Assembly: GCA_030685065.1 (NCBI GenBank) | Contig: JAUXQH010000023.1 | Location: 1-64,000 of the forward strand | DNA length: 64,000 bases | Direction: 5' to 3' | Source of the DNA: Pseudomonadota bacterium | GTDB lineage: Bacteria; Myxococcota_A; UBA796; SXON01 | Shown here: positions 1 to 64,000 of the stretch, piece by piece | Layout: each line of letters starts with the position of its first letter | How positions within the stretch are numbered: position 1 is the stretch's first letter | The notes under the pieces: generated by a model | Told to the model about the DNA's origin: nothing | What the model saw: only the letters and a program-made list of their open reading frames with translations | The model's database searches: none | Position numbers and translations under genes: made by a program

Positions 1-62
1 GCGCCGCCACTTCGGAGTCAGGGAGCGTGCCTCATGCGCGCGCCCGTACCGGAGGCGGGATC

Positions 63-91
63 ATTATAACCTGCCGAAATCACTCGGTAAA
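63..91 (-). promoter_or_regulatory. Strong sigma-70-type promoter reading off the left edge
   Basis: On the minus strand a perfect TATAAT (68 down to 63) lies 17 bases downstream of TTTACC (91 down to 86). It points leftwards, away from the large secreted-protein gene, so it should drive a gene that starts beyond base 1. Between it and the edge I see only a six-codon ATG reading frame ending in TGA (35 down to 18), which could be leader sequence. The rest of 1-216 shows nothing else on either strand. Confidence 0.6.
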
Positions 92-216
92 CGCGAAAAC
101 TGGCGGTGAAGCTAAGGAATCTGGATCCGTATCCCGTGGGCAAGGGGCCCCACCGGCGGACCCGGCTGCAGGCGGGCGGCTCGCTCCCGGCATCTTCCGC
201 CTCGGAAGCCACCCCA

Positions 217-3200
217 TCACAAGGAGGACGCCTCGATCACCTGCCGCGCGTCCTGCTGGAAGAGCTGGTCGTAGGCCGCTTCGTTCTTCCGGAGCACGTC
301 GCCGTAGCCCTTCGTCGCGGGCGCGGCGTTGGGGGGAGCGTTGAACCGGCCGTTGTTGGACGTGTCGTCCCCGAGGTTGGCGAGCGCGTATCGGTCGCCG
401 AGCCTCGCGAGGACCCCCAGCGCGCCGCCGCCGTAGGGCACGAAGGCCGCGCCCTCCCCGTCGGTGCGCGCGGTGGTCGCGGTGCCGCCGCCGTCGAAGA
501 GCCAGAGCTGGGTGTCCGGGAGGGCGCGCCCCGACGTGTCCGTCACGTGGACGAGGGTGGCCGAGCCCGCGCGGCTCTCCACGATGACCTCGGCGTCCGT
601 GCGCACGACGACCATGCGCCCGGTGGTCGCGCCGGAGGTGACCGTGACGACGTAGGCGCCATCGGGGAGGGCGGGCAGGGGAATGTCGCCATCGATGCCG
701 ACGGTGACGGTGCGGCTCGCGGTGGGCTTGAGGCCGGCGACGGAGAGGCTCGCCGCGTCGAGGGTGCCCGCGTCGCGGAGCAGCGCGGCCTCGAGGAGCA
801 CGCGGATGGCGGTGACGGTGACCTCGGCCCCCGGGCGCAGGTGGGCCTTGACGCGGGCCGGGGCGCCCGGGGTGAGGACGAGCGTGGTCGGGAGCGCGAG
901 GTCCTCGCGGTCGAGCCACCCGCGCCGCTCGCTGGCCTCGTCGGACCCGCTCTGGTCGTACGCGGCGCGCGCGTCGTCGAGGCGTCCGAGGGCTTCGAGG
1001 GCGCGGCCGCGCTCCAGATCCACCTCGGATGCCCCCTCGGGCGGGGCCTCGAGGGCCTCGAGGATGCGGTAGGCCGCGGCGGCCTGCCCGGCGGCGAGGG
1101 TGGCGCGGGCGTCCGCGAGGGAGAGGCGCCACGCGGCGGCGCCATCGCGGTACCGACGCGCGAGCGGCCCCGCCAACGCACGCTCCCGAGCAGGGTCATC
1201 GAGCGCGTGGAGGGCGTCCACGAGGAGCGCGGCGGCCTCGGGCGCCTCCTTCGCGTCGGGGTGAAGGAGGAGGAAGGTCGCCAGCTCGGCGGCGGCGGTG
1301 TGGCGGAGCGAGGAGCGGGTGTAGCCGAGGCGGTCGCCGTCCCCCTCGGCGCGGCCGAGCAGCATCGAGGGGGCGAGGTAGCGCGCGGACACGACGGTCG
1401 GCACCTCCGGGTACCGATCGACCAGCTCGCGGAGGAGCTTCAGGGCGGTCAGGCCGAGGCCCGCGTCCTGGAGCTGGGACACGGCGCCGAGCTCCTCCTT
1501 GAAGCGCGCGTCCATCACGACGCGGGTGGCGGCGAGCGCGCGCTTGGGGTCACCCGTGCTCGCGTACGCGCGGGCGAGCGCGGCGGCGGTGTCCAGATCG
1601 AGCGCGCCGCCGGGCACGTGCTCGCGGTAGGCCTGGAACGCCTCGATGATCGCCTTCGGCTCGCCGCCGACCCTGCGCGCGGCGAGGATCGCGGTGCTGG
1701 CGCGCTCGAGGTCGGCGGCGGGGAGGGCCTCCTGGGCGAGCACCTCTTCGAGGAGGGCCGGGCCGGCGTTCCCGGAGGCGGCCGAGCCGGCGAGCCGGAG
1801 GCCGAAGATCAGGCGCTCGCGTGGGCTCATGGGGTCGGTCGGCGTGCTGTCGCGGGCGGGCTCGACGGGGAGGGCGGCGCGACCCTCGGCGAGCGCTCCG
1901 CCGTCCGGGGCGAACCAGCGGACCACGAGATCCGACGCGCCGATCGCGCGGGTCACCCGACAGGGGATGGAGCGCGGCTCCGCGGACGGAGGGAGGTCGA
2001 CATAGGGGGCCGCGGCCCCGGCGGGGCAGGCGAGCCGGGTCGGAACGCTGTAGGCGGGGACGGCGACCCAGAGGGGGACCGCGCGGCCGGCGGGCGCCGA
2101 GGTGGCCGACAGCGTGGCCATGGGCCCGGTCTGGACGGTGCCGCCCACGAAGCGGCCGCGGGGGAAGGTCTCGCCGCGCCAGGTGGCGAGGGGGGCTTCG
2201 ACGGTGATGACGAGCGGCTTGGTGGACACGACGCCCGCGTTGGCGGGCGCGACTCCCCGTGACGCGGGAAGCAGCGTGAGCGCGTGCAGGGCGAGCGCGC
2301 GGTCGCTGGGATCGGCGGCGTCCGACCGAACCGTGGTCCACCATGCGCTGGCGAAGCGCGCATCGGCCTTCCCGAGGACCACCGCCCGGGCGGCGGCCAC
2401 GACGGGCTCGTCGCCGACGAGGGCCGCGCGGGCGTCTTCGGGCGCGCCCGCCACGTGGAGAGCGAGGCCGGCGCGGGCACGGGCCCAGGGCTCGAGGTCA
2501 GCCGGACGGAGGAGCCGCGCCGCGGCCGGCTTGGCCCGGTCCGGGTCGGCCGCGGCGAGCGACAGGGCGGCGATCGCGCGATCGGCTCGGCGCAGATCGG
2601 GGAGGGCGTCGAGGTCGGTGCCCCGGGCGCCGGTCGCGCCTCCTCCGGTGAGGGTGCGCGCGAGCACGCTCGACGGGCCGCTCTGGCCGCCCGCGAGCGA
2701 CCACGCGGCGCGCAGGGCGGGGTCGGCTCCGGGCACGCCGGCCTCTGCCAGCGCCGCGAGGGCGTGGGTCCGGGCATCGACCGGGAGGGTCAGCGCGAGC
2801 GGGAGGAGGGAGACCGCGGTGCCGTCCCAGGCATCGGGCGCGACGTAGGCGACGGCCTGTGTCATCGCGGTGAGGGGCGCGCCGCCCACGTCGAGCCGCA
2901 CCATCCGGCTCGACCAGCGTCCGTCCGGCAGCCGCGCGACCAGCTCGAGGTCCGCGGACGCGATCCACGTCGGGACGCCGAAGCGCATCGGCCCGGGGGC
3001 CGCCGCCTCGATGACGCCGATGGCGCGTGGATCGCCGGCGGGAGCCTTGTCGGTCGCCCCGCCCGGCACGGAGCCGAAGCCGTAGCTGTGGCTCGCGGAC
3101 CCACCGCCGCCGCTTCCGTAGCCGCGGGTGCCGAGGCCTCCCAGCCCCATCGCGGACCCCACCTCGGCCGCGGCGCTGAACCCGAAGTCGACCCGCTCCA

Positions 3201-6200
3201 TGTCGGTCACCTCGGCGAGCCGCTCCTCCTCCTCCAGCAGCGCGGCCGCGATGGCCTCGCCCCACCGCGCTTCGGGCGCCCACGCGTCCCCGACGGTGCC
3301 CGCATCGCCCGACCAGGGGATCGCCACCGTGGCGGCGGCCCGCCTCCGCATGTCCGCGGCGTCCCGCAGGAACGCCCAGATCTTCGTTCCCGGCGGCAGG
3401 CCCGCGCCCACGTCGAGCGTGGAGGTGCCCCCGCGCGACAGGCTCCCCGCCACGGCGAGGTCGGGGGTGTCCGCGCCTCGGAGCGGGAGGGGTGCGACGC
3501 CCTCGGCCGCGACCTGCACCCACGCGGCCCGCGTGCCGCGCGCGTCTCCGACGAGCAGCGCATCGCCGGCTCGCACGATCCGCGCCGAGCGGATCCCCTC
3601 CGCCGTCACGACCGTCAGCGTCGGCGCGCCCGACCAACGCCCGTCACTACCGACGGCGCCCTCGGCGACGATCACCGAGGTGTCCGGGCCGCAGCGCTCG
3701 TCCCAGGCGCAGAGGGCCCAGTTGCCGGCCGTCGGCAGCAGGATCGGGGCGCCCGCGCGCGCCCAGCGAACCGCGCCGTCGTCCGAGCTGGCCCGGATCC
3801 AGCTCCCCGCGGGCAGCTCGGGGGTGAACGGAGCGCCGGCCTTCACGATGGCGGGGAGCCCGCCGGCGCTCACCGCGCGCGCCGGGGCCTCGCTCGGCCC
3901 GGAGGACCAGGAGCGGCCGTCGGGCAGGCGGAGGGTGACGGCGAGGCGCTCGGGGTCGTCCGCGGCGGTGAGCTCGAACGGGAACGACGCGCCCTCCGCT
4001 CCGAGCACGAGCGGGGTGGTGGTGGTGGACCATCCCGTCGACACGGTGACCTCGCCGGCGAGCCCGCCCGGCCCGGGGGGCTCGAGGGGGACGATCGTGG
4101 CCACCACGCGATCTCCGGGGCGCGCCGATGCGGGCGTCCAGGTGATCCGCACGAGCGGCCGCTCCTCTCCCGCGCGCGTGAGCCTCGCCTGGGTGAGGAC
4201 CGTGTCGTCGCTGACCAGGACGAGGCTGCCCCGCCCCATCGCGAACAGGCGCGCCTTCGCGACGCCGCCCGCCAGGATCAACGGCACCTCCTCGAGCACG
4301 TTGCCGTTCGCGTCGCGGCTCTGGAGGCGCGGGGCTCCCCCGGCGTCGCCCGCGGGCCGCGAGCCGAACACGGAGACGTCGACCACGGCGCCGTCGGCGG
4401 GCACGGCGCGGTCCCACGGCACGATGCTCCAGGTGTCCGCCACGGCCCCGACCGCCGCCGGCGCGCTCGCCGTCGCGAACCCGAGGGCGTTGCCCTTCCG
4501 GACCATCACGCGGAACGCGTGGGGCAGCTCGTGGAGCAGCACGACGCCAGCGACGTCCGTGCGGGCGCGGTGGGTGCCGCCGGCCGCGTCGAGGACGAGC
4601 AGCTCCGCGCCGCCGACCCCCGCCCCGTCGCGCAGGACCGCGAGCGCCGTGTCGGCTCCCCGCCGGACGACCTGCACGTCGAGCGGATCGGCCACGACCA
4701 GGGCGGTGGCGCGCTGGTCGCCCGCGCGGATGGTGATCGCGGTGAGCGGGCCGCCGCCGCGCGGCACCACGGGGATCGTCTCGAGCAGGCCGTCGGCCTG
4801 GGGGACTTCCCAGGTCAGGTCGGGATCGAGCAGGAACGCGTCGAGCGTCGCGTTCAGGGGGTGGCCCTCCGTGGCGCGGAACAGCGCCTCGGGATCGACG
4901 CGGTGCTGGCTGACGTGGAGCACGGCGGCCGCCGAGGCGGTCACCGCGACGCCGTGCGTCAGGGGCGCCAGGTGCAGGCGGGTCGTGCCGACGGCGTGGC
5001 CGTAGACCGCGGAGCCGCCGACGCTCGAGGGGGAGGTGCAGGTGGACGCGTAGCGAAGGGCCTCTTCCCGGTTCGTGCCCGTGGCGATGAGGCGGTCGCC
5101 GAGATCGTCACACCACGCGCCCTCCGGAAAGCGCTCGGCGAAGGCCCAGAGGGCGTCGGTGCCCTCGGGGAGCGCCAGGTAGAGCAGCTCCTGGGTGCCC
5201 GCGCCGTCGCGGGTCTGGAGCGCCGCAGCCGCGGCGGCCGCGCGGAGATCGGGCGGCGCGGCACGGACGCCCTCGAGGAGCGCCTCGAACGCCGCCTGGC
5301 GCGCCGCGTCTCCGCGTGCGGACGCCCCTTCGCGTGCCGCGATCGCGAGCCACAGGGCGCGGCGGGTCGCGGGGTCGAGCGTGGCGGAGGCGCGGGCCTC
5401 CCGGGCCTCGGTGGCGACCGAGGGGATCGCCTCGCACAGGGCGATGGCCGCGATGCCGAGGTCCGGATCGCGCATCGCGACCTCGATCGCGTGATCGAGG
5501 CGCAGCTTCGGGAGCGCGGGATCCTCCGGGAAGCGGGCGCCGAGCGCGGCGAGCGCGTCGAGCACGAGCGGATCGGGAACGTCGAGGCCCACCAGGTGCG
5601 TGGCGGCGGCGAGCGCGTCCGGACGCTCGGCGTCGACCGTGAGCCGCACCAGCGAGGCGGCCGCGGTCCCCGGGCGGCTCTGGGCGAGCCCCATCGCCAC
5701 GCGCAGGCGCGCGGGGACGTTGGCGGGCTCCTCGGCGAGGCGGCGGCGCGCGGCTTCGAGCGGGGCGCCGTTCGAGAGATGGGGGGGAAGGCGGAAGAGC
5801 GCGTCCTCCGCGTCACGGCGCACGGCCGGGGAGGGGAGGAGCCCGGTCGCGGCGAGCAGGAAGCGCGCGGCGCCGTCCGGATCGTTGACCGCTCGCTCGC
5901 GGGCCCAGCCGACGAGCAACGTCCCGAGGGCGTCGCGATGGACTCCGGCCAGGGCGTGGCTCATCTCCGTGAGCGCGACACCGGCCGCGTACTCGAGGTC
6001 GCCGCGCGCCGCGGCGAGGTCGACGCGGCCCCACACGTCGCGCTGCGCCGTGCCGCCGAAGAGGCGAGCGGCCGCCCCGAAGTCCCGCGCGAGCAGCGCG
6101 TGCCGGCCCGCGGTCCACCGCATCGTCGCATCGTCGCCATCCAGGAGGCGTACGGCATCGCTGGACCGCCCGTCGAGCGCCGCGCGGAGCGCCTGCTCCT

Positions 6201-6276
6201 CGAGGGTCGGGGCGGCCCACGCCGAAGGCACGAGTCCAGGGAGGACACAGAGGGCGAGCAGGGAGAGGGAGCGCAT
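217..6276 (-). CDS. Very large secreted alpha-2-macroglobulin-like / TPR protein
   Basis: The product has 2,019 residues. I start it at the ATG at 6276 because it opens directly into a clean signal peptide (about residues 1-21, ending AWA); the frame stays open further upstream but reads as shadow sequence. After the signal comes an alanine-rich helical, TPR-like stretch (to about 430), then beta-rich segments resembling macroglobulin (MG) repeats with carboxypeptidase-regulatory-like turns, a Gly/Ser-rich linker near residue 1055, a second TPR-like block (about 1500-1780) and a C-terminal beta domain. No CGEQ thioester motif is visible, so covalent trapping as in classic alpha-2-macroglobulin is unlikely. 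It is divergent from the LysM protein gene at 6365, with 88 bases between. Family assignment rests on domain style rather than a diagnostic motif; a giant uncharacterised envelope protein is the cautious reading. Confidence 0.75.
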   Translation of the reverse strand: MRSLSLLALCVLPGLVPSAWAAPTLEEQALRAALDGRSSDAVRLLDGDDATMRWTAGRHALLARDFGAAARLFGGTAQRDVWGRVDLAAARGDLEYAAGVALTEMSHALAGVHRDALGTLLVGWARERAVNDPDGAARFLLAATGLLPSPAVRRDAEDALFRLPPHLSNGAPLEAARRRLAEEPANVPARLRVAMGLAQSRPGTAAASLVRLTVDAERPDALAAATHLVGLDVPDPLVLDALAALGARFPEDPALPKLRLDHAIEVAMRDPDLGIAAIALCEAIPSVATEAREARASATLDPATRRALWLAIAAREGASARGDAARQAAFEALLEGVRAAPPDLRAAAAAAALQTRDGAGTQELLYLALPEGTDALWAFAERFPEGAWCDDLGDRLIATGTNREEALRYASTCTSPSSVGGSAVYGHAVGTTRLHLAPLTHGVAVTASAAAVLHVSQHRVDPEALFRATEGHPLNATLDAFLLDPDLTWEVPQADGLLETIPVVPRGGGPLTAITIRAGDQRATALVVADPLDVQVVRRGADTALAVLRDGAGVGGAELLVLDAAGGTHRARTDVAGVVLLHELPHAFRVMVRKGNALGFATASAPAAVGAVADTWSIVPWDRAVPADGAVVDVSVFGSRPAGDAGGAPRLQSRDANGNVLEEVPLILAGGVAKARLFAMGRGSLVLVSDDTVLTQARLTRAGEERPLVRITWTPASARPGDRVVATIVPLEPPGPGGLAGEVTVSTGWSTTTTPLVLGAEGASFPFELTAADDPERLAVTLRLPDGRSWSSGPSEAPARAVSAGGLPAIVKAGAPFTPELPAGSWIRASSDDGAVRWARAGAPILLPTAGNWALCAWDERCGPDTSVIVAEGAVGSDGRWSGAPTLTVVTAEGIRSARIVRAGDALLVGDARGTRAAWVQVAAEGVAPLPLRGADTPDLAVAGSLSRGGTSTLDVGAGLPPGTKIWAFLRDAADMRRRAAATVAIPWSGDAGTVGDAWAPEARWGEAIAAALLEEEERLAEVTDMERVDFGFSAAAEVGSAMGLGGLGTRGYGSGGGGSASHSYGFGSVPGGATDKAPAGDPRAIGVIEAAAPGPMRFGVPTWIASADLELVARLPDGRWSSRMVRLDVGGAPLTAMTQAVAYVAPDAWDGTAVSLLPLALTLPVDARTHALAALAEAGVPGADPALRAAWSLAGGQSGPSSVLARTLTGGGATGARGTDLDALPDLRRADRAIAALSLAAADPDRAKPAAARLLRPADLEPWARARAGLALHVAGAPEDARAALVGDEPVVAAARAVVLGKADARFASAWWTTVRSDAADPSDRALALHALTLLPASRGVAPANAGVVSTKPLVITVEAPLATWRGETFPRGRFVGGTVQTGPMATLSATSAPAGRAVPLWVAVPAYSVPTRLACPAGAAAPYVDLPPSAEPRSIPCRVTRAIGASDLVVRWFAPDGGALAEGRAALPVEPARDSTPTDPMSPRERLIFGLRLAGSAASGNAGPALLEEVLAQEALPAADLERASTAILAARRVGGEPKAIIEAFQAYREHVPGGALDLDTAAALARAYASTGDPKRALAATRVVMDARFKEELGAVSQLQDAGLGLTALKLLRELVDRYPEVPTVVSARYLAPSMLLGRAEGDGDRLGYTRSSLRHTAAAELATFLLLHPDAKEAPEAAALLVDALHALDDPARERALAGPLARRYRDGAAAWRLSLADARATLAAGQAAAAYRILEALEAPPEGASEVDLERGRALEALGRLDDARAAYDQSGSDEASERRGWLDREDLALPTTLVLTPGAPARVKAHLRPGAEVTVTAIRVLLEAALLRDAGTLDAASLSVAGLKPTASRTVTVGIDGDIPLPALPDGAYVVTVTSGATTGRMVVVRTDAEVIVESRAGSATLVHVTDTSGRALPDTQLWLFDGGGTATTARTDGEGAAFVPYGGGALGVLARLGDRYALANLGDDTSNNGRFNAPPNAAPATKGYGDVLRKNEAAYDQLFQQDARQVIEASSL

Positions 6277-6364
6277 GAGAGGACAGACTCCGGCATCGGC
6301 GGGGGGTGCCGCGATCCGGGGACATTGACACAGGCTTGACCGTGGAGCGAGGTAGGCTGCGCGG

Positions 6365-8764
6365 ATGCGACGATGGCCCGCGTACTTCTCCCTCGTGCTG
6401 GCCCTCCCGTCCGCCGCCTTTGCGGCCGAGGGCACGGCCACGCTGCCCCTCGACCAGTGGGAGGGGCTGCTCGATGCCGTCGAGGCGGCCGCGACGCGCG
6501 TCCCGCCGCCGGTGCCCGTGCTGCAGGTCGACCGGCTCGTGGAGGGCGCGTTTCGGCGAGGGGTCTTCACCGGGACGCTCACCACGCGGTTCGTGGTGCC
6601 GCCGGGCCAGGCCGACATCCGGGTGCCGATCCTCGATCAGGGCGCTTCCATCGCGTCGGTGGAGCTCGACGGCAAGACGACGTCGCTCCTCTCGGAGGCC
6701 GGCTTCTACACCGTCGCCATCGACACGCCTGGGGCGCACACCCTCCGCGTCGCCTTCTTCGTCGGGCGCGAGGACGACCGCTTCGCGCGGCGGCTCCAGC
6801 TCGCGCTCCCCGCCGCGGGGCCGACCCGCCTGACGGTGTGGGTGCCGGAGGAGGGGATCGAGGCCGAGCTCGCGCAGGGCGGCGTCACCGCGCTCCGCTC
6901 GGAGGCAGGTGGCACGCGCATCGAGGGGCAGCTCGACGGTCGCGGGGCCGTCGATCTCGCGTGGAAGGGGCAGCTTCAGCAGGCGGCCGGCCCGGTGAAG
7001 CTCGAGGCGGAGGAGTTCGCGATCCTCACCCTCCACGAGGCCCTGGTGCGCGGAGTCGCGGTGATCGACGCGTCGATCCTCGAGGGCGAGACCGACCGGA
7101 TCGTGCTGCGCGTGCCCGAGGACGTTGAGATCGTCGATGTCCTCGGAGACGCCGTGCTCCAGTGGCAGACCGAGCCCGGTCGCGTGGTGGTGCTCCTGCG
7201 CTACCTCGTGGCCGACTCCGCCCGGGTGCGCGTCCAGTTCCAGTTTCCGGTCGATCTCGAGCAGCCGGTGGAGCTCAAGCTGCCGTTGCCGGAGGAGGGC
7301 GTGCCGTTTCGCGGCGCCATCGGCGTGCTCGGCCCGGCGGGGCTGCGGGCGGAGGTGCGCTCGGCCGAGGGGGCGGAGGCCTTGCGCGACCTGCCCGCCG
7401 AGCTTGCCGCGCTCACGACGGATCCTTTGCTGGTCGGCTTCGACTTCCACGCCGCTCCGGCGGTGGTGTTGAACGTGGCCCGGCAGGCCGAGGTGGAGCT
7501 CACCACCACGATCGTGGACAACCTCGAGGCCTCCACCGTCCTCATCGAGGACGGCGCCGAGATCACCAAGGTGCAGCTCCGCGTCCGGAACAGCACGCGC
7601 CAGTACCTCTCGGCGCGGCTGCCGCCGGGGGCGGTCCTCACGCACGCCCGCATCGACGGCCGTCCGGTCCGCCCCGCGTTGGTGACCGACGCCGGCGGCG
7701 AGGCGCTCCTGTTCCCGCTCGTGCAGAGCGAGCGGTTCGCGGCCGGCCAGACGCAGACGTGGACCGTGCGAGAAGGCGACACCCTCGGCGGGATCGCGGA
7801 TCGCTTCTACTCCGACCCCGGGCAGTGGTCGGCCATCCTCGACGGCAACAACGACCAGCTCGGCTCGCCGCTCGACCTCGCGCCCGGCCAGCAGATCCGC
7901 ATCCCGCCGCGTCCGGGCGTCGCCGTGCAGGAGAGCAGCTTCGTCATCGAGCTCGCGTGGACCCGCGCCGGGCCCGAGATGGGGTGGCTCGGTCGGCGGG
8001 AGCTCACGCTCCCCGAGCTCGACGCGGACGTGCTCGACGCGACCTGGCACGTCTACGTGCCCGACGCCCTGGTGCCGTTGTCCTTCGACGCGAACCTCAC
8101 GCAGTACTCCGACATCCGCTACGACCACCTCCGTCGCGTGCGGCAGTTCCTCGACGCCGCGTTCGGCGGAAACGACGCGTGGGCCGGCGGTGGCTACGAG
8201 AGCATCCTCTCGCGACGCAAGTCGATCTACCAGGAGGAGGCGTCGCGGATGGTCGGCGCGCAGGAGGCCACGAGCAGCTTCCCCCTCGTCGGCGAGCGCT
8301 ATCGCTTCAAGCGGCTGCTTCCCGGGCGAGAGGTGCCGACGTTGTCCGTGACCTGGCTGTCCCGGTCGCTCGTGCCGGGCGTGCGATGGGCCGGGTTCAC
8401 CGCGGCGTTCGCGCTCGCGCTCGCCGGGCTCCGTGGCGGTCGTCGCTTGGGGATCGCGGCTGGCTTCGCTGGGCTGCTCGTGGTGGCCTGGTACGTCGAG
8501 GGCGTACACCGCCGCATCGTGTGGGGCGTGGACGTGGCGCTGATCGTGAGCCTCGTGGGGGCGCTTCGGGCCCGCGCCGCCGTCAGGTCCGCCGAGAGCG
8601 GGGGCTTTCCGGGCCGCCGCGCCATCGGAGACCTCGTGCGCCTCGGCACGCTCGGGCGCATATTCCTGGCGGTCGTCGCGCTCTACCTGGTCCTGATGGT
8701 GCCGCTCCTCTGGTCGACCATCGCGCTGGTCGTGCTCGCCTTGCTCGCCCGGAGGTCCGCATGA
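6365..8764 (+). CDS. Secreted/membrane protein with a LysM domain and C-terminal transmembrane helices
   Basis: The product has 799 residues. A signal peptide (about 1-20, ending AFAA) is followed by beta-rich sequence. A LysM peptidoglycan-binding domain sits at roughly residues 463-515, recognisable by the WTVREGDTLGGIADRFY start and the QQIRIPP end. After another beta-rich stretch come three to four hydrophobic helices (about 675-799). This predicts a large periplasmic part that touches the cell wall and is anchored in the inner membrane. The next gene overlaps by ATGA and encodes a paralogue with the same opening pattern (an LPLDQWE-like segment) but no LysM. I do not recognise a named family. 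The two probably form one complex, and the divergent macroglobulin-like gene may be part of it; that is inference from position. Confidence 0.8.
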   Translation: MRRWPAYFSLVLALPSAAFAAEGTATLPLDQWEGLLDAVEAAATRVPPPVPVLQVDRLVEGAFRRGVFTGTLTTRFVVPPGQADIRVPILDQGASIASVELDGKTTSLLSEAGFYTVAIDTPGAHTLRVAFFVGREDDRFARRLQLALPAAGPTRLTVWVPEEGIEAELAQGGVTALRSEAGGTRIEGQLDGRGAVDLAWKGQLQQAAGPVKLEAEEFAILTLHEALVRGVAVIDASILEGETDRIVLRVPEDVEIVDVLGDAVLQWQTEPGRVVVLLRYLVADSARVRVQFQFPVDLEQPVELKLPLPEEGVPFRGAIGVLGPAGLRAEVRSAEGAEALRDLPAELAALTTDPLLVGFDFHAAPAVVLNVARQAEVELTTTIVDNLEASTVLIEDGAEITKVQLRVRNSTRQYLSARLPPGAVLTHARIDGRPVRPALVTDAGGEALLFPLVQSERFAAGQTQTWTVREGDTLGGIADRFYSDPGQWSAILDGNNDQLGSPLDLAPGQQIRIPPRPGVAVQESSFVIELAWTRAGPEMGWLGRRELTLPELDADVLDATWHVYVPDALVPLSFDANLTQYSDIRYDHLRRVRQFLDAAFGGNDAWAGGGYESILSRRKSIYQEEASRMVGAQEATSSFPLVGERYRFKRLLPGREVPTLSVTWLSRSLVPGVRWAGFTAAFALALAGLRGGRRLGIAAGFAGLLVVAWYVEGVHRRIVWGVDVALIVSLVGALRARAAVRSAESGGFPGRRAIGDLVRLGTLGRIFLAVVALYLVLMVPLLWSTIALVVLALLARRSA

Positions 8765-11175
8765 ACGCCTTCAGGACCGCCCTGGGCAGCCTCCTCCTCG
8801 CCACCCTCACCCTGGTGGCGCCGGCGCGCGCCGACGACGACGAGCGCCAACAGGCCGCCGAGAGTCAGTTCGACGCGTTGATGCTGGACAACGCGTACAA
8901 CCCCGATGGGAATTCCAAGTCCCCCGCGCGTGGTCAGAACCGTCCGGAGGGCGCTCCGGCGGCCTCTCCGGCGGCCGCCTACATCGGCGGCGGCGCGACC
9001 GTGGTCACGACCCCCATCAACTCCGCCGCCCCCGCCGGTTCCGAGGTCGAGGTGCCCCTCGACCGCTACGAGGCCGTGCGCGCGCGCGTGCTGGCGGCCG
9101 ACGAGGCGGCGAACCGCTCCTACGCCACGCTCGTGGTGCTCGGGGCGTCCACCTACTCGGGCCGTGCGGTGTCCGGCGGGCTCTCGCTCCGCTTGCAGCT
9201 CCAGGCCACGCTCGGCGGGCCGGGGCTGTGGAAGACCGTGCCGCTCGTCGGCGAAGAGGTCGCCGTCGTGTCCGCGCGCATCGGTGCCGTACCGCTCGCG
9301 CTCACGACGCAGGGTGGGTACCAGGTGTGGGTCACCGATCAGGTCGGGGAGGTGACGCTCGACATCGATCTGCTCGTCCCGGCCCGTGGCCCACGCGGCT
9401 CCCTCGAGTACGATTTTCTCGTCGCGCGCACGCCCGTCACCCGCTTCGATTGCACGTTCCCGACAGAGGGGCTCGAGCCGCGGCTCTCCCGCGCCGTGCG
9501 CGCCGAGGTGAGCTCCGGCGCGGGCGTCACCCGGCTGGCCGCGTGGCTGGAGCCGACCAGCCGCATCCGCCTGGTGGGCTTCAAGGACCTCGGCGACGAC
9601 GAGGCGCGCGACGCCCGCGTCTACGCCGAGAGCCTGAACCTCCTCTCGGTCGATGAGCGATCCGCCGATCTGTTCACGGTGATCCGCTACAACATCCTCG
9701 AGGCCGGGAGCCGCCAGTTCGACGTGCTCGTGCCGCCCGGGCTCACCGTGGTGTCGGCCGAGGGCGAGGGCGCCTTTCGCTACACCCTGGACGAGGCGAC
9801 GCCCGAAGGCGTGGTCCTTCGCGGGGAGACCGCCTTCCCGATCCGCGACCGCTACGAGATCTCGCTGCGCCTCTCCCAGGCGTTTGCCGACGGCGCGGGG
9901 GCCGCGTTCACGGTGGCGCCGCCGCGGCCGCTCGACGTGGAGCGCGCCTACGGCTGGCTCGGCGTCGAGGTGATCGGCACCCTGAAGCTCGAAGAGGTCG
10001 AGCGCGTCGAGGCGCTCTCGATCGACGCGGCGCAGCTCCCCGTGGAGATGGTGCAGAGCGCGGTGAGCCCCGTGCTCCGCGGATACCGCTTCCACACGCC
10101 GGGGGCCTCCGTGCGGCTCACGGCGACACGGCTCGCCGAGCGCGAGCCGGCGGCGGGCTCGATCGACCAGGTGGCCGCGACGACCGTGGTGGCGGCCGAG
10201 GGGCGGGCGTTCACCGACCTTCAGATCACCCTGCGCAACCGCCTCCGTCACAGCCTCGCGTTGCGACTGCCCGAGGGGGTGGAGGCGCGGTCGTGCCAGC
10301 TCGACGGCGTGCCCGTGACCCCCTCCCGATCGGCCGACGGACGCCTGCTCCTCCCGCTCAAGCGCTCCTCGGGGGATGACCGCCTCGAGCCGTTCACGCT
10401 CCAGCTCGTGCTCGAGGGCGCGCTCGGGTCGTTCGGCCCGGTCGGCCTGGAGTCCCTGGTGCTCCCGGCGTTCGAGCTGCCGGTTTCGTCGCTCACGTGG
10501 ACCGTGTCCGTGCCGGCCAACAACGCGTACACGCGCTTGTACGGCGACGTGTCCCCCCAGACCTTCGCGGGGGCCGCCGCGTGGCACTCCCCCGGGGTTG
10601 TCCTGGGCGGGCTCGGCTACGTGGGGCTGGACAACGACAACGACGCGACCCTCCCCGTGCGCATCGAGCTCCCCACGGCCGGCACGTCGTTGCGCCACAG
10701 CCGGTACTGGATCGCGGCCGATCAGCCCGTGGCGGTCACGTTCGGGCACGTGCGCGAGTGGTTGATGCTCCCGCTCGCGCTCCTCGGGGTCGTGGGCCTC
10801 GTCGGCGGCGCGGTGCGCGCCTCGGGTGTGTGGGGGTTCCTCGCGCCCGTGCGGCGCGCGGGGCTGGTCGTCGCCGGGATCGCCGGGCTGGCGCTCGTCG
10901 ATGGGCTCACCGGGCATGGGGTCACGGCCGCGGCGCTGCTGGTCGGAGCGGTGGCCGTGGGGCGGCGGACAGGCGCGTTCACCCGGCTCGTCGCGGCGGT
11001 CCGCGCCTGGTGGACAGCGGCGGCCCCCGAGGCGCCCCCGGTACCCGGCTCCTGGCGCGCCGGAGGGTTCTTCCAGCGTGCCGGGCTGCTCGCCGTCGGC
11101 GGGTTCGTCGGCCTGCTCGCCCTGGTCGCGGTGATCCGCGCGGGGCTCTTGTTGCTCGCGCCGCTGGCGGGGTAG
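8761..11175 (+). CDS. Secreted/membrane protein, paralogue of the upstream LysM protein
   Basis: The product has 804 residues. The ATG at 8761 overlaps the upstream stop (ATGA), and an N-terminal signal peptide (about 1-22, ending ARA) supports it. Mature sequence contains a VPLDRYEAV segment that mirrors LPLDQWEGL in the upstream protein, followed by long beta-rich regions with similar spacing. Hydrophobic helices begin near residue 663 and continue to the end. There is no LysM domain. The gene ends in TAG directly against the opposing stop of the next gene: bases 11171-11180 form a perfect ten-base palindrome holding both stops. Function is unknown; tandem duplication with loss or gain of LysM is the simplest history. 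Confidence 0.8.
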   Translation: MNAFRTALGSLLLATLTLVAPARADDDERQQAAESQFDALMLDNAYNPDGNSKSPARGQNRPEGAPAASPAAAYIGGGATVVTTPINSAAPAGSEVEVPLDRYEAVRARVLAADEAANRSYATLVVLGASTYSGRAVSGGLSLRLQLQATLGGPGLWKTVPLVGEEVAVVSARIGAVPLALTTQGGYQVWVTDQVGEVTLDIDLLVPARGPRGSLEYDFLVARTPVTRFDCTFPTEGLEPRLSRAVRAEVSSGAGVTRLAAWLEPTSRIRLVGFKDLGDDEARDARVYAESLNLLSVDERSADLFTVIRYNILEAGSRQFDVLVPPGLTVVSAEGEGAFRYTLDEATPEGVVLRGETAFPIRDRYEISLRLSQAFADGAGAAFTVAPPRPLDVERAYGWLGVEVIGTLKLEEVERVEALSIDAAQLPVEMVQSAVSPVLRGYRFHTPGASVRLTATRLAEREPAAGSIDQVAATTVVAAEGRAFTDLQITLRNRLRHSLALRLPEGVEARSCQLDGVPVTPSRSADGRLLLPLKRSSGDDRLEPFTLQLVLEGALGSFGPVGLESLVLPAFELPVSSLTWTVSVPANNAYTRLYGDVSPQTFAGAAAWHSPGVVLGGLGYVGLDNDNDATLPVRIELPTAGTSLRHSRYWIAADQPVAVTFGHVREWLMLPLALLGVVGLVGGAVRASGVWGFLAPVRRAGLVVAGIAGLALVDGLTGHGVTAAALLVGAVAVGRRTGAFTRLVAAVRAWWTAAAPEAPPVPGSWRAGGFFQRAGLLAVGGFVGLLALVAVIRAGLLLLAPLAG

Positions 11176-12615
11176 CTACCTGCCCACCCGAACCGTCACC
11201 CCGCCCCACGCGCTGAACAGGGGGAGCGGCTCGAACACGGGCTCTCCCTCTTCCCGGGGGCGCGAGAGCGGGACGCCGTACACGCCCGACGCGAAGAGCT
11301 CCACCGGCTTCCAGATGGGGATGCGCGCGCGCGCCCCGACGCCGAGGTACCACGGGAACATCGGCCCGATCGTGAGCTGCGCCCAGGGGAGGCCCGCGGA
11401 GACGTGGGGGTAGAGGAAGGCGGCGGTGTCGGTGTCGCCGGTGGGGAGCGAGTGGTTCTCGCCCACGGTGAGCTGCCCGTCGATGCCGACGCCCGCGGAC
11501 CACCACTTCGATTCGACGGCCACGCCGAGCGACGCGGCGGGCGTACCCGCGTTCACCGTGTAGCGATCCTGCGTGGCGCCGTCTTCGAGGTTCTGGAGCA
11601 GGAAGTCGCCGGTGGAGACCCACCCCGCGCCGAGGGTGGCGCGGCCGACGAGGCGCGGGCGAGTCTCCGAGTCGGACGGGCGGATCTTCACGGCGGTGGC
11701 GACCGTCCCGTCCACCCGCAGCAGCGCGGTCTTGTCTCCCGCGGGGGTCGCGATGTAGACGGGCTCGCCGAAGCCGGTGATGGGCGTCCTCGCCGCGATC
11801 GGCACCTCCCAGCCGTCTGCGCCGCTCGCGACGCGACCCTTGAGCTCCGCGAGCTCGCTCGGACCGAACGGCGCCGAGACGAGCACGTCCGAGCCGGGCT
11901 TGATGCGGGCGTCCTGCGCGAGGAGGAAGGTGTCCCCCACCGCGACATGGAAAAAGTGGCGGCCCGGCATCAGGCGCACCCGGATCCCCGGGCCGCCCTC
12001 GATCTTCACGCCGTCGATGCGGACCTCGGCCCCGGCCGCGAGCTCTCCCAGGATGAAGGTCGCGCCCGGCATCGCCTGGCAGTGCGCCTGGGCGGCGTCG
12101 AAGGCGAGGCGCACCGAGGCTTCGGGGATGTCCTCCGGCCGCACCTTCGTCGGCGCGGCGAGCAGCGCGCACGCGTCGAGCCAGGGGCTGATCCAGGCGT
12201 CGGGGCCCTCCATCGTGCGGTAGGGGCTCGCGGCGGACTCGCTCCCGAGCTTGTCCTGGAAGTAGCGCTGCACGGCGAAGCCCTCGAACAGCAGCGCCTG
12301 GCGCAGGACGTTGCGCTCCTCCTCGGTGCGGAGGATGTCCACGTCGTCCGTGGCCTTGGACAGCCGCGCCATGATCTGGAGCTCGCCGTCGAAGACGCTG
12401 GCCAGCGGGCGGACCTGGTCGAGCTCCGACTGCAGGATGAGAAGGGCGCCCTTCTGGAGGGTGTCGGTGCCCCCGGTGATCAGGGAGTCGAGCGGCGCCG
12501 ACGTGGAGCCGGGGAGGGTGCGGGCGACGGCGGCGGCGCTCACGTCGTCCGGCGGGGTGGTCCAGAGGACGCGATCCGCGAGCGCGGGGGCGGCCAGCAT
12601 CCAGATCATCGACAT
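11176..12615 (-). CDS. Secreted PEGA-like / beta-rich protein, function unknown
   Basis: The product has 479 residues. The ATG at 12615 has an AAGGAG ribosome site ten bases upstream and gives a short signal peptide (MSMIWMLAAPALA). The middle (about 185-270) looks like a PEGA-type carrier repeat (AEVRIDGVKIEGG, MPGRHFFHV). The C-terminal 180 residues are rich in alternating aromatic and glycine strands and end in an aromatic/hydrophobic strand, as in small outer-membrane barrels. It overlaps the 3' end of the kinase gene by ten bases on the same strand, so the two should be co-translated. A surface protein linked to the kinase is plausible; the barrel is inference. Confidence 0.75.
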   Translation of the reverse strand: MSMIWMLAAPALADRVLWTTPPDDVSAAAVARTLPGSTSAPLDSLITGGTDTLQKGALLILQSELDQVRPLASVFDGELQIMARLSKATDDVDILRTEEERNVLRQALLFEGFAVQRYFQDKLGSESAASPYRTMEGPDAWISPWLDACALLAAPTKVRPEDIPEASVRLAFDAAQAHCQAMPGATFILGELAAGAEVRIDGVKIEGGPGIRVRLMPGRHFFHVAVGDTFLLAQDARIKPGSDVLVSAPFGPSELAELKGRVASGADGWEVPIAARTPITGFGEPVYIATPAGDKTALLRVDGTVATAVKIRPSDSETRPRLVGRATLGAGWVSTGDFLLQNLEDGATQDRYTVNAGTPAASLGVAVESKWWSAGVGIDGQLTVGENHSLPTGDTDTAAFLYPHVSAGLPWAQLTIGPMFPWYLGVGARARIPIWKPVELFASGVYGVPLSRPREEGEPVFEPLPLFSAWGGVTVRVGR

Positions 12616-14315
12616 GTGAGCGAGTCTCCTTCGACGGCGCAATCGACCCCTCGGGGGGCGTCCAGTCGAACGGTCGTAGTGGAGCCGGCGGCCGAGACGG
12701 TACAGTCGCCGGAAGGAAAGTTGCGGAGCAGCGCGCTGGTCTCGCCGTTTCCGGAGACATCGCCGCACGTGACCCGGATGCCCTCCGCGCCGGCGAGCGT
12801 GAACTTCGCCGAGCGGAGGCGCTCGCCGCTGCTTGCGGGGGAGGGGATCGCGGCTGGCGCAGGTGTGGCCGCCTCGGGCACCGGAGCGGCGATGGCGGCC
12901 TTCGGGACCATCGGGGTGCGTCCCGCCTCGGCTCGGGGGGACCTGGGGGCCGGCAGGGCGCTCGGGGGCGTGCCTGCCGGCGCCGCCGGCTCGGCGCTGG
13001 CCGCGGCGGTCGTGGAGAGCGCCAACTCCGCGGTGGGCGCGGGCGCCGGTGCGGGCGTGGAAGCGGCGACGGGAGGGGCGGGTGGAACGGACGTCGTGGG
13101 GGCGACCACCGCGGGAACCACCGCCGGGGCGGGCCAGACGACCCACCCGATCCCGAGGACCAGGAGCGCCGTGACGAGGGCAACGCCGTACACCAGGCCG
13201 CGGCGGGCCGGCGGCTCCGGCTCCGGCAGCACCACCGTTCCGGTCGAGCCGAAGCCACCCGGGCCCAAGGTGTCCACGACGAGCGTGGCGGAGGCGACGC
13301 GCGCGGCCGCGTCGAGCGCGGTGGTGCCGGTGGAGGCCTCCTCGAGGACCGTGCCGAGGACGGAGCTGTCGGTGGTGCGCGTGGTCGCCAGCCTGGGCAG
13401 GACGCGGCGCGCGTAGGTGGCGAGGTCCTCTCCCGAGAGCGCGGCGGCGAAGCCGCGGAGGGCATCCGCCAGCTCGCCCACCGTCGGCCGGTCCTCGGGG
13501 GTGTAGGCGAGGGCTCGGACCAGCAGGACGACCAGCGGGCCGTCACCGACCACGGCCTCCAGAGCGTCCCGCGCGGCGTCGACCTGGGCGACCTGCCGCT
13601 CGAAGCCGAGCTCGGCGCGGCCGAGCGTCCTGAGCGTGAGGAGCTCGTAGGCCATCACGCCGACAGCGTAGACATCCCCCGCCGCGGCGTCCGGCCCGCC
13701 CAGGATCCGCTCCGGGGCCATGTAGCCGAGCGATCCGTAGCGGATCCGCTCGGTGCGTGCCTCCCGACCGGCGAACTCCGCGCGGGCGACGCCGAAGTCG
13801 AGCACCTTCACCGCGCCCGTGTCGGTCAGGCGCACGTTGGAGGGCTTGATGTCGCGGTGGACGACGTGGAGGGGCTCGCCGTCGTCTCCCGGGGCGTCCC
13901 ACGCGGCGAGGAGCGCGGCGGCGACCGAGGCGCAGATCTCGAGGGCGGCGCGCGGCGGGATTGGTTGGGCGTGCTGTTCCGCCCAGCCGAACACGGTCTC
14001 GACGTCGGCGCCGCTGACGTATTCCATGACCAGCGCCCAACGGCCGTTGACGCGGACCAGGTCGTCGACGCGGACGATGTTGGCGTGGTCCATCCGGCCG
14101 AGGATGCGGGCTTCGTCCCGGAGGCGGCGGCCAGCGTCGCTCGCGGGATCCCAGGCGTCGTTCAGGAGCTTCAGCGCCACGCGACGCTTGAAGCCTCCGG
14201 CACCCTCCATCTCCGCGAGGTACACCGAGCCGAACGCGCCCTCCCCGAGAACGCGGAGCAGGCTGAAGCGCCGGCCGCTTCCGCTGTCGGTGCGAACGGG
14301 ACTAGTATCCGCCAC
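12606..14315 (-). CDS. Transmembrane Ser/Thr protein kinase (PknB type)
   Basis: The product is about 569 residues from a GTG at 14315, chosen because GAGG lies six bases upstream; a second GTG at 14348 would add 11 residues and has no clear site. The kinase core is complete: P-loop GEGAFGSVY, VALK lysine, an alpha-C glutamate in RDEARILGRM, HRDIKPSN, DFG and APE. A proline-rich juxtamembrane region follows, then one transmembrane helix (about 375-395), a long Ala/Pro/Thr linker and a small cysteine-containing beta domain at the C-terminus. The predicted topology is kinase inside, sensor or anchor outside. It overlaps the upstream lipoprotein gene by 14 bases and the downstream PEGA-like gene by 10, forming a three-gene unit. 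Confidence 0.93.
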   Translation of the reverse strand: MADTSPVRTDSGSGRRFSLLRVLGEGAFGSVYLAEMEGAGGFKRRVALKLLNDAWDPASDAGRRLRDEARILGRMDHANIVRVDDLVRVNGRWALVMEYVSGADVETVFGWAEQHAQPIPPRAALEICASVAAALLAAWDAPGDDGEPLHVVHRDIKPSNVRLTDTGAVKVLDFGVARAEFAGREARTERIRYGSLGYMAPERILGGPDAAAGDVYAVGVMAYELLTLRTLGRAELGFERQVAQVDAARDALEAVVGDGPLVVLLVRALAYTPEDRPTVGELADALRGFAAALSGEDLATYARRVLPRLATTRTTDSSVLGTVLEEASTGTTALDAAARVASATLVVDTLGPGGFGSTGTVVLPEPEPPARRGLVYGVALVTALLVLGIGWVVWPAPAVVPAVVAPTTSVPPAPPVAASTPAPAPAPTAELALSTTAAASAEPAAPAGTPPSALPAPRSPRAEAGRTPMVPKAAIAAPVPEAATPAPAAIPSPASSGERLRSAKFTLAGAEGIRVTCGDVSGNGETSALLRNFPSGDCTVSAAGSTTTVRLDAPRGVDCAVEGDSLTCR

Positions 14316-14727
14316 CGGTGTCCTCGACGGCGGTCGCGCAGTCCCCACCGGGGATGAAGTTGATCGGGATCTGGTGCTCGATGCGCGCGCCGTCGATGAG
14401 CACTTCGGTGTGGTCCGTGTACGTCAGCACGGCCGTGAAGTAGGGCTCCGTGGTCGACACGACATCCGTGAGGTCGACGAAGCAGTACGGCTTGTAGCAG
14501 GGGTCGTAGCCGCGCGGACTCAGGATGTGGTAGTGCCCCTCGCCCTCCGCGTTCTCGTCGGTGGACGGGAACTCGACCAGGTCGAAGTTCTCGACGGTGA
14601 CGGCGACGGTTTCGCAACCGGTCACGTCGGCCTCCGGAAGGGGCCATGTGATGTGGATGGAGGGGGCTTCGTCCACGACGGGGAGCGGAGGTGGCGCACA
14701 CGCCAGGAGCACGAGCAGGAGCATCAT
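14302..14727 (-). CDS. Small lipoprotein, function unknown
   Basis: The product has 141 residues. The ATG at 14727 gives a very short lipoprotein signal (MMLLLVLLACAP), with the lipidated cysteine at position 10. The mature part carries a GEGHYHIL segment plus paired cysteines (CYKPYC), and ends in a Gly-Gly-Tyr tail. The HYHI element recalls DUF4399-like periplasmic proteins, but the match is short. No ribosome site is visible, and a TATACA hexamer ends only about five bases before the ATG, so the message may be leaderless. It is first in a unit with the Ser/Thr kinase. Confidence 0.7.
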   Translation of the reverse strand: MMLLLVLLACAPPPLPVVDEAPSIHITWPLPEADVTGCETVAVTVENFDLVEFPSTDENAEGEGHYHILSPRGYDPCYKPYCFVDLTDVVSTTEPYFTAVLTYTDHTEVLIDGARIEHQIPINFIPGGDCATAVEDTGGGY

Positions 14728-14888
14728 GCGAGTGTATACGATTCGGCGCGTCAAATGGACCGGTCGCCGGCGCGGTCGGCGCACGGTTCGTCGAGCCCAC
14801 GCCCCGCCCGGGGCCACGCGCTTCCGCTCGTCCGAGGCCGGCGCGTGCGCGCCGCGTGTTATGGCGCCGCCGTTGTCGGAGTCGCGGT

Positions 14889-15377
14889 ATGGGCCTGTTC
14901 AAGACCATCGTTCTCGGTCGGCCGAACGGCCTCCGGCGCACGCTCGCCGGTAAGCTCGGCCTGGGCGGCGCAGGGCCCGCGGCAGGCTCCTCCGAACCAC
15001 CGGCGGTCATGCACGAGCCCGCCGAGCGCGCGCTCGGCCTCCGCAAGGAAGCCCCCAAGGACGTGACCCCGCCGGACGGCTTCGAGGTCGTCCTGCACAA
15101 GGACTCGCTCGATCCGGGCAAGATCATCGAGATCATCATCGGCGGCACGGCCATCGCCGTTGCCAATGTGGACGGCGCCTACTACGCGATCTCGAACACC
15201 TGCGCCCACGCCGCGGGGCCGCTCGGTGAGGGGAGCCTCGAGGGCACGATCGTGACCTGCCCCTACCACGGCTGGCAATACGACGTTCGGGACGGTGCCT
15301 GCAAGACCCACGCGAACACCAAGGTCTCGACCTACCCCGTACAGGTCGTCGGCAACGCGGTGTGCGTCAGGCTCTGA
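14889..15377 (+). CDS. Rieske [2Fe-2S] ferredoxin-like protein
   Basis: The product has 162 residues. The ATG at 14889 has GGAG seven bases upstream. The C-terminal 105 residues form a Rieske domain with the two cluster loops CAHAAGPL and CPYHGWQYD, giving the CxH...CxxH ligand set. The intervening EGTIVTCPYHGW pattern matches soluble ferredoxins of aromatic dioxygenases or NirD-like proteins rather than cytochrome bc1 Rieske subunits. The N-terminal 60 residues are basic and then acidic, with no clear signal peptide or membrane anchor. No oxygenase or reductase lies beside it, so the redox partner is unknown. Confidence 0.88.
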   Translation: MGLFKTIVLGRPNGLRRTLAGKLGLGGAGPAAGSSEPPAVMHEPAERALGLRKEAPKDVTPPDGFEVVLHKDSLDPGKIIEIIIGGTAIAVANVDGAYYAISNTCAHAAGPLGEGSLEGTIVTCPYHGWQYDVRDGACKTHANTKVSTYPVQVVGNAVCVRL

Positions 15378-15680
15378 AGGCTCTGCCCGCCGGGCGCCGC
15401 GAGGTGAGCCGCCCGGGCGCAGGCTCTGGCGCGTCGGCAGGGCGACCGAGTGGGCGACGCGAAGGAGATCGGCGCGCGAGAGCGGCTGCGCGAGCGCAGC
15501 ACGCCGATCCGCGGGCTGCACATCCCGCACGCTCCACCGGTCAGGCGGGTGAAGTCGCGCTGGAAAAACGCGCGCGCGCCGTGAAAGAGCTCCCGAAGGA
15601 ACGCTCTCTACGGCGCGAACGAGAAGGGTCGAACGAGAGGCGTACGGTGCCTGCCTGACGATCGGCGGGCCCGAAGACGA
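15378..15680. other. Gap between the Rieske gene and rpmB
   Basis: About 300 bases with no convincing gene. Small frames are present on both strands but lack family features and good start sites. The right part holds an inverted repeat that extends into the end of rpmB. Confidence 0.6.
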
Positions 15681-15697
15681 TCAGGCGATCGTCAGGC
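15653..15697 (-). terminator. 12-bp perfect inverted repeat across the rpmB stop
   Basis: GCCTGACGATCG (15653-15664) and its exact complement (15686-15697) flank a 21-base loop. The right arm is made of the last codons of rpmB. On the minus strand it would form a hairpin just as rpmB ends. No T-run follows, so if it stops transcription it is not a classic intrinsic terminator; transcript-end protection is an alternative. Confidence 0.4.
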
Positions 15698-15911
15698 CTT
15701 CTTCCGAGAGGAACTGCCCGAGGGTCTTCAGGCGGAGGGTGCGAAGCGCGCGGGTGGAGATGCGCAGGGTCACGAAGCGACTCTCCTCCTCCCACCAGAC
15801 CTTCCGCATTTGGAGGTTGGGGAGCTGACGGCGCTTGGTCTTCACATTGGAGTGAGAGACGTTGTTCGCGACGTTGGGACGCTTGCCGGTAAGATCACAG
15901 CGGCGGGCCAT
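15681..15911 (-). CDS. rpmB: 50S ribosomal protein L28
   Basis: The product has 76 residues and reads as a typical L28: [12 protein letters not shown] at the start, the [17 protein letters not shown] core, then [23 protein letters not shown]. It lacks the CxxC zinc pair, having a single cysteine near the N-terminus. GAGG lies eight bases before the ATG. The gene stands alone, without rpmG. A weak TTGCCG-N17-TAGGAG promoter-like pair lies about 50 bases upstream on the minus strand. Confidence 0.95.
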
Positions 15912-16061
15912 AGCAGAATCCTCGGTAGGGTAAATGAGGCCGCGCTCCTATCTGAGTCACGGGCATCCGGCAAGTGCTCGGGACCGGCGGTAAGCACCGG
16001 GAGCGAAAATACACGGTCCTTGCCAAGATCCGGGTCGCGTGGCATTACGACACGAGGCTTG

Positions 16062-16763
16062 ATGTCCAACGCGCGTGCCCTGCTGCTGCTTCCGCTCGCC
16101 GCGTGCATGCTGGCGCTCGCGGCGGTTGGGGAGCTCCTGGTCGACGCGATGGGCGTGGTGGGCTTCGACGGGGATGTGATTGAGCAAGTTGCTCCCTGGT
16201 TGTCGGCGGTGTTCGCGGGCGGCGGGTTCGTCCTTCTCGTGGTCGCGCTCGGCGCCCTGATGAGCAATGTGGGCCGGGAGCAGCGGTGGCGGCCCTACCT
16301 GGTGGCGCTCAAGCCGCTGGCGGGCGAGTTCGGGCGAGGCCTCGAGGAGTCGGCGCGAGGGATCGAATTCGAGATCCAGCGGGACGGTCAGCGACTCGAA
16401 ATCCTCGTGGATCCGCGCTCGGGCGGTGGGATCCTGGTCAGCAGCCGCGCTCCCGCGCGGCAGCCGCTCGCCTGGCTCCGTGCGTCCGCTCCCCCGTTGC
16501 CCGCCCCGAGCTGGCGGGACGTGGAGCGCACGCTCCGGTGGCAGCTCTGCGCCGAGCTCCCCGTGATGGCGCGCCCACTGCTCGCAGACAGCGGGCTCAT
16601 GGGGCCGATCGAGCGATTTTTCGAGCATTCCGAAGGCGTGTCCGTCATGCACACCGTCTCCGGGATCGTGATCGAGTCGGGGTTGGTCCCGGCCGAGACC
16701 ATCGTTGACCAGGTGCGCCTCAGCATCGAGATCGCGTTCCGGCTGCGGCGCCTGAACGGATGA
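16062..16763 (+). CDS. Membrane protein with two N-terminal helices, function unknown
   Basis: The product has 233 residues. The ATG at 16062 has GAGG four bases upstream. Two hydrophobic helices lie at about residues 5-26 and 44-66. The remaining 165 residues are soluble, mixed alpha/beta, and contain a repeated ILVDPRSGGGILVSS-like strand-turn pattern. I do not recognise the family. The stop is part of a run of three 8-base repeats, and the AstE-like gene follows 39 bases later on the same strand, so they could share a transcript. Confidence 0.65.
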   Translation: MSNARALLLLPLAACMLALAAVGELLVDAMGVVGFDGDVIEQVAPWLSAVFAGGGFVLLVVALGALMSNVGREQRWRPYLVALKPLAGEFGRGLEESARGIEFEIQRDGQRLEILVDPRSGGGILVSSRAPARQPLAWLRASAPPLPAPSWRDVERTLRWQLCAELPVMARPLLADSGLMGPIERFFEHSEGVSVMHTVSGIVIESGLVPAETIVDQVRLSIEIAFRLRRLNG

Positions 16764-16776
16764 ACGGATGAACGGA
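16753..16776. repeat. Three tandem copies of an 8-base repeat
   Basis: TGAACGGA occurs three times in a row. The second copy supplies the TGA stop of the preceding gene. A gain or loss of one unit would change the spacing to the next gene and could move the stop. Confidence 0.85.
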
Positions 16777-16802
16777 TAGGCTGCGACGGAGGTTTCGCCG
16801 TC

Positions 16803-17774
16803 ATGCAGCCCGTCTACGGTCGCATCAACGTCCATGACGCCGGCGGGATGGCGATCCACCTGCCCATCGTGGACATCGGTCCGGGGGCGCCCCGCTTCAC
16901 CGTCGTCGCGGGCATCCACGGGGACGAGCCATCACCGCTCCTCCTGGTAGACCGCTTCGTGACCGCTCTCCGCGACGTCCAGCTGCGCGCGGGAATCCGC
17001 ATCGTGGCCGCGGCCAACCCGCCCGCGCTCTTGCAGCGCTCCCGCTGGAGCAGCTGGGACGACGAGGACATGAACCGCGTGGGGGACGGGCAGAACGGGC
17101 CCGCGTTGACGCGGCGCCTGGCCGCCGCCGTGTGCGAGGCCGCGACAGGCAGCGTACTCGCGGTCAACCTGCACAACTTCGTGATGCGCACCCCCTTGCT
17201 CGCGATCGACCCGCCGGGGCTCTCCGCGGAGCGTCGCGGGCGGCACGAGCGCTACATCGAGGCGCTCGACCCGCATGTGGTGTGGGTGTTCGAGGACACG
17301 CCCGAGGGCGTCCGCACCTTCTCCACCAGCCTCGACGCGGCGTTGGAGAGCCGGGGGGTGGATACGCTCGCGGTCGAGATGGCCGACCTGCCGGAGCTCG
17401 ACGAGCCGCTGCTCGCGCGCGCGATCTCGGGCCTGATGCGGCTCGCCGCCGTGTGTGGGTGCCTGGACGCAGCGGAGCGCCCCCTGAGGCGCACGACCGT
17501 ACGCGTGCACCGGCGGCTGATGCGCTCCCCCGGCGCCGGGATCTTCGAGCCGCTCGCGCCCCTCGCCGCCCCGGTGGAGGAGGGCGAGGTGATCGGTGAC
17601 CTCATTCCCCTCGAGCGCCCCGGCGATCGCGTTCCGGTGCGCGCGACGGGGAGCGGGTGGCTGATCCAACGATTGGGCCGGCGATTCGTGCGGCCGGGCG
17701 ACATGATCGCCGCGATCGGCCTCCGCCCGACCGGCGACCGCCCTGCAGCCGTCTCCCAGGCCCTACGGGCTTAG
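16803..17774 (+). CDS. AstE/aspartoacylase-family zinc amidohydrolase (M14-like), copy 1
   Basis: The product has 323 residues and belongs to the succinylglutamate desuccinylase/aspartoacylase family of zinc carboxypeptidase-fold enzymes, which cut N-acyl groups from amino acids. Zinc ligands are visible as HGDE (His39, Glu42) and His124 in VNLHN. The asparagine-containing DMNRVG segment (about 89-94) matches the substrate-binding loop. The usual aspartate before the third ligand is replaced by asparagine-leucine (NLHN rather than DLHS), so activity may be altered. The C-terminal beta domain (from about 225) resembles the family's biotinyl-like barrel. Two more family members lie at 20343 and 21266. 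Substrate unknown. Confidence 0.82.
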   Translation: MQPVYGRINVHDAGGMAIHLPIVDIGPGAPRFTVVAGIHGDEPSPLLLVDRFVTALRDVQLRAGIRIVAAANPPALLQRSRWSSWDDEDMNRVGDGQNGPALTRRLAAAVCEAATGSVLAVNLHNFVMRTPLLAIDPPGLSAERRGRHERYIEALDPHVVWVFEDTPEGVRTFSTSLDAALESRGVDTLAVEMADLPELDEPLLARAISGLMRLAAVCGCLDAAERPLRRTTVRVHRRLMRSPGAGIFEPLAPLAAPVEEGEVIGDLIPLERPGDRVPVRATGSGWLIQRLGRRFVRPGDMIAAIGLRPTGDRPAAVSQALRA

Positions 17775-17801
17775 GCACGTTCGGTGGAGCTTCGAGGCGA
17801 G

Positions 17802-17824
17802 GTTCCGGAGCGACGCTCCGGAAC
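17802..17824. terminator. Perfect 10-bp hairpin between convergent genes
   Basis: GTTCCGGAGC, a three-base loop GAC, and the exact complement GCTCCGGAAC lie in the gap between the AstE-like gene and the opposing small-protein gene. The position suits a bidirectional terminator, but no T-run is present on either side. Confidence 0.5.
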
Positions 17825-17846
17825 GGGGATCAAGAGACGAGATCCG

Positions 17847-18026
17847 TCAGATCGTGAAGTCGATGATCGCGATCCCGCGCTCTTCCTTGTTGATGATCTC
17901 GTCGCGATCGCGACGTGGAGCCTGCTGCTCGGGATCCGGCACCTCGATGCGCAACGGGAGCTGCGCCGACTCCCGAGGGCGGTTCTGGTGCTGGCGGATG
18001 CGGTCGATGATGAAGGCGTCGAGCAT
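17847..18026 (-). CDS. Small acidic protein (59 aa), function unknown
   Basis: The product starts MLDAFIIDRIRQHQ and ends ERGIAIIDFTI. The hydrophobic helix start and beta-like end with a charged, proline-containing middle look like a real small protein; similar sequences are common in myxobacterial genomes as far as I recall. The ATG at 18026 is chosen because the MLDAFII motif begins there; upstream in-frame sequence looks unstructured. It faces the AstE-like gene across a hairpin. Confidence 0.6.
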   Translation of the reverse strand: MLDAFIIDRIRQHQNRPRESAQLPLRIEVPDPEQQAPRRDRDEIINKEERGIAIIDFTI

Positions 18027-18193
18027 CTCGGTCCCCAGGTGAGGGTTCCTGTCGTCCGGAATATAGCATCGCCGGGAATGACGGCAACGTCGACGTTTCA
18101 GAGGCACGCGTCATTCGAATCGCGCGCGCGCCCTTGGGCCTCGGGGGCGCCGGTTCCGCAAGGTGCGCGCGGACCTGCGCTCGGACGGTGTCG

Positions 18194-18895
18194 TTACGCA
18201 CGGTGATTCCGGATTCGCTTCGAAAGAGCCGCATAGAGCAAGGCTTCTTCGTGAGAGAGCGCCGATTCGTGGTGACGCTCGGTGGCGCGATCTCCGCGCG
18301 CGGCCGGTCCGGTCAACGCGACGCCGCCAGCCTCGGCCACCCGCCGGAGGCTCTCGATCGCGAGCGGCAGAAGCAGGGCCCGCGCCTCCTCCGGCGCCAG
18401 GCCGGCCCGCGCGAGGACCGCGGATGCATCCAGGAACAACGCGGATAGATGCCCGCTCGCGAGGCTCGCCGCCGCGTGGTAGAGCCGGGTATCGCCGTGG
18501 ATGTGGAAGGCGCGGAGGCCCAGGCACTCGGCCAGCGTCAGGGCCGCGCGGAGGGCGCCGGGCGTCCCGTCCACCCGGGCGCCCACCCCCCGTAGATCCG
18601 GGATGCCCACGTCCACCCCGGGGAAGGTCATCAGCGGGTGGAGGACTCCCCGCTCCGGGCGCTCGCCGAGGAGCTCCGGGCCGTGCGCGCCGGCGGCATG
18701 GAGCGCGATCGCGTCGGGAGGGAGGAGGGCGGCCACCTCCTGAACGGCGCCGTCCCGCACCGTCACCCAGTACACGTCGACCCCGACCGGAACCTCGGCG
18801 CCGCGAGACCAGGTCACGACATCGACGCCCGCCGCGCGGAGGAGGGTCGCGAGGGAGGCACCGAGCCGCCCGGGTCCGAGGATGGCCACACGCAT
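18194..18895 (-). CDS. Rossmann-fold DUF2520 protein
   Basis: The product has 233 residues. It opens with a nucleotide-binding GPGRLGASLA motif, followed by WVTVRDGAV and LHAAG strands and the HPLMTFPG segment typical of the Rossmann-like/DUF2520 pair. The helical C-terminal half contains YHAAASLASGHLSAL, the DUF2520 signature. The family resembles F420/NADP-dependent and prephenate-type dehydrogenases, but no substrate is established. A GGGAGG site lies four bases before the ATG. It is divergent from the biotin-carboxylase-like gene (61 bases between starts), which suggests shared control. It is shorter than the usual ~280 residues. Confidence 0.82.
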   Translation of the reverse strand: MRVAILGPGRLGASLATLLRAAGVDVVTWSRGAEVPVGVDVYWVTVRDGAVQEVAALLPPDAIALHAAGAHGPELLGERPERGVLHPLMTFPGVDVGIPDLRGVGARVDGTPGALRAALTLAECLGLRAFHIHGDTRLYHAAASLASGHLSALFLDASAVLARAGLAPEEARALLLPLAIESLRRVAEAGGVALTGPAARGDRATERHHESALSHEEALLYAALSKRIRNHRA

Positions 18896-18956
18896 GGCTC
18901 CTCCCTATGCGCGGCCGGGCCGACCCGGTAGACTCCGGCGGAGGCTGGGGAGAAAC

Positions 18957-20270
18957 ATGGAGAAGCGGGCGATCCAACGGGCCCTCGTGGCGTGTCGGGG
19001 GGAGGCGGGCGCCTCGGTCGCGCGGCGTCTGGAGGAGGTCGACGTCGAGGCCGTCGCGGTCTACGCCGACGTGGATGCAGGGGACTCCTGGCTCGACGAG
19101 GTCGCCTACGCCACACGCATCGCGACGGATCCTGGCGCGGATCCGTACCGGGACGGCCTCCGCATCGTGAGCGCCGCGTTGGACGGCGGCTGTGACGCCG
19201 TGCACCCCGGCTTCGGCCCCATGGCCCAGAACGCCGAGCTTGCCCACATGACGGCCAACGTGGGCCTGGCCTGGATCGGCTCCCCTCCGCCCGTGCTCGA
19301 GGCCTGCGCCGATCGGGTGGAGCTGCGCCGCCTCGCACGGGAGGCCGGCTTTCCCACCGTGCCGTCGAGCCCCCCGCTGGCGCACGCCGGCGACGCAGAG
19401 CCGTGGCTCGCGAAGCTCGGGGCACCCGTGCGGATCGCGCCCGCGCAGCGAGGGAGTGGGCTCCCCGGGCGGCACCTCACCGACATCTCCGCGTTCGCCG
19501 CCGTCGCGCCCCCGATCCCCTTCGTGATCGAGCGCGCCCTCCGCCCCGCCCGGCACGTGATCGTGGGTGTACTGGGGGACGGGGCGGGGAACGCCATCCA
19601 GATCGGGGACCACGAGCGCTCCCTTTCGCTCGCGGGTCGGGTCCGGGTGCGCGAGAGCCCGGCGCCGGGGCTCGACCAGGGCCTGCGCGAGCGCCTCGGG
19701 GAGGCCGCGGTGCGCCTGGCGCGGGGCATCCGCCTGGTCGGCGTCGGCGCCGTCGAGTTCCTGGTTGGGAGCCCGTCGGGACCCGGGGAGCCGGCGCGCT
19801 GGTGGTTTCACGACCTGACGCCTGCGTTGTTCGAGGGCTACGCGCTCCATGAGGAGGTGTACGGGCTCGATCTGGTGCATGCCCAGATCCGGCTCGCCTC
19901 GGGGGAGACGCTCGGGTGGGAGCAGGCGGAGATCTCGTCCGCCGGCTGCGGCATCGAGCTGCTGCTCTGCGCGACGGGCGCGGGCACGCTCGAGGCGCTG
20001 GAGTTCCCCGAAGGGGTCATCGCGTCGATCGCCAGGGGGCCCGGGACGTCGATCGATCCGGCGCACGACCCGGTCCTGGCGCGAATCGTCGTGGGCGGGC
20101 CGCTGCGTCACGCCCTGCTCGTTCGCGCGCGGGCGGCGCTCGAGGGGGCCGTCATCCGCGGAGTGCCGCACGACACCGGCACCCTGGTTGCCCTGCTCTC
20201 CGATACGCGCGCCTGGGCCGGCGAGACGGACACCGAGCTGCTCGCGGAGGTCGCGGCCGATCGCACGTAG
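18957..20270 (+). CDS. Degenerate biotin-carboxylase-like (AccC) protein
   Basis: The product has 437 residues and aligns along its length with biotin carboxylase. The N-terminal domain is clear (VACRGEAGASVARR, AVAVYADVD, AVHPGFGPMAQNAELA, AWIGSPP). The ATP-grasp region has lost key residues: the glycine-rich loop (normally GGGGRGM) reads PAQRGSGLPG, the lysine before it is Arg159, and the catalytic EMN-R segment reads FHDLTPALFE, without the asparagine and arginine. The VEFL glutamate and the GLDLVHAQIRLASG stretch remain. It should therefore bind little or no ATP-bicarbonate chemistry and looks like a pseudoenzyme or a diverged ligase. GGAG lies just before the ATG. The zinc-less AstE-like gene follows 72 bases downstream. 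No carboxyltransferase or carrier gene is nearby. Confidence 0.8.
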   Translation: MEKRAIQRALVACRGEAGASVARRLEEVDVEAVAVYADVDAGDSWLDEVAYATRIATDPGADPYRDGLRIVSAALDGGCDAVHPGFGPMAQNAELAHMTANVGLAWIGSPPPVLEACADRVELRRLAREAGFPTVPSSPPLAHAGDAEPWLAKLGAPVRIAPAQRGSGLPGRHLTDISAFAAVAPPIPFVIERALRPARHVIVGVLGDGAGNAIQIGDHERSLSLAGRVRVRESPAPGLDQGLRERLGEAAVRLARGIRLVGVGAVEFLVGSPSGPGEPARWWFHDLTPALFEGYALHEEVYGLDLVHAQIRLASGETLGWEQAEISSAGCGIELLLCATGAGTLEALEFPEGVIASIARGPGTSIDPAHDPVLARIVVGGPLRHALLVRARAALEGAVIRGVPHDTGTLVALLSDTRAWAGETDTELLAEVAADRT

Positions 20271-20342
20271 GCGTTCGGCGGGAGCGCTCCGGCGGCGGTC
20301 CCGCCGTCCTCGGCCCCCCGAGGATGCTATGATGCGCCCGCC

Positions 20343-21269
20343 GTGAGCGAACGCCTGGAAGAGATCTGCTCCATCGAGCTCCCCACCGGGGAGGCGGTGG
20401 GGGTGCATCGTCGGCGCTTCACCGGCGGGGCCGGCCCGCACGTGGCCGTGGTCGCCGGCGTTCGTGGGGACACCCCCGAGGGCACCCGCGTGGCCCATGC
20501 GGTCGGGCGCCACCTCTCCGCGCACCACGAGCGATTGTCGGGCACGGTCGACATCTATCCGTGCGTCAATCCGCTCGCCGCTCATCACGGCGCTCGCCAT
20601 TGGCCGGCGTTCGACCTCGATCTGAACCGGCGCTTCCCCGGCCGCGCGGATGGCCACGCCCCCGACCGCGTGGCCCGCGCGTTGACCGACGCGGTGCGCT
20701 CCGCGGACCAGGTGATCGAGCTCCGCGGCGCCCACCCCGCGTTCCGCGAGGAGACCCAGGCGCACATCCGGCATGATCAGCCCATCGCGCTCGAGCGCGC
20801 GCTTCGCGCCAACGTGCGCGTCGTCTGGCGCCGCTCCGCCGATCTCGAGGGCACCGGTACGCTCGCCGGCGAGGTCCCCGGGCTCATCTGTCTCGAAGGC
20901 GGCGTGGGCAACCGCCTGACGGACGGCGTGGGTCTCGAGCTCTGCGACGGCGTGCTCAACCTGCTCGTCGTGCTCGGCGTGCTCCCGGAGGACGCGCTCC
21001 CCTTCCATTGGGCCGCCATCCAGCGCCCCCTCGTCGCCACGGACGCGGACGTGGTGCGCGTTCGCGCGACCCGCGGCGGCCTGTTCCTCCCGGCGGGGCG
21101 CATGTGGGCCGAGGTCGAGGCCGGCGCGCCGCTCGGGGAGGTCGTGGATCCCATCGCGGGAGAGACGCGGGAGATCGTCACCGCGCCCATCGCCGGCCGT
21201 GTGCTCGCGCTTCGCGAACAGCCGGTGGTGTACCCGGGGAGCCTCGTCGCCCGGCTGGTGGCCTCATGA
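20343..21269 (+). CDS. AstE/aspartoacylase-like protein without zinc ligands, copy 2
   Basis: The product has 308 residues from GTG. It clearly belongs with its downstream neighbour (shared PCVNPL/PCVNSI and DLDLNRRFPG/DRDINAAFPG segments), but all three zinc ligands are gone: the HxxE motif reads RGDT (Arg41, Thr44) and the DxH motif reads IELRGAHP (Arg128). It should be inactive as a hydrolase. The stop overlaps the start of copy 3 (ATGA), so the two are made together, and an active/inactive heteromer is the natural reading. A TATGAT hexamer lies about nine bases upstream of the start, with no good -35. Confidence 0.82.
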   Translation: MSERLEEICSIELPTGEAVGVHRRRFTGGAGPHVAVVAGVRGDTPEGTRVAHAVGRHLSAHHERLSGTVDIYPCVNPLAAHHGARHWPAFDLDLNRRFPGRADGHAPDRVARALTDAVRSADQVIELRGAHPAFREETQAHIRHDQPIALERALRANVRVVWRRSADLEGTGTLAGEVPGLICLEGGVGNRLTDGVGLELCDGVLNLLVVLGVLPEDALPFHWAAIQRPLVATDADVVRVRATRGGLFLPAGRMWAEVEAGAPLGEVVDPIAGETREIVTAPIAGRVLALREQPVVYPGSLVARLVAS

Positions 21270-22159
21270 GCGTGATCTTTCGGCTCGAAGCGCCGTATCG
21301 CGGCGAGTACAACCTGCACCGGCTCACGTTCGGGGGCAGCGGGCCCGCGGCCGTGGCGATGGTCGCCGGGCTCCACGGAAACGAGGTCAACGGGATCCAG
21401 GCGCTGAACCTGGTCGCCGGCATGCTCCGGGTGATGCGGCCCAAGCGCCCTGTCCACCTCCTGCCGTGTGTCAATTCCATCGGCGCGGACGAGGCGCGGA
21501 AGCGTTGGCCATTCGACGATCGGGACATCAACGCCGCCTTCCCGGGCGACCCCGAGGGAGCGGCGGTCGAGCGCATCGCCGCCGCGGTGATGGACGGCAC
21601 GGACGCCGAGCTCTGCATCGACGTGCATTCGGGCGCCACGACGGTGCGCGAGCACCCCCACGTGCGCGTACCGCTCTCGGGGCGTGAGCTCGAGCACGCC
21701 CGCGCGATGATGTTGCCGGTCGTCTGGCGCCGGCGCGGCGATCGGTACGAAGGCGGGCTCGTCGGCGCATGGCGGGGCGCCGGCCGAGAGGCCATGCAGG
21801 TGCGTGGCGGGCGCGGCCTCACCCTCGACATGGACGACGCGACCACGCTTGCGCGAGGCCTGGTGCGGCTGCTGGCCCACCTCGGGCTCATCGGGCACCA
21901 GGACGTGGGGACGCCCTCGCACGACACCGACCACGTGCAGGACTATCGGTCGATGTCAGGGGGTTTCTTCGTTCCTGAGGTGCAGACGGGAGAGCGCGTC
22001 GTGCACGGCAAGCTGCTCGGCCTCGTGCGCAATCCGCTCGGCGGCGAGCCGATCGAAGAGATCCGGGCGCTGAAGGCTGGGCTCGTGCTGGCCGTGCGCG
22101 TGTACCCGATGGTGCATGCCCAGGAGCTCGTGGTGCGGATCGCGGAGGACCCGAACTAG
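21266..22159 (+). CDS. AstE/aspartoacylase-family zinc amidohydrolase, copy 3
   Basis: The product has 297 residues. All ligands are intact: GLHGNE gives His37 and Glu40, and IDVHSG gives His121. The DRDINAAFPG segment holds the conserved substrate-binding Asn/Arg region. A C-terminal barrel with the FFVPEVQTGERVVHGKLLG hairpin completes the family fold. The ATG overlaps the stop of the zinc-less copy, so this is probably the active partner. Predicted reaction: removal of an N-acyl group from an amino acid or amide. Physiological substrate unknown; the neighbouring BC-like protein may be functionally linked. Confidence 0.86.
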   Translation: MSVIFRLEAPYRGEYNLHRLTFGGSGPAAVAMVAGLHGNEVNGIQALNLVAGMLRVMRPKRPVHLLPCVNSIGADEARKRWPFDDRDINAAFPGDPEGAAVERIAAAVMDGTDAELCIDVHSGATTVREHPHVRVPLSGRELEHARAMMLPVVWRRRGDRYEGGLVGAWRGAGREAMQVRGGRGLTLDMDDATTLARGLVRLLAHLGLIGHQDVGTPSHDTDHVQDYRSMSGGFFVPEVQTGERVVHGKLLGLVRNPLGGEPIEEIRALKAGLVLAVRVYPMVHAQELVVRIAEDPN

Positions 22160-22190
22160 CTGACGCGCCGGCACGGCGACGGAGGGGCGG

Positions 22191-24317
22191 ATGCTCGGAT
22201 TGTGGCTGCAGCTCCTGATCGGCGCTGCTTGGGCGACGGGTGGGCTCGTCGAGCCCGGCGAGATCGACCTCACGGGTACGGCGGACGAGGCCGTTTCGGC
22301 GGCGCGCGCGGCGCTGGACGCCCGCCGGTTCGACGAGGCGGCCTCCGCGTATGCGGCGATCGCGGACGCGGGGGGCGGCGTTTCCGCGCGGGTGGCCCAG
22401 GCGGTGGCGCTGTATGAAAACGGCGAGCTTCGCGCGGCGCGCGCCGCGGCCGAGAAGGCGATCGAGGCGGACGCGAAGAGCGTGGCGGCCCTCAACGTGT
22501 TGGGACTCGCGCTCGTGGACAGCGGCGCGGTCGAGGCCGGCATCGCGAAGCTCGAGGCCGCGAAGGCGCTGGCATCGGGGCCCTGGAAGGCGCGCATCCT
22601 CGTGAACCTCGGGCTCGCCCTGCTCGATCGGGGATCGGGGGAGGCCGCGCGGAGCCTGCTCACCGAGGCGAAGGCGCTCACCGGCGGAGACGCCCGGCTC
22701 GACTCCGCCATCGCGGATGCCCTCGCCGCCGTCAGCGGCCTGACGGGGAAGGACCAGGGCGTGGGGCCCATGCTGGGCCGCGGGGACCTGAAGGGCGCGC
22801 GCGCCCAGGCCGAGAAGGCGACCGGTGGCGCGGCCACCCGTCGGGATCGCGTGCTCGCGGGCATCCAGCTCGCCGCGGTCGAGCGGGCCGAAGGCAACCT
22901 CGACGCGTCGGTGAAGCGCTTGGAGCAGGCCGTCCGCGAGGCCCGCGAAGCTGGGATGGCGCGTGAAGTCGCCGTCGCGATGGGAAACCTCGGGCTGGCC
23001 CAGACGCTTGCCGGGCGCCACCCTCTCGCGGCCGACGCCCTCCGATCCGGCGCCGCCCAGGCCCGGGACGGCGGCTACCGCGTCGTCGAGGTCGATCTTC
23101 GCTGTGAGCTCGGCCTGGCCCTCGTGAATCAGGGCCTGGTGGACGACGCCGAGACCGAGCAGCGCGCGGCCGGGGCCCTCCTCGCCACGATGGACTACCC
23201 GCAGGGGGTGGCGCGCCAGGCCGAGCTCGGCGGGCGCATCGCCGCGCTCCGGGGGGACTCGTCCACCGCGGTCAAGGCGCTCTCGCAGGCCGTGAGCTGG
23301 CACGAGGGCCTCGGGCGATGGATGGACGCGGCGCGCGTGGCCACGGCCCTGGCGGGGGCTCTCCAGCAGTCGGATGCCGCCCAGGCGCAGAAGTGGGGGG
23401 CCCGCGCCGAGGGCCTGTTCGTCAAGGCCGGGGACTCCCTGGGCCCGGCGCACGTGGCCATGGCGCGCGCGCTCGCGGATGCGCGAGCCAAGCGCCTCGA
23501 ACCCGCGCTCGCCGGCTTCGCGCGGGCCGCCGAGGCCGCCGAGAAGGTGGGCGGCGGGCGAGGGAACGCCGTGGCGCGCATCGCCCGGGAGAACGCCGCC
23601 CAGACCCTGGTGATGCTCGGTCAGTCCGAAGATGTCGCGCGCCTCGCCGCGCAGGCTGGGGTGGCCGATCTCCTGCAGAGGCAGGTCGAGCTGAAGGCGG
23701 CGTTCGCGGACTACGACGCGGGGCTGGCTGCCTACGACGGCGGAGGGTGGGCGGACGCCCGCACGCGCTTCCAGGCCGCGAGGCAGGCTTTCGACAAGCT
23801 GGGCGAGCCCGGGTACGCGATGCGGTCCCGCCGGGCGGCGGCGTGGAGCGTCTACAACCAAACGGTCGCGCTTCCCACCGTCAAGGCCTACCCGGCCTGG
23901 ACGCAGCTCGTCGAGGAAACGGCGAAGCTCGAGGACCCCGAGCTGTTCGCCCGCACCTACGCCGCCGCGGCGCTCGGCGCCCACGCGCTCAAGCAGGGGG
24001 ATCCGAGCGACCGGCTCGTCGAGTGTTCGCGGCTCGCCGAGGCCGCGAACCTCAAGGACGTCAACGCGCGCTGCCACGGGGCGCTCGCGGAGCGGGAAGG
24101 GGATCTCGACGCTCGGGCGAAGCACGCCCGCGCCGCCTACGTCCTCGCGGCCGCCGACACCGCGACCGTGTACGCGCTGTACGTCGTGGCGGTCGATGCG
24201 TACAACGCGGGCCGTAACCAGCTCGCGTTAGAGCTGGGTGGCCTCGCCCGACCCAACGCGGGCTCGCTCGCGGTCTCTCTCGACGAAGTGCTGGCGGCGG
24301 CTAAGCAGGAGCAGTGA
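22191..24317 (+). CDS. Secreted TPR-repeat protein
   Basis: The product has 708 residues. A short hydrophobic N-terminus (MLGLWLQLLIGAAWATGG) suggests export. The rest is a series of TPR helices with repeated A-x-x-A-x-E patterns (for example ALNVLGLALVDSGAVEAGI, ILVNLGLALLDRGSGEAA, AMGNLGLAQTLAGRHPLAA). This is a scaffold for protein-protein contacts in the periplasm or at the membrane. GGAGG-type spacing precedes the ATG. The DUF2325 fusion gene overlaps the stop. Partner proteins unknown. Confidence 0.8.
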   Translation: MLGLWLQLLIGAAWATGGLVEPGEIDLTGTADEAVSAARAALDARRFDEAASAYAAIADAGGGVSARVAQAVALYENGELRAARAAAEKAIEADAKSVAALNVLGLALVDSGAVEAGIAKLEAAKALASGPWKARILVNLGLALLDRGSGEAARSLLTEAKALTGGDARLDSAIADALAAVSGLTGKDQGVGPMLGRGDLKGARAQAEKATGGAATRRDRVLAGIQLAAVERAEGNLDASVKRLEQAVREAREAGMAREVAVAMGNLGLAQTLAGRHPLAADALRSGAAQARDGGYRVVEVDLRCELGLALVNQGLVDDAETEQRAAGALLATMDYPQGVARQAELGGRIAALRGDSSTAVKALSQAVSWHEGLGRWMDAARVATALAGALQQSDAAQAQKWGARAEGLFVKAGDSLGPAHVAMARALADARAKRLEPALAGFARAAEAAEKVGGGRGNAVARIARENAAQTLVMLGQSEDVARLAAQAGVADLLQRQVELKAAFADYDAGLAAYDGGGWADARTRFQAARQAFDKLGEPGYAMRSRRAAAWSVYNQTVALPTVKAYPAWTQLVEETAKLEDPELFARTYAAAALGAHALKQGDPSDRLVECSRLAEAANLKDVNARCHGALAEREGDLDARAKHARAAYVLAAADTATVYALYVVAVDAYNAGRNQLALELGGLARPNAGSLAVSLDEVLAAAKQEQ

Positions 24318-25591
24318 TGCGGATACGGAAGCTGGCGAAGGATCTGGAGACGGACGAAGTGGCGCTGATGGCCATGCTGCGCGGGCTCGGCCACGTCCGG
24401 TACACCGATCCCGAGCAGCAGCTGCCCGGGCCGATCGAGGCCCAGCTGCGTCGCCACGCGCGCGACCTGCCGAAGGTCGCGCCCCCGGTGCAGCTCCCGG
24501 CGGCTCGCCCGCGTCCGGCGGCGGAGGCCGAGCCCGATCTCGCGCTCTTCGAACGCGCCATGGCCACGGTTCGGCCCATCGGCCCGCAGCCCAAGGCTCC
24601 GCCGCGGGCCGCCCGCGCCGCCCCGCCGAGCATTCCCCGTCCCCCGCCGCCTCCGGCCGTCGAGCCGCAACGGGGAAAGGTGCCGGAGATTGGGGCTCCG
24701 CGGCGCGTCCCGGTGTCGACGCTCCCGGCGGGTGCCTCCGTACGCCCGCCCCCGGCGGCGAACGTGGGCGTCCCCGTGGCGAGCCGCGCCCCCGATCCGG
24801 TCGAGCGCGCCGTCGCCGCCGAAGCTCGCCTCGCCGAGGAGCTCGGCCGGGTCAAGGCGCTCGAGGCCCGCCTCGCCGAGGCCGAAGCGCGCAACGAGGC
24901 CATCCTCGCCCGGGAAGCGCACCTCCTGGCCCACGCGGAGACCCTCGCCAGCTCCCTCGCCGAGGTGGATGGTCACCGCCGCCAGCTCCAGCGCGACGCA
25001 GGTTCGATCGCCGAGCCGCCCGCCACCGCCCCCCTGGGCGCCTGCTTCGAGCGGCGTGGGCTCCTCGGTGAGGACGAGATCGCGTCCGCGCTGCGGGCCC
25101 TCCTCGACGGTCACCGTGCCGCTGAGCTCCTCCGCATCCAGGTCGCGGAGCCGGATCGCCTCGAGGAGCTGCTCTGGGAGCGGATCCTCCTGCTCGCTGA
25201 GGACGACCCCACGCCTCCCGGCGTGGTCGCCGTGCGTGTGCCCGCCGAGCGCAGCGAAGGGCGCCAGTCGTCGGCCAACCGCACCGCGATGAGCCGCTTC
25301 TCGACGGCGTGCCTCGTCCACAACGTCAAGTGCATCGTGATCGTCGGCGGCTCGCCCGCCTACCACCGCACCCTGCGCGACGGGCTCGATCCGCGCCTCG
25401 ACGTGCGCCTCATCCCGGGAAACCGCCGGGGCCGGGTCCCGTCCGTCCCGACCGCCGACCTGGTCATCCTCTGGGCGTCGACCATCCTCGATCACAGCGT
25501 CTCCGCGCAGTTTCCGCAGGGAATCGTGGTCCCGCACCGGAGCGTCGCGCGGATGCTCGGCAGCGCCACCGAGTGGATCGAGTCGCGGTAG
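24317..25591 (+). CDS. IF2_N-like / coiled-coil / DUF2325 fusion protein
   Basis: The product has 424 residues. I start at the ATG at 24317, which has AGGAG five bases upstream; the stop of the TPR gene overlaps it by one base. Residues 1-47 (RIRKLAKDLETDEVALMAM, followed by LRGLGHVRYTDPE) resemble the small IF2_N domain found at the start of translation factor IF-2. A proline/alanine-rich linker follows, then a coiled coil (about 155-225). The C-terminus (about 335-415) matches DUF2325: CIVIVGGSPAYHRTL, then LVILWASTILDHSVS. DUF2325 proteins are mostly uncharacterised, some placed near defence or carotenoid genes. The combination suggests RNA or ribosome binding by the N-domain; that is inference. 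Confidence 0.7.
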   Translation: MRIRKLAKDLETDEVALMAMLRGLGHVRYTDPEQQLPGPIEAQLRRHARDLPKVAPPVQLPAARPRPAAEAEPDLALFERAMATVRPIGPQPKAPPRAARAAPPSIPRPPPPPAVEPQRGKVPEIGAPRRVPVSTLPAGASVRPPPAANVGVPVASRAPDPVERAVAAEARLAEELGRVKALEARLAEAEARNEAILAREAHLLAHAETLASSLAEVDGHRRQLQRDAGSIAEPPATAPLGACFERRGLLGEDEIASALRALLDGHRAAELLRIQVAEPDRLEELLWERILLLAEDDPTPPGVVAVRVPAERSEGRQSSANRTAMSRFSTACLVHNVKCIVIVGGSPAYHRTLRDGLDPRLDVRLIPGNRRGRVPSVPTADLVILWASTILDHSVSAQFPQGIVVPHRSVARMLGSATEWIESR

Positions 25592-25667
25592 CACCTGCCG
25601 TCTGCGGGTTGACGGCGCCCCTACCAACCGCCACATTGCTCGCCCCACTGCTCCGAGAGGTTCGTCG

Positions 25668-26300
25668 ATGGCCCTGTTTCCGGAAGGCCGACGCTCGCTG
25701 ACCGCGTACGCCTACAACATGGGCCCCGCGGTGATGTACCAGCCGGCCTATCGCTTCATCGCCGCCGACATCGCGCTCGAGGTGGGGGCGTGGCTCGACA
25801 TCGGCTGCGGGCCGGGCTGGCTCTGCATTCGCGCCGCCGCCGGGCACCCCGAGCTCGACGTCGTCGGCATCGACACGTCGGAGACGATGCTCGCGCTCGC
25901 GGAGGCCAACAAGCGCGGCCGCCTGAACGTCACCCTCCGCAAGATGGACGGCGCGCAGATCATCTACCCGGCCGGCACGTTCGACGTCGTGACCGCCGTC
26001 CAGTCGGCGCACCACTGGGCCGATCCGGGGCCCATCCTGGCCGAGGCGTATCGGGTGCTCGTGCCGGGGGGGCGCCTGTACATCTACGAGGCGGATCCGG
26101 ACGGAGAGATCCCGGCTGACTGGCTGCATCGCCGCGCGGGTTGGCCGCCGGACTCGGTGCTCCGCCGCCGCTGGCGCCGCTACGGGATGGACCAGGCCCG
26201 GTGGGACGTCCTCAAGGCGCAGGTCGCCGCCTCTCCCTTCGGGGATGGCTGCGAGGACGAGCGGCACGGCTTCTACCGTCGGCTGGTGTGTTCGCGCTAG
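25668..26300 (+). CDS. SAM-dependent class I methyltransferase
   Basis: The product has 210 residues with a Methyltransf_11-type fold. Motif I is LDIGCGPG, followed by the acidic VVGIDTSE loop, the MDGAQIIY strand and VLVPGGRLYIYEADPDG near the end. Length is typical for a small stand-alone methyltransferase. No substrate-binding domain is obvious. A TTGACG hexamer lies at 25609 but no good -10 is spaced correctly. The lipoprotein gene downstream starts inside this gene's last codons. Confidence 0.85.
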   Translation: MALFPEGRRSLTAYAYNMGPAVMYQPAYRFIAADIALEVGAWLDIGCGPGWLCIRAAAGHPELDVVGIDTSETMLALAEANKRGRLNVTLRKMDGAQIIYPAGTFDVVTAVQSAHHWADPGPILAEAYRVLVPGGRLYIYEADPDGEIPADWLHRRAGWPPDSVLRRRWRRYGMDQARWDVLKAQVAASPFGDGCEDERHGFYRRLVCSR

Positions 26301-27160
26301 TCCTCCTCGGGTGCGCCGCGCCGCTGCTGCCGAACGAGAAGGTGCTCGGCGTCGAGCAAGTCGCGGCGTTCACGTTCGGCGGCCCGGGAGATCACCTCGG
26401 CGCGTCGGTCGCCGCGCGGGGAGAGCGCTGGTTGGCGTCGGCACCCGGCTCGGGGCGGACGTGGCGGGACGGCGAGGCCGGGGATGCCCCCTCCGTCTGG
26501 GTGGGTTGGTTGGGAGAAAGCGAGGTTCTCGTGAGTGGCGGCGGGCGCGTGACGGTGGACGGTGTCGCGCGGTACACCCTGGCGGACGCGACAGCATGGG
26601 CCGCGAGCGCGGACGCCCTGATCGCCGCCACGCCGGCGGGCCTCGTCTTCGTGGATCAGGAACGGGTGGTCCCGGTCGAGGGGCTCGAGTCCGTGGCGCT
26701 CGGGGTCGATCGCGTCCTCGGCCTGGTCTGCGGGTCCGACGGGTGCGCGGGGTACGCCTGGTCGTTCGAGGGGGTTTCGCTCGGGCCCTACGCCACGGGT
26801 GGCGAGGGGGGCGCGGTCGGAGAATGGGCCGGGCAGGCGTGGGCGGGGGCGCCCGCGTGGGACGATCCGGAGGGCGCGGGTGAGGTGTGCGCGGAGGACG
26901 GAGCCTGCCTCGCCGGGCTCCCGGGTGACCACCTCGGCGCGGCGATCGGCGGGGGCTACGCCGCCGGGACCTTCAACAAGTGGGTGGTGCCGCCGCGGGC
27001 GCGCTTCGTGCCGCTCGACGGGGGCACGGTCTATAGCCTCGAGGCGGGCGCCGAGCTCCAGCCGCTCGTGCTCGCCGGCGATGACGTGCTCGTCATCGGC
27101 GCGCCCTACATGGCGGCCCACGGCGAGCCGTCGGGCGCGGTGATCCAGGTGCCCCGGTGA
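26288..27160 (+). CDS. Lipoprotein with FG-GAP-like beta-propeller repeats
   Basis: The product is 290 residues from a GTG at 26288, which overlaps the methyltransferase stop by 13 bases. The signal is minimal (VFALVLLGC, lipidated Cys9). The mature protein has FG-GAP/integrin-alpha-like blades: GGPGDHLGASVA, PGDHLGAAIGGGYA and LVIGAPYMAAHGEPSG. Such propellers bind proteins or calcium at the surface. The GTG start and the lack of positive residues before the hydrophobic stretch leave some doubt about the exact start. The CPBP protease gene overlaps its stop. Confidence 0.75.
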   Translation: MFALVLLGCAAPLLPNEKVLGVEQVAAFTFGGPGDHLGASVAARGERWLASAPGSGRTWRDGEAGDAPSVWVGWLGESEVLVSGGGRVTVDGVARYTLADATAWAASADALIAATPAGLVFVDQERVVPVEGLESVALGVDRVLGLVCGSDGCAGYAWSFEGVSLGPYATGGEGGAVGEWAGQAWAGAPAWDDPEGAGEVCAEDGACLAGLPGDHLGAAIGGGYAAGTFNKWVVPPRARFVPLDGGTVYSLEAGAELQPLVLAGDDVLVIGAPYMAAHGEPSGAVIQVPR

Positions 27161-27939
27161 GCGAGCTCGATCCGCTGCTGGTGTGCCTCGGCGTCGCCGG
27201 GTGCGCGGCGGTCGCGGTGGGTGCCGCGTCGGTCGCGGGCGCGGCGTGGCGCATCGTGAGCCGGCCCCCCGACGGCCTGCTGGAGCCGCTCATGGCGCTG
27301 GTGGGGCTCATCGGCACGGCGTCGGTGCTGACGCTCGGCCTCCTCCTGTTGTGGCGCGTGCCCTGGGGCGGCCCGGACCATCCGCCCGCCATCGGTGACC
27401 CCCTCTTCGTCGCGTCGCTGATCGGCACGGTCGGCGGTCACCTCGCCGTGCTCGCCTGGGCCCGCGCGCTGGGCGCGCCCGTGGCGCTCGTGCGCACCAC
27501 GCCGCGGTGGATGTTCGTCGGCGTCTCGCTGGGCTTCGCGGGGCTGTGCGCCTCGGCGATCTGGTCAGAGGCGGCGCGCACGTTCGGCTACCCGATGGCG
27601 GACCAGGAGCTGGTCGCGACCGTCCTCGACGCGGGGCCGAGCACGGGTCGTGTCGCGACGGTGTTCTTCGTCGTCGCGATCGCGCCGGTGCTCGAGGAGC
27701 TGGTCTTCCGCGGCTACCTCCAGACCGCGATCGGCGCCAAGCTCGGGACCGGGGCGGGCATCGTGAGCGTGGCGGTGCTCTTCGGGCTGTTCCACGTCGC
27801 GGATCCAGCGGTGGTACCGGTCCTGACGGTGATCGGCCTCCTGCTCGGCTGGGTGCGCCACAAGAGCGGGTCGGTCTATCCGGCCATCGCGGGCCACCTC
27901 GTCAACAACGTCGCGGCGATGGCGCTCGCCCTGGCGTGA
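27157..27939 (+). CDS. CPBP-family intramembrane metalloprotease
   Basis: The product has 260 residues with about six to seven transmembrane helices. The CPBP/CAAX-protease (Abi) motifs are present: EELVFRGYL (glutamate pair and arginine), FGLFHVADP (histidine) and GHLVNN near the end. These residues bind the catalytic metal within the membrane. The GTG start overlaps the stop of the upstream lipoprotein (GTGA), so they are co-expressed; processing or export of that lipoprotein is possible but speculative. Members of this family act in bacteriocin immunity, protein processing and phage exclusion. Confidence 0.88.
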   Translation: MSELDPLLVCLGVAGCAAVAVGAASVAGAAWRIVSRPPDGLLEPLMALVGLIGTASVLTLGLLLLWRVPWGGPDHPPAIGDPLFVASLIGTVGGHLAVLAWARALGAPVALVRTTPRWMFVGVSLGFAGLCASAIWSEAARTFGYPMADQELVATVLDAGPSTGRVATVFFVVAIAPVLEELVFRGYLQTAIGAKLGTGAGIVSVAVLFGLFHVADPAVVPVLTVIGLLLGWVRHKSGSVYPAIAGHLVNNVAAMALALA

Positions 27940-27957
27940 TCGGCGCAGCCTGCTCGG

Positions 27958-28398
27958 TCAGAGCGCCGAGAGCACGTCCTGGGCGTGGCCCGCGGCCTTC
28001 ACCGGGTCCCACACGCGCTGGATCACGCCCTGCTCGTCGAGAAGGAAGGTGACGCGGGCAATACCAAGGTACTTCCGCCCGTAGAGCGATTTTTCGCGCC
28101 ACGCGCCGTACGCCTCGCAGATCCCTCCCTCGTCGCTCACGAGCGTGAACGGGAGGCACTGCTTCGCCTTGAACGACGCGTGCTTCTTGGCCGAGTCCTT
28201 GCTCACGCCGAGGATGACGGCGCCCTTCGCGACGAAGGCATCGTGCAGATCGCGGAAGCCCTGCGCCTCGATCGTGCAGCCCGGCGTCGCGTCCTTCGGG
28301 TAGAAGTAGAGGACCACCTTCTTGCCGCGCAGGGACGCGAGAGAGAGCGTGCCGTCGTCGGTGGGCGCGGTGAAGAGCGGGGCGGGAAGGCCGATCAT
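27958..28398 (-). CDS. bcp: Peroxiredoxin, Bcp/PrxQ type
   Basis: The product has 146 residues. The thioredoxin-fold core holds YFYPKDATPGCTIEAQGFRD with the peroxidatic cysteine in PGCT. The resolving cysteine usual five residues later is a glutamine here; a cysteine in GGICEAYG may take that role, or the enzyme is 1-Cys. It reduces peroxides with thioredoxin or a similar donor. The ATG overlaps the stop of the upstream lipoprotein gene (ATGA). It converges on the CPBP gene with an 18-base gap. Confidence 0.93.
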   Translation of the reverse strand: MIGLPAPLFTAPTDDGTLSLASLRGKKVVLYFYPKDATPGCTIEAQGFRDLHDAFVAKGAVILGVSKDSAKKHASFKAKQCLPFTLVSDEGGICEAYGAWREKSLYGRKYLGIARVTFLLDEQGVIQRVWDPVKAAGHAQDVLSAL

Positions 28399-29417
28399 GG
28401 GAGGGCTCCGGGCGTGAAGAAGACGATCTCCCGGTCGGTTGCCAGGAGCGGGCGATCGGGGAGGGGAAGGAAGCGGCGCAGCTCCCCCTCGGCGCGCGCG
28501 ACGACCGACTGGGTGGACAGGTCGATGACGAGCACCCCGTCCATCGGGGGGTGCTCGAGCGCCCGGAGCACCTCGTCCCGCGAAAGGTCGCCGGTGGGCG
28601 TCGCCTCGAGCGAGGGCAGCGGCCACTCCACGAGCCGCTCGGTCGTGCCCGGACCCACGGCGACGAGGAGCCAGCGCCCGCCGGGGTCGACGAAGAGGCC
28701 CCGCGCGGCGCCCTCCACGGGCAGCGTCCAGCGGATGTCCAGCGTCGTGGGGTCGAACGCACGGACGAGGGGCGAGGGCCACGCCACCAGGTAGGCCTCG
28801 ACGCCCGTGGGGTGAAGCGCGAGCCAGCCCGGCCAGGACACCGACGCGGTGGCCGATCCGAGGCGGGCCGTGCGGGAGCCGTTCCCCACGCGGACGAGCT
28901 GCCCCGCACCGTCGATGCCCCGGAGCCAGGTGATGCGCCCGCTGCCGGGCCCGACGATCACCCGGTGGAACCCGCTGCGCCAGCCGGCCGCGATCCCCGC
29001 GTTCCACGCGGCGCCGAACTCGATGGCGGCCGCTCCGAGCGAGGGCGCGTCCTGCTCGAGGGCGGGGGGGGCGGCCGCGGGGGCCAGGACGCCGACCGCG
29101 CCGTCCGCCGCGAGCGGAGCTACGCAGCGAGGCCCGGGCGCGAGCGGCACGCACCGCCCCTCGACCTCCCATCCGGAGGGCGTGAAGCGCAGGGTGTCGA
29201 ACGCCTCGAGCGCCCCGACGGTCCCGATCGGAGCGGCGCCGGGGAGCGAGACGAGGGTGCCGCGGACCAGCGCGCGGCAGTCCGCTCCGTCGCAAGCGAC
29301 ATCCGAGAGCCCGGGCAGGAGGAGGCGGGACTCGCTCGACGACGGCGCGGCGGCGACGCTCGCACTCGCGACGCGAGGGGCGCCCGGACACGCCAACAGG
29401 AGGAGCAGGGGTGACAC
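28395..29417 (-). CDS. Lipoprotein, probable beta-propeller
   Basis: The product is 340 residues from GTG at 29417. The signal is short (MSPLLLLLACPG, lipidated Cys10). The mature protein has blade-like repeats with YVTN-style segments (SWPGWLALHPTGVEAYL, GGRWLLVAVG, DGVLVIDLSTQSVVARAEG). Function is unknown; a surface or periplasmic binding protein is likely. It is translationally coupled to the bcp gene, so it may take part in oxidative stress. A TTAGAC hexamer sits about a dozen bases from the start, hinting at a leaderless message. Only 55 bases separate it from the divergent Sm-like gene. Confidence 0.72.
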   Translation of the reverse strand: MSPLLLLLACPGAPRVASASVAAAPSSSESRLLLPGLSDVACDGADCRALVRGTLVSLPGAAPIGTVGALEAFDTLRFTPSGWEVEGRCVPLAPGPRCVAPLAADGAVGVLAPAAAPPALEQDAPSLGAAAIEFGAAWNAGIAAGWRSGFHRVIVGPGSGRITWLRGIDGAGQLVRVGNGSRTARLGSATASVSWPGWLALHPTGVEAYLVAWPSPLVRAFDPTTLDIRWTLPVEGAARGLFVDPGGRWLLVAVGPGTTERLVEWPLPSLEATPTGDLSRDEVLRALEHPPMDGVLVIDLSTQSVVARAEGELRRFLPLPDRPLLATDREIVFFTPGALP

Positions 29418-29472
29418 CCGCGGGGTCTAACCGTTTGTTGCTTTGGGACGGTCGAGTCATTATTGCTGGGCG

Positions 29473-30303
29473 ATGTCGAGAGACGATGGGCGTCCGGGCC
29501 GCGGTCCGGTTGGCGGGGGGGGGGCGGTTCGCAAGGGGCCGCCCGGGCGAGACGACCGTCGGCGCCCGCCCCGCGAGGACCCCTACGCGAAGCGAGCGGC
29601 CGAGATCGCCCAGAAGACCGGGCTCACCGTCGAGGCCGCGCGCCAGGTCGCGGCCGGCCGCGCCGACCTGAACGACCTTCTCAAGCGGATGGCGTTCCAG
29701 GACGAGGTGCAGGCCCTCATGGCGCGGCACGAGCTCAACCGGGCCCTCGCCACGCAGATCGTCATGGGGCAGGCCAACCTCGCGCAGGTGCTGACGCGTC
29801 GCCGGGTGGAGAGCCAGCTCGAGGCCAACCGCGACCGGACCGTGCTCGAGCTCGCGCTGGCGGACGGGCGTGAGCTCACCCTGGGCCTGCACGGGCACCG
29901 CCAGCTCCGCGCTCGCGTCCGCGCTGTCGAACGGTACGAGGTGGTGCTCATCGAGAGCGAGACCAACGCCGAGCAACGCGTCCACAAGCTCCAGATCAAG
30001 TACGCCTACGCGCCGGACGACCACAAGAAGGTCCGGAAGGGCCTCGACTATGACAAGGCTCGGCGTGACGCCGTGGTCGAGCCGATCCCGCGCCCGCAGG
30101 ACCGCTACGCGTGCTCCGACCGCCGCCTCGGGCTGGCGCTCGATCGCAAGCTCCCCGTGACCGCGGTGACCGTAGAAGGCGAGTGCTTCAACGGCGAGAT
30201 CGCGTGGGTGTCCCGATACGAGTTCGCCGTGCGCACCCGGGCCGGCGGCGAGGTCGTCCTCTTCCGGCATGCGCTCGCCGAGCTTCGCGAACCCTCCGCG
30301 TAG
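29473..30303 (+). CDS. Protein with two tandem Sm/Hfq-like domains and a helical N-terminus
   Basis: The product is 276 residues from ATG at 29473 (an upstream in-frame ATG at 29443 is less likely). A basic, disordered N-terminus (about 1-38) precedes helices with a repeated AxxIAQKTGLT / RALATQIVMGQANLAQVL pattern. Two Sm-like beta modules follow. Module 1 (about 118-185) carries LRARVRAVERYEVVLIE. Module 2 (about 220-272) carries GECFNGEIAWVSRYEFAVRT and VVLFRHALAELRE, which parallels the Hfq pattern of a G-x-I-x-x-x-x-x-F strand and a KHAIS-like end. No canonical hfq is seen in the window. I infer an RNA-binding protein; no paralogue name is known to me. A TTGCTT-N17-TATTGC promoter-like pair precedes it. 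Confidence 0.6.
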   Translation: MSRDDGRPGRGPVGGGGAVRKGPPGRDDRRRPPREDPYAKRAAEIAQKTGLTVEAARQVAAGRADLNDLLKRMAFQDEVQALMARHELNRALATQIVMGQANLAQVLTRRRVESQLEANRDRTVLELALADGRELTLGLHGHRQLRARVRAVERYEVVLIESETNAEQRVHKLQIKYAYAPDDHKKVRKGLDYDKARRDAVVEPIPRPQDRYACSDRRLGLALDRKLPVTAVTVEGECFNGEIAWVSRYEFAVRTRAGGEVVLFRHALAELREPSA

Positions 30304-30383
30304 GCGCCGCCGCCTCGAAACTCGTGGGCGCGGGCGCTGGCTCCCCGCCGACACGTTAGGCGCCCTGCTCGAAACAGGTGCGC

Positions 30384-30998
30384 ATGGGTGTTCTGAAGGG
30401 CGGGTTGTCGGTGCGGCGCTACCGAGCGGAGCAGCCGCCCGAAGGGTTCCGCGACACCTACATCGCCGCGCTCGAGGAGAACCAGTTCCGCGAGCCGCTG
30501 ACCGAGGTGCACAAGGAGCAGCGGGTCGGCTGGTGCCAGGTGCACAACCTGCTCGACACGTCGTTTCAGGACACCAACCGCTGGTTGTACAACCAGTACG
30601 CGGTGTTCGCGATGCGTATCGACAAAAAGGTGCTTCCGGCCAAGCTCTTTCAGGCCCACCTCCAGAAGCGGTGCGAGGCCTGGTGCCAGGGAAATGGCCG
30701 GGAGCGGACCCCCTCCAAGGTCAAGGGCGAGCTCAAGGAGGCGCTCGAGCTGGAGATGCTCCTCAAGACCCTCCCGCGCGTCGCGGTGTACGAGGTCGCG
30801 TGGAACATCAACGAGGGCTGGGTGATCTTCCACAACCAATCGGAGGTTCCGAACGACACCTTCAGGAAGTTGTTCCACCGCACCTTCGGCATGGTGCTCG
30901 TCCCCCACGACCCGCTGGACTTCATCGCGGATCGCCTGGACTACATCGACGGTCTCGTGAGCAGCGGGGCGAGTGACCTGCGCATGGTGAATTCGTGA
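30384..30998 (+). CDS. RdgC-like recombination-associated protein (short form)
   Basis: The product has 204 residues from the ATG at 30384. RdgC-like features include MGVLKGGLSVRRY at the start, the YAVFAMRIDKKVLPAKL strand-helix, a KGELKEALELEMLLKTLPR helix and the VAWNINEGWVIFHNQS segment. E. coli RdgC has about 300 residues and encircles DNA as a dimer, limiting RecA. This form lacks the C-terminal part, which may be supplied by the next, GTGA-overlapping gene. Call by pattern, not by a diagnostic motif. Confidence 0.72.
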   Translation: MGVLKGGLSVRRYRAEQPPEGFRDTYIAALEENQFREPLTEVHKEQRVGWCQVHNLLDTSFQDTNRWLYNQYAVFAMRIDKKVLPAKLFQAHLQKRCEAWCQGNGRERTPSKVKGELKEALELEMLLKTLPRVAVYEVAWNINEGWVIFHNQSEVPNDTFRKLFHRTFGMVLVPHDPLDFIADRLDYIDGLVSSGASDLRMVNS

Positions 30999-31558
30999 GC
31001 GACAGCGAAGAGAACGAGGGCGTTCCGGCCCACGTGGCGTCCGAGTTCTTCTTGTGGCTCTGGTACCAGAGCGAGACGGGGCAGGGGCGCGTCGACCTCG
31101 GAGAGACCGGCGGTTCGGTCGAGTACTGGGTGGACGATCGGATCTCCTTCCGCACGGTGGGGGAGGACAAGGTGTCGGCGGTCATGACCGGCGACAACCC
31201 CTCGCTCACCCCCGAGGCGCACGCCGCGCTCGCGGGCGGCAAGGTCATCCGGGACGTGCGGCTCGCGATCCGCCGCGAGGATCGCGAGTACGCGGTCACG
31301 CTCAAGGCGCCGCGGATCGAGATCGCCGGCGCCAAGCTCCCGGCCATGGTGAAGAGCGGCGACGACGGCGAGGTGCTGTACGAGCGGATGTTCCTCTACG
31401 AGGAGCTCCACTTCGTGCTCGGCGGCCTGTTCCGGGCGTTCGCGGAAGCGCGGTGCGCCGACGAGTGGCGCGAGCGTACGCTCCCCGACCTGCGCCGCTG
31501 GGTTGCCGCTGCGCCCGGGGGCGCCGCCGGGCTTGACGCGGGCGCGGAAGCGTCATAG
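30995..31558 (+). CDS. Conserved partner of the RdgC-like protein
   Basis: The product is 187 residues from GTG, which overlaps the RdgC-like stop (GTGA). It contains SEFFLWLWYQSE, EYWVDDRISFRTV, AVMTGDNPSLTPEA and a MFLYEELHFVLGGLFRAFA helix. I do not recognise a separate family. Its size and strict coupling suggest it acts as the missing C-terminal part or subunit of RdgC. The tRNA-Arg promoter overlaps its last codons. Confidence 0.7.
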   Translation: MSDSEENEGVPAHVASEFFLWLWYQSETGQGRVDLGETGGSVEYWVDDRISFRTVGEDKVSAVMTGDNPSLTPEAHAALAGGKVIRDVRLAIRREDREYAVTLKAPRIEIAGAKLPAMVKSGDDGEVLYERMFLYEELHFVLGGLFRAFAEARCADEWRERTLPDLRRWVAAAPGGAAGLDAGAEAS

Positions 31559-31561
31559 AAG
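31533..31561 (+). promoter_or_regulatory. Promoter of the tRNA-Arg gene
   Basis: TTGACG (31533-31538), a 17-base spacer and TAGAAG (31556-31561). Transcription would begin near 31568, about 45 bases before the tRNA. It overlaps the end of the preceding gene. Confidence 0.55.
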
Positions 31562-31611
31562 GGGTGGCCGGCTACGGTCGGCCGTTAGTTCAGCCGTTAC
31601 GTCAGGAAAAT

Positions 31612-31688
<77 letters not shown>

Positions 31689-31837
31689 CTCCCCCTCATT
31701 CGTGTACCGGTCGCCTCCAGGGTTGCCTCCCGACGCATCGGCGCGGTAGGTAGGAAGATGCGGGCCACCACCACGACTACGAAGAGCAGCCCGACCGGGC
31801 CGTTTACGAGAGTCCATCCCCCGAGGGTGGCGCGCCG

Positions 31838-32707
31838 ATGATCCTCCGCTTTTGGGGAGTGCGTGGGTCCATCGCCGTCCCCGGTCTCGATACGAGCCGA
31901 TACGGCGGCAACACCTCGTGTGTAGAGCTCACGGCTCCGGGTGTGGCGTCCCTGGTGTTCGATTGCGGCACCGGTGCGCGTGCCCTGGGGCGAGCGTTGT
32001 TGGCGAGGCCGGAGCGAGAGCTGCACCTGCTCTTCTCCCACTTCCACATGGACCACGTTTTCGGCTTTCCGTTCTTCGCGCCGATTTTCGCCCCCTCGTT
32101 CGAGACCACCGTGTCCGCGCCCGCCTTCCATCCGGACGGCGCGAAGGATCGGCTCGCGCGGTACCTCAACGGCGTGTTCCACCCGTTGCGGCTGCCTGAA
32201 GTCCCGGGGCACATCAATTACGACGCGATCCGGCCGGCGCGTCCCTTCGAGCGCGGCCCCTGGGAGATCGTCGGGTTCGCCCTGAACCACCCGGGTGGGG
32301 CGTGTGCCTACCGGGCCACCATGGATACCCCGAGCGGCCGCCGCTCGGTGGCCTACGTGACGGACACCGCGCCGCTGTCCCGCCCGGGGGAGGGGATCGC
32401 TGGCGGCGGGCTCCCGACTGGGCGCGAGTCCCAGTTCATCGACTTCCTTCGCGGCGCCGATGTCGTCGTGTTCGACACGATGTTCACGCTCCCCGAATAT
32501 CTCGAAAAGATGACGTGGGGGCACTCCTATCCGGAGTACGCCGTAGCCGTGTGCGACGCAGCCGACGTCAAGACCCTCTACCTGTTCCACCACGCGCCGG
32601 ACGCGACGGACGCGGATCTCGACATGCTCGGGGAGTATTGGGCCGGTCACACCCGCGTGCGGGTGCGGGTGGCCCGGGAGGGGCAAGAAGTGAACCTCGA
32701 GGGGTAG
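31838..32707 (+). CDS. Metallo-beta-lactamase-fold hydrolase
   Basis: The product has 289 residues. The metal motif is SHFHMDHVFGFP (HxHxDH). Further ligand positions are NHPGG, VFDTMFT (Asp) and LFHHAPDATD (His). The opening MILRFWGVRGSIAVPG with GGNTSCVEL matches the phosphodiesterase-like MBL group (cAMP-PDE/RNase Z relatives) common in deltaproteobacteria. Substrate unknown. A small membrane protein gene overlaps or follows directly. Confidence 0.88.
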   Translation: MILRFWGVRGSIAVPGLDTSRYGGNTSCVELTAPGVASLVFDCGTGARALGRALLARPERELHLLFSHFHMDHVFGFPFFAPIFAPSFETTVSAPAFHPDGAKDRLARYLNGVFHPLRLPEVPGHINYDAIRPARPFERGPWEIVGFALNHPGGACAYRATMDTPSGRRSVAYVTDTAPLSRPGEGIAGGGLPTGRESQFIDFLRGADVVVFDTMFTLPEYLEKMTWGHSYPEYAVAVCDAADVKTLYLFHHAPDATDADLDMLGEYWAGHTRVRVRVAREGQEVNLEG

Positions 32708-32754
32708 CCCAGCTCTACCTGGACGAATCGATCAGCAACAGCATCCTCGCAGGG

Positions 32755-33093
32755 GTGCTCGTGCTCCTCACCGCGGTCTGGACGTTGTGGGGGGCCTGTT
32801 GGTTGCGCCGGGTAGAGCTGCGACGAGACAAGGCGGCCCTCGTACGGACGCTGGGGCTCGAGTGGGTGCGGGAGGGGCTGGGCCCGTCCGTGCGCGCGCG
32901 TGGCCACCTGGGCGGCCAGACGGTCGAGGCGCGGTGGCGGCGGGGCGTGGCGCGCGACCGGGTGCGGCTGCGTCGCGGGGCGGTGCCCTGGCTCACGCTG
33001 GGTTCGGATGACGAGCTTCGGGCGCTGCTGGCCAGCCCGGAAGCTCCCTCTCCGGAAGCGCCCGTTTCGGAAGCGCCCGTTTCGGAAGCCTAG
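32755..33093 (+). CDS. Small single-pass membrane protein, function unknown
   Basis: The frame codes about 112 residues from a GTG at 32755, but no ribosome site fits, and the hydrophobic segment begins slightly upstream (from about 32740). The single helix (VLVLLTAVWTLWGACW) is followed by an Arg-rich cytoplasmic part and a C-terminal Ser-Pro-Glu-Ala repeat encoded by 15-base repeats. The stop shares the palindrome CTAG with the stop of the opposing gene. Start uncertain; the frame is probably real because the hydrophobic and charged pattern is coherent. Confidence 0.5.
   Translation: MLVLLTAVWTLWGACWLRRVELRRDKAALVRTLGLEWVREGLGPSVRARGHLGGQTVEARWRRGVARDRVRLRRGAVPWLTLGSDDELRALLASPEAPSPEAPVSEAPVSEA
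33038..33090. repeat. 15-base in-frame tandem repeat
   Basis: Units begin at 33038, 33053, 33068 and 33083, each starting CGGAAG. The second and third units are identical. They encode a PEAPS/PEAPV/SEAPV-type tail, so unit number would change the tail length only. Confidence 0.8.
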
Positions 33094-34028
33094 GCCGGGA
33101 ACACCTGGCGCTCGACCAGGAACCGATCGATCCGGTGGTGGATCGTGTCCGGCTGCTCGATGAGCGCCGCGTGCGAGCCATCGGCGAGCACCAGGAACTC
33201 GGCGCCGGGGATGGACTTCACCATCTTGCGCGAGAGCCACATGGGCGTGAAGGTGTCACGCTCCGCCGCGATGACCAGCGTTGGGACCCGAATGCCCGCG
33301 AGGGTGTCCCAGGCGTCGTGCTCTTGCGTCAACAGGACGGTGTGCAGGAACACCCGGATGTCGAGCGACGCGAGGTGCCGCATGTACGGGAGCAGGTCTT
33401 CCTTGCGGCAGTAGAGCGGGTCGACCAGGGAGGCCTTCCGCGCGACCCACCAGGCGATCGGCGACTCCATCAGCGGCCGGATGACGTAGTGCGAGCGGTC
33501 CCCCATGCTGTCCAGGAGCCGCGCGGCGACGGCGAAGAGCCTCGGGGAGCCGGGGTAGTCGTAGAAGGTCTCCAGGGCGCGCCCGGCCGTGCCGAGCAGC
33601 GGCACCAGCCCCAGGATCTGCTCCGGGTGGTTTCGGTGAAACTCGAGGACCACCTGTACGCCCATCGAGTGGCCCATCAGGAGCGCGGTCGAGATACCCG
33701 CGGCCTTCATCACGGCCTCGAGGTCACGCGCGTGGCGGGGGATCGACAGGTCGGCATGGGTGATGTCCGCCGGACGGTCGCTGCGACCGTGGGCCCGGTA
33801 GTCCCAGAGCAACACGGTGTGTCTACGACAGTAGTGCTCGACGATGTACTTCCAGAAGAAGATGCTCACGCCCACGCCGTTGCAGCAGACGATCGCCGGA
33901 CCTTCTCCCACGGCGCGCCAGTAGAGCCTCGTCCCGTCGTCCGCGACCGCGAAGCCCGTGCGAACGGGCGTTGCGCGAACGCTGAGCGCTCGCGGCTCGA
34001 CAGGAAGGGTGAGGACGGCTTCGTTCAT
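33090..34028 (-). CDS. Alpha/beta-hydrolase
   Basis: The product has 312 residues. It carries the nucleophile elbow GHSMG, an LLWDYRAHGRSDRP oxyanion/loop segment and DGSHAALIEQPD with the catalytic histidine. An acid is likely in AAERDTFTP. This is the standard Ser-His-Asp layout of esterases, lactonases and dehalogenases; substrate cannot be read. The ATG at 34028 opens a frame without a signal peptide. It ends at CTAG shared with the converging membrane-protein gene. Confidence 0.9.
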   Translation of the reverse strand: MNEAVLTLPVEPRALSVRATPVRTGFAVADDGTRLYWRAVGEGPAIVCCNGVGVSIFFWKYIVEHYCRRHTVLLWDYRAHGRSDRPADITHADLSIPRHARDLEAVMKAAGISTALLMGHSMGVQVVLEFHRNHPEQILGLVPLLGTAGRALETFYDYPGSPRLFAVAARLLDSMGDRSHYVIRPLMESPIAWWVARKASLVDPLYCRKEDLLPYMRHLASLDIRVFLHTVLLTQEHDAWDTLAGIRVPTLVIAAERDTFTPMWLSRKMVKSIPGAEFLVLADGSHAALIEQPDTIHHRIDRFLVERQVFPA

Positions 34029-34132
34029 GGCGAATCAATCTAACCAGCGTCCCGGACTCCCGCGCGGGCGGCGCGCTGGAGTCGACGGGGAGCCCCGAGC
34101 CGAGCCTCACCAGGGGGCTCCCACGAGGACCT

Positions 34133-34177
34133 CAAAAACACCAAAGCCCCGGCTGGACACGAGGTCCAACCGGGGCT
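34133..34177 (-). terminator. Rho-independent terminator after tRNA-Ala
   Basis: On the minus strand a 14-base stem (34177-34164 with 34158-34145, one G-U pair) and a five-base loop are followed by TTTGGTGTTTTTG. A stable GC stem and a T-run just after the tRNA make this the clearest intrinsic terminator in the window. Confidence 0.85.
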
Positions 34178-34182
34178 CGGGG

Positions 34183-34258
<76 letters not shown>

Positions 34259-34270
34259 GAACGTGCAGGC

Positions 34271-34299
34271 CATTTATCTGGGGGCCGCCGATGCGTCAA
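34271..34299 (-). promoter_or_regulatory. Promoter of the tRNA-Ala gene
   Basis: On the minus strand TTGACG (34299-34294), a 17-base spacer and TAAATG (34276-34271). The tRNA begins 12 bases past the -10. Confidence 0.65.
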
Positions 34300-34320
34300 G
34301 GCGCGCCCCGCTCTTGATCG

Positions 34321-35133
34321 TCAATCGAGTCCCCGCTGCTCCAGATCCTCTTCGTCCAGGCCCAGGAAGTGCCCGATCTCGTGGAGCAACGTGATGCGCA
34401 GCTCGTCCAGCAGGCCCTCCTGATCGTGCGCGACGCGCATCAGGTTCCGGCGGAACAGGAGGATGGTCGCCGGGAGCGCGCTCCAGGGGTCATGGGACGA
34501 GCGCTCGGTCAGCGCGTGCCCCGCGAAGCATCCGAGCACTTCCCCCGGGCGGGCGGGCGGATCGAATTGCCGGAGCAGCTCCACGGAGGGGACCTCGTCC
34601 ACGAGGATGGGGACGTTCTCGAGGTAGCGCTGGAGCGAGGGGTGGAGGAGGCCGATGACCTCTTCGGTGAGGGTCTCGATGGTCTCGTCGAGGAGCGGCA
34701 GGGGCGCGGGGAACGCCTCGGGGTCGATCAGCGCCGCGGCCTGGTAGTCACGCGCGGCACCGTCGTGATCGTCCCGACGCTCGCGTAGGCACGCACGGTA
34801 GTACAGCGCCTCGGGGTGGTGCGGATCGAGGCGAAGCGCGGTCAGCAGGATTCCGCGCGCCTCTTCGAACTCGCAGGCGTCGAAGAGCTCGCGCCCGAGC
34901 GCCACCATCGCGTCTACGTGCTCGGTGTCGAGCTGGACGGACATGCGCAGCGCATCCAGGCCCTCCTGGGTCTCGTCGGAGACACACAACGCCAGCCCGC
35001 ACACGTAGAAGCTCTCGGCGTCGGGTTGGCGCCCCAGCGCCTCACGCGCGAGGGCGAGGGCGCGCCGCGGATCCTCGTCGAGGAGCCCCAGGGCTTGTTC
35101 ACGGAGCTCGGAGACGGAGCGGCTGCGCTTCAT
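34321..35133 (-). CDS. TPR protein with an HExxH metallopeptidase domain
   Basis: The product has 270 residues. The N-terminal half is TPR-like (PDAESFYVCGLALC, VDAMVALGRELFDACEFEEA, PHHPEALYYRACLRERRDD). The C-terminal half is the minimal zincin of the TTHA0227/DUF1025 type with ITLLHEIGHFLGLDEEDLE: two histidines, a glutamate, and a downstream acidic residue as metal ligand. The ATG overlaps the stop of the J-like gene (ATGA). Within the chaperone operon it may cut or bind client proteins; alternatively the domain is a binding module only. Confidence 0.85.
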   Translation of the reverse strand: MKRSRSVSELREQALGLLDEDPRRALALAREALGRQPDAESFYVCGLALCVSDETQEGLDALRMSVQLDTEHVDAMVALGRELFDACEFEEARGILLTALRLDPHHPEALYYRACLRERRDDHDGAARDYQAAALIDPEAFPAPLPLLDETIETLTEEVIGLLHPSLQRYLENVPILVDEVPSVELLRQFDPPARPGEVLGCFAGHALTERSSHDPWSALPATILLFRRNLMRVAHDQEGLLDELRITLLHEIGHFLGLDEEDLEQRGLD

Positions 35134-37100
35134 TGTGTCGGTACCGGGATCGAGAGGCGCTCCTCGATGGCGGCGTAGTCCCCCGCGAAGGGCGGGAGGC
35201 GGAGCCCTCGGAACGTGCGACGGATGCAGGGTTCGGCGGAGGCGAGGTCGAAATTGGCGCCCGTGACGTCGACCCGACGCACCTGGCCGTCGCCCGTGAT
35301 CCACGTCGTGTAGACGGCTTCGGCGGTCTCCACGCTCGCGCCCGCGAAGCATGCAGCCAGGCGCGGGCGGGCACCCTGTAGGGCAGCCACGACGGCGGCG
35401 TCCCGCGCGACCCCCTTGGCGTCGGGCGCGGGGGTCCACTGCATGTCGTCGGTGAGGTCGAGCTTCACGACGCGGGCGGTGCGTTCGCCGGCGGGGAGCG
35501 TGATGGTCTCCTCGCGGGGCGCGAAGCCGTCGGCCTCGATCCGCACGACGAAGGGCTTGCCGGGCTGGGGCTCGAGAATATCGAGCTGGCCGCCGAGGCC
35601 GAAGAGGGTGCCGTCGACGAGGACACGGTCGGCGACCGGGTCGATCGAGAGCGCCAGCACGGTGGCGGGCGGTGTGCGCTGCAGGAAGAGCGCCAGCGCC
35701 GCGAGGCCGATCGTGCCGAACGCCACCGCGGCCAGGGCCGCGAAGTAGGGGAGCAGGGTCTGGCGATTGGCCTGGAGCGTCAGGGTGCGCCGCTCGCCGT
35801 GGTCGGTCACGACGGTGATCGTGCCGGCGGTTCGGCCCCGGGGCATCTGCGTCGGCAGGACGGTGACCACCACCTGCTGCTCGAGGGCCATCGGATCGAG
35901 CCGCGGCTGGCGGATCTTGAGCCACTCGCGATCGCTCGTGACGCGTCCCGGCATCTTGCCCTGGCCGACGTTGCGGACGATCAGCGTGCGGTCGAACACG
36001 CGGGCGCCCACGTTGAGGGGGATGACCTCGGGGCCATCCACCGCGAGGCGGGGCCCCAGGGTCGCGACCGTCTGCGGGCCCCCCGTGATGCCGATCGTCC
36101 GGCCGCTCACGGCGGGCGGCGCGGGGGCCCGAGCCACGCCCATGGGCGTCGCTTCGGCGGCGAGCCCACTCACGCGGGGCGGGGGAGTCGGCGTGGGGTG
36201 CGCGTCTGACCGGGCCTCGGCGGCGGCGCCACGGGCCTCGATCTTCGGCGCGCGGGCTCCGGACGGCGGGATGGTCGGCTGGAAGCCCACCTCGTGCACC
36301 GCGTGGGTGGTGCCACCGGGGAGGGGGGCCTCCCCCGTGATGGCGTCGCGCGGGCCCCCGAGGAGGCCGATGAGCGCGGCGGCGCGCTTCTCCACCTCGT
36401 CCGTGACCTCGAGCATCTCCAACCGCCGTTCGTCGTACCGCACGCGACGCTTCGGGTCGGACAACATGCGCCACGCCTCATCCAGCGCATGGAGCACCTC
36501 GGAGGAGCGCTTGAGGTCCTTGAGGCTGCGGGCCCATCGGTAGCGGTTGCGGTAGGCGTCCTCGATGGCGGCGGGCTGCGCGTTCGTGGCCACCCCGAGG
36601 ATGGCGTAGTGATCGATGGCCGTACCCTCGGCCGTAACGTCGTCGTCGGAGGCTTCGTCGCGAAGCAGGCCAGTTTCTGCGAGGATCTCCTCCAGCCGGC
36701 GCGCGACCGCGGTGTCCGCGAGGTCGAGCTGCCGCCCCTGGTGGAGGATGGCGGCCTCCGCTTGCGATGTGAGCGCGCCCGAGGAGAGCGTGCCGCGGAT
36801 GAACAGCGAGAGCACGTCGAGATTACGGCCCGCGGTGTCGTCCATCACGTGCGCGCGGTACTCGTCGAGCTGCTCCAGCATGACGCGGCGGAGCAGGCCA
36901 TTGCTCTTGATTAGGAACAAGGCCTCGAATTTGTATTTTGGATTCGACTGCTGGCCCTGGGCCCAGGTTCGGCGCTTCTTGACGACGTCGTCAAGCGTCT
37001 CGGGAGGCGCAGTCGATTCGACTCCGTAGTAGGCGAAGAGAGACGGCCGCCCGACGGATGTCAGGAAGCGCTCGATCTCATCGAGGTCGCGTCGATCCAT
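35130..37100 (-). CDS. Membrane-anchored J-like protein without HPD
   Basis: The product has 656 residues. Residues about 165-235 have J-domain character (HYAILGVATNAQPAAIEDAY, EVLHALDEAWRMLSDPKRRVRYDERR) but the HPD tripeptide that stimulates Hsp70 is absent. A proline-rich linker leads to a beta domain (about 350-440), one transmembrane helix (about 447-470) and a C-terminal PEGA-like plus AgmX/TonB-C-like beta region (KPFVVRIEADGFAPREETITLP). So an intracellular J-like head is tied to the membrane with a periplasmic tail. It lies in the chaperone operon between dnaK-like and TPR-zincin genes. Confidence 0.8.
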   Translation of the reverse strand: MDRRDLDEIERFLTSVGRPSLFAYYGVESTAPPETLDDVVKKRRTWAQGQQSNPKYKFEALFLIKSNGLLRRVMLEQLDEYRAHVMDDTAGRNLDVLSLFIRGTLSSGALTSQAEAAILHQGRQLDLADTAVARRLEEILAETGLLRDEASDDDVTAEGTAIDHYAILGVATNAQPAAIEDAYRNRYRWARSLKDLKRSSEVLHALDEAWRMLSDPKRRVRYDERRLEMLEVTDEVEKRAAALIGLLGGPRDAITGEAPLPGGTTHAVHEVGFQPTIPPSGARAPKIEARGAAAEARSDAHPTPTPPPRVSGLAAEATPMGVARAPAPPAVSGRTIGITGGPQTVATLGPRLAVDGPEVIPLNVGARVFDRTLIVRNVGQGKMPGRVTSDREWLKIRQPRLDPMALEQQVVVTVLPTQMPRGRTAGTITVVTDHGERRTLTLQANRQTLLPYFAALAAVAFGTIGLAALALFLQRTPPATVLALSIDPVADRVLVDGTLFGLGGQLDILEPQPGKPFVVRIEADGFAPREETITLPAGERTARVVKLDLTDDMQWTPAPDAKGVARDAAVVAALQGARPRLAACFAGASVETAEAVYTTWITGDGQVRRVDVTGANFDLASAEPCIRRTFRGLRLPPFAGDYAAIEERLSIPVPTQ

Positions 37101-37167
37101 TGGGGTCGAGGGTGCCTTGTATGTAGGGCGCCGTCAACCCTCGCGGGCGAGAGCATCAACGCCGGGT

Positions 37168-38817
37168 TCAGTGAATGTTGGCCGAGGCCATGCGCTTTCG
37201 CGCCGCCTCCATCGCTTCGGGCGAGAGGCCCCCCCTTAGCCGCATGGTCGCGCGTCGTGTCTGGCGCGTCTCGACGTCGGTCACGTCGACCTCGAGGATC
37301 TGGTTCAGGGTGTACCGGTACACCACCTCGATGGGCGTTCCACGCGGACGGGGCGGGAGATCGTCCAGGATGACCTCTCCGATGACCGTGACCTCGTCGC
37401 GCACCTCGCCGACGCCCTCGGTCACCTCGACGCGCACGGCGGTCATCCCGTCATAGGCATAGGCGAAGCGGCCGCGCTTCTCGCAGGGAAGCGGGGTGAA
37501 TTGCGGAATGAGGGACACGATCCGCTCGCGGAGCGCCGAGTCGAGCACGACGATCCCGAGCGGGTGCGAGGCGACGTCGGTGATGCGGACGCCGGGGAGG
37601 CCCGCGCTCGGCGTCCCTTCCGCGAAGCTCGGGGAGCTGGGCGCGCTCGGCATGGAGGCGGCCGAAGGGAACGATCGGGCGTCTGCGGTGCTCTCGGTGC
37701 GACCACGCCGTGAGAGCGCCTGGCGATAGGCCTGGATCGCGGGGTGCTTCGGGCGATGGCGGAACACCGCGGCCAACGAGGCGCCGAGGGCTACGCACTC
37801 GTCCGGGTTGACCCCGGCCACGGGCACCTTGCCGGAGAGACGTCGGAGGGTCTCCTGGATGATCGGCATCCGTGTCGAGCCGCCGGCGAGCAGCACGTCG
37901 TCGATGTCGCTCCAGCGCATCTTCGCCTTCTCGAGGACGATGGCGCAGGTATCGGCGCACTGCTCCACCAGGTCCTGGGTGAGGCTGTCGAACTCTTCCC
38001 GCGTGACCGGCACGACCGTCCGGTGCCCGCGGAAGTTCACGGGGATGACGGCGCGGGGCTTGCTCGAGAGCGAGATCTTCGCGTGCAGGCAGCGCTCGTA
38101 GAGCTCCTGATAGGGCTGCGGCTCGTCGCGAGGGTCGAGGCCGAACTTCTGCAGGAACTGCTCGGCGACGTGGTTGAGGAGCCGATCGTCGAAGTCCTTG
38201 CCACCCAGCTCCGCGTTTCCGTCCGTCGCGATGGTGCGGAGCGTGGTCCCGCGGATCTCCATCACGGTCACGTCGAAGGTGCCGCCTCCCAGGTCGAACA
38301 CGAGGAGGTTGCGATCCCCGCCGAGCCGCTCCACGCCGTACGCGATGGCCGCCGCGGTGGGCTCGTTGATGATCGACAGCACGTTGAAGCCCGCGAGTGT
38401 GCCGGCCTCGTTCGTGGCGCCGCGCTGAGCGCTGTTGAAGTAGGCGGGAACGGTGATGACCGCGTCCCGTACCTCGAAGCCCAGGGCCTCCTCCGCGTCG
38501 TCCTTCATCTTGCGGAGGATGATCGCCGACAGCTCCTGCGGAGAGTACGACTTGCCGAAGAACTCGAGGAAGTAGTTGGGCTCCCCCATGGCGCGCTTGA
38601 TGAAGCGGACCACGTTCAGCGAGTCGACCACGACCATCTTCACGGCCTCTTCGCCGACGACGCAGGCTTCGCGGTCGTAGAAGTGGATGACGGACGGGGT
38701 GGTCGGCTGGCCCTCTCCGTTCGGGAGGATCACGGGCTTGCCGTAGCGGTCGACGTACGCCATCGCGGAGAACGTGGTTCCCAGATCGATGCCGAGGATG
38801 ATGCCTTCGTCACTCAT
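37168..38817 (-). CDS. Hsp70/DnaK-family chaperone without the helical lid
   Basis: The product has 549 residues versus about 638 for DnaK. The ATPase domain is intact: GIDLGTTFSAMAYV, the INEPTAAAIAYG and VFDLGGGTFDVTVM phosphate motifs, and LLAGGSTRMPIIQ. A Ser/Pro-rich insert (about 375-405) precedes the substrate-binding beta domain (about 410-530). The alpha-helical lid is missing. It is the second Hsp70 of a five-gene operon, 93 bases after the GrpE-like gene. A housekeeping dnaK presumably exists elsewhere; the short form suggests special clients. Confidence 0.93.
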   Translation of the reverse strand: MSDEGIILGIDLGTTFSAMAYVDRYGKPVILPNGEGQPTTPSVIHFYDREACVVGEEAVKMVVVDSLNVVRFIKRAMGEPNYFLEFFGKSYSPQELSAIILRKMKDDAEEALGFEVRDAVITVPAYFNSAQRGATNEAGTLAGFNVLSIINEPTAAAIAYGVERLGGDRNLLVFDLGGGTFDVTVMEIRGTTLRTIATDGNAELGGKDFDDRLLNHVAEQFLQKFGLDPRDEPQPYQELYERCLHAKISLSSKPRAVIPVNFRGHRTVVPVTREEFDSLTQDLVEQCADTCAIVLEKAKMRWSDIDDVLLAGGSTRMPIIQETLRRLSGKVPVAGVNPDECVALGASLAAVFRHRPKHPAIQAYRQALSRRGRTESTADARSFPSAASMPSAPSSPSFAEGTPSAGLPGVRITDVASHPLGIVVLDSALRERIVSLIPQFTPLPCEKRGRFAYAYDGMTAVRVEVTEGVGEVRDEVTVIGEVILDDLPPRPRGTPIEVVYRYTLNQILEVDVTDVETRQTRRATMRLRGGLSPEAMEAARKRMASANIH

Positions 38818-38910
38818 GGCGGGCCACTCTACCGCGGTGGCGTCGGTGGTGGCACCCGCGGTGCCGACGTCGGCTCGGAGAAGGGATGCGATGCCCGAGG
38901 AGGCCCACCG

Positions 38911-39414
38911 TCATTCCTTCGGTTCGTCCGAGTCGGAGCCGCACCGATACACGGCGACTTCCTCTGCCCGGAGCAGTCGATCGCCGCGAACGAACCCGCG
39001 CTTGAGCACGGCCTGCACCTTCCAGTCCTCCGACGGCAGGGAGGAGGGGAGCACGCGCACGGCCTTGTGCATCCGGCGATCGAAGCGCGGCGCGCCCTCG
39101 CAGGGCACGACATCTCGCCGGTAGAGGAGCTCCAGGAACTCGTCCAACAGGTACTGGAAGCTGTCCGCCACGACCTCGGCGCTCATCTCCTGCTTCTGCA
39201 GGCTCTGCTGGAACCAGTTGAGGCTGTCGTAGAAGAGCAGGAGGTCGAGCAGGAACGGCTTCTCTGTCTGGAAGATGAAGTCGTCCTTGTACTGCCGGAG
39301 CTCCTCGTAGAGCTGGTCGAACGCCTTCTGTTGGACGGCATCGGTGCGCAGCCGCTCACGGAAGAGGTCTCCGAGCTCCTCGACGCGCTCTTCCAGCGTG
39401 CGGTTCTCCGACAT
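38911..39414 (-). CDS. GrpE-like nucleotide-exchange factor
   Basis: The product has 167 residues. The first 80 residues are charged helix, and the second part shows the GrpE beta-wing pattern: GAPRFDRRMHKAVRV, then KVQAVLKRGFVRGDRLLRAEEVAVY, matching the family's FDP-x-x-HEAV and GY-x-x-x-x-xLRPA elements with changes. The ATG follows the upstream TAG stop with no gap (TAGATG), so it is coupled to the Hsp70-vWA gene. Role: ADP release from one or both Hsp70s of this operon. Confidence 0.85.
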   Translation of the reverse strand: MSENRTLEERVEELGDLFRERLRTDAVQQKAFDQLYEELRQYKDDFIFQTEKPFLLDLLLFYDSLNWFQQSLQKQEMSAEVVADSFQYLLDEFLELLYRRDVVPCEGAPRFDRRMHKAVRVLPSSLPSEDWKVQAVLKRGFVRGDRLLRAEEVAVYRCGSDSDEPKE

Positions 39415-41412
39415 CTAGTTGCCCCCCAGCTCGGTCGCGAGGTTGATGAACGTCCCCTGTAGCTCGACCGACTCGTTGCAGAAGTGGTAGTCCTCAGGGC
39501 GCGAGGCGAGGGTCCGCAGGAACTCCGGCCGCACTTGCGCGCCGACGCCGATCGTGATGATGCGCCCCCCGCTGGTCCGGATGCGCGTGATTTCGCCGGT
39601 GGTCGCGTCCGGATCGTCGGGATGCCCGTCCGTGAGCACCACGTAGACGCGCTGTACGCCCGCCTTGGACTTCATCAGCTCCCGCGCGGAGGCGAGGCCC
39701 TCGGCCATGGGGGTGGAGCCGATGGGGGTCAGCCCGTCGATGGCCAGCCTGATTCGCTTCACGTCGGCCGTGAGGGGGCAGAGGACGCCGCCCGGGAAGC
39801 CGACGACGGCGATCTGACGGTTGGGGCCCAGGGACGCCTCGGCGAACGCGAGCGCGGCCTTCCGCGCCTCGTCGATGTTGCGGCCGTACATGGACCCCGA
39901 GCAGTCCATCACGAGGACGATGTTCATCGGAGCGCGGTTCCGCGCGAGATCCTCGAGGGTCACCGCGCCGGCGGCGAGGCGGTGGGCCAACGTCTGACCG
40001 GAATCGAGGTCCATCGCCTCGACTTCGACGATTCCGTTCGCGTTGTAGCGGAAGGTCACCGAGAGTCGCGACCGCGTGGCTGCGCGCGCGGGGATGCCGT
40101 AGAACTCGAAGTGCCCGAGCACGTTGCACTCGAGGGGGTCGACGTTTTCTCCCTGGACGAGCCAGAGGTCCATCGTCGTCTGGCCGTCGTGCGTGGTGAC
40201 GTAGTCGTCGCGTGTGCGCTCGCAGGGGATCCGGCTGTTACGCTCGATGATCCGGCTGTTGTAGAGCCTGCCCTCCCGATAGACGACCATGCCGAGGGAG
40301 TGGGAGGTCACGTCGTGGGTGCGGATGTCGACCGGGGGGGCCTCGCCGGAGGCGCGGGAAGACTCGATCGCCGCGGTGAGGGCGGCGCCGAGCGCCACAC
40401 ACTCGTCGGGGTTGATGTCGGTCGCCGCGTCGCGCCCGAACACGCTCCGGATCATTTCGCGGATCATCGGCATGCGGGTGGAGCCGCCCGCCAGCACCAC
40501 GGTGTCGATGTCGTCCACCGTGAGCTTCGCGTCGTCCAGCACGTCGCGCGTCAGCGCCTCGCACCGACGGACCATGCCCGAGGAGATGTCCTCGAACTTC
40601 TCGCGGGTGAGCTCGAGCCGGAGGATTTTCCCCTTGAAGTCGTAGAAGAGGTTGACCCGCGGCCGCTTGGTCAGCGAGAGCTTCGCGCTCGTGCACTTCT
40701 GCCGGAGGTCGTGGTAGGCGGCGAGGTCATCGAGCGGGTCGATGCCGTGGCGGGCCCGGAACTGGTCGGCCGCGTAGCGGATGAGCCCGTCGTCCCAGTC
40801 CTTGCCGCCGAGCTGGTGGTCACCCGTGGTGGCGAGCACGGTGATGTCGCGGCCGTCGATCTTGACGATGGACACGTCGAACGTGCCCCCGCCGAGGTCG
40901 AACACGAGGAGCCGCTTCTTCTCGTCCGGGTTGGCGAGCCCGTAGGCGAAGGCCGCCGCGGTTGGCTCGTTCAGCAACGAGAGCACGCGAAGCCCGGCGT
41001 ACTCCCCGGCGCGAATCGTGGCGCGGCGCTGCTTGTCACCGAAGTAGGCCGGCACCGTGATGACCGCCTGGTCGATCCGGTGGCCCAGGCGCAGCTCGGC
41101 GTCGTGCTTCAGCTTCGCGAGGATGAAACCGGAGAGCCGCTCCGGTGTGTAGACCTCGCCGCGGTACTCGAACGTGAAGTCCTCGTCGCCCATGTGGCGC
41201 TTGATGAACTCGACGACCTGCTCGGGGTACGCCACCGCCGACTGCTTGGCGTAGGTCCCGATGATCACCTCTTCGCCCTCGAACAGCACCACCGACGGGG
41301 TGATCCGTTCGCCTTCGGCGTTGTGCAGGATCTCGGGCACGCCGTACTTGTTGACGTGCGCGATGGCCGAGAAGGTGGTCCCGAGGTCGATCCCGACCGC
41401 GCGGGTGGTCAT
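39415..41412 (-). CDS. Hsp70 fused to a von Willebrand factor A domain
   Basis: The product has 665 residues. Residues 1-370 are a complete Hsp70 ATPase (GIDLGTTFSAIAHV, LNEPTAAAFAYG, VFDLGGGTFDVSIV, LAGGSTRMPMIREM). The beta substrate domain runs to about 490. The lid is replaced by a vWA domain (about 495-660) with a full MIDAS set: DCSGS (DxSxS), the threonine in GSTPMAEG and the aspartate in VLTDGHPD. vWA domains bind proteins through a metal ion, so this chaperone carries its own client-binding module. It heads the chaperone operon; GGAG lies seven bases before the ATG and a TAGGAT hexamer lies about 20 bases upstream. Confidence 0.92.
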   Translation of the reverse strand: MTTRAVGIDLGTTFSAIAHVNKYGVPEILHNAEGERITPSVVLFEGEEVIIGTYAKQSAVAYPEQVVEFIKRHMGDEDFTFEYRGEVYTPERLSGFILAKLKHDAELRLGHRIDQAVITVPAYFGDKQRRATIRAGEYAGLRVLSLLNEPTAAAFAYGLANPDEKKRLLVFDLGGGTFDVSIVKIDGRDITVLATTGDHQLGGKDWDDGLIRYAADQFRARHGIDPLDDLAAYHDLRQKCTSAKLSLTKRPRVNLFYDFKGKILRLELTREKFEDISSGMVRRCEALTRDVLDDAKLTVDDIDTVVLAGGSTRMPMIREMIRSVFGRDAATDINPDECVALGAALTAAIESSRASGEAPPVDIRTHDVTSHSLGMVVYREGRLYNSRIIERNSRIPCERTRDDYVTTHDGQTTMDLWLVQGENVDPLECNVLGHFEFYGIPARAATRSRLSVTFRYNANGIVEVEAMDLDSGQTLAHRLAAGAVTLEDLARNRAPMNIVLVMDCSGSMYGRNIDEARKAALAFAEASLGPNRQIAVVGFPGGVLCPLTADVKRIRLAIDGLTPIGSTPMAEGLASARELMKSKAGVQRVYVVLTDGHPDDPDATTGEITRIRTSGGRIITIGVGAQVRPEFLRTLASRPEDYHFCNESVELQGTFINLATELGGN

Positions 41413-41470
41413 CGAGAGGCTCCAATCCTAGCGGTGCGAAGGGCGAGGCGACGGACGGCGGCAGTCTATG

Positions 41471-42061
41471 TCAGGAACCCATCGGCGGGAAGGTGGGGCG
41501 CCACCCGAGCGCGCGCAGGGCGTCGATAACCTCGAGCAGCGGCAGCCCCAGGACGCTGTAGTAGTCGCCGTCGATGGCCGCGATGAGGTTGGCCCCCAGC
41601 CCCTCCACCGCGTATCCGCCCGCGCAGCTCGAGCCCTCTCCGGTCGAGACGTAGGCGTCGATCTCGGCGTCGGTGAGATCGGCGCGAAAGCGGAGGTGCG
41701 CGTGCGAAGCGAGGCGATGGACGCGCGCGTCCAGGCGGATGCACACGGCGGTGCTCAAGGTGTGGGTGCGGCCGCGGAGCTGGCGCAGCCGCGCGCGGTG
41801 GTCCTCCGGATCGTCGGGCTTCCCGAAGGCGTGTCCATCGATGTGCGCGACCTGGTCCGCGCCGATGACGATGGCACCCGCGACCTGGACCGCGTTCGAC
41901 TTTGCGTCCGCTCGCGCCACGGCGAGGGCCTGGGGGGAGGCGGCGAGGATGCGCGATTCGTCCACGCCCGGGGAGACGCCCGTGCATGCGATTCCGGCGG
42001 CGCGGAGGAGCGCGAGCCGCGTGGGGCTCGTGGAGGCGAGGACGATCGGGACCTGGCGCAT
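41471..42061 (-). CDS. maf: Maf-type nucleoside triphosphate pyrophosphatase
   Basis: The product has 196 residues. Family motifs are LASTSPTRLALLRAAGI, the VDES segment, VIGADQVAHIDG and FGKPDDPEDHRARLRQLRGRTHTL. Maf proteins hydrolyse non-canonical or modified NTPs. It is divergent from the UDG-fold gene with 55 bases between starts. The C-terminus contains the usual GYAVEGLGA and YYSVLGLPL segments, so the protein looks complete. Confidence 0.95.
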   Translation of the reverse strand: MRQVPIVLASTSPTRLALLRAAGIACTGVSPGVDESRILAASPQALAVARADAKSNAVQVAGAIVIGADQVAHIDGHAFGKPDDPEDHRARLRQLRGRTHTLSTAVCIRLDARVHRLASHAHLRFRADLTDAEIDAYVSTGEGSSCAGGYAVEGLGANLIAAIDGDYYSVLGLPLLEVIDALRALGWRPTFPPMGS

Positions 42062-42116
42062 GCCGCCGCGTCTATCCCTTCGATCGCCTCGAGGTTGCCA
42101 GGATAGGGGAGGGCGG

Positions 42117-43016
42117 ATGTCCGACCTCTCCTCCGAGCTCGCCGCGCTGGTCGCGGACACGCTGGCCGCCGCGGAGTCGTGGCGCGTCACCGGCGCCTTC
42201 CTCGCGTCGACCGAGCCGCTCGCCGGGCTCCCGGCCGCGGAGCCGTGGCCCGTCGGCGCAGGGCAGCGTCCGCCTCCGCCACGCGTCGAGGCGCCGCGCC
42301 CCGTCGCGCCTCGCCCGATGGAGGCCCGCCCTCCGGCCCGCCCCCCGGCCCCCTCCCCGATGGAGGCCGCGCGGCCCGCGGTCCCGCCCCGCCCCGCCGA
42401 ACCAGCCCGGGTCGCGCTAGGCGCGGCGCGTCCGGCCGACACGGGACCCGCCGCGGGCATCGGGGCCCCTGCGCCCAACCTCGCGGGGCTGTTCGGGGCG
42501 AAGTGGCAGCAGTCGATCCGGAAGCCCGACGACGAGATTGCCCAGGTGCTGGCGGGCACGGCGCAGTGCCCGGCGTGTGGCGCCGAGGCGACGACCCTGC
42601 GAGGGGCCGGGGCCGCCGAATCCAAGCTCGCGGTCATCGCCGCGGGGCCGGACGGCCAGCGTCTCGTGGGCGACGCGGGCGTCATGTTCGACAAGATGCT
42701 CGTGCACGTCCTCGCGCTCGAGCGGGGCGATGCGTGGGTGCTCGAGGCGAACGCCTGCGCCACGTCGGGCGCGCCCGCCGGCACGTGCCGCGGCGTGCTG
42801 CTCAAGCAGCTCGAGATCGTCGGGCCTCGCCTCCTGCTCGCCATGGGTGGCGCGGCGGCGGCGATCGTGGGCGTGCCCACCGTGACGCGGGGCGACTGGG
42901 CGCGGTGGCGCACGTCGGACGTGGTGGCCACCTTTCACCCCGTGGAGCTGCTGGCCCGCCCGGCGGAGAAGGGCGCCACGCTGAAGCACCTCACCACGCT
43001 GCGGGGCCGGCTGTAG
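42117..43016 (+). CDS. Degenerate uracil-DNA-glycosylase-fold protein
   Basis: The product has 299 residues. A proline/arginine-rich N-terminal half (about 55-115) leads to a family-4/5-like UDG fold: CPACG at about residue 150 (only one of the cluster cysteine pairs is evident), then LAVIAAGPDGQRLV where active enzymes have GEAPG, IVGPRLLLAMGGAAAAIVG and VVATFHPVELLARP near the end (the HP motif is kept). The catalytic acidic GEAPG is missing, so base excision is doubtful. GGAGG lies just upstream of the ATG. Confidence 0.7.
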   Translation: MSDLSSELAALVADTLAAAESWRVTGAFLASTEPLAGLPAAEPWPVGAGQRPPPPRVEAPRPVAPRPMEARPPARPPAPSPMEAARPAVPPRPAEPARVALGAARPADTGPAAGIGAPAPNLAGLFGAKWQQSIRKPDDEIAQVLAGTAQCPACGAEATTLRGAGAAESKLAVIAAGPDGQRLVGDAGVMFDKMLVHVLALERGDAWVLEANACATSGAPAGTCRGVLLKQLEIVGPRLLLAMGGAAAAIVGVPTVTRGDWARWRTSDVVATFHPVELLARPAEKGATLKHLTTLRGRL

Positions 43017-43085
43017 GGCGGACCCAGGTAGGGCGGACCCGGTTAGGCGCCGGTCAGGCGGACCCAACTGCGGGTCGCCCCGGCG

Positions 43086-44213
43086 CTACTTGCGCTTCTT
43101 CGGAACCCGCACGTCCTGGAGCAACGCGCCGAGGGTCCCGAACGTACCGCCCGTCGTGAGCGACTCCTGGCGGCGCGGCTGGTTGTCGGCGGCCATCGGT
43201 GTGTCATTCTCCTCGACCTGGCGGATGCCGAGGTCGACCCGCTTGCGAGCGAGGTCGACCTGGAGCACGCGGACCCGGACGGCTTGACCTTCCGTGACCG
43301 CCGAAGCCGCCGACTCGACGCGCTTCTTGGACAGGTTGGGGAGCCGGACCAGGCCCTCGACGCCCGACGTGATGCGCACGAAGGCGCCGAACTCGCGGAT
43401 GCCGGTCACGACGCCGTCGTAGACCTCGCCCTCGACGACCGTGGTGATGGCGATGTCCGCCGCCGCGCGTGCCTCGATCTCCGCGACGGCGCGGTGGGAG
43501 ACCTTGGCCTCGCGTCCGCGCACGTCGAGCACGCGGAAAGCGAGGGAACGACCGATGTACGCGTCGAGATCCGCCTCGGGCTGGTGGTCGATCTGCGAGT
43601 TGGGGCAGAACGCCTTCACGTCCCCGGAGAGCAGCACCAGGAACCCCGCTTCGTTGCGGCTGAGGACCTTCCCCTGCACGGGGATCTTGCTCTCGATCGC
43701 CTCGTCGAGCAGCGCGCTCGTGCTGTCGCCGCCGAGGCTACGGGAGAGTCGGATGTCCCCGTCCTTCATCGAGACGATGTAGGCGTCGAGGAGGTCCCCC
43801 ATGGCGACGTCGGGCTTGAGCTCGGCGCGATCGATGCTCGCATCGGCCTTGGCGCCGACGCTCACGAACGCGAGGGTCGGCGTGAGCCGCGAGATCGCGC
43901 CCCGGATGCGTTGGCCCTGCCGGAGCGGCCCGGTGGGGCGGGCGGGCGCGAACGCCGCCATCATCGCGGCGACCTCGGCGGGGTCCATGTCGGCGATCGA
44001 GCGGAGGCCGTCGAGATCCGTGGCCGGGCGGGGGGACGGCGGAGCGAGCTCCGGCGCGGCGGGAGCACGCGACGACGCGCCACTCTCGTCCTGCCCGTGC
44101 ACGCTGCGGATCCACGAGGTCGGAGACTCCGGTTGGGCGTCCCCCCCCGCCGCGTCGCCGTTGGGATTCTGTGTCTTGCGGCGAAGGATCCCGCGTACCC
44201 GTTGCTCGTCCAT
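43086..44213 (-). CDS. Three-repeat S1-domain RNA-binding protein
   Basis: The product is 375 residues from ATG at 44213, which has GGAG eight bases upstream. Three S1 repeats are visible: QRIRGAISRLTPTLAFVSVG, VQGKVLSRNEAGFLVLLSG and VYDGVVTGIREFGAFVRITSGVEGLV. The last is the clearest, with GAFV and GLV turns. An acidic/Ser-rich N-terminus (about 1-95) and a basic tail (PKKRK) flank them. Shorter than ribosomal protein S1; it may bind ribosomes or mRNA as an accessory. Confidence 0.88.
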   Translation of the reverse strand: MDEQRVRGILRRKTQNPNGDAAGGDAQPESPTSWIRSVHGQDESGASSRAPAAPELAPPSPRPATDLDGLRSIADMDPAEVAAMMAAFAPARPTGPLRQGQRIRGAISRLTPTLAFVSVGAKADASIDRAELKPDVAMGDLLDAYIVSMKDGDIRLSRSLGGDSTSALLDEAIESKIPVQGKVLSRNEAGFLVLLSGDVKAFCPNSQIDHQPEADLDAYIGRSLAFRVLDVRGREAKVSHRAVAEIEARAAADIAITTVVEGEVYDGVVTGIREFGAFVRITSGVEGLVRLPNLSKKRVESAASAVTEGQAVRVRVLQVDLARKRVDLGIRQVEENDTPMAADNQPRRQESLTTGGTFGTLGALLQDVRVPKKRK

Positions 44214-44385
44214 CGAGAGAACTCCGTGGATCGTTCGACCCGAGCGGCGCGGACTATCCCCACGGGCAGCAAAACCGCAAGCTGCCGACACGTCCGGGCC
44301 CTGAAGACATGGGCCTTGTGGACGGGCTCCAGCCATCGTACGATCCCGCTCGCCCCAACCCTATTTAGTATCCACCGGAGCACTC

Positions 44386-44598
44386 ATGTTGGTCGTTTCC
44401 ATGAAAGAAGCTGGAATTCTCCGAATTGGTGATGTCGATGTCTACATTGGTGAGATCCGAGGCGGGCAGGTGAAGCTATGCGTCCGCGCGCCACGGGAGA
44501 TTCGCATCGAGCACCTGGAGCCCGTCCCGGGCTCGGGCAAGCATGACGACCGGGCAGGCGCCCCCGAGATGCTCCGCTCGCGCATGGGCCGGCGATAG
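44386..44598 (+). CDS. csrA: CsrA-family translational regulator
   Basis: The product has 70 residues. The CsrA fold is clear (MLVVSMKEAGILRIGDVDVYIGE, then VKLCVRAPREIRIEHLE). The start matches MLIL-type families and APREI matches APKEV, but the RNA-contacting arginine that normally follows VH reads histidine here (EHLEP), so binding may differ. The C-terminal tail is longer and basic. GGAG sits five bases before the ATG, inside an A/T-richer leader. A hairpin (about 44292-44323) precedes it. The first codons are noticeably A/T-rich for this window. queA lies directly downstream. Confidence 0.85.
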   Translation: MLVVSMKEAGILRIGDVDVYIGEIRGGQVKLCVRAPREIRIEHLEPVPGSGKHDDRAGAPEMLRSRMGRR

Positions 44599-44610
44599 CC
44601 CCTCGTCTAC

Positions 44611-45659
44611 ATGGCGGGGCCTCCGGCGGGGAGGGCCACGAGGACCCCGCGGGCGGGTCCGGCGAGCCGGATGACGCGCTCGAGCGCGCGCTCGCTCCGT
44701 ACGACTTCGACCTCGCCGACGACCGGATCGCCCGACACCCGCCGCCCGAGCGCGATGGTGCCCGGCTCCTCGTGGTCGGCCCGCCGCACGCGGATCGTGC
44801 GATGCTCGACCTGCCGGGGTTGCTCGAGCCCGGTGATCTCCTCGTCGTAAACGACATCCGGGTGCACCACGCCCGGCTGCGGGCACGGCGGGAGAGCGGC
44901 GGAAACGTCGAGGTACTCCTCGCCGGCGGCGACGAAGCGCTGGTGCGCCCGTCCCGTCGGTTGCGAGAGGGGGAGCGCCTCGTGTGCGGGCCCGGGCACG
45001 TCGTGCTGCACTCCCGCCTCCCGGACGGGCGGTGGCGGGTGGCCTGCGAGCCGGATGTCGACACGCTCACGTCCGCGGCCGGCGAGCTGCCGCTCCCCCC
45101 CTACTTCGGCCGGGCCCCCACGCCGGAGGACGAGGTTCGCTACCAGACCGTCTACGCCCGTCACGGCGGTCAGCTGCGCGCGGCCGCCGCCCCGACGGCC
45201 GGCCTCCACCTCACCCCCCGGATCTTCGCCGCGCTCGCGGACCGCGGCATCCGGCGGGCCAGCCTGACGCTGGAGGTTGGGCTCGGGACCTTCCGCCCGC
45301 TCGGCGCGGAGCAGATCGCGCGCGGCGCGCTGCACTCCGAGCGGTTCGACGTACCCGCCGAGACGTGGGAGGCCGTTCGTTCGGCGAAGCGCGTCATCGC
45401 GGTGGGCACGACCGTGGCCCGCGCCCTGGAGAGCGCCACGGGCCCCGGCCCCGGAGCGACCGATCTCTTCATTCGCGAGGGGTACACGTTCAAGAGGGTC
45501 GACGCGCTCCTCACGAATTTCCACCTGCCCCGCTCGAGCCTGCTCATGCTGGTCTGCGCGTTCGGCGGGCGGGAGCGGGTCCTCGACGCCTATCGGCACG
45601 CCGTGTCGTCCGATTACCGCTTCTACTCCTACGGCGATGCGATGCTCCTGACGCGTTGA
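44611..45659 (+). CDS. queA: tRNA preQ1 ribosyltransferase-isomerase, 5' end frameshifted
   Basis: QueA homology begins at YDFDLADDRIARHPPPER (44700) and continues through LEPGDLLVVNDIRVHHARL to TNFHLPRSSLLMLVCAFGG. No ATG, GTG or TTG lies in that frame upstream of a GTG at 44772, which would cut off about 24 conserved residues. An ATG at 44611 is in the neighbouring frame, and one extra G in the run at 44628-44631 would join it to give about 349 residues, the family's usual length. So the gene carries a one-base lesion or an error. QueA transfers a ribosyl group from SAM to preQ1-tRNA; tgt follows 20 bases later. Confidence 0.85.
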
Positions 45660-45667
45660 TGGGGTAA

Positions 45668-46861
<1,194 letters not shown>

Positions 46862-46863
46862 TC

Positions 46864-47202
46864 ATGCCCCCCTCCGACGGCCTCCTCGTCTCCCTTCAAG
46901 CCGCCCCTGGAGGCAGCTTCGTGTCCAGCATTGTCCTGATGGTGGCCTTCGTCGCCATCTTCTACTTCGTGATGCTCCGCCCCCAGCAGAAGGAAGCGAA
47001 GGACCAGGCTGCGCTCCTGGCCTCGATCCAGAAGGGGGACCGCGTGATCACCGCCTCGGGCCTTCACGGAAAGGTCCACGAGGTCAAGGCGGACACGCTG
47101 CAGCTCGAGATCGCGCCGAACGTGCTCGTCACGGTCGACCGTGAGTCGGTCCGTCGAAAGGTGGATCCGACCAAGGTCGAGACCCCCCCCAAGGGGGCGT
47201 GA
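46864..47202 (+). CDS. yajC: Sec translocon accessory protein YajC
   Basis: The product has 112 residues. One membrane helix (VLMVAFVAIFYFVMLRPQQ) is followed by the KGDRVITASGLHGKVHEV core typical of YajC. It works with SecD/SecF/YidC. Its TGA overlaps the secD start region. Confidence 0.96.
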   Translation: MPPSDGLLVSLQAAPGGSFVSSIVLMVAFVAIFYFVMLRPQQKEAKDQAALLASIQKGDRVITASGLHGKVHEVKADTLQLEIAPNVLVTVDRESVRRKVDPTKVETPPKGA

Positions 47203-48962
47203 TGGAAGGCGGTCTGATCGCGCGGATCGTCGCCTGCGTAGCGGCCGTCCTCATCGCCGTGTGGTTGCTGCTTCCGACGTTTCTCGGCCCCGAGGTTCAG
47301 AAGAACCTCGAGCTCAACGCCGAGCGCGCCGCGATGGAGGATCCGCCGCCGCTCGAGACGCCGCTCCCCGAATATGTGAACTGGCTCCCGAATCTGAAGG
47401 TCAATCTCGGGCTCGATCTGCAGGGCGGCATCGACCTGACGCTCACCGTCGAGACCGACGAGGCCGTGCTCGCCACGGTTCAGCGGGACGTGGTCCCGGT
47501 GAAGGTCTCCGCCGAGAAGGAGGGGGTCAAGCTCGCGGACGTGAAGCGCGATCGCCGGCGCGCCGCGCTGCTCATCCTCCCCGGAGAGGGCGCCACGCTC
47601 GACACCATCCAGAGCTTTCTCCGCAAGCGCTTCTCGGCCTACGCCTACGAGCACACCGAGGCGATCGAGGGGAAGGACTGGCTCGTCTTCGCCGTGACCG
47701 ACCAGGCCAAGGCCGACATCGCGAGGAACGCGGTCGACCAGGCGCTGGAGACGATCCGCAACCGCATCGACGAGACCGGCGTGAAGGAGCCGAGCATCAC
47801 CCGCAAGGGAGAGCGCGACATCGCGATCCAGCTGCCGGGCGAGACGGACGTGGAGCAGGCCGTGGCCGCCGTCGGCACGACCGCGCGCCTCGAGTTCATG
47901 CTGGTGGACGAAGAGGCCGACGCGACCCTCCTCGACACGGGGCTCGCCGCGGCCCAGGCCGCCATGCCGCCCGCCGACTTCGCCGACGATCGGGTTCTCT
48001 CCGACTGGCTCGCGGACAACCAGTACCTGGTCGAAGGGCGCCGACTCCTCTGGGAGCACGTCACGGAGAAGGGGGTGGACAGCCGTGCGGCTCCGCACGT
48101 CCTCAAGGAAGAGGTTGTCCTCTCCGGGGACGACGTGAACGACGCCCAGACCAGCGCGAACCAACAGACGGGCGAGTACTACGTCGCCCTCGAGTTCAAG
48201 CCGCGCGGCCAGGCCATCTTCGCGGACGTGACCGGCAAGAACGTCGGCAAGCGCTTCGCCATCGTGCTCGATGACGAGGTTCGCTCGGCGCCCGTCATCA
48301 ACGAGCGGATCGACGGCGTGGCGAGCATCGCGATGGGCGGGATGAACATCGACGAGCAGATCAAGGACGCTGGCATGCTGGCCCTGGTGCTGCGGTCGGG
48401 CGCCCTGCCCGCCCCCGTGAGCGTCGGCGAGGTCCGTACGGTCGGCGCCTCCCTGGGCGCCCAGGCCATCGAGGAGGGGCTCCTGGCCGCCGTCCTCGGG
48501 TCGGCGCTCGTTCTCCTGTTCGCGGCGGTCTACTACAAGGTGAGCGGGCTCCTCGCGGACCTCACGCTGGTGATCAACGGGGTGCTCCTGGTGGCGCTCC
48601 TGGCGCTCGCGGGCGCGACGCTCACGCTGCCGGGCATCTGCGGCATCGCGCTCACGATCGGCATGGCGGTCGACTGCAACATCATCATCTTCGAGCGCAT
48701 CCGTGAGGAGCTGCGCGCCGGACGGTCGATCCGAGCGGCGATCGACGCCGGCTTCGATCGCGCCACCGTCGCGGTTGTCGACAGCAACGTCACGACCCTG
48801 CTCGCGGGCGTCGTGCTCTACAGCTACGGCACGGGGCCCATCAAGGGCTTCGCCGTCACCCTGATGATCGGGATCTTCACGACGCTGTTCACCGGTGTGT
48901 TCGTGTCCCGGACGCTCATGGACCTGGTCAATCGCGGGCAGCGCGCCCGCATGAGCATCTGA
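47202..48962 (+). CDS. secD: Protein translocase subunit SecD
   Basis: The product has 586 residues. The ATG at 47202 overlaps the yajC stop (TGATG). Features: an N-terminal helix, the NLGLDLQGGIDLTL P1 motif, a large periplasmic head, five more C-terminal helices with ALTIGMAVDCNIIIFERIREE, and DSNVTTLLAGVVLY. SecD and SecF use the proton gradient to pull secreted proteins out. Complete and typical. Confidence 0.97.
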   Translation: MEGGLIARIVACVAAVLIAVWLLLPTFLGPEVQKNLELNAERAAMEDPPPLETPLPEYVNWLPNLKVNLGLDLQGGIDLTLTVETDEAVLATVQRDVVPVKVSAEKEGVKLADVKRDRRRAALLILPGEGATLDTIQSFLRKRFSAYAYEHTEAIEGKDWLVFAVTDQAKADIARNAVDQALETIRNRIDETGVKEPSITRKGERDIAIQLPGETDVEQAVAAVGTTARLEFMLVDEEADATLLDTGLAAAQAAMPPADFADDRVLSDWLADNQYLVEGRRLLWEHVTEKGVDSRAAPHVLKEEVVLSGDDVNDAQTSANQQTGEYYVALEFKPRGQAIFADVTGKNVGKRFAIVLDDEVRSAPVINERIDGVASIAMGGMNIDEQIKDAGMLALVLRSGALPAPVSVGEVRTVGASLGAQAIEEGLLAAVLGSALVLLFAAVYYKVSGLLADLTLVINGVLLVALLALAGATLTLPGICGIALTIGMAVDCNIIIFERIREELRAGRSIRAAIDAGFDRATVAVVDSNVTTLLAGVVLYSYGTGPIKGFAVTLMIGIFTTLFTGVFVSRTLMDLVNRGQRARMSI

Positions 48963-48971
48963 GGTGCGCCC

Positions 48972-50183
48972 ATGATGGAGCTACTCCCCAAGGACCTCTA
49001 CGTCGACTTCGTCGGAAAGAGGAACGTCTTCGCGGGTATCTCGACGATACTCGTGATCGTCAGCATCCTCCTCTTCGTCTTTGTCGGCCCCAACTGGAGC
49101 ATCGACTTCACGGGTGGGACCGAGGTGCAGATGCGCTTCGAGGACTCGACCGAGATCGGTGAGGTCCGTGAGGCGCTCGGCACGATCGGGATCAGCGAGG
49201 AGTCGGTCCAGCTCGTCGGACCGCCCACGGACAACCGGTACCTCGTGCGCCTTCAGGGGGCCTCCAGCGCCAACCAGGCGGAGGTCGACGCTGTCCGGGC
49301 GGCGCTCGTGGCGGGCTTCGGCGGCGAGTGGATCGAGGAATTCAAGGTCGATGAAGAGGTCGGCACGCGCGCCTCGGTGACCTACAAGGGTGATCCCGTC
49401 GCGCTCCCCCGCATCACCGCAGCGCTCGCGTCGCTCCCCGGCGTGACGGTGCAGCCGTCTCAGGAAGAGAACGAGTTCTACGCGCGGCTTCCCGGGGTTG
49501 CCGAAGAGATTCGCGCCACGCTCGCGAAGGAGCTCGCGGGCCACGAGTTCGAGCTCGAGCGCACCGACTCGGTGGGGCCCAAGGTGGGCGGCAACCTGCG
49601 GGTCGCCGGCCTCACCTCGATGGTCGTCACGATGTTGCTGATCACCATCTACGTCGGCGTGCGCTTCGACTTCGCGTTCGCACCCGGCGCCATCCTGTGC
49701 GTGTTCCACGATGCCGTGCTCACCTGCGGCTTCTTCGTGTTGACCCAGCAGGAGTTCGGCCTCTCCATGATCAGCGCGATCCTCACGCTCATCGGGTACT
49801 CCATCAACGACACGATCGTCATCTACGATCGCATCCGCGAGAACATGGAGAAGTACCGGAAACAGGATCTCCACAAGCTGATCAACGACAGCATCAACCA
49901 GACGCTGTCCCGCTCGATCATCACCAACGGCGCCACGTCGCTCGCCCTCATCCCGTTCCTCATCTGGGGTGGGCCGGTGCTCCGCACGTTCGCCACTGCG
50001 ATGATCATCGGCATCGTCGTCGGCAGTTACTCGACCATCTACGTCGCCAGTCCCTTGATGATCATCATCAAGGAAAACCAGGACACCCTCCTGCGCCTGA
50101 TTGGCATCAGCAAGAAGCCGCCGTCCGGTCCGGCCTCCGGGAGCACGGCCGCATCGGCTGCTCCCGCCCCGAATTCGCCTTGA
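48972..50183 (+). CDS. secF: Protein translocase subunit SecF
   Basis: The product has 403 residues. It has the N-terminal helix, the SIDFTGGTEVQMRF motif, a periplasmic loop and the C-terminal helices with ILTLIGYSINDTIVIYDRIREN. It starts nine bases after secD. It ends in a Pro/Ser/Ala tail. The HU/IHF promoter -35 hexamer overlaps its stop codon. Confidence 0.97.
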   Translation: MMELLPKDLYVDFVGKRNVFAGISTILVIVSILLFVFVGPNWSIDFTGGTEVQMRFEDSTEIGEVREALGTIGISEESVQLVGPPTDNRYLVRLQGASSANQAEVDAVRAALVAGFGGEWIEEFKVDEEVGTRASVTYKGDPVALPRITAALASLPGVTVQPSQEENEFYARLPGVAEEIRATLAKELAGHEFELERTDSVGPKVGGNLRVAGLTSMVVTMLLITIYVGVRFDFAFAPGAILCVFHDAVLTCGFFVLTQQEFGLSMISAILTLIGYSINDTIVIYDRIRENMEKYRKQDLHKLINDSINQTLSRSIITNGATSLALIPFLIWGGPVLRTFATAMIIGIVVGSYSTIYVASPLMIIIKENQDTLLRLIGISKKPPSGPASGSTAASAAPAPNSP

Positions 50184-50208
50184 CCACCCCCGCGGGCGCC
50201 GGTATACA
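50180..50208 (+). promoter_or_regulatory. Promoter of the HU/IHF gene
   Basis: TTGACC (50180-50185), a 17-base spacer and TATACA (50203-50208). The -35 includes the secF TGA stop. Transcription would start near 50215, so the leader is under 20 bases. Confidence 0.75.
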
Positions 50209-50232
50209 ACGGCCAAACCCTTAGAGTTTCTG

Positions 50233-50526
50233 ATGACGAAGAGCGAGTTGGTCGACGCGGTGGCCCGCAGGCAGAACCTTCCCCGACAAACGGCCGAGCG
50301 TGTGGTCAACGTCCTGTTCGACTCCATCCGCGATGCCCTCCTACGGGGCGACCGTGTGGAGATTCGCGGGTTCGGGTCGTTCAAGGCGCGCCACTATGAA
50401 GGCTACACGGGGAGGAACCCGCGCACCGGCGTGCCCATCTTCGTGTCGCCCAAGGTCCTTCCGGTCTTCAAGGTCGGGAAGGACTTGCGGATCCGGGTCA
50501 ACGGGGGAATGGACCCCGAGGAATGA
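50233..50526 (+). CDS. HU/IHF-family DNA-binding protein
   Basis: The product has 97 residues with the full HU/IHF fold: MTKSELVDAVARRQ, then GDRVEIRGFGSFKAR, the beta-arm GRNPRTGVPIFV (NP tip for DNA bending) and KVLPVFKVGKDLR. The arm sequence and the RTG element favour an IHF-beta-like member, but family type cannot be fixed alone. It bends DNA as a dimer. The next gene's ATG overlaps its stop. Confidence 0.94.
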   Translation: MTKSELVDAVARRQNLPRQTAERVVNVLFDSIRDALLRGDRVEIRGFGSFKARHYEGYTGRNPRTGVPIFVSPKVLPVFKVGKDLRIRVNGGMDPEE

Positions 50527-51116
50527 TTCCTTTCGCGCTGCTGACGTCGGCCCTGTTGTCCGGCACCGCCCTGGCCGGCAGTGTGTACATCAACGGCGTG
50601 CGGGCCGATTTGCTCCCCGAACTGACGGTCACGAACGCGACCGTACGGTTCGACGGCCAGGGCAACGTGTGGATCGATGCTCCGGGTTACCGGGTACAGG
50701 TGGTCCAGCCCGCCGAGTACAGCAGCGCGGCCTCTCCGGTGCCTTCGCCGGCGCCTTCGTCCTCGAGCGAACGCGTGGGGGCGGGCGCCTGGTGGCTGGT
50801 GACCGAGGACAACGCGTCGGCCGGTCACACCATCGAGGTGGTGGTCAACGGCACCCTCGTTCGCCGCATCGCGTCAGGTGAGCCGCAGTTGATCTTGGAC
50901 ATCGGGCCTTTTCTACGCTCCGGCAGCAACACGGTGGTTGTCAGCGCGCTGGCGGGCCCCATGCCCAGCGGGGGGCCGCTCTCGGTGTACGTGGGCCGGG
51001 GCAACAATCTTTCCGGCACCATCCGCCTCGACAATCCGGATGTTGCCTACACCCGGCGCGCCTCCGACGGGGGGAATGGCGGCGGGGGTCGGCACTACAC
51101 GCTCACGGTTCCCTGA
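50523..51116 (+). CDS. Secreted Gly/Ser-rich protein, function unknown
   Basis: The product has 197 residues. A signal peptide (about 1-19, ending ALA) is followed by SVYINGVRADLLPELTVTNA, then VRFDGQGNVWIDAPGYRVQV, a beta motif with an Asp-x-Gly turn that recalls myxobacterial secreted proteins. A Pro/Ser linker and a C-terminal beta domain (about 90-180) end in a Gly-rich tail. It overlaps the HU/IHF gene (ATGA). No family name recognised. Confidence 0.72.
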   Translation: MIPFALLTSALLSGTALAGSVYINGVRADLLPELTVTNATVRFDGQGNVWIDAPGYRVQVVQPAEYSSAASPVPSPAPSSSSERVGAGAWWLVTEDNASAGHTIEVVVNGTLVRRIASGEPQLILDIGPFLRSGSNTVVVSALAGPMPSGGPLSVYVGRGNNLSGTIRLDNPDVAYTRRASDGGNGGGGRHYTLTVP

Positions 51117-51133
51117 CGCGATCGCGCGCTACT

Positions 51134-51176
51134 CGGCAGTCCCTGGATCGGTAGTCCCTGGATCGGTAGTCCCCTG
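51134..51176. repeat. 15-base tandem repeat before the PIN-PhoH gene
   Basis: Nearly three copies of CGGTAGTCCCTGGAT (starts 51134, 51149, 51164). The first copy differs at one base and the last is partial with one extra C. It lies 20 bases before the ATG, so copy number could affect leader structure. Confidence 0.8.
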
Positions 51177-51196
51177 AACGTTCGCATGGAGCATCG

Positions 51197-52570
51197 ATGG
51201 CTGCATCTCTTCATCACCGTGGGACGGAAAAACGTACGTATGTCCTGGATACGAACGTGCTCCTGCACGACCCGGGCGCGTTGCTGGTGTTTCACGAGCA
51301 CGATCTGGTCATCCCGATCACGGTCATCGAAGAGGTCGACAAGTTCAAGCGCGAGCTGACCGAGCTCGGGCGGGCGGCGCGCACGGTGTCGCGTCAGCTC
51401 GACGGCATGCGGGCCACGGGAAAGATCCGCGAAGGCGTCCCGCTTCCGGGCGGGGGCAAGCTCCGGGTCGAGCTCGGTGCGTCCGGTGACGTGGGCGAGC
51501 TCTTCGCCGGCGCGGCCAACACCAACGACAACGTCATCCTCCAGACCGCGATGAAGCTCCATCGCGAGGTCAAGAACGGCACGGTGATCTTCGTCAGCCG
51601 CGACGTGAACATGCGCATCAAGGCCGACGCCCTCGGGATGCTCGCCGAGGACTACGAGCACGCGCACGTCGACATCGACGAGGCCTACACCGGGGTCATC
51701 GAGCGCGAGGTCGACGCCGAGGTCGTCAGCGAGATGTACAACCGCGGCTGGATGGCCGAGGAGGGGGAGGGCATCTGCCCCCACCAGTTCGTGATCCTGA
51801 AGAACGCGGCCCAGCCCAGCCAGACCGCGATGACGCGCTACGACGCCAAGCAGAAGCGCTTGCAGCTCGTGGGGCGCTACAAGGAAGGTGTTTGGGGCAT
51901 CTTCGCCCGCAACCGCGAGCAGCTGTTCGCGCTCGATCTCTTGCTCGACGACAACGTGCCGCTCGTCACGCTCGACGGCATGGCCGGCACCGGCAAGACG
52001 CTCCTCGCGATCGCCTGCGGGCTCCAGCGCGTCGCGGATGACAAGCGCTACCGCCGCCTCGTGGTGGCGCGGCCGATCTTCCCCCTCGGGAAGGACATCG
52101 GCTTCCTCCCGGGCACCCTCGAGGAGAAGCTGAACCCCTGGATGAAGCCCATCTTCGACAATCTCGATCTGCTGCTCGGCGGTGAGGAGTCCCGCGAGGG
52201 CGGGAGCGGCGGGCGCGGCAACAAGTCCGCGCCCCCCAACTACCAGGCGTTGATCGACCAGAAGATCATCGAGGTCGAGCCGCTCACGTACATTCGTGGC
52301 CGCAGCCTGCCGCGGCAGTACCTGGTGATCGACGAGGCGCAGAACCTCACGCCGCACGAGGTCAAGACCGTCATCACGCGCGCGGGCGAGGGCACGAAGG
52401 TGATCCTCACCGGGGATCGCTACCAGATCGACAACCCGTACGTCGACGCGACGTCAAATGGCCTGTCGTACGTGGTGGAGCGCTTCAGGCTCTCTCCGAT
52501 GGCCGGCCACGTGACCCTGCGGAAGGGCGAGCGCAGCCCGCTCGCGGAGACGGCGGCGTCGCTTCTATAG
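51197..52570 (+). CDS. PIN-PhoH fusion ATPase (PhoH2/YlaK type)
   Basis: The product has 457 residues. Residues 14-150 are a PIN nuclease domain with VLDTNVLLHDP, IEEVDKFK and FVSRDVNMRIKA acidic sites. The PhoH ATPase follows, with Walker A DGMAGTGKT, VARPIFPLGKDIGFLPG, YIRGRSLPRQYLVIDEAQN and LTGDRYQIDNPYVD. PhoH2 proteins are reported as RNA helicase-nucleases. It is separate from the PhoH/YbeZ at 56272. A 200-base inverted-repeat element follows its stop. Confidence 0.94.
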   Translation: MAASLHHRGTEKRTYVLDTNVLLHDPGALLVFHEHDLVIPITVIEEVDKFKRELTELGRAARTVSRQLDGMRATGKIREGVPLPGGGKLRVELGASGDVGELFAGAANTNDNVILQTAMKLHREVKNGTVIFVSRDVNMRIKADALGMLAEDYEHAHVDIDEAYTGVIEREVDAEVVSEMYNRGWMAEEGEGICPHQFVILKNAAQPSQTAMTRYDAKQKRLQLVGRYKEGVWGIFARNREQLFALDLLLDDNVPLVTLDGMAGTGKTLLAIACGLQRVADDKRYRRLVVARPIFPLGKDIGFLPGTLEEKLNPWMKPIFDNLDLLLGGEESREGGSGGRGNKSAPPNYQALIDQKIIEVEPLTYIRGRSLPRQYLVIDEAQNLTPHEVKTVITRAGEGTKVILTGDRYQIDNPYVDATSNGLSYVVERFRLSPMAGHVTLRKGERSPLAETAASLL

Positions 52571-52770
52571 GAGCCCGTAGTGCATTGCGGTCCTGCTGCG
52601 GGTCCCGATCCGCGGCGTATGCCCACCTCCTCGCCGGCCGGCCGCTCGACGTACGTAGAGTACGCCTTCACGGCCGGCCGGCTGTGGGGGCGGCCCTCCG
52701 CTCGCGGCTCGTGCCCCTCGCGACGGACCGCACCGCCCGGCCGAGCCGGGCTACGCACGACGGGCTCCTA
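52568..52770. repeat. Nested inverted-repeat element between phoH2 and birA
   Basis: Outer arms TAGGAGCCCGT (52568-52578) and its complement (52760-52770) match perfectly, extending to 15 of 16. Inner arms are GCCGGCCGGCCG (52633-52644) with its complement (52671-52682). The left arm begins at the PhoH2 stop and the right arm ends three bases before birA. No gene fits inside. This could be a structured RNA, a terminator-like transcript end, or a small mobile element relic. Confidence 0.6.
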
Positions 52771-52772
52771 GC

Positions 52773-53426
52773 GTGCTCCTGCATCGCTACGACACCGTCA
52801 CCAGCACGCAGGTCGTGGCGCGGGGGCTCGCGGAGGCGGGGGCGCCCCACGGCACGGTCGTGCTCGCCGAGGAGCAGACCGCCGGCCGTGGTCGCCTCGA
52901 TCGCCGATGGGACAGCGCCCGCGGGCTGAACCTCACCTTCACGCTCGTGCTGCGCCCGCGCATCGCGGCGCGGGATGCCCCCCTGCTCACGCTCGGCGCC
53001 GCGGCGGGCCTCGCGGTGGCGTTCGATCTCCGCGTGAAGTGGCCGAACGACCTGGTCACGGGGGAGGGGAAGAAGGTCGCCGGCCTGCTCGCGGAGATGG
53101 ACATGGCGGGGGATCGCGTGGGCTTCGTGCTGCTCGGCGTGGGCCTCAACGTGAACCAGGTAGACTTCCCGGCTGCGTTGCCGAACGCCACGAGCCTCGC
53201 GGAGATCTCGAGCCCGCAGGACCGGACCGAGGTGCTCGAACGCGCGGTGTCGGCGATCCTCGCCTGGTGCGATCACCCGGATCGCCTCTCGTTGTGGCGA
53301 CAGCGGGCCCACACGCTCGGAAAGCACGTGCAGATCGGTCACACGGCGGGGGTCGCGACGGCGCTTCGAGACGACGGCGCGCTGATCGTCGGAGGCGTGC
53401 CCGTCCTGGCGGGGGAGATCGGCTGA
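52773..53426 (+). CDS. birA: Biotin-protein ligase, short (group I)
   Basis: The product is 217 residues from GTG. The ligase core is complete: EEQTAGRGRLDRRWDS (biotinyl-AMP loop), VKWPNDLV, KVAGLLAEM and LLGVGLNVNQ. The DNA-binding domain of regulatory BirA is absent. It attaches biotin to acyl-carrier lysines. The degenerate biotin-carboxylase-like gene is 32 kb away. It follows the inverted-repeat element. Confidence 0.93.
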   Translation: MLLHRYDTVTSTQVVARGLAEAGAPHGTVVLAEEQTAGRGRLDRRWDSARGLNLTFTLVLRPRIAARDAPLLTLGAAAGLAVAFDLRVKWPNDLVTGEGKKVAGLLAEMDMAGDRVGFVLLGVGLNVNQVDFPAALPNATSLAEISSPQDRTEVLERAVSAILAWCDHPDRLSLWRQRAHTLGKHVQIGHTAGVATALRDDGALIVGGVPVLAGEIG

Positions 53427-53429
53427 CAT

Positions 53430-53457
53430 AGCCAGAACGCGCTCGGGCGTTCCGGCT
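53430..53457. terminator. Hairpin between converging genes
   Basis: An 11-base stem with one mismatch (AGCCAGAACGC with GCGTTCCGGCT) and a six-base loop lies between the birA stop and the opposing stop. No T-run. A bidirectional transcription end is the natural role. Confidence 0.45.
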
Positions 53458-54103
53458 ACGGCGGCAGGAACGCCGTCTCTCCGAACGACTCCACCACGGC
53501 TCCCGCGTCGGCCAGGAGAAAGCGCGAGTGGCTCGCGTACGCCGGAGCCCACCGCAGGGCCTGGTCCGGCGGCATCCCTAGCCAATGGCACGCGAGCGCG
53601 CGGATGACGCCGATGTGGGTGACCAGCACCACGCGCCGTTCCCCGAGGCGCTCCTGCCCGAAGTCCTGGGCGTCCCACCACGCGGTCACGCGGGCGAAGC
53701 ACTCCCCGTAGCTCTCGCCGCCCGGCGGGCGCGCGTTCACGTAGTCATCCCAGTAGGCCGTCGTCCCCGCCGGATCCTCGATCGTGAGGTCCTCCCAGCC
53801 ACGGCCGTCCCACCGCCCCATGTCCTGCTCCCGGAGCGCGGGCGCGAGGATCGGGGCTGGAGTGAGATGGCGGGCGAGGTGGGTGCAGCGCGAGAGATCG
53901 CTCGAGACGATCACGTCGGGAGCGGGATGGGTACAGTGGAGCCACTCGGCGGCCGCGGCGCTCTGCGCCTCGCCTCGGGGCGAGAGCCGCGCATCGGACT
54001 GACCGCGGCACACTCGGCTGCCCGCCACCTCGCCGTGGCGGAACAGGTGCACCCGCACGACGGACGCGGAGGGGATGATCCGCATGGTGTGCTTGTCGAA
54101 CAT
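53456..54103 (-). CDS. Histidine phosphatase (phosphoglycerate-mutase-like)
   Basis: The product has 215 residues. The catalytic HLFRHGE motif, a VSSDLSRCTH segment and VLVTHIGVIRALAC with the second histidine are present, with the REQDMGRWDGRGW loop. This is typical of alpha-ribazole phosphatase/PGAM-like enzymes; substrate not settled. Two in-frame ATGs (54103, 54085) are possible; neither has a good ribosome site. Confidence 0.88.
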   Translation of the reverse strand: MFDKHTMRIIPSASVVRVHLFRHGEVAGSRVCRGQSDARLSPRGEAQSAAAAEWLHCTHPAPDVIVSSDLSRCTHLARHLTPAPILAPALREQDMGRWDGRGWEDLTIEDPAGTTAYWDDYVNARPPGGESYGECFARVTAWWDAQDFGQERLGERRVVLVTHIGVIRALACHWLGMPPDQALRWAPAYASHSRFLLADAGAVVESFGETAFLPP

Positions 54104-54141
54104 CGTCGGCCGGTTATCCCGGCGCCGGGATCATTCGAAGA

Positions 54142-54906
54142 ATGCTGCTGGTCGTCGACATCGGGAACACCAACACCGTGATCGGCCTGTTCGACGGGCC
54201 GCGCTTCGTGCACCAGTGGCGCATCTCGACGCTCCAACGCACGACCGACGAATTCGGAATTCTGCTGCTGCAGCTGATCACCCATCACAAGATCGTCCCG
54301 GCCGACATCACCGGGGTGGCCGTGTGCACGGTGGTGCCGTCGGTGCTCTACGCCATCGAGAAGGGCGTGCGGCGCTACCTCGACCTGACCGCGCGCGTGC
54401 TCGACCACAAGAGCGCGCTCGGGTTCCCCGTCCGCATCGACAACCCGCTCGAGCTCGGGCCCGATCGCGTGGTCAACGCGGTGGCGGCGATGGAGCGGCT
54501 CGCGCCGCCCTTCCTCATCGTCGACTTCGGCACCGCCACCACGTTCGACTGTGTGGACGCGTCGGGCGCCTATGTCGGCGGCGCCATCGCCCCGGGCCTC
54601 CAGATCTCGGCGGACGCGCTCTTCAGCAAGACCGCCCGCCTCCCGCGGGTCGACGTGCAGCGCCCCGAGCGCGCAATCGGAAGGAACACGACGGCGGCCA
54701 TGCAGTCCGGCGTGTTCTGGGGCTACGTGAGCCTGGTCGACGGGCTCGCGCGCCGATGCAAGGAAGAGCTGGGCGGGGAGGTGCATTGCATCGCCACCGG
54801 CGGGCTCTCCAACCTGGTCGGGCGCGCGTGCAAGGAGATCGACGAGGTGGACGAACACCTCACCCTCCACGGTCTACGGTTGTGGTTCGAGCGAGGCGCC
54901 CCATGA
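54142..54906 (+). CDS. coaX: Type III pantothenate kinase
   Basis: The product has 254 residues. The family signatures are LLVVDIGNTNTVIGLFDG at the start, GPDRVVNAVAA, LIVDFGTATTFDCV and GGAIAPGLQIS. It makes phosphopantothenate for coenzyme A. The HEAT-like gene overlaps the stop. Confidence 0.96.
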   Translation: MLLVVDIGNTNTVIGLFDGPRFVHQWRISTLQRTTDEFGILLLQLITHHKIVPADITGVAVCTVVPSVLYAIEKGVRRYLDLTARVLDHKSALGFPVRIDNPLELGPDRVVNAVAAMERLAPPFLIVDFGTATTFDCVDASGAYVGGAIAPGLQISADALFSKTARLPRVDVQRPERAIGRNTTAAMQSGVFWGYVSLVDGLARRCKEELGGEVHCIATGGLSNLVGRACKEIDEVDEHLTLHGLRLWFERGAP

Positions 54907-56138
54907 CCGAGATCCCCTGGGCCAAGCTTGGCATCCCCGAGAGCCTCCGCGCCGCCGTCGAGCCCGCGGCGCCGCGCTCCGTACGCCTCGCCGCGGCAAA
55001 CGCCGCGCTCCCCGCTGCCCCCGAGGCGCTCCTCGGCATGCTCTACGTGCTCGCGTGCGGAGAGGACCCCGAGGTCGGCGGCATCGCGCTCGCGAGCCTG
55101 AAGTCGATGCCCGGCCTGCTCGACGCGCTCTCGCAGCGTACCCACGCGAAGGTGCTTGAGCTCATCGCGACCACGCGGCCCGATCGCGCGTTGGATGAGC
55201 GGATCATGTTCATTCGCGGCGCGAACGACCGCACCGCGACGCTGATCGCCAGCCGGGCGGACGAGGCGCTGTGCGACATCATCGCGGAGAACCACGAGCG
55301 CCTCCTGCTCACGCCGCAGGTGATCGTCGCGCTGCACCAGAACCCGCGGTGCGCAGAGGGCCCGCTCGAGCGCGCCATCGCGTTCATGCGGATGCAGCAG
55401 AGCCTTCCGGAGCTTCCCCCCTCGCGCACGGCCGCGGTGGGGGACGCTGCGCGGCCCCCGGAGGTCGGGCCGTCCGCCCAGAGCGGGCCGAAGCCCGAGG
55501 CGCCCGTCTTCGACCTCGAGGCGGAGATCGAGGCGGCGCTCTCCGGTCGGGCCTCGCCTCACCTCGAACAGAAGACGAGGCTCGACCTCTTCAATCTCGA
55601 CGGGGTCGACGTCGGCAAGATCGGTCTCGAGGGCCTGGAGGGCTTCGTCTTCGACTTCAAGGACGACGACAACTTCAGCTTCGATCTCCTCGACGAAGGC
55701 GGGGAGACAGCCGAAGATCCGAACGTGAGGGCGAGCATCGAGAAGCGGATCGCCGCCATGAGCGTCGGCAAGAAGCTGAAGCTCGCCTACCTCGGCAACA
55801 AGTCGGTGCGAAGCATCCTCATTCGCGACCGCAACAAGCTCGTCTCGGTCGCGGTCGTGAAGAGCGGCCGGCTCACCGACGCGGAGGTGCTTTCCCACGC
55901 GGGCAACCGCAACCTTCCGGACGATGTGCTGCGCGAGATCGCGACGAATCGTGAGTGGACCCGAAAGTACCCGGTGAAGGTCGCCCTCGTGAACAACCCG
56001 AAGTGCCCGCCGAGCGTCGCGGTTTCGTTGGTCACGCACCTCCAGATCAAGGATCTCACGACCTTGTCGCGCAACCGGAACGTGTCGAGCGTCGTGTTCA
56101 CCCTCGCCTCCAAGATGGCGAAGCAGAAGTCGAACTGA
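54903..56138 (+). CDS. HEAT/DUF2336-like helical repeat protein
   Basis: The product has 411 residues. The N-terminal part (about 1-170) is helical with repeat-like LLGMLYVLACGEDPEVGGIA and AEGPLERAIAFMRMQQ. An acidic central stretch (about 190-275) holds VFDFKDDDNFSFDLLDEG. The C-terminal part (about 285-410) is a regular HEAT-like array with LGNKSVRSILIRDRNKLV, VLSHAGNRNLPDDVLREIA and NNPKCPPSVAVSLV. Similar proteins occur in deltaproteobacteria. It overlaps coaX (ATGA). Function unknown; a binding scaffold is likely. Confidence 0.78.
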   Translation: MTEIPWAKLGIPESLRAAVEPAAPRSVRLAAANAALPAAPEALLGMLYVLACGEDPEVGGIALASLKSMPGLLDALSQRTHAKVLELIATTRPDRALDERIMFIRGANDRTATLIASRADEALCDIIAENHERLLLTPQVIVALHQNPRCAEGPLERAIAFMRMQQSLPELPPSRTAAVGDAARPPEVGPSAQSGPKPEAPVFDLEAEIEAALSGRASPHLEQKTRLDLFNLDGVDVGKIGLEGLEGFVFDFKDDDNFSFDLLDEGGETAEDPNVRASIEKRIAAMSVGKKLKLAYLGNKSVRSILIRDRNKLVSVAVVKSGRLTDAEVLSHAGNRNLPDDVLREIATNREWTRKYPVKVALVNNPKCPPSVAVSLVTHLQIKDLTTLSRNRNVSSVVFTLASKMAKQKSN

Positions 56139-56271
56139 ACATCTGTGTCGGGGGGCGGCGCGCTCCCCCTCCGGGACAGGGTGCAGACGGCGTGCTACGC
56201 GGGGAATCTGGGCGGCCATCGAGGCAACGTGCCAGCGCCCTCGCGTCGATCTCCATCATCCCGAGGTTCCC

Positions 56272-57352
<1,081 letters not shown>

Positions 57353-57369
<17 letters not shown>

Positions 57370-59782
57370 CGCACTGAAGCTCGCGCTCGCGCCGGAAACC
57401 GTGCTTCGGCGTGCGCTCGCGTTCGTCGTCACCTGCGTGGCCTGCGCGGCGCTGCTCACCAATTTTTCCTCCAGCGGCAACCTCGACCTGCGCGAGGGGG
57501 ACGTCGCTCCGCACGACGTCATCGCGCCGCACGCGTTCCCGTTCGTCAACGTCGGCGTCACGGCCGAGCGGCAGCGGCTGGCGGAGGCGCAGGTGCCCCC
57601 GGTGTTCGACGCCGACCTCACGCTCTCCAAGCGCATCGAGAACCGGGTCTCCCAGGCCTACGACATGGCTCGGCGGCGTTGGGAAGCCGCGACCTTGTCG
57701 GGGCCCCGCGGCGCGGCGCCGTCCTCCTCCGCCATGGCCGGCATCCTGGCCGACTTCACGTCCGCGCTCGAGCTCCCGATCCACCCCACGGATCTGGACG
57801 CCATCGCCGTCGCGGGCTTTTCCCCCCAGGTCGAGGAGCTCACGATCGAGCTGCTCGGCGTCGCGATGCGGCGCAACATCATCCAGGACCGTACGTCGCT
57901 GCCCGAGCCGCAGCGGCCGATCACCGTGGTGAACCTGTTCGGGGATGTGCGCGAGGAGTCGATCCTCGAGGACTACAGCCTCATCCGTACTCCGGACGAG
58001 GCGCGTCAGGCGGTGACGCTGCACGTGCTCGAGCGGTACGCGGCCGCGCGCGACGCAGCGGTGATCGCCGCCGCCGCCAACATCGCTCGGGCCGCCGTCC
58101 GCACGAACTTCAGCCACAACCCCGAGCTCACGGAGGAGCGAAAGGCGACGGCCCGCGCCGCGGTAGGGGCTGTCGAGGTCGAGGTCCGGAGGGGCACGCG
58201 CGTCGTCGCCACGGGGGACGTGCTCAGCGCCGCGCAGGAGCAGATGTTGACGGCGATGCACCGCGCGAACGCCCAGGCGGGCGGCCTCGGCGGCTTCATG
58301 AGCTGGTTGGCGTTCGTGGCGGCCGTCATCGGCGTCACGCTCGCCTTCGCGCAGTCCACCATCCGCAAGTTCGCCTCTCGTACCCGCGACCGCGAGGCGC
58401 TCGGCTTCGCGCTGCTGCTGGTGCTCGCGTTCGGTCGGCTCCTGTCGTCGACCGCGGCGCTCATCACCCTGCCGACGCTCGTGGATCCCGAGCTGCTCGC
58501 GCTCCTCGTGCCGGTGGCCGGCGGCGCCATGCTCGTCCGCATCCTGGTGAACAGCGAGAGCGCCCTGATCTGGTCCCTCGTGGCGTCGCTGCTCTCCGGC
58601 GTCCTCATGGACGCCTCGCCGCTGTTGATGGCCTGGTACGTCGTGACGGCGCTCGTGGCGACCACCGCCGTCGGCCCTGCGCGCGAGCGGCTCGTCGTCT
58701 TGCGGGCGGGACTCTGGTGTGGGCTCTCGGGGGCCGCATTCGCCCTGATCGTGGGAGCGCTGCGCGCGCAGGACCCGACGGGAGATGATCCGTTCACGCT
58801 CATGTCCGCGGTCACGGCATTCGTCGTGGCCCTCGGTGCGGGCCTGCTCAACGCGGTGCTCGCGCTCGGCATGGTCCCCGCCTTCGAGCTGTTCGGCTTC
58901 GTGACCGACTACAAGCTCCTCGAGCTCGCGAGCCTCAACCACCCGCTGCTGCGCCAGCTCATGCTCCGCGCGCCCGGCACCTACCATCACAGCGTGATCG
59001 TCGGCACTCTCTCCGAGGCCGCCTGCGAGACCATCGGCGCCAACGCGTTGCTCGCCCGCGTCGCCTGCTACTTCCACGACATCGGCAAGGGCCTCAAGCC
59101 GCAGTACTTCATCGAGAACCAGCGCGACACGGGCAACCGGCACGATCGCCTGTCACCCGAGGCTTCGGCGGCCGTCATCATCAACCACGTGCGCGAGGGC
59201 GGCGTGCTGGCGCTCCAGCACCAGCTGCCGCGACCGATCGTCGACAACATCTACATGCACCACGGCACGGGGCTCATCCAGTATTTCTACGCGCGGGCCA
59301 AGGAGAACGCGGGCGCCGACGAGGTCGTGGACGAGCGTATTTTCCGGTATCCGGGGCCGAAGCCGGACTCGCGCGAGGCCGGCATCATCATGCTGGCCGA
59401 CAAGGTCGAGGCCGCCTGTCGCACGATCCGTGAGCCCAACGAAGAGCGCATCCGCGCGATGATCCAGCAGATCATCAACAGCGTCATGACCGACGGCCAG
59501 CTCGAGAACTGCCCGCTGACCCTCCGCGAGCTCTATCAGATCGCCGACACGTTCACGACGGTGCTGCTCGGCATCTACCACCACCGCATCGAGTACCCGG
59601 CCACGCGGGAGATCTCCTCCGGGAAGGGGCGTTTTGTCCCCATTCCGAAACAGGGCACCATCACCCTGGAGATCATGAACCCGCTCAAGTCCTCGCCCCC
59701 GCCCTTCGGCAGCCTCCTGGCCTCTCCGCCCGCGCCGCACGCCGACGACACTCCCCTCCCACGCCGCGTGGACGAGTCCTGA
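57353..59782 (+). CDS. 7TM-HD (PgpH-type) membrane phosphohydrolase
   Basis: The product is 809 residues from a GTG with GGAG five bases upstream, overlapping phoH. One N-terminal helix is followed by a large extracellular 7TMR-HDED domain, about seven helices (about 310-550) and an HD hydrolase (RAPGTYHHSVIVGTLSEAAC, VACYFHDIGKGLKPQYF, IYMHHGTGLIQYFY). PgpH of this build degrades c-di-AMP. It sits between phoH and ybeY, a frequent placement, so a link with RNA processing or c-di-AMP is likely. Confidence 0.93.
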
Positions 59783-60271
59783 ATGCCCGTTTCCGTGAGC
59801 AAGGAAGGGGTCAAGCACCCCCTCCGCCCCGTGTCCGCCGACGCCCGCGCCCTGCTCAAGCATCTCGGGATGCCGAAGGCGGAGCTGTCCATCCTGTTGT
59901 GTGACGATGCCTTCATCCGCGACCTGAACGCCCAGTGGCGTCAAAAGGACGAGCCGACCGACGTGCTGTCGTTCGCGATGGGGGAGGGCGAGGCCGCCGA
60001 GGTCAACCCGGATCTGCTCGGCGACATCGTGATCTCCGTGGAGACAGCCGCGCGCCAGGGCGCCGCGCTCGGGCTCACGCTCGACCAGGAGGTCCGCGTG
60101 CTCCTGGTGCACGGGCTCCTCCACCTCCTCGGCTACGACCACGTCGATCCAGCCGACGCGCCCGAGATGCAGGCCCGGGAGGCCGAGCTGCTCACCGTGC
60201 TCGGGGGCGGCACGGGGCTCGTGGATCGCGCCGCGGCCGCCGGGGTGGTTCAGGGCGACAGCGCGGGATAG
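59783..60271 (+). CDS. ybeY: Endoribonuclease YbeY
   Basis: The product has 162 residues. The zinc motif HGLLHLLGYDH (HxxxHxxxxxH) and the DVLSFAMGEG and LGDIVISVETAARQ segments identify YbeY, which matures 16S rRNA ends and takes part in ribosome quality control. Its ATG follows the 7TM-HD stop with no gap. prfB starts ten bases after its stop. Confidence 0.96.
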   Translation: MPVSVSKEGVKHPLRPVSADARALLKHLGMPKAELSILLCDDAFIRDLNAQWRQKDEPTDVLSFAMGEGEAAEVNPDLLGDIVISVETAARQGAALGLTLDQEVRVLLVHGLLHLLGYDHVDPADAPEMQAREAELLTVLGGGTGLVDRAAAAGVVQGDSAG

Positions 60272-60281
60272 GGCGCCCCCC

Positions 60282-61419
60282 ATGGCCAGCATCGTCGATC
60301 TTCCCGCCCTCGCATCCTCCCTCCGTGAGCGCCTCGTGTCGCTCCGGGGGCATCTTTGACGTAGATGGGAAGCTCGAGCAGATCGCCGATATCGACCGTC
60401 AGGCCTCCATCCCCGAATTCTGGAACGACGCCGTCCGCGCGCGCGAGGTCCTGAAGAAGAAGACCCAGATGGAGAAGGGCGTGCGCCTTTTCCAGGAGTC
60501 GTGGGGCCGCCTCGAAGACGCCGAGACCTACCTGGAGCTCGCGGACGAGGCTGGGGATCCGAGCATCGCACAGGAGGCGAACGTTGCCCTGGAGCGGCTC
60601 GAGGGCGAGCTGCGCGCGATGGAGATCCGTCGCATGTTGGGGGAGGAGAGCGACGAGGCCGGAGCCATCCTCGAGGTCAACGCCGGCGCCGGCGGCACGG
60701 ACGCCGCGGATTGGGCCGACATGCTCAAGCGCATGTACCTGCGCTGGGCCGACCGCATGGGGTTCAAGGTCAAGATCATCGACGAGCAGCTGCACGAAGA
60801 GGCGGGGATCCGCTCGTGCACGCTCGAGATCGAGGGCGATTACGCCTACGGCTACCTCAAGGGCGAGATCGGCGTACACCGCCTCGTCCGGATCAGCCCG
60901 TTCGACTCGAATGCGCGTCGGCACACCGCCTTCGCCTCGGTGGCCGCGTATCCGGACATCGAGGAGGACATCGAGGTGGTGATCCTGGAGAAGGACCTCC
61001 GGATCGACACCTTCCGCTCGGGCGGCCCGGGCGGGCAGAGCGTCAACACGACCGACTCCGCGGTGCGCATCGTGCACAACCCGACCGGGATCGTGGTCCA
61101 GTGCCAGAACGAGAAGTCGCAGCTCAAGAATCGCTCGACGGCGATGAAGATGCTTCGCGTCAAGCTCTACCAGCTGGAGCTCGAGCGGCGGCAGTCCGAG
61201 CGGGACCTGGTGAACGCGACGAAGAAGAAGATCGAGTGGGGAAGCCAGATCCGCAGCTACGTCCTCCAGCCGTACCGCCTCGTGAAGGACGTGCGTACCG
61301 GCATGGAGACGGGGGACACCGACTCGTTCCTCGACGGCCGCCTGCTCCCCTTCATGGAGCAGTACCTGGTCGCCCGCGCGAACGGCACGCTCGGAGAGGG
61401 CGGGTCAGCGGACGAGTAG
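60282..61419 (+). CDS. prfB: Peptide chain release factor 2, +1 programmed frameshift
   Basis: Codons 1-25 run from ATG at 60282 to CTT at 60354, ending at an in-frame TGA (60357-60359). Skipping T60357 continues in the +1 frame as [15 protein letters not shown] and so on, giving 378 residues. The factor has the RF2 tripeptide SPF ([16 protein letters not shown]) and the catalytic [15 protein letters not shown] loop. RF2 releases proteins at UGA and UAA. Frameshifting at its own UGA adjusts its level. It is complete and typical. Confidence 0.97.
60345..60360 (+). promoter_or_regulatory. prfB programmed frameshift site
   Basis: CGGGGG (60345-60350) acts as the Shine-Dalgarno-like stimulator, spaced as in E. 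coli before the slip codon CTT (60354-60356) and TGAC. The 16-base site matches the E. coli one at all but two bases. Confidence 0.93.
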
Positions 61420-61505
61420 GAGCGCTTCTCCCGAACGCTCCTGGGGCGCGGCTGCACGCGCGGCACGGCTCTTGCTCGGGCTATGGTTCGAGCCCCGGAG
61501 CCTCC

Positions 61506-62075
61506 ATGTCGCGCCTTTTTTGTCTCGCCCCGTTCCTATGGATTCCCGGCTGCGGCCTCCTGCACTCGGGGGGCGTGGGCAGCACCGGCAGTGGCGCAGG
61601 GACTTGCGACGGCGAGAGCATGCTCTACACCTCCGCGGTCGACGTGGGCGAGCTCGTTCCCCGGGGCTGCCACTACCTGATCACCGCCGCCGACGCGGAG
61701 GAGACAGTGCGGTTGATCGTCGACTCCGTGGCGTTCGCCGACGTGGCGAGCGAAGGGTCGGCGTCGGCGGTCTACACCCTCCCTGACGCGGGCGTGCGGC
61801 TCGAGGTCGAGGTCGGCTGTCAGCTGAACGGCGAGTACTGCACGGATGACGTGAGCGCCACGCCGGGCGTCTTCGGTGTCTACGAGGCGACGGCCGGCAC
61901 CCTGACGGTGAGCGCGACGCGGGACGAGGAGAGCTACACGGAGGAGGGGGGCTACGACGCGTACGCGACGGTGACGCTCGAGGGGGTGACGCTCGAAGAC
62001 GACGACGGCAACGTCGTCACCATCGACGCCCTGACGTGGGAGGAGGTCCGCCTCTACACCCCGATGCTCGGATGA
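61506..62075 (+). CDS. Lipoprotein, paralogue of the next gene
   Basis: The product has 189 residues. GGAG lies five bases before the ATG. Signal MSRLFCLAPFLWIPGC with the lipidation cysteine at 16. A GCHYLITAADAEETVRLIVD stretch and ASAVYTLPDAGVRLEVEVGC match the following protein closely. Two conserved cysteines may form a disulfide. Beta-rich, small; function unknown. It overlaps the next gene by ATGA. Confidence 0.75.
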   Translation: MSRLFCLAPFLWIPGCGLLHSGGVGSTGSGAGTCDGESMLYTSAVDVGELVPRGCHYLITAADAEETVRLIVDSVAFADVASEGSASAVYTLPDAGVRLEVEVGCQLNGEYCTDDVSATPGVFGVYEATAGTLTVSATRDEESYTEEGGYDAYATVTLEGVTLEDDDGNVVTIDALTWEEVRLYTPMLG

Positions 62076-62596
62076 ACGCCGTGACGCTTGCGATGCTGCT
62101 GCTCGTCGGTTGCTCGAGCCCGTCGCAGATCTTCAAGGAGGACATCGGCGACAGCGGGATGTCCTGTGGCTCGGGTTCAGAGGAGCCCCTGTCCAGCGGG
62201 TTCGCGGGGGGCCTCGATCCCGAAGGCTGCCGCTACACGGTCGCCGCCACCGACGCGAAGGGCACGGTTCAGCTCCTCCTCGACGTGCCGGCGTTCGCTG
62301 ACGCCGCTGCCGGGAACCCCGTGTCCGTCGTGTACACGCTCCCTGACGACGTTGTCCGCCTCGAGGTCGACGTTGGGTGCGGCCTCTCCGCGGGCTGGTG
62401 CGGCGACGACGAGGCGAGTGGATTCGTGGCGCGGACGTACACCCCGACGTCCGGCTCCGTCTCGGTCGAGTCCACCCCCGATGGCGACGAGGCCGACGCT
62501 GTCGTCGTGTTCACCGACGTGAACCTCGTCGACGAGTATGGGGAGACGGCGATCGTCGACACCACCTGGGGCGTCCGGCTGTACGCGGCCGAGTAG
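62072..62596 (+). CDS. Lipoprotein, tandem paralogue
   Basis: The product has 174 residues. Signal MNAVTLAMLLLVGCSSP with the lipidation cysteine at 14. GCRYTVAATDAKGTVQLLLD and SVVYTLPDDVVRLEVDVGC show it is a duplicate of the gene before it. The ATG overlaps that stop. Function unknown. Confidence 0.75.
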   Translation: MNAVTLAMLLLVGCSSPSQIFKEDIGDSGMSCGSGSEEPLSSGFAGGLDPEGCRYTVAATDAKGTVQLLLDVPAFADAAAGNPVSVVYTLPDDVVRLEVDVGCGLSAGWCGDDEASGFVARTYTPTSGSVSVESTPDGDEADAVVVFTDVNLVDEYGETAIVDTTWGVRLYAAE

Positions 62597-62655
62597 GCGC
62601 CTTGCACCGGCGCCTGGTTCCATCGGACGGGGCGCCGCGTTAGACCGCGCCCGCC

Positions 62656-64000
62656 ATGTACACCTTCGATCCCGAACGCCTCGAAAAGGTCCACGCGCTG
62701 GAAGCCGACGGCGTCCGCACGTACCCCTCCGCCTCGCCCGTTTCCCACACGTCGCTCGCCGTGCGCACCGCGGCCGAGGGCCAGCCGGACGACGCCCTGG
62801 TGGGCCTCGGTCGCTTCGTGCTCGCCGGGCGGCTCCTCTTCAAGAACGAGATGGGCAAGGCCGGGTTCGGCCGCCTGCTCGATCGTGACGGGCGCGTGCA
62901 GGTGTACGTGAAGAAGGACGAGGTGGGCGAGCCCGCGTTCGCCCTCTGGAAGAAGCTCGATCTCGGGGACATCGTGCACGTCGAAGGCACGCTGATGCGC
63001 ACGCGCACGGGCGAGCTCACCGTCAAGGCCGAGTCGATCCGGCTCCTGACCAAGTGCATCGCGTCGTTGCCCGACAAGTTTCACGGCATCGCCGATCCCG
63101 AGCTGCGCCAGCGCCAGCGCTACCTCGACCTCTTCATGAACGACGAGACCCGCGAGACCTTCCAGCGTCGCTCGCGTATCGTTAGGTACATCCGGAACTT
63201 CTTCGAGGCGCGCGACTATCTCGAGGTCGAGACCCCGATGATGCACCCCATCCCCGGGGGGGCCACCGCGCGGCCGTTCGTCACGCATCACAACGCGCTC
63301 GACACCGAGCTTTTCCTGCGCATCGCGCCGGAGCTGTACCTCAAGCGCCTCGTGGTGGGCGGGTTCGAGCGCGTGTTCGAGATCAACCGGAACTTCCGGA
63401 ACGAGGGCATCGACTCGACGCACAACCCCGAGTTCACGATGCTCGAGTGGTACCAGGCGCACGCCACCTGGCGGGACCTGGTCGACATGACCGAGGAGAT
63501 GTTGGCCGGCTGCGCCCAGGCGGTGTGTGGCACGACCGAGATCACCTACCAGGGCCAGGCGATCTCGCTGGCCGCGCCCTTCCGGCGGGTTGGCTACGAC
63601 GACCTCGTGGCCGAGGCCACCGGGCTCTCCATGGCGGAGATCCGCGACCCTTCCACCCTCCGCGCGTGGTGGATCGAGCGCCACGGGGACGACGGCAAGG
63701 TCCCGAGGACCATCGGGCGCCTCTGGGAGGCCGTGTTCGACGAGCACGTCGAGAAGGGGCTGATCCAGCCCACGTTCGTGACCCGGTTCCCCATCGAGAT
63801 CTCGCCGCTCGCCCGCCGAAACGATCAAGAGCCCGACATCGCCGATCGGTTCGAGCTGTTCATCGCCGGGCGGGAGATCTCCAACGGCTTCACCGAGCTG
63901 AACGACCCGGTGGATCAAGCCGGCCGCTTCGAGGCGCAAGTGAAGAGCCGCACGGCCGGTGACCAGGAGGCCATGCATTTTGACGAGGACTACGTCCGCG
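62656..64000 (+). CDS. lysS: Lysyl-tRNA synthetase, class II (5' part)
   Basis: The visible part codes 448 residues and runs off the window. An OB-fold anticodon domain (about 50-120) is followed by the class II core: EVETPMMHPIPGGATARPF, IAPELYLKRLVVGGFERVFE, and motif 2 FRNEGIDSTHNPEFTMLEWY. ARRNDQEPDIADRFELFIAG and EISNGFTELNDPVDQ further identify LysRS. Motif 3 must lie beyond 64000. The enzyme joins lysine to its tRNA. Confidence 0.96.
   Translation, partial: MYTFDPERLEKVHALEADGVRTYPSASPVSHTSLAVRTAAEGQPDDALVGLGRFVLAGRLLFKNEMGKAGFGRLLDRDGRVQVYVKKDEVGEPAFALWKKLDLGDIVHVEGTLMRTRTGELTVKAESIRLLTKCIASLPDKFHGIADPELRQRQRYLDLFMNDETRETFQRRSRIVRYIRNFFEARDYLEVETPMMHPIPGGATARPFVTHHNALDTELFLRIAPELYLKRLVVGGFERVFEINRNFRNEGIDSTHNPEFTMLEWYQAHATWRDLVDMTEEMLAGCAQAVCGTTEITYQGQAISLAAPFRRVGYDDLVAEATGLSMAEIRDPSTLRAWWIERHGDDGKVPRTIGRLWEAVFDEHVEKGLIQPTFVTRFPIEISPLARRNDQEPDIADRFELFIAGREISNGFTELNDPVDQAGRFEAQVKSRTAGDQEAMHFDEDYVR

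Follow-up and report, generated by a model that had tools for sequence, protein, structure and literature searches.

Positions 34321–41412 of the window (the whole stretch of 64,000 nucleotides that was analysed) carry five genes, all on the minus strand, which encode an Hsp70–vWA fusion, a GrpE-like protein, a lidless Hsp70, a membrane J-like protein, and a TPR-zincin. A preliminary description had placed five same-strand chaperone genes here, and all five are present. The junctions are also as it had reported: the TAG of the fusion gene is followed directly by the ATG of the GrpE-like gene, and the stop of the J-like gene is overlapped by the start of the TPR-zincin gene (ATGA). The two middle intergenic gaps are 93 and 67 bases, and a promoter scan found no promoter. 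The Maf, UDG-type, S1, and queuosine genes of the upstream flank were judged to be ordinary synteny.

The fusion protein (665 aa; 39415..41412) begins with a nucleotide-binding domain (about residues 1–355; 40348..41412), in which the ATPase residues are kept and Ser replaces DnaK Arg167. A polar linker precedes the substrate-binding β domain (about residues 365–482; 39967..40320), and the lid is replaced by a vWA domain (about residues 495–662; 39427..39930) with the MIDAS residues Asp503, Ser505, Ser507, Thr567, and Asp595. Pfam assigns both HSP70 (E=3.5e-134) and VWA (E=1.8e-16 at residues 497–646). Residue counts given here cover 46 fusions and 34 lidless Hsp70s, with truncated frames and chains no longer than 400 aa left out; the MIDAS is complete in 45/46 fusions, the exception (L034) having Ser for Thr. 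The single-chain model of the fusion is middling (pLDDT 74, pTM 0.49), and its vWA region shows a vWA-like order of strands and helices. The matches listed in a fold search with this model are Hsp70 domains, and the vWA part was not reached. Failure of the region to fold as vWA, which the preliminary description regarded as fatal to its proposal, is not what the profile match, the full MIDAS, and the modelled strand and helix order point to.

The GrpE-like protein (167 aa; 38911..39414) matches Pfam GrpE (E=4.3e-12; 46.5 bits against a cut-off of 25.8). Nearly all fusions (45/46) and all 34 lidless Hsp70s retain the Hsp70 residue Gly32, which we take to belong to the loop for the exchange factor. 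The lidless Hsp70 (549 aa; 37168..38817) matches Pfam HSP70 (E=4.3e-119), also has Ser in place of DnaK Arg167, and has nothing aligned to DnaK 531–600. As the fusion has its vWA domain there, the helical lid of canonical DnaK is absent from both module Hsp70s, as had been claimed. Both belong to the Hsp70 superfamily, as judged by the Pfam HSP70 match and the presence of the ATPase residues, with Lys70, Glu171, Asp194, and Thr199 (DnaK numbers) retained by all 46 fusions and by no fewer than 33/34 lidless Hsp70s. Locus L035 encodes a diverged lidless Hsp70 with Gln for Glu171. The lidless protein keeps the peptide-pocket residues Val436 and Phe426 (33/34 each).

The membrane J-like protein (656 aa; 35130..37100) contains a J domain without HPD at residues 163–223 (36432..36614; Pfam DnaJ E=5.1e-7, 30.1 bits against a cut-off of 27.8), and the J fold is indicated by a profile match of 98.95%. 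A possible second J-like region, which is uncertain, lies N-terminally at about residues 20–90 (36831..37043). A PapD/MSP-like β domain (about residues 347–448; 35757..36062) precedes a membrane helix modelled at residues 450–472 (35685..35753), which corresponds to the one hydrophobic segment of the protein, starting at about residue 448. These features agree with the earlier claim of a membrane-anchored J-like protein without HPD. In a fold search with the single-chain model, the matches listed are to the PapD/MSP-like domain, and the J and C-terminal parts were not reached. Among related J-like proteins, a membrane segment is predicted in 29/29 and HPD is found at the J site in 0/29 (L070 has an HPD string elsewhere, and the J region of L032 does not align); of the Pfam J domains in the same genome as the window, 13/16 have HPD. 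The fifth product, a TPR-Zincin_1 protein (270 aa; 34321..35133), matches Zincin_1 (PF06262; E=1.7e-24, 86 bits against a cut-off of 22.4) and has the HExxH motif HEIGH at residues 251–255 (34369..34383); HExxH is present in 23/24 zincins.

The fusion occurs as one copy per genome in 60/63 genomes of the order and in 0/8 genomes from the rest of the class. Among 44 related loci, those without contig room downstream being left out of each count, the fusion gene is followed by the GrpE-like gene in 43/43, by the lidless Hsp70 gene in 40/40, and by the J-like gene in 30/32; in L017, no J-like gene comes after that of the lidless Hsp70. This conserved order indicates that the arrangement is more than chance and supports the dedicated, linked chaperone module proposed earlier, for which loss of linkage in relatives had been named as a refutation. 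The genome also has a canonical GrpE–DnaK–DnaJ set at C170. The zincin gene lies 3′ of the J-like gene in just 20/26 loci with room (within 50 bases in 19 of the 20) and is therefore accessory and outside the constant core. It is missing downstream in the other 6/26, no zincin match was obtained anywhere in 5/5 genomes of genus g2 (E≤1e-15), which keep the fusion, and zincin relatives are found in 7/8 genomes of other orders without the fusion. The absences correct the preliminary description as to the place of the zincin in the module and leave the client cutting or holding step that it assigned to the zincin unsupported.

In the accepted view, the HPD trigger of the J domain belongs to the Hsp70 cycle in general. 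Arg167 of DnaK is the site acted on by the HPD aspartate, and Arg167 substitutions are described in passages of PMC7289447 as giving somewhat higher basal activity and rendering J stimulation ineffective. This position is Arg in only 3/46 fusions (L034 and both Poribacteria fusions) and in none of the 34 lidless Hsp70s. Among the fusions, Lys is most frequent here (20/46) and may still be able to pair with an aspartate. The hydrophobic linker VLLL is mostly changed to I-R-T-H in fusions and to V-x-I-x in lidless Hsp70s; the window proteins, both with Ser at 167, have IRTH and VRIT. Of nine full-length Hsp70s read from the genome, the seven outside the module all keep Arg167 and the LLD linker, and 6/7 keep Glu217, which is lost in the module; three pieces were left out of this control, L152 and L160 for lack of a fitting frame and L159 (423 aa, Gly at 167) as not full-length. 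Asp481 was dropped as a member of a lost contact network, as Asn occupies this position in 4/7 of the canonical own-genome Hsp70s too. That the Hsp70s have lost the trigger arginine (three fusions excepted) and the hydrophobic linker matches the missing HPD of the J-like protein. Overlooked by the preliminary description, this loss alters which mechanism is likely. Membership of the canonical DnaK/DnaJ families was rejected on these losses, on the missing lid, and on scores under the curated cut-offs (the two module Hsp70s, 436.6 and 411.7 against 648 bits for NF001413 DnaK; 426.4 and 401.9 against 822.55 bits for TIGR02350 DnaK).

Poribacteria have a similar pair of GrpE-like protein and lidless Hsp70 with HPD-less J-like neighbors. 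Arg167 is replaced by Gln or His in 23/23 of these loci and the lid is cut at the same place; the GrpE-like gene is present in 18/23 and downstream J-like frames without HPD in 22/23. The J likeness is weak here, with a profile match to canonical J domains of 57% and no Pfam DnaJ match at E≤0.05 in nine J-like proteins.

From these features, it is tentatively proposed, at somewhat less than an even chance, that the five genes encode a dedicated, membrane-docked Hsp70 machine, which likely operates independently of the usual J-domain trigger and in which the vWA metal site grips clients. For the two lidless Hsp70s, recharging would be the task of the GrpE-like protein of the module as exchange factor, and the HPD-less J-like protein would bind and tether them to the membrane as a docking part, not as an ATPase trigger. 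In place of one lid, the vWA metal site may grip clients by binding an acidic residue, by analogy with CbbO, whose MIDAS binds an acidic residue of Rubisco in the account of PMC4660213. ATP hydrolysis would then remodel the client, and the pace of the cycle would probably be set by exchange together with hydrolysis, either basal or stimulated by the client. That the vWA domain chooses the clients, as the preliminary description had it, we infer, and the zincin would be an optional add-on.

An ordinary Hsp70 cycle, with in-trans triggering of both Hsp70s by HPD J proteins from other loci of the genome and with a local J-like protein that contributes no more than a membrane address, is unlikely, although the 13 HPD-containing J domains of the genome could supply the trigger. 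The fusion keeps other J-surface residues (Asp or Glu at 326 in 44/46, Val218 in 43/46, and Asn170) and often has Lys at 167, so such J proteins could act on it. Against this stand the loss of Arg167, Glu217, and the hydrophobic linker from both module Hsp70s, when the other seven keep Arg167 and the linker, and the charge-changed J surface of the lidless Hsp70, with Lys at 326 in 30/34 and Arg at 217 in 25/34.

The same altered surface, together with the joint encoding of the two Hsp70s in all 40 loci with room, would fit an arrangement in which the fusion alone is the working chaperone and the lidless Hsp70 an Hsp110-like exchange or regulatory partner. This is improbable: the lidless Hsp70 keeps its ATPase and peptide-pocket residues, a GrpE-like gene is already beside it, and it occurs without the fusion in 20/22 Poribacteria genomes searched.

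A conflict (immune) system akin to GAP1-N2 and vWA–MoxR, whose Hsp70 parts would gather at the membrane on an invader that has been sensed, is equally improbable or slightly more so. GAP1-N2 neighborhoods hold a theme of HSP70 and GrpE, with a second HSP70 in a subset and a β-domain protein fused to DnaJ or TPR, as set out in parts of PMC7159879; and 8/9 Poribacteria J-like proteins examined have an FGE-sulfatase domain, a recurrent effector domain according to the same source. The module shares the HSP70, GrpE, second HSP70, and β-domain/DnaJ or TPR components, but it has no GTPase in its nearest flanks, its second Hsp70 keeps the β domain, and it has a vWA domain, which goes unmentioned where PMC7159879 presents the theme. 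Pfam found no GTPase and no MoxR ATPase in ten flanking frames or in the five module genes, and one copy in 60/63 genomes of the order, with conserved neighbors, fits a housekeeping gene set. A PADLOC search gave a single marginal hit (E=0.0096), and identification as anti-phage defence on this basis was set aside, as was identity with a CoCoNuT system, whose Hsp70-like parts accompany McrB-type GTPases in the description available in PMC11090510. The membrane quality-control model of the preliminary description, in which client choice falls to the vWA domain and cutting or holding to the zincin, is very improbable, since the position of the zincin gene after the J-like gene in most loci and its retained HExxH are outweighed by its absence from genus g2 and its occurrence in other orders without the fusion.

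With canonical DnaK–DnaJ–GrpE, the module of the proposed docked machine shares the Hsp70 ATPase, the peptide-binding β domain, a GrpE family member, and the J fold, but it lacks the lid, HPD, trigger arginine, and hydrophobic linker, and has an added vWA domain. The SglK/GrpS pair of Myxococcus was considered as a candidate relative. Judged by description, it was rejected as a counterpart, as SglK belongs to PRK00290 and can complement E. coli dnaK (PMC8265645, in part). That survey, which covers 15 M. xanthus Hsp70s, uses neither ‘vWA’ nor ‘von Willebrand’ in its main text, and no paper on an Hsp70–vWA fusion was found in searches of an open-licence library. MoxR–vWA systems (CbbQO, NorQD) likewise pair an ATPase with a vWA domain, as outlined in sections of PMC4660213 and PMC13036017, but the motor of the module is an Hsp70 and not an AAA+ hexamer, and no MoxR is encoded in the ten flanking frames. 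Pam16/Magmas is a J-like protein without HPD that, in the part of PMC12953747 describing it, tethers and regulates its Hsp70 without stimulating it. Both systems combine an HPD-less J-like domain at the membrane with a GrpE homolog and an Hsp70; however, Pam16 pairs with the HPD J protein Pam18, which has no equivalent in this cluster, and the other domains differ. CsdK1 and CsdK2 of Myxococcus xanthus, likened here by description only, are also Hsp70s fused to a regulatory domain and stabilize a client, but this domain is PilZ, not vWA, and is N-terminal according to the construct names in PMC10313047, as far as that source describes them.

More broadly, it is possible, though doubtful, that the module represents a second way to run Hsp70, an Hsp70 counterpart of MoxR–vWA in which the J trigger is given up, HPD-less J proteins serve as docking tags, and vWA replaces the lid as client grip, within a lidless lineage that is order-wide and echoed in Poribacteria. 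Natural Hsp70s with ATPase residues but without the arginine, linker, and lid, encoded next to a J-like protein without HPD, allow a direct test of which Hsp70 functions are independent of J stimulation, and of whether an Hsp70 motor can hold its clients by a vWA domain. Lid loss in itself is not special to the module, as another Hsp70 of the same genome (L150), which adjoins an HPD J domain, is also lidless and keeps Arg167.

The five genes at window positions 34321-41412 lie on the minus strand, and each is supported by Pfam. In transcription order, they encode the Hsp70-vWA fusion (665 aa), a GrpE-like protein (167 aa) whose ATG abuts the stop codon of the fusion, a lidless Hsp70 (549 aa; 93-base gap before its start), a membrane J-like protein without an HPD motif (656 aa; 67-base gap before its start), and a TPR-Zincin_1 protein (270 aa), whose gene has an ATGA overlap with the J-like gene. 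A scan found no promoter-like site, and no terminator-like site within the five genes. Directly downstream, 34144-34258 on the same strand holds a gene for tRNA-Ala and a terminator-like hairpin. The upstream neighborhood (41471-46861) is conserved and includes Maf, a UDG-type frame, an S1-domain protein, and queuosine genes.

A scan of genome contigs yielded 73 loci, with a full-length fusion in 46 (44 of the window type and 2 from Poribacteria); Maf-cluster frames occur upstream of the fusion in 36 of the 46. Linkage was counted in the 44 window-type loci, only where the contig leaves room: the GrpE-like gene follows the fusion within 100 bases in 43/43 loci, the lidless Hsp70 gene is next in 40/40, the J-like gene in 30/32, and the zincin gene in 20/26. 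Of the two loci with no J-like call, L035 contains a diverged J-like gene detected by profile, and in L017 an opposite-strand gene occupies the position. No zincin match was found in any of the five genomes of genus g2 (searched at E ≤ 1e-15), and in L042 an alpha/beta hydrolase gene stands where the zincin gene would be. The constant core of the module is four genes.

The ATPase residues Lys70, Glu171, Asp194, and Thr199 (E. coli DnaK numbering) are retained in all 46 fusions; among the 34 lidless Hsp70s, each is retained in 33 or 34. The aspartate of the HPD motif is reported to act on Arg167 (PMC7289447). Position 167 is Lys in 20 fusions, Ala in 14, Ser in 7, Arg in 3 (L034 and both Poribacteria fusions), Asn in 1, and Gln in 1, and in the lidless Hsp70s it is Ser in 33 and Gln in 1 (Poribacteria L040). 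Glu217 is mostly lost in both proteins, and the linker VLLL is replaced by IRTH in the fusion and VRIT in the lidless Hsp70 of the window. The lidless Hsp70 stops just past the first lid residues, the point at which the fusion runs into the vWA domain. The peptide pocket is retained in the lidless Hsp70 (Val436 in 33/34) and is bulkier in the fusion (Met in 33/46).

The module is likely a membrane-docked Hsp70 pair that would cycle with no need of the J trigger, chiefly because the losses match on both sides of that trigger, in the Hsp70s and in the J-like protein. The vWA domain would serve to grip clients, on the model of CbbO, in which the MIDAS is reported to be needed for Rubisco activation and for substrate sensing by the ATPase (PMC4660213). 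Pam16 is reported to be a J-like protein without HPD that tethers and regulates at a membrane (PMC12953747). The fusion is the likelier partner of the J-like protein because more of the acidic J surface survives in it: residue 326 is Asp or Glu in 44/46 fusions, whereas it is Lys in 30/34 lidless Hsp70s.

Nine full-length Hsp70s, including the two of the module, were read from the draft genome containing the window (8,092,759 bases, 92% complete, 5.8% contamination). All seven non-module Hsp70s have Arg167 and the LLD linker, and six have Glu217. One of the seven, L150, also has no lid, yet keeps Arg167 and the LLD linker and adjoins an HPD J domain (L117 and L150, C85); trigger loss is thus the mark of the module in sequence, and lid loss by itself is not distinctive. 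The L117/L150 locus, with its lidless Arg167 Hsp70 and HPD J neighbor, is a natural comparison for the module. Another Hsp70, L128 (C112), lies in a 1105-aa open frame with a long tail behind the beta domain and without the standard lid sequence. This genome also encodes a canonical GrpE-DnaK-DnaJ set (C170), so the module supplements the general machine.

The five MIDAS residues are complete in 45/46 fusions, the exception being L034 (Ser for Thr). The strand/helix order of the predicted structure fits vWA, and a sequence comparison matches this part to solved chains with a vWA domain (best E = 1.4e-8); a fold search of the fusion did not reach it.

Fusion residues 370-665, searched at E ≤ 1e-25, match once each in 60 of the 71 class genomes: 60/63 in the same order and 0/8 in the other orders. 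Completeness is 80-82% in the three genomes of the order that gave no match. A draw of 377 phylum genomes (only six candidates scored per genome) again gave 60 with a match, all inside the order. When the vWA part was used as a protein query, 267 proteins were retrieved, with Hsp70 and vWA Pfam domains in all 120 matches listed. Given this distribution, the fusion is a single-copy trait, near-universal in one order. Five metagenome-assembled records of this lineage (L003, L004, L011, L033, L038) bear the name Klebsiella pneumoniae or Bifidobacterium breve in their titles and look mislabelled.

Taken singly, the component families are already known; no published description of an Hsp70-vWA fusion was found in the open-licence literature searched. 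The closest published parts list found is the HSP70 theme of GAP1-N2 systems (PMC7159879), the GTPase core of which was not found among the nearest flanking genes of the module.

In Poribacteria, the lidless Hsp70s of all 23 loci have Gln (21) or His (2) at position 167, and wherever the sequence includes the C-terminus, the lid is truncated at the same point as in the module. A GrpE-like frame matches the module profile in 18/23 loci (E = 6.6e-58 to 7.8e-43). One to seven same-strand J-like frames resembling that of L040 follow in 22/23 loci, and the contig of the remaining locus, L041, ends before them; HPD is absent from the first 120 residues of all 88 frames. The protein of L040 comes near the window protein in layout, combining a J-like start with a beta domain and two hydrophobic segments. 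The J likeness calls for caution: the starts match canonical J domains by profile at 57% and the J domain of the window at E = 0.007, and Pfam DnaJ gave no match in nine proteins tested. Eight of the nine (all except L040) carry an FGE-sulfatase domain, which is C-type lectin-like. Tandem runs of up to seven HPD-less J-like frames follow the GrpE-like/lidless-Hsp70 pair in L056 (11664-21368) and also in L047, L052, L054, L057, L058, and L072; these starts are possibly docking tags with variable partners.

The fusion is present in only 2/22 Poribacteria genomes. In a tree of nucleotide-binding domains, the Poribacteria fusion clusters at support 99 with the lidless Hsp70 of that phylum, apart from the fusion of the order, whereas the vWA parts of L040 and L041 are like those of the order (E = 3.5e-44 and 4.9e-42). 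Either gene conversion or two fusion events could account for this conflict. Planctomycete relatives of the module Hsp70s (L061, L062, L063) have Asp at the Arg167 position, lack the hydrophobic linker, and may represent a further group free of the J trigger.
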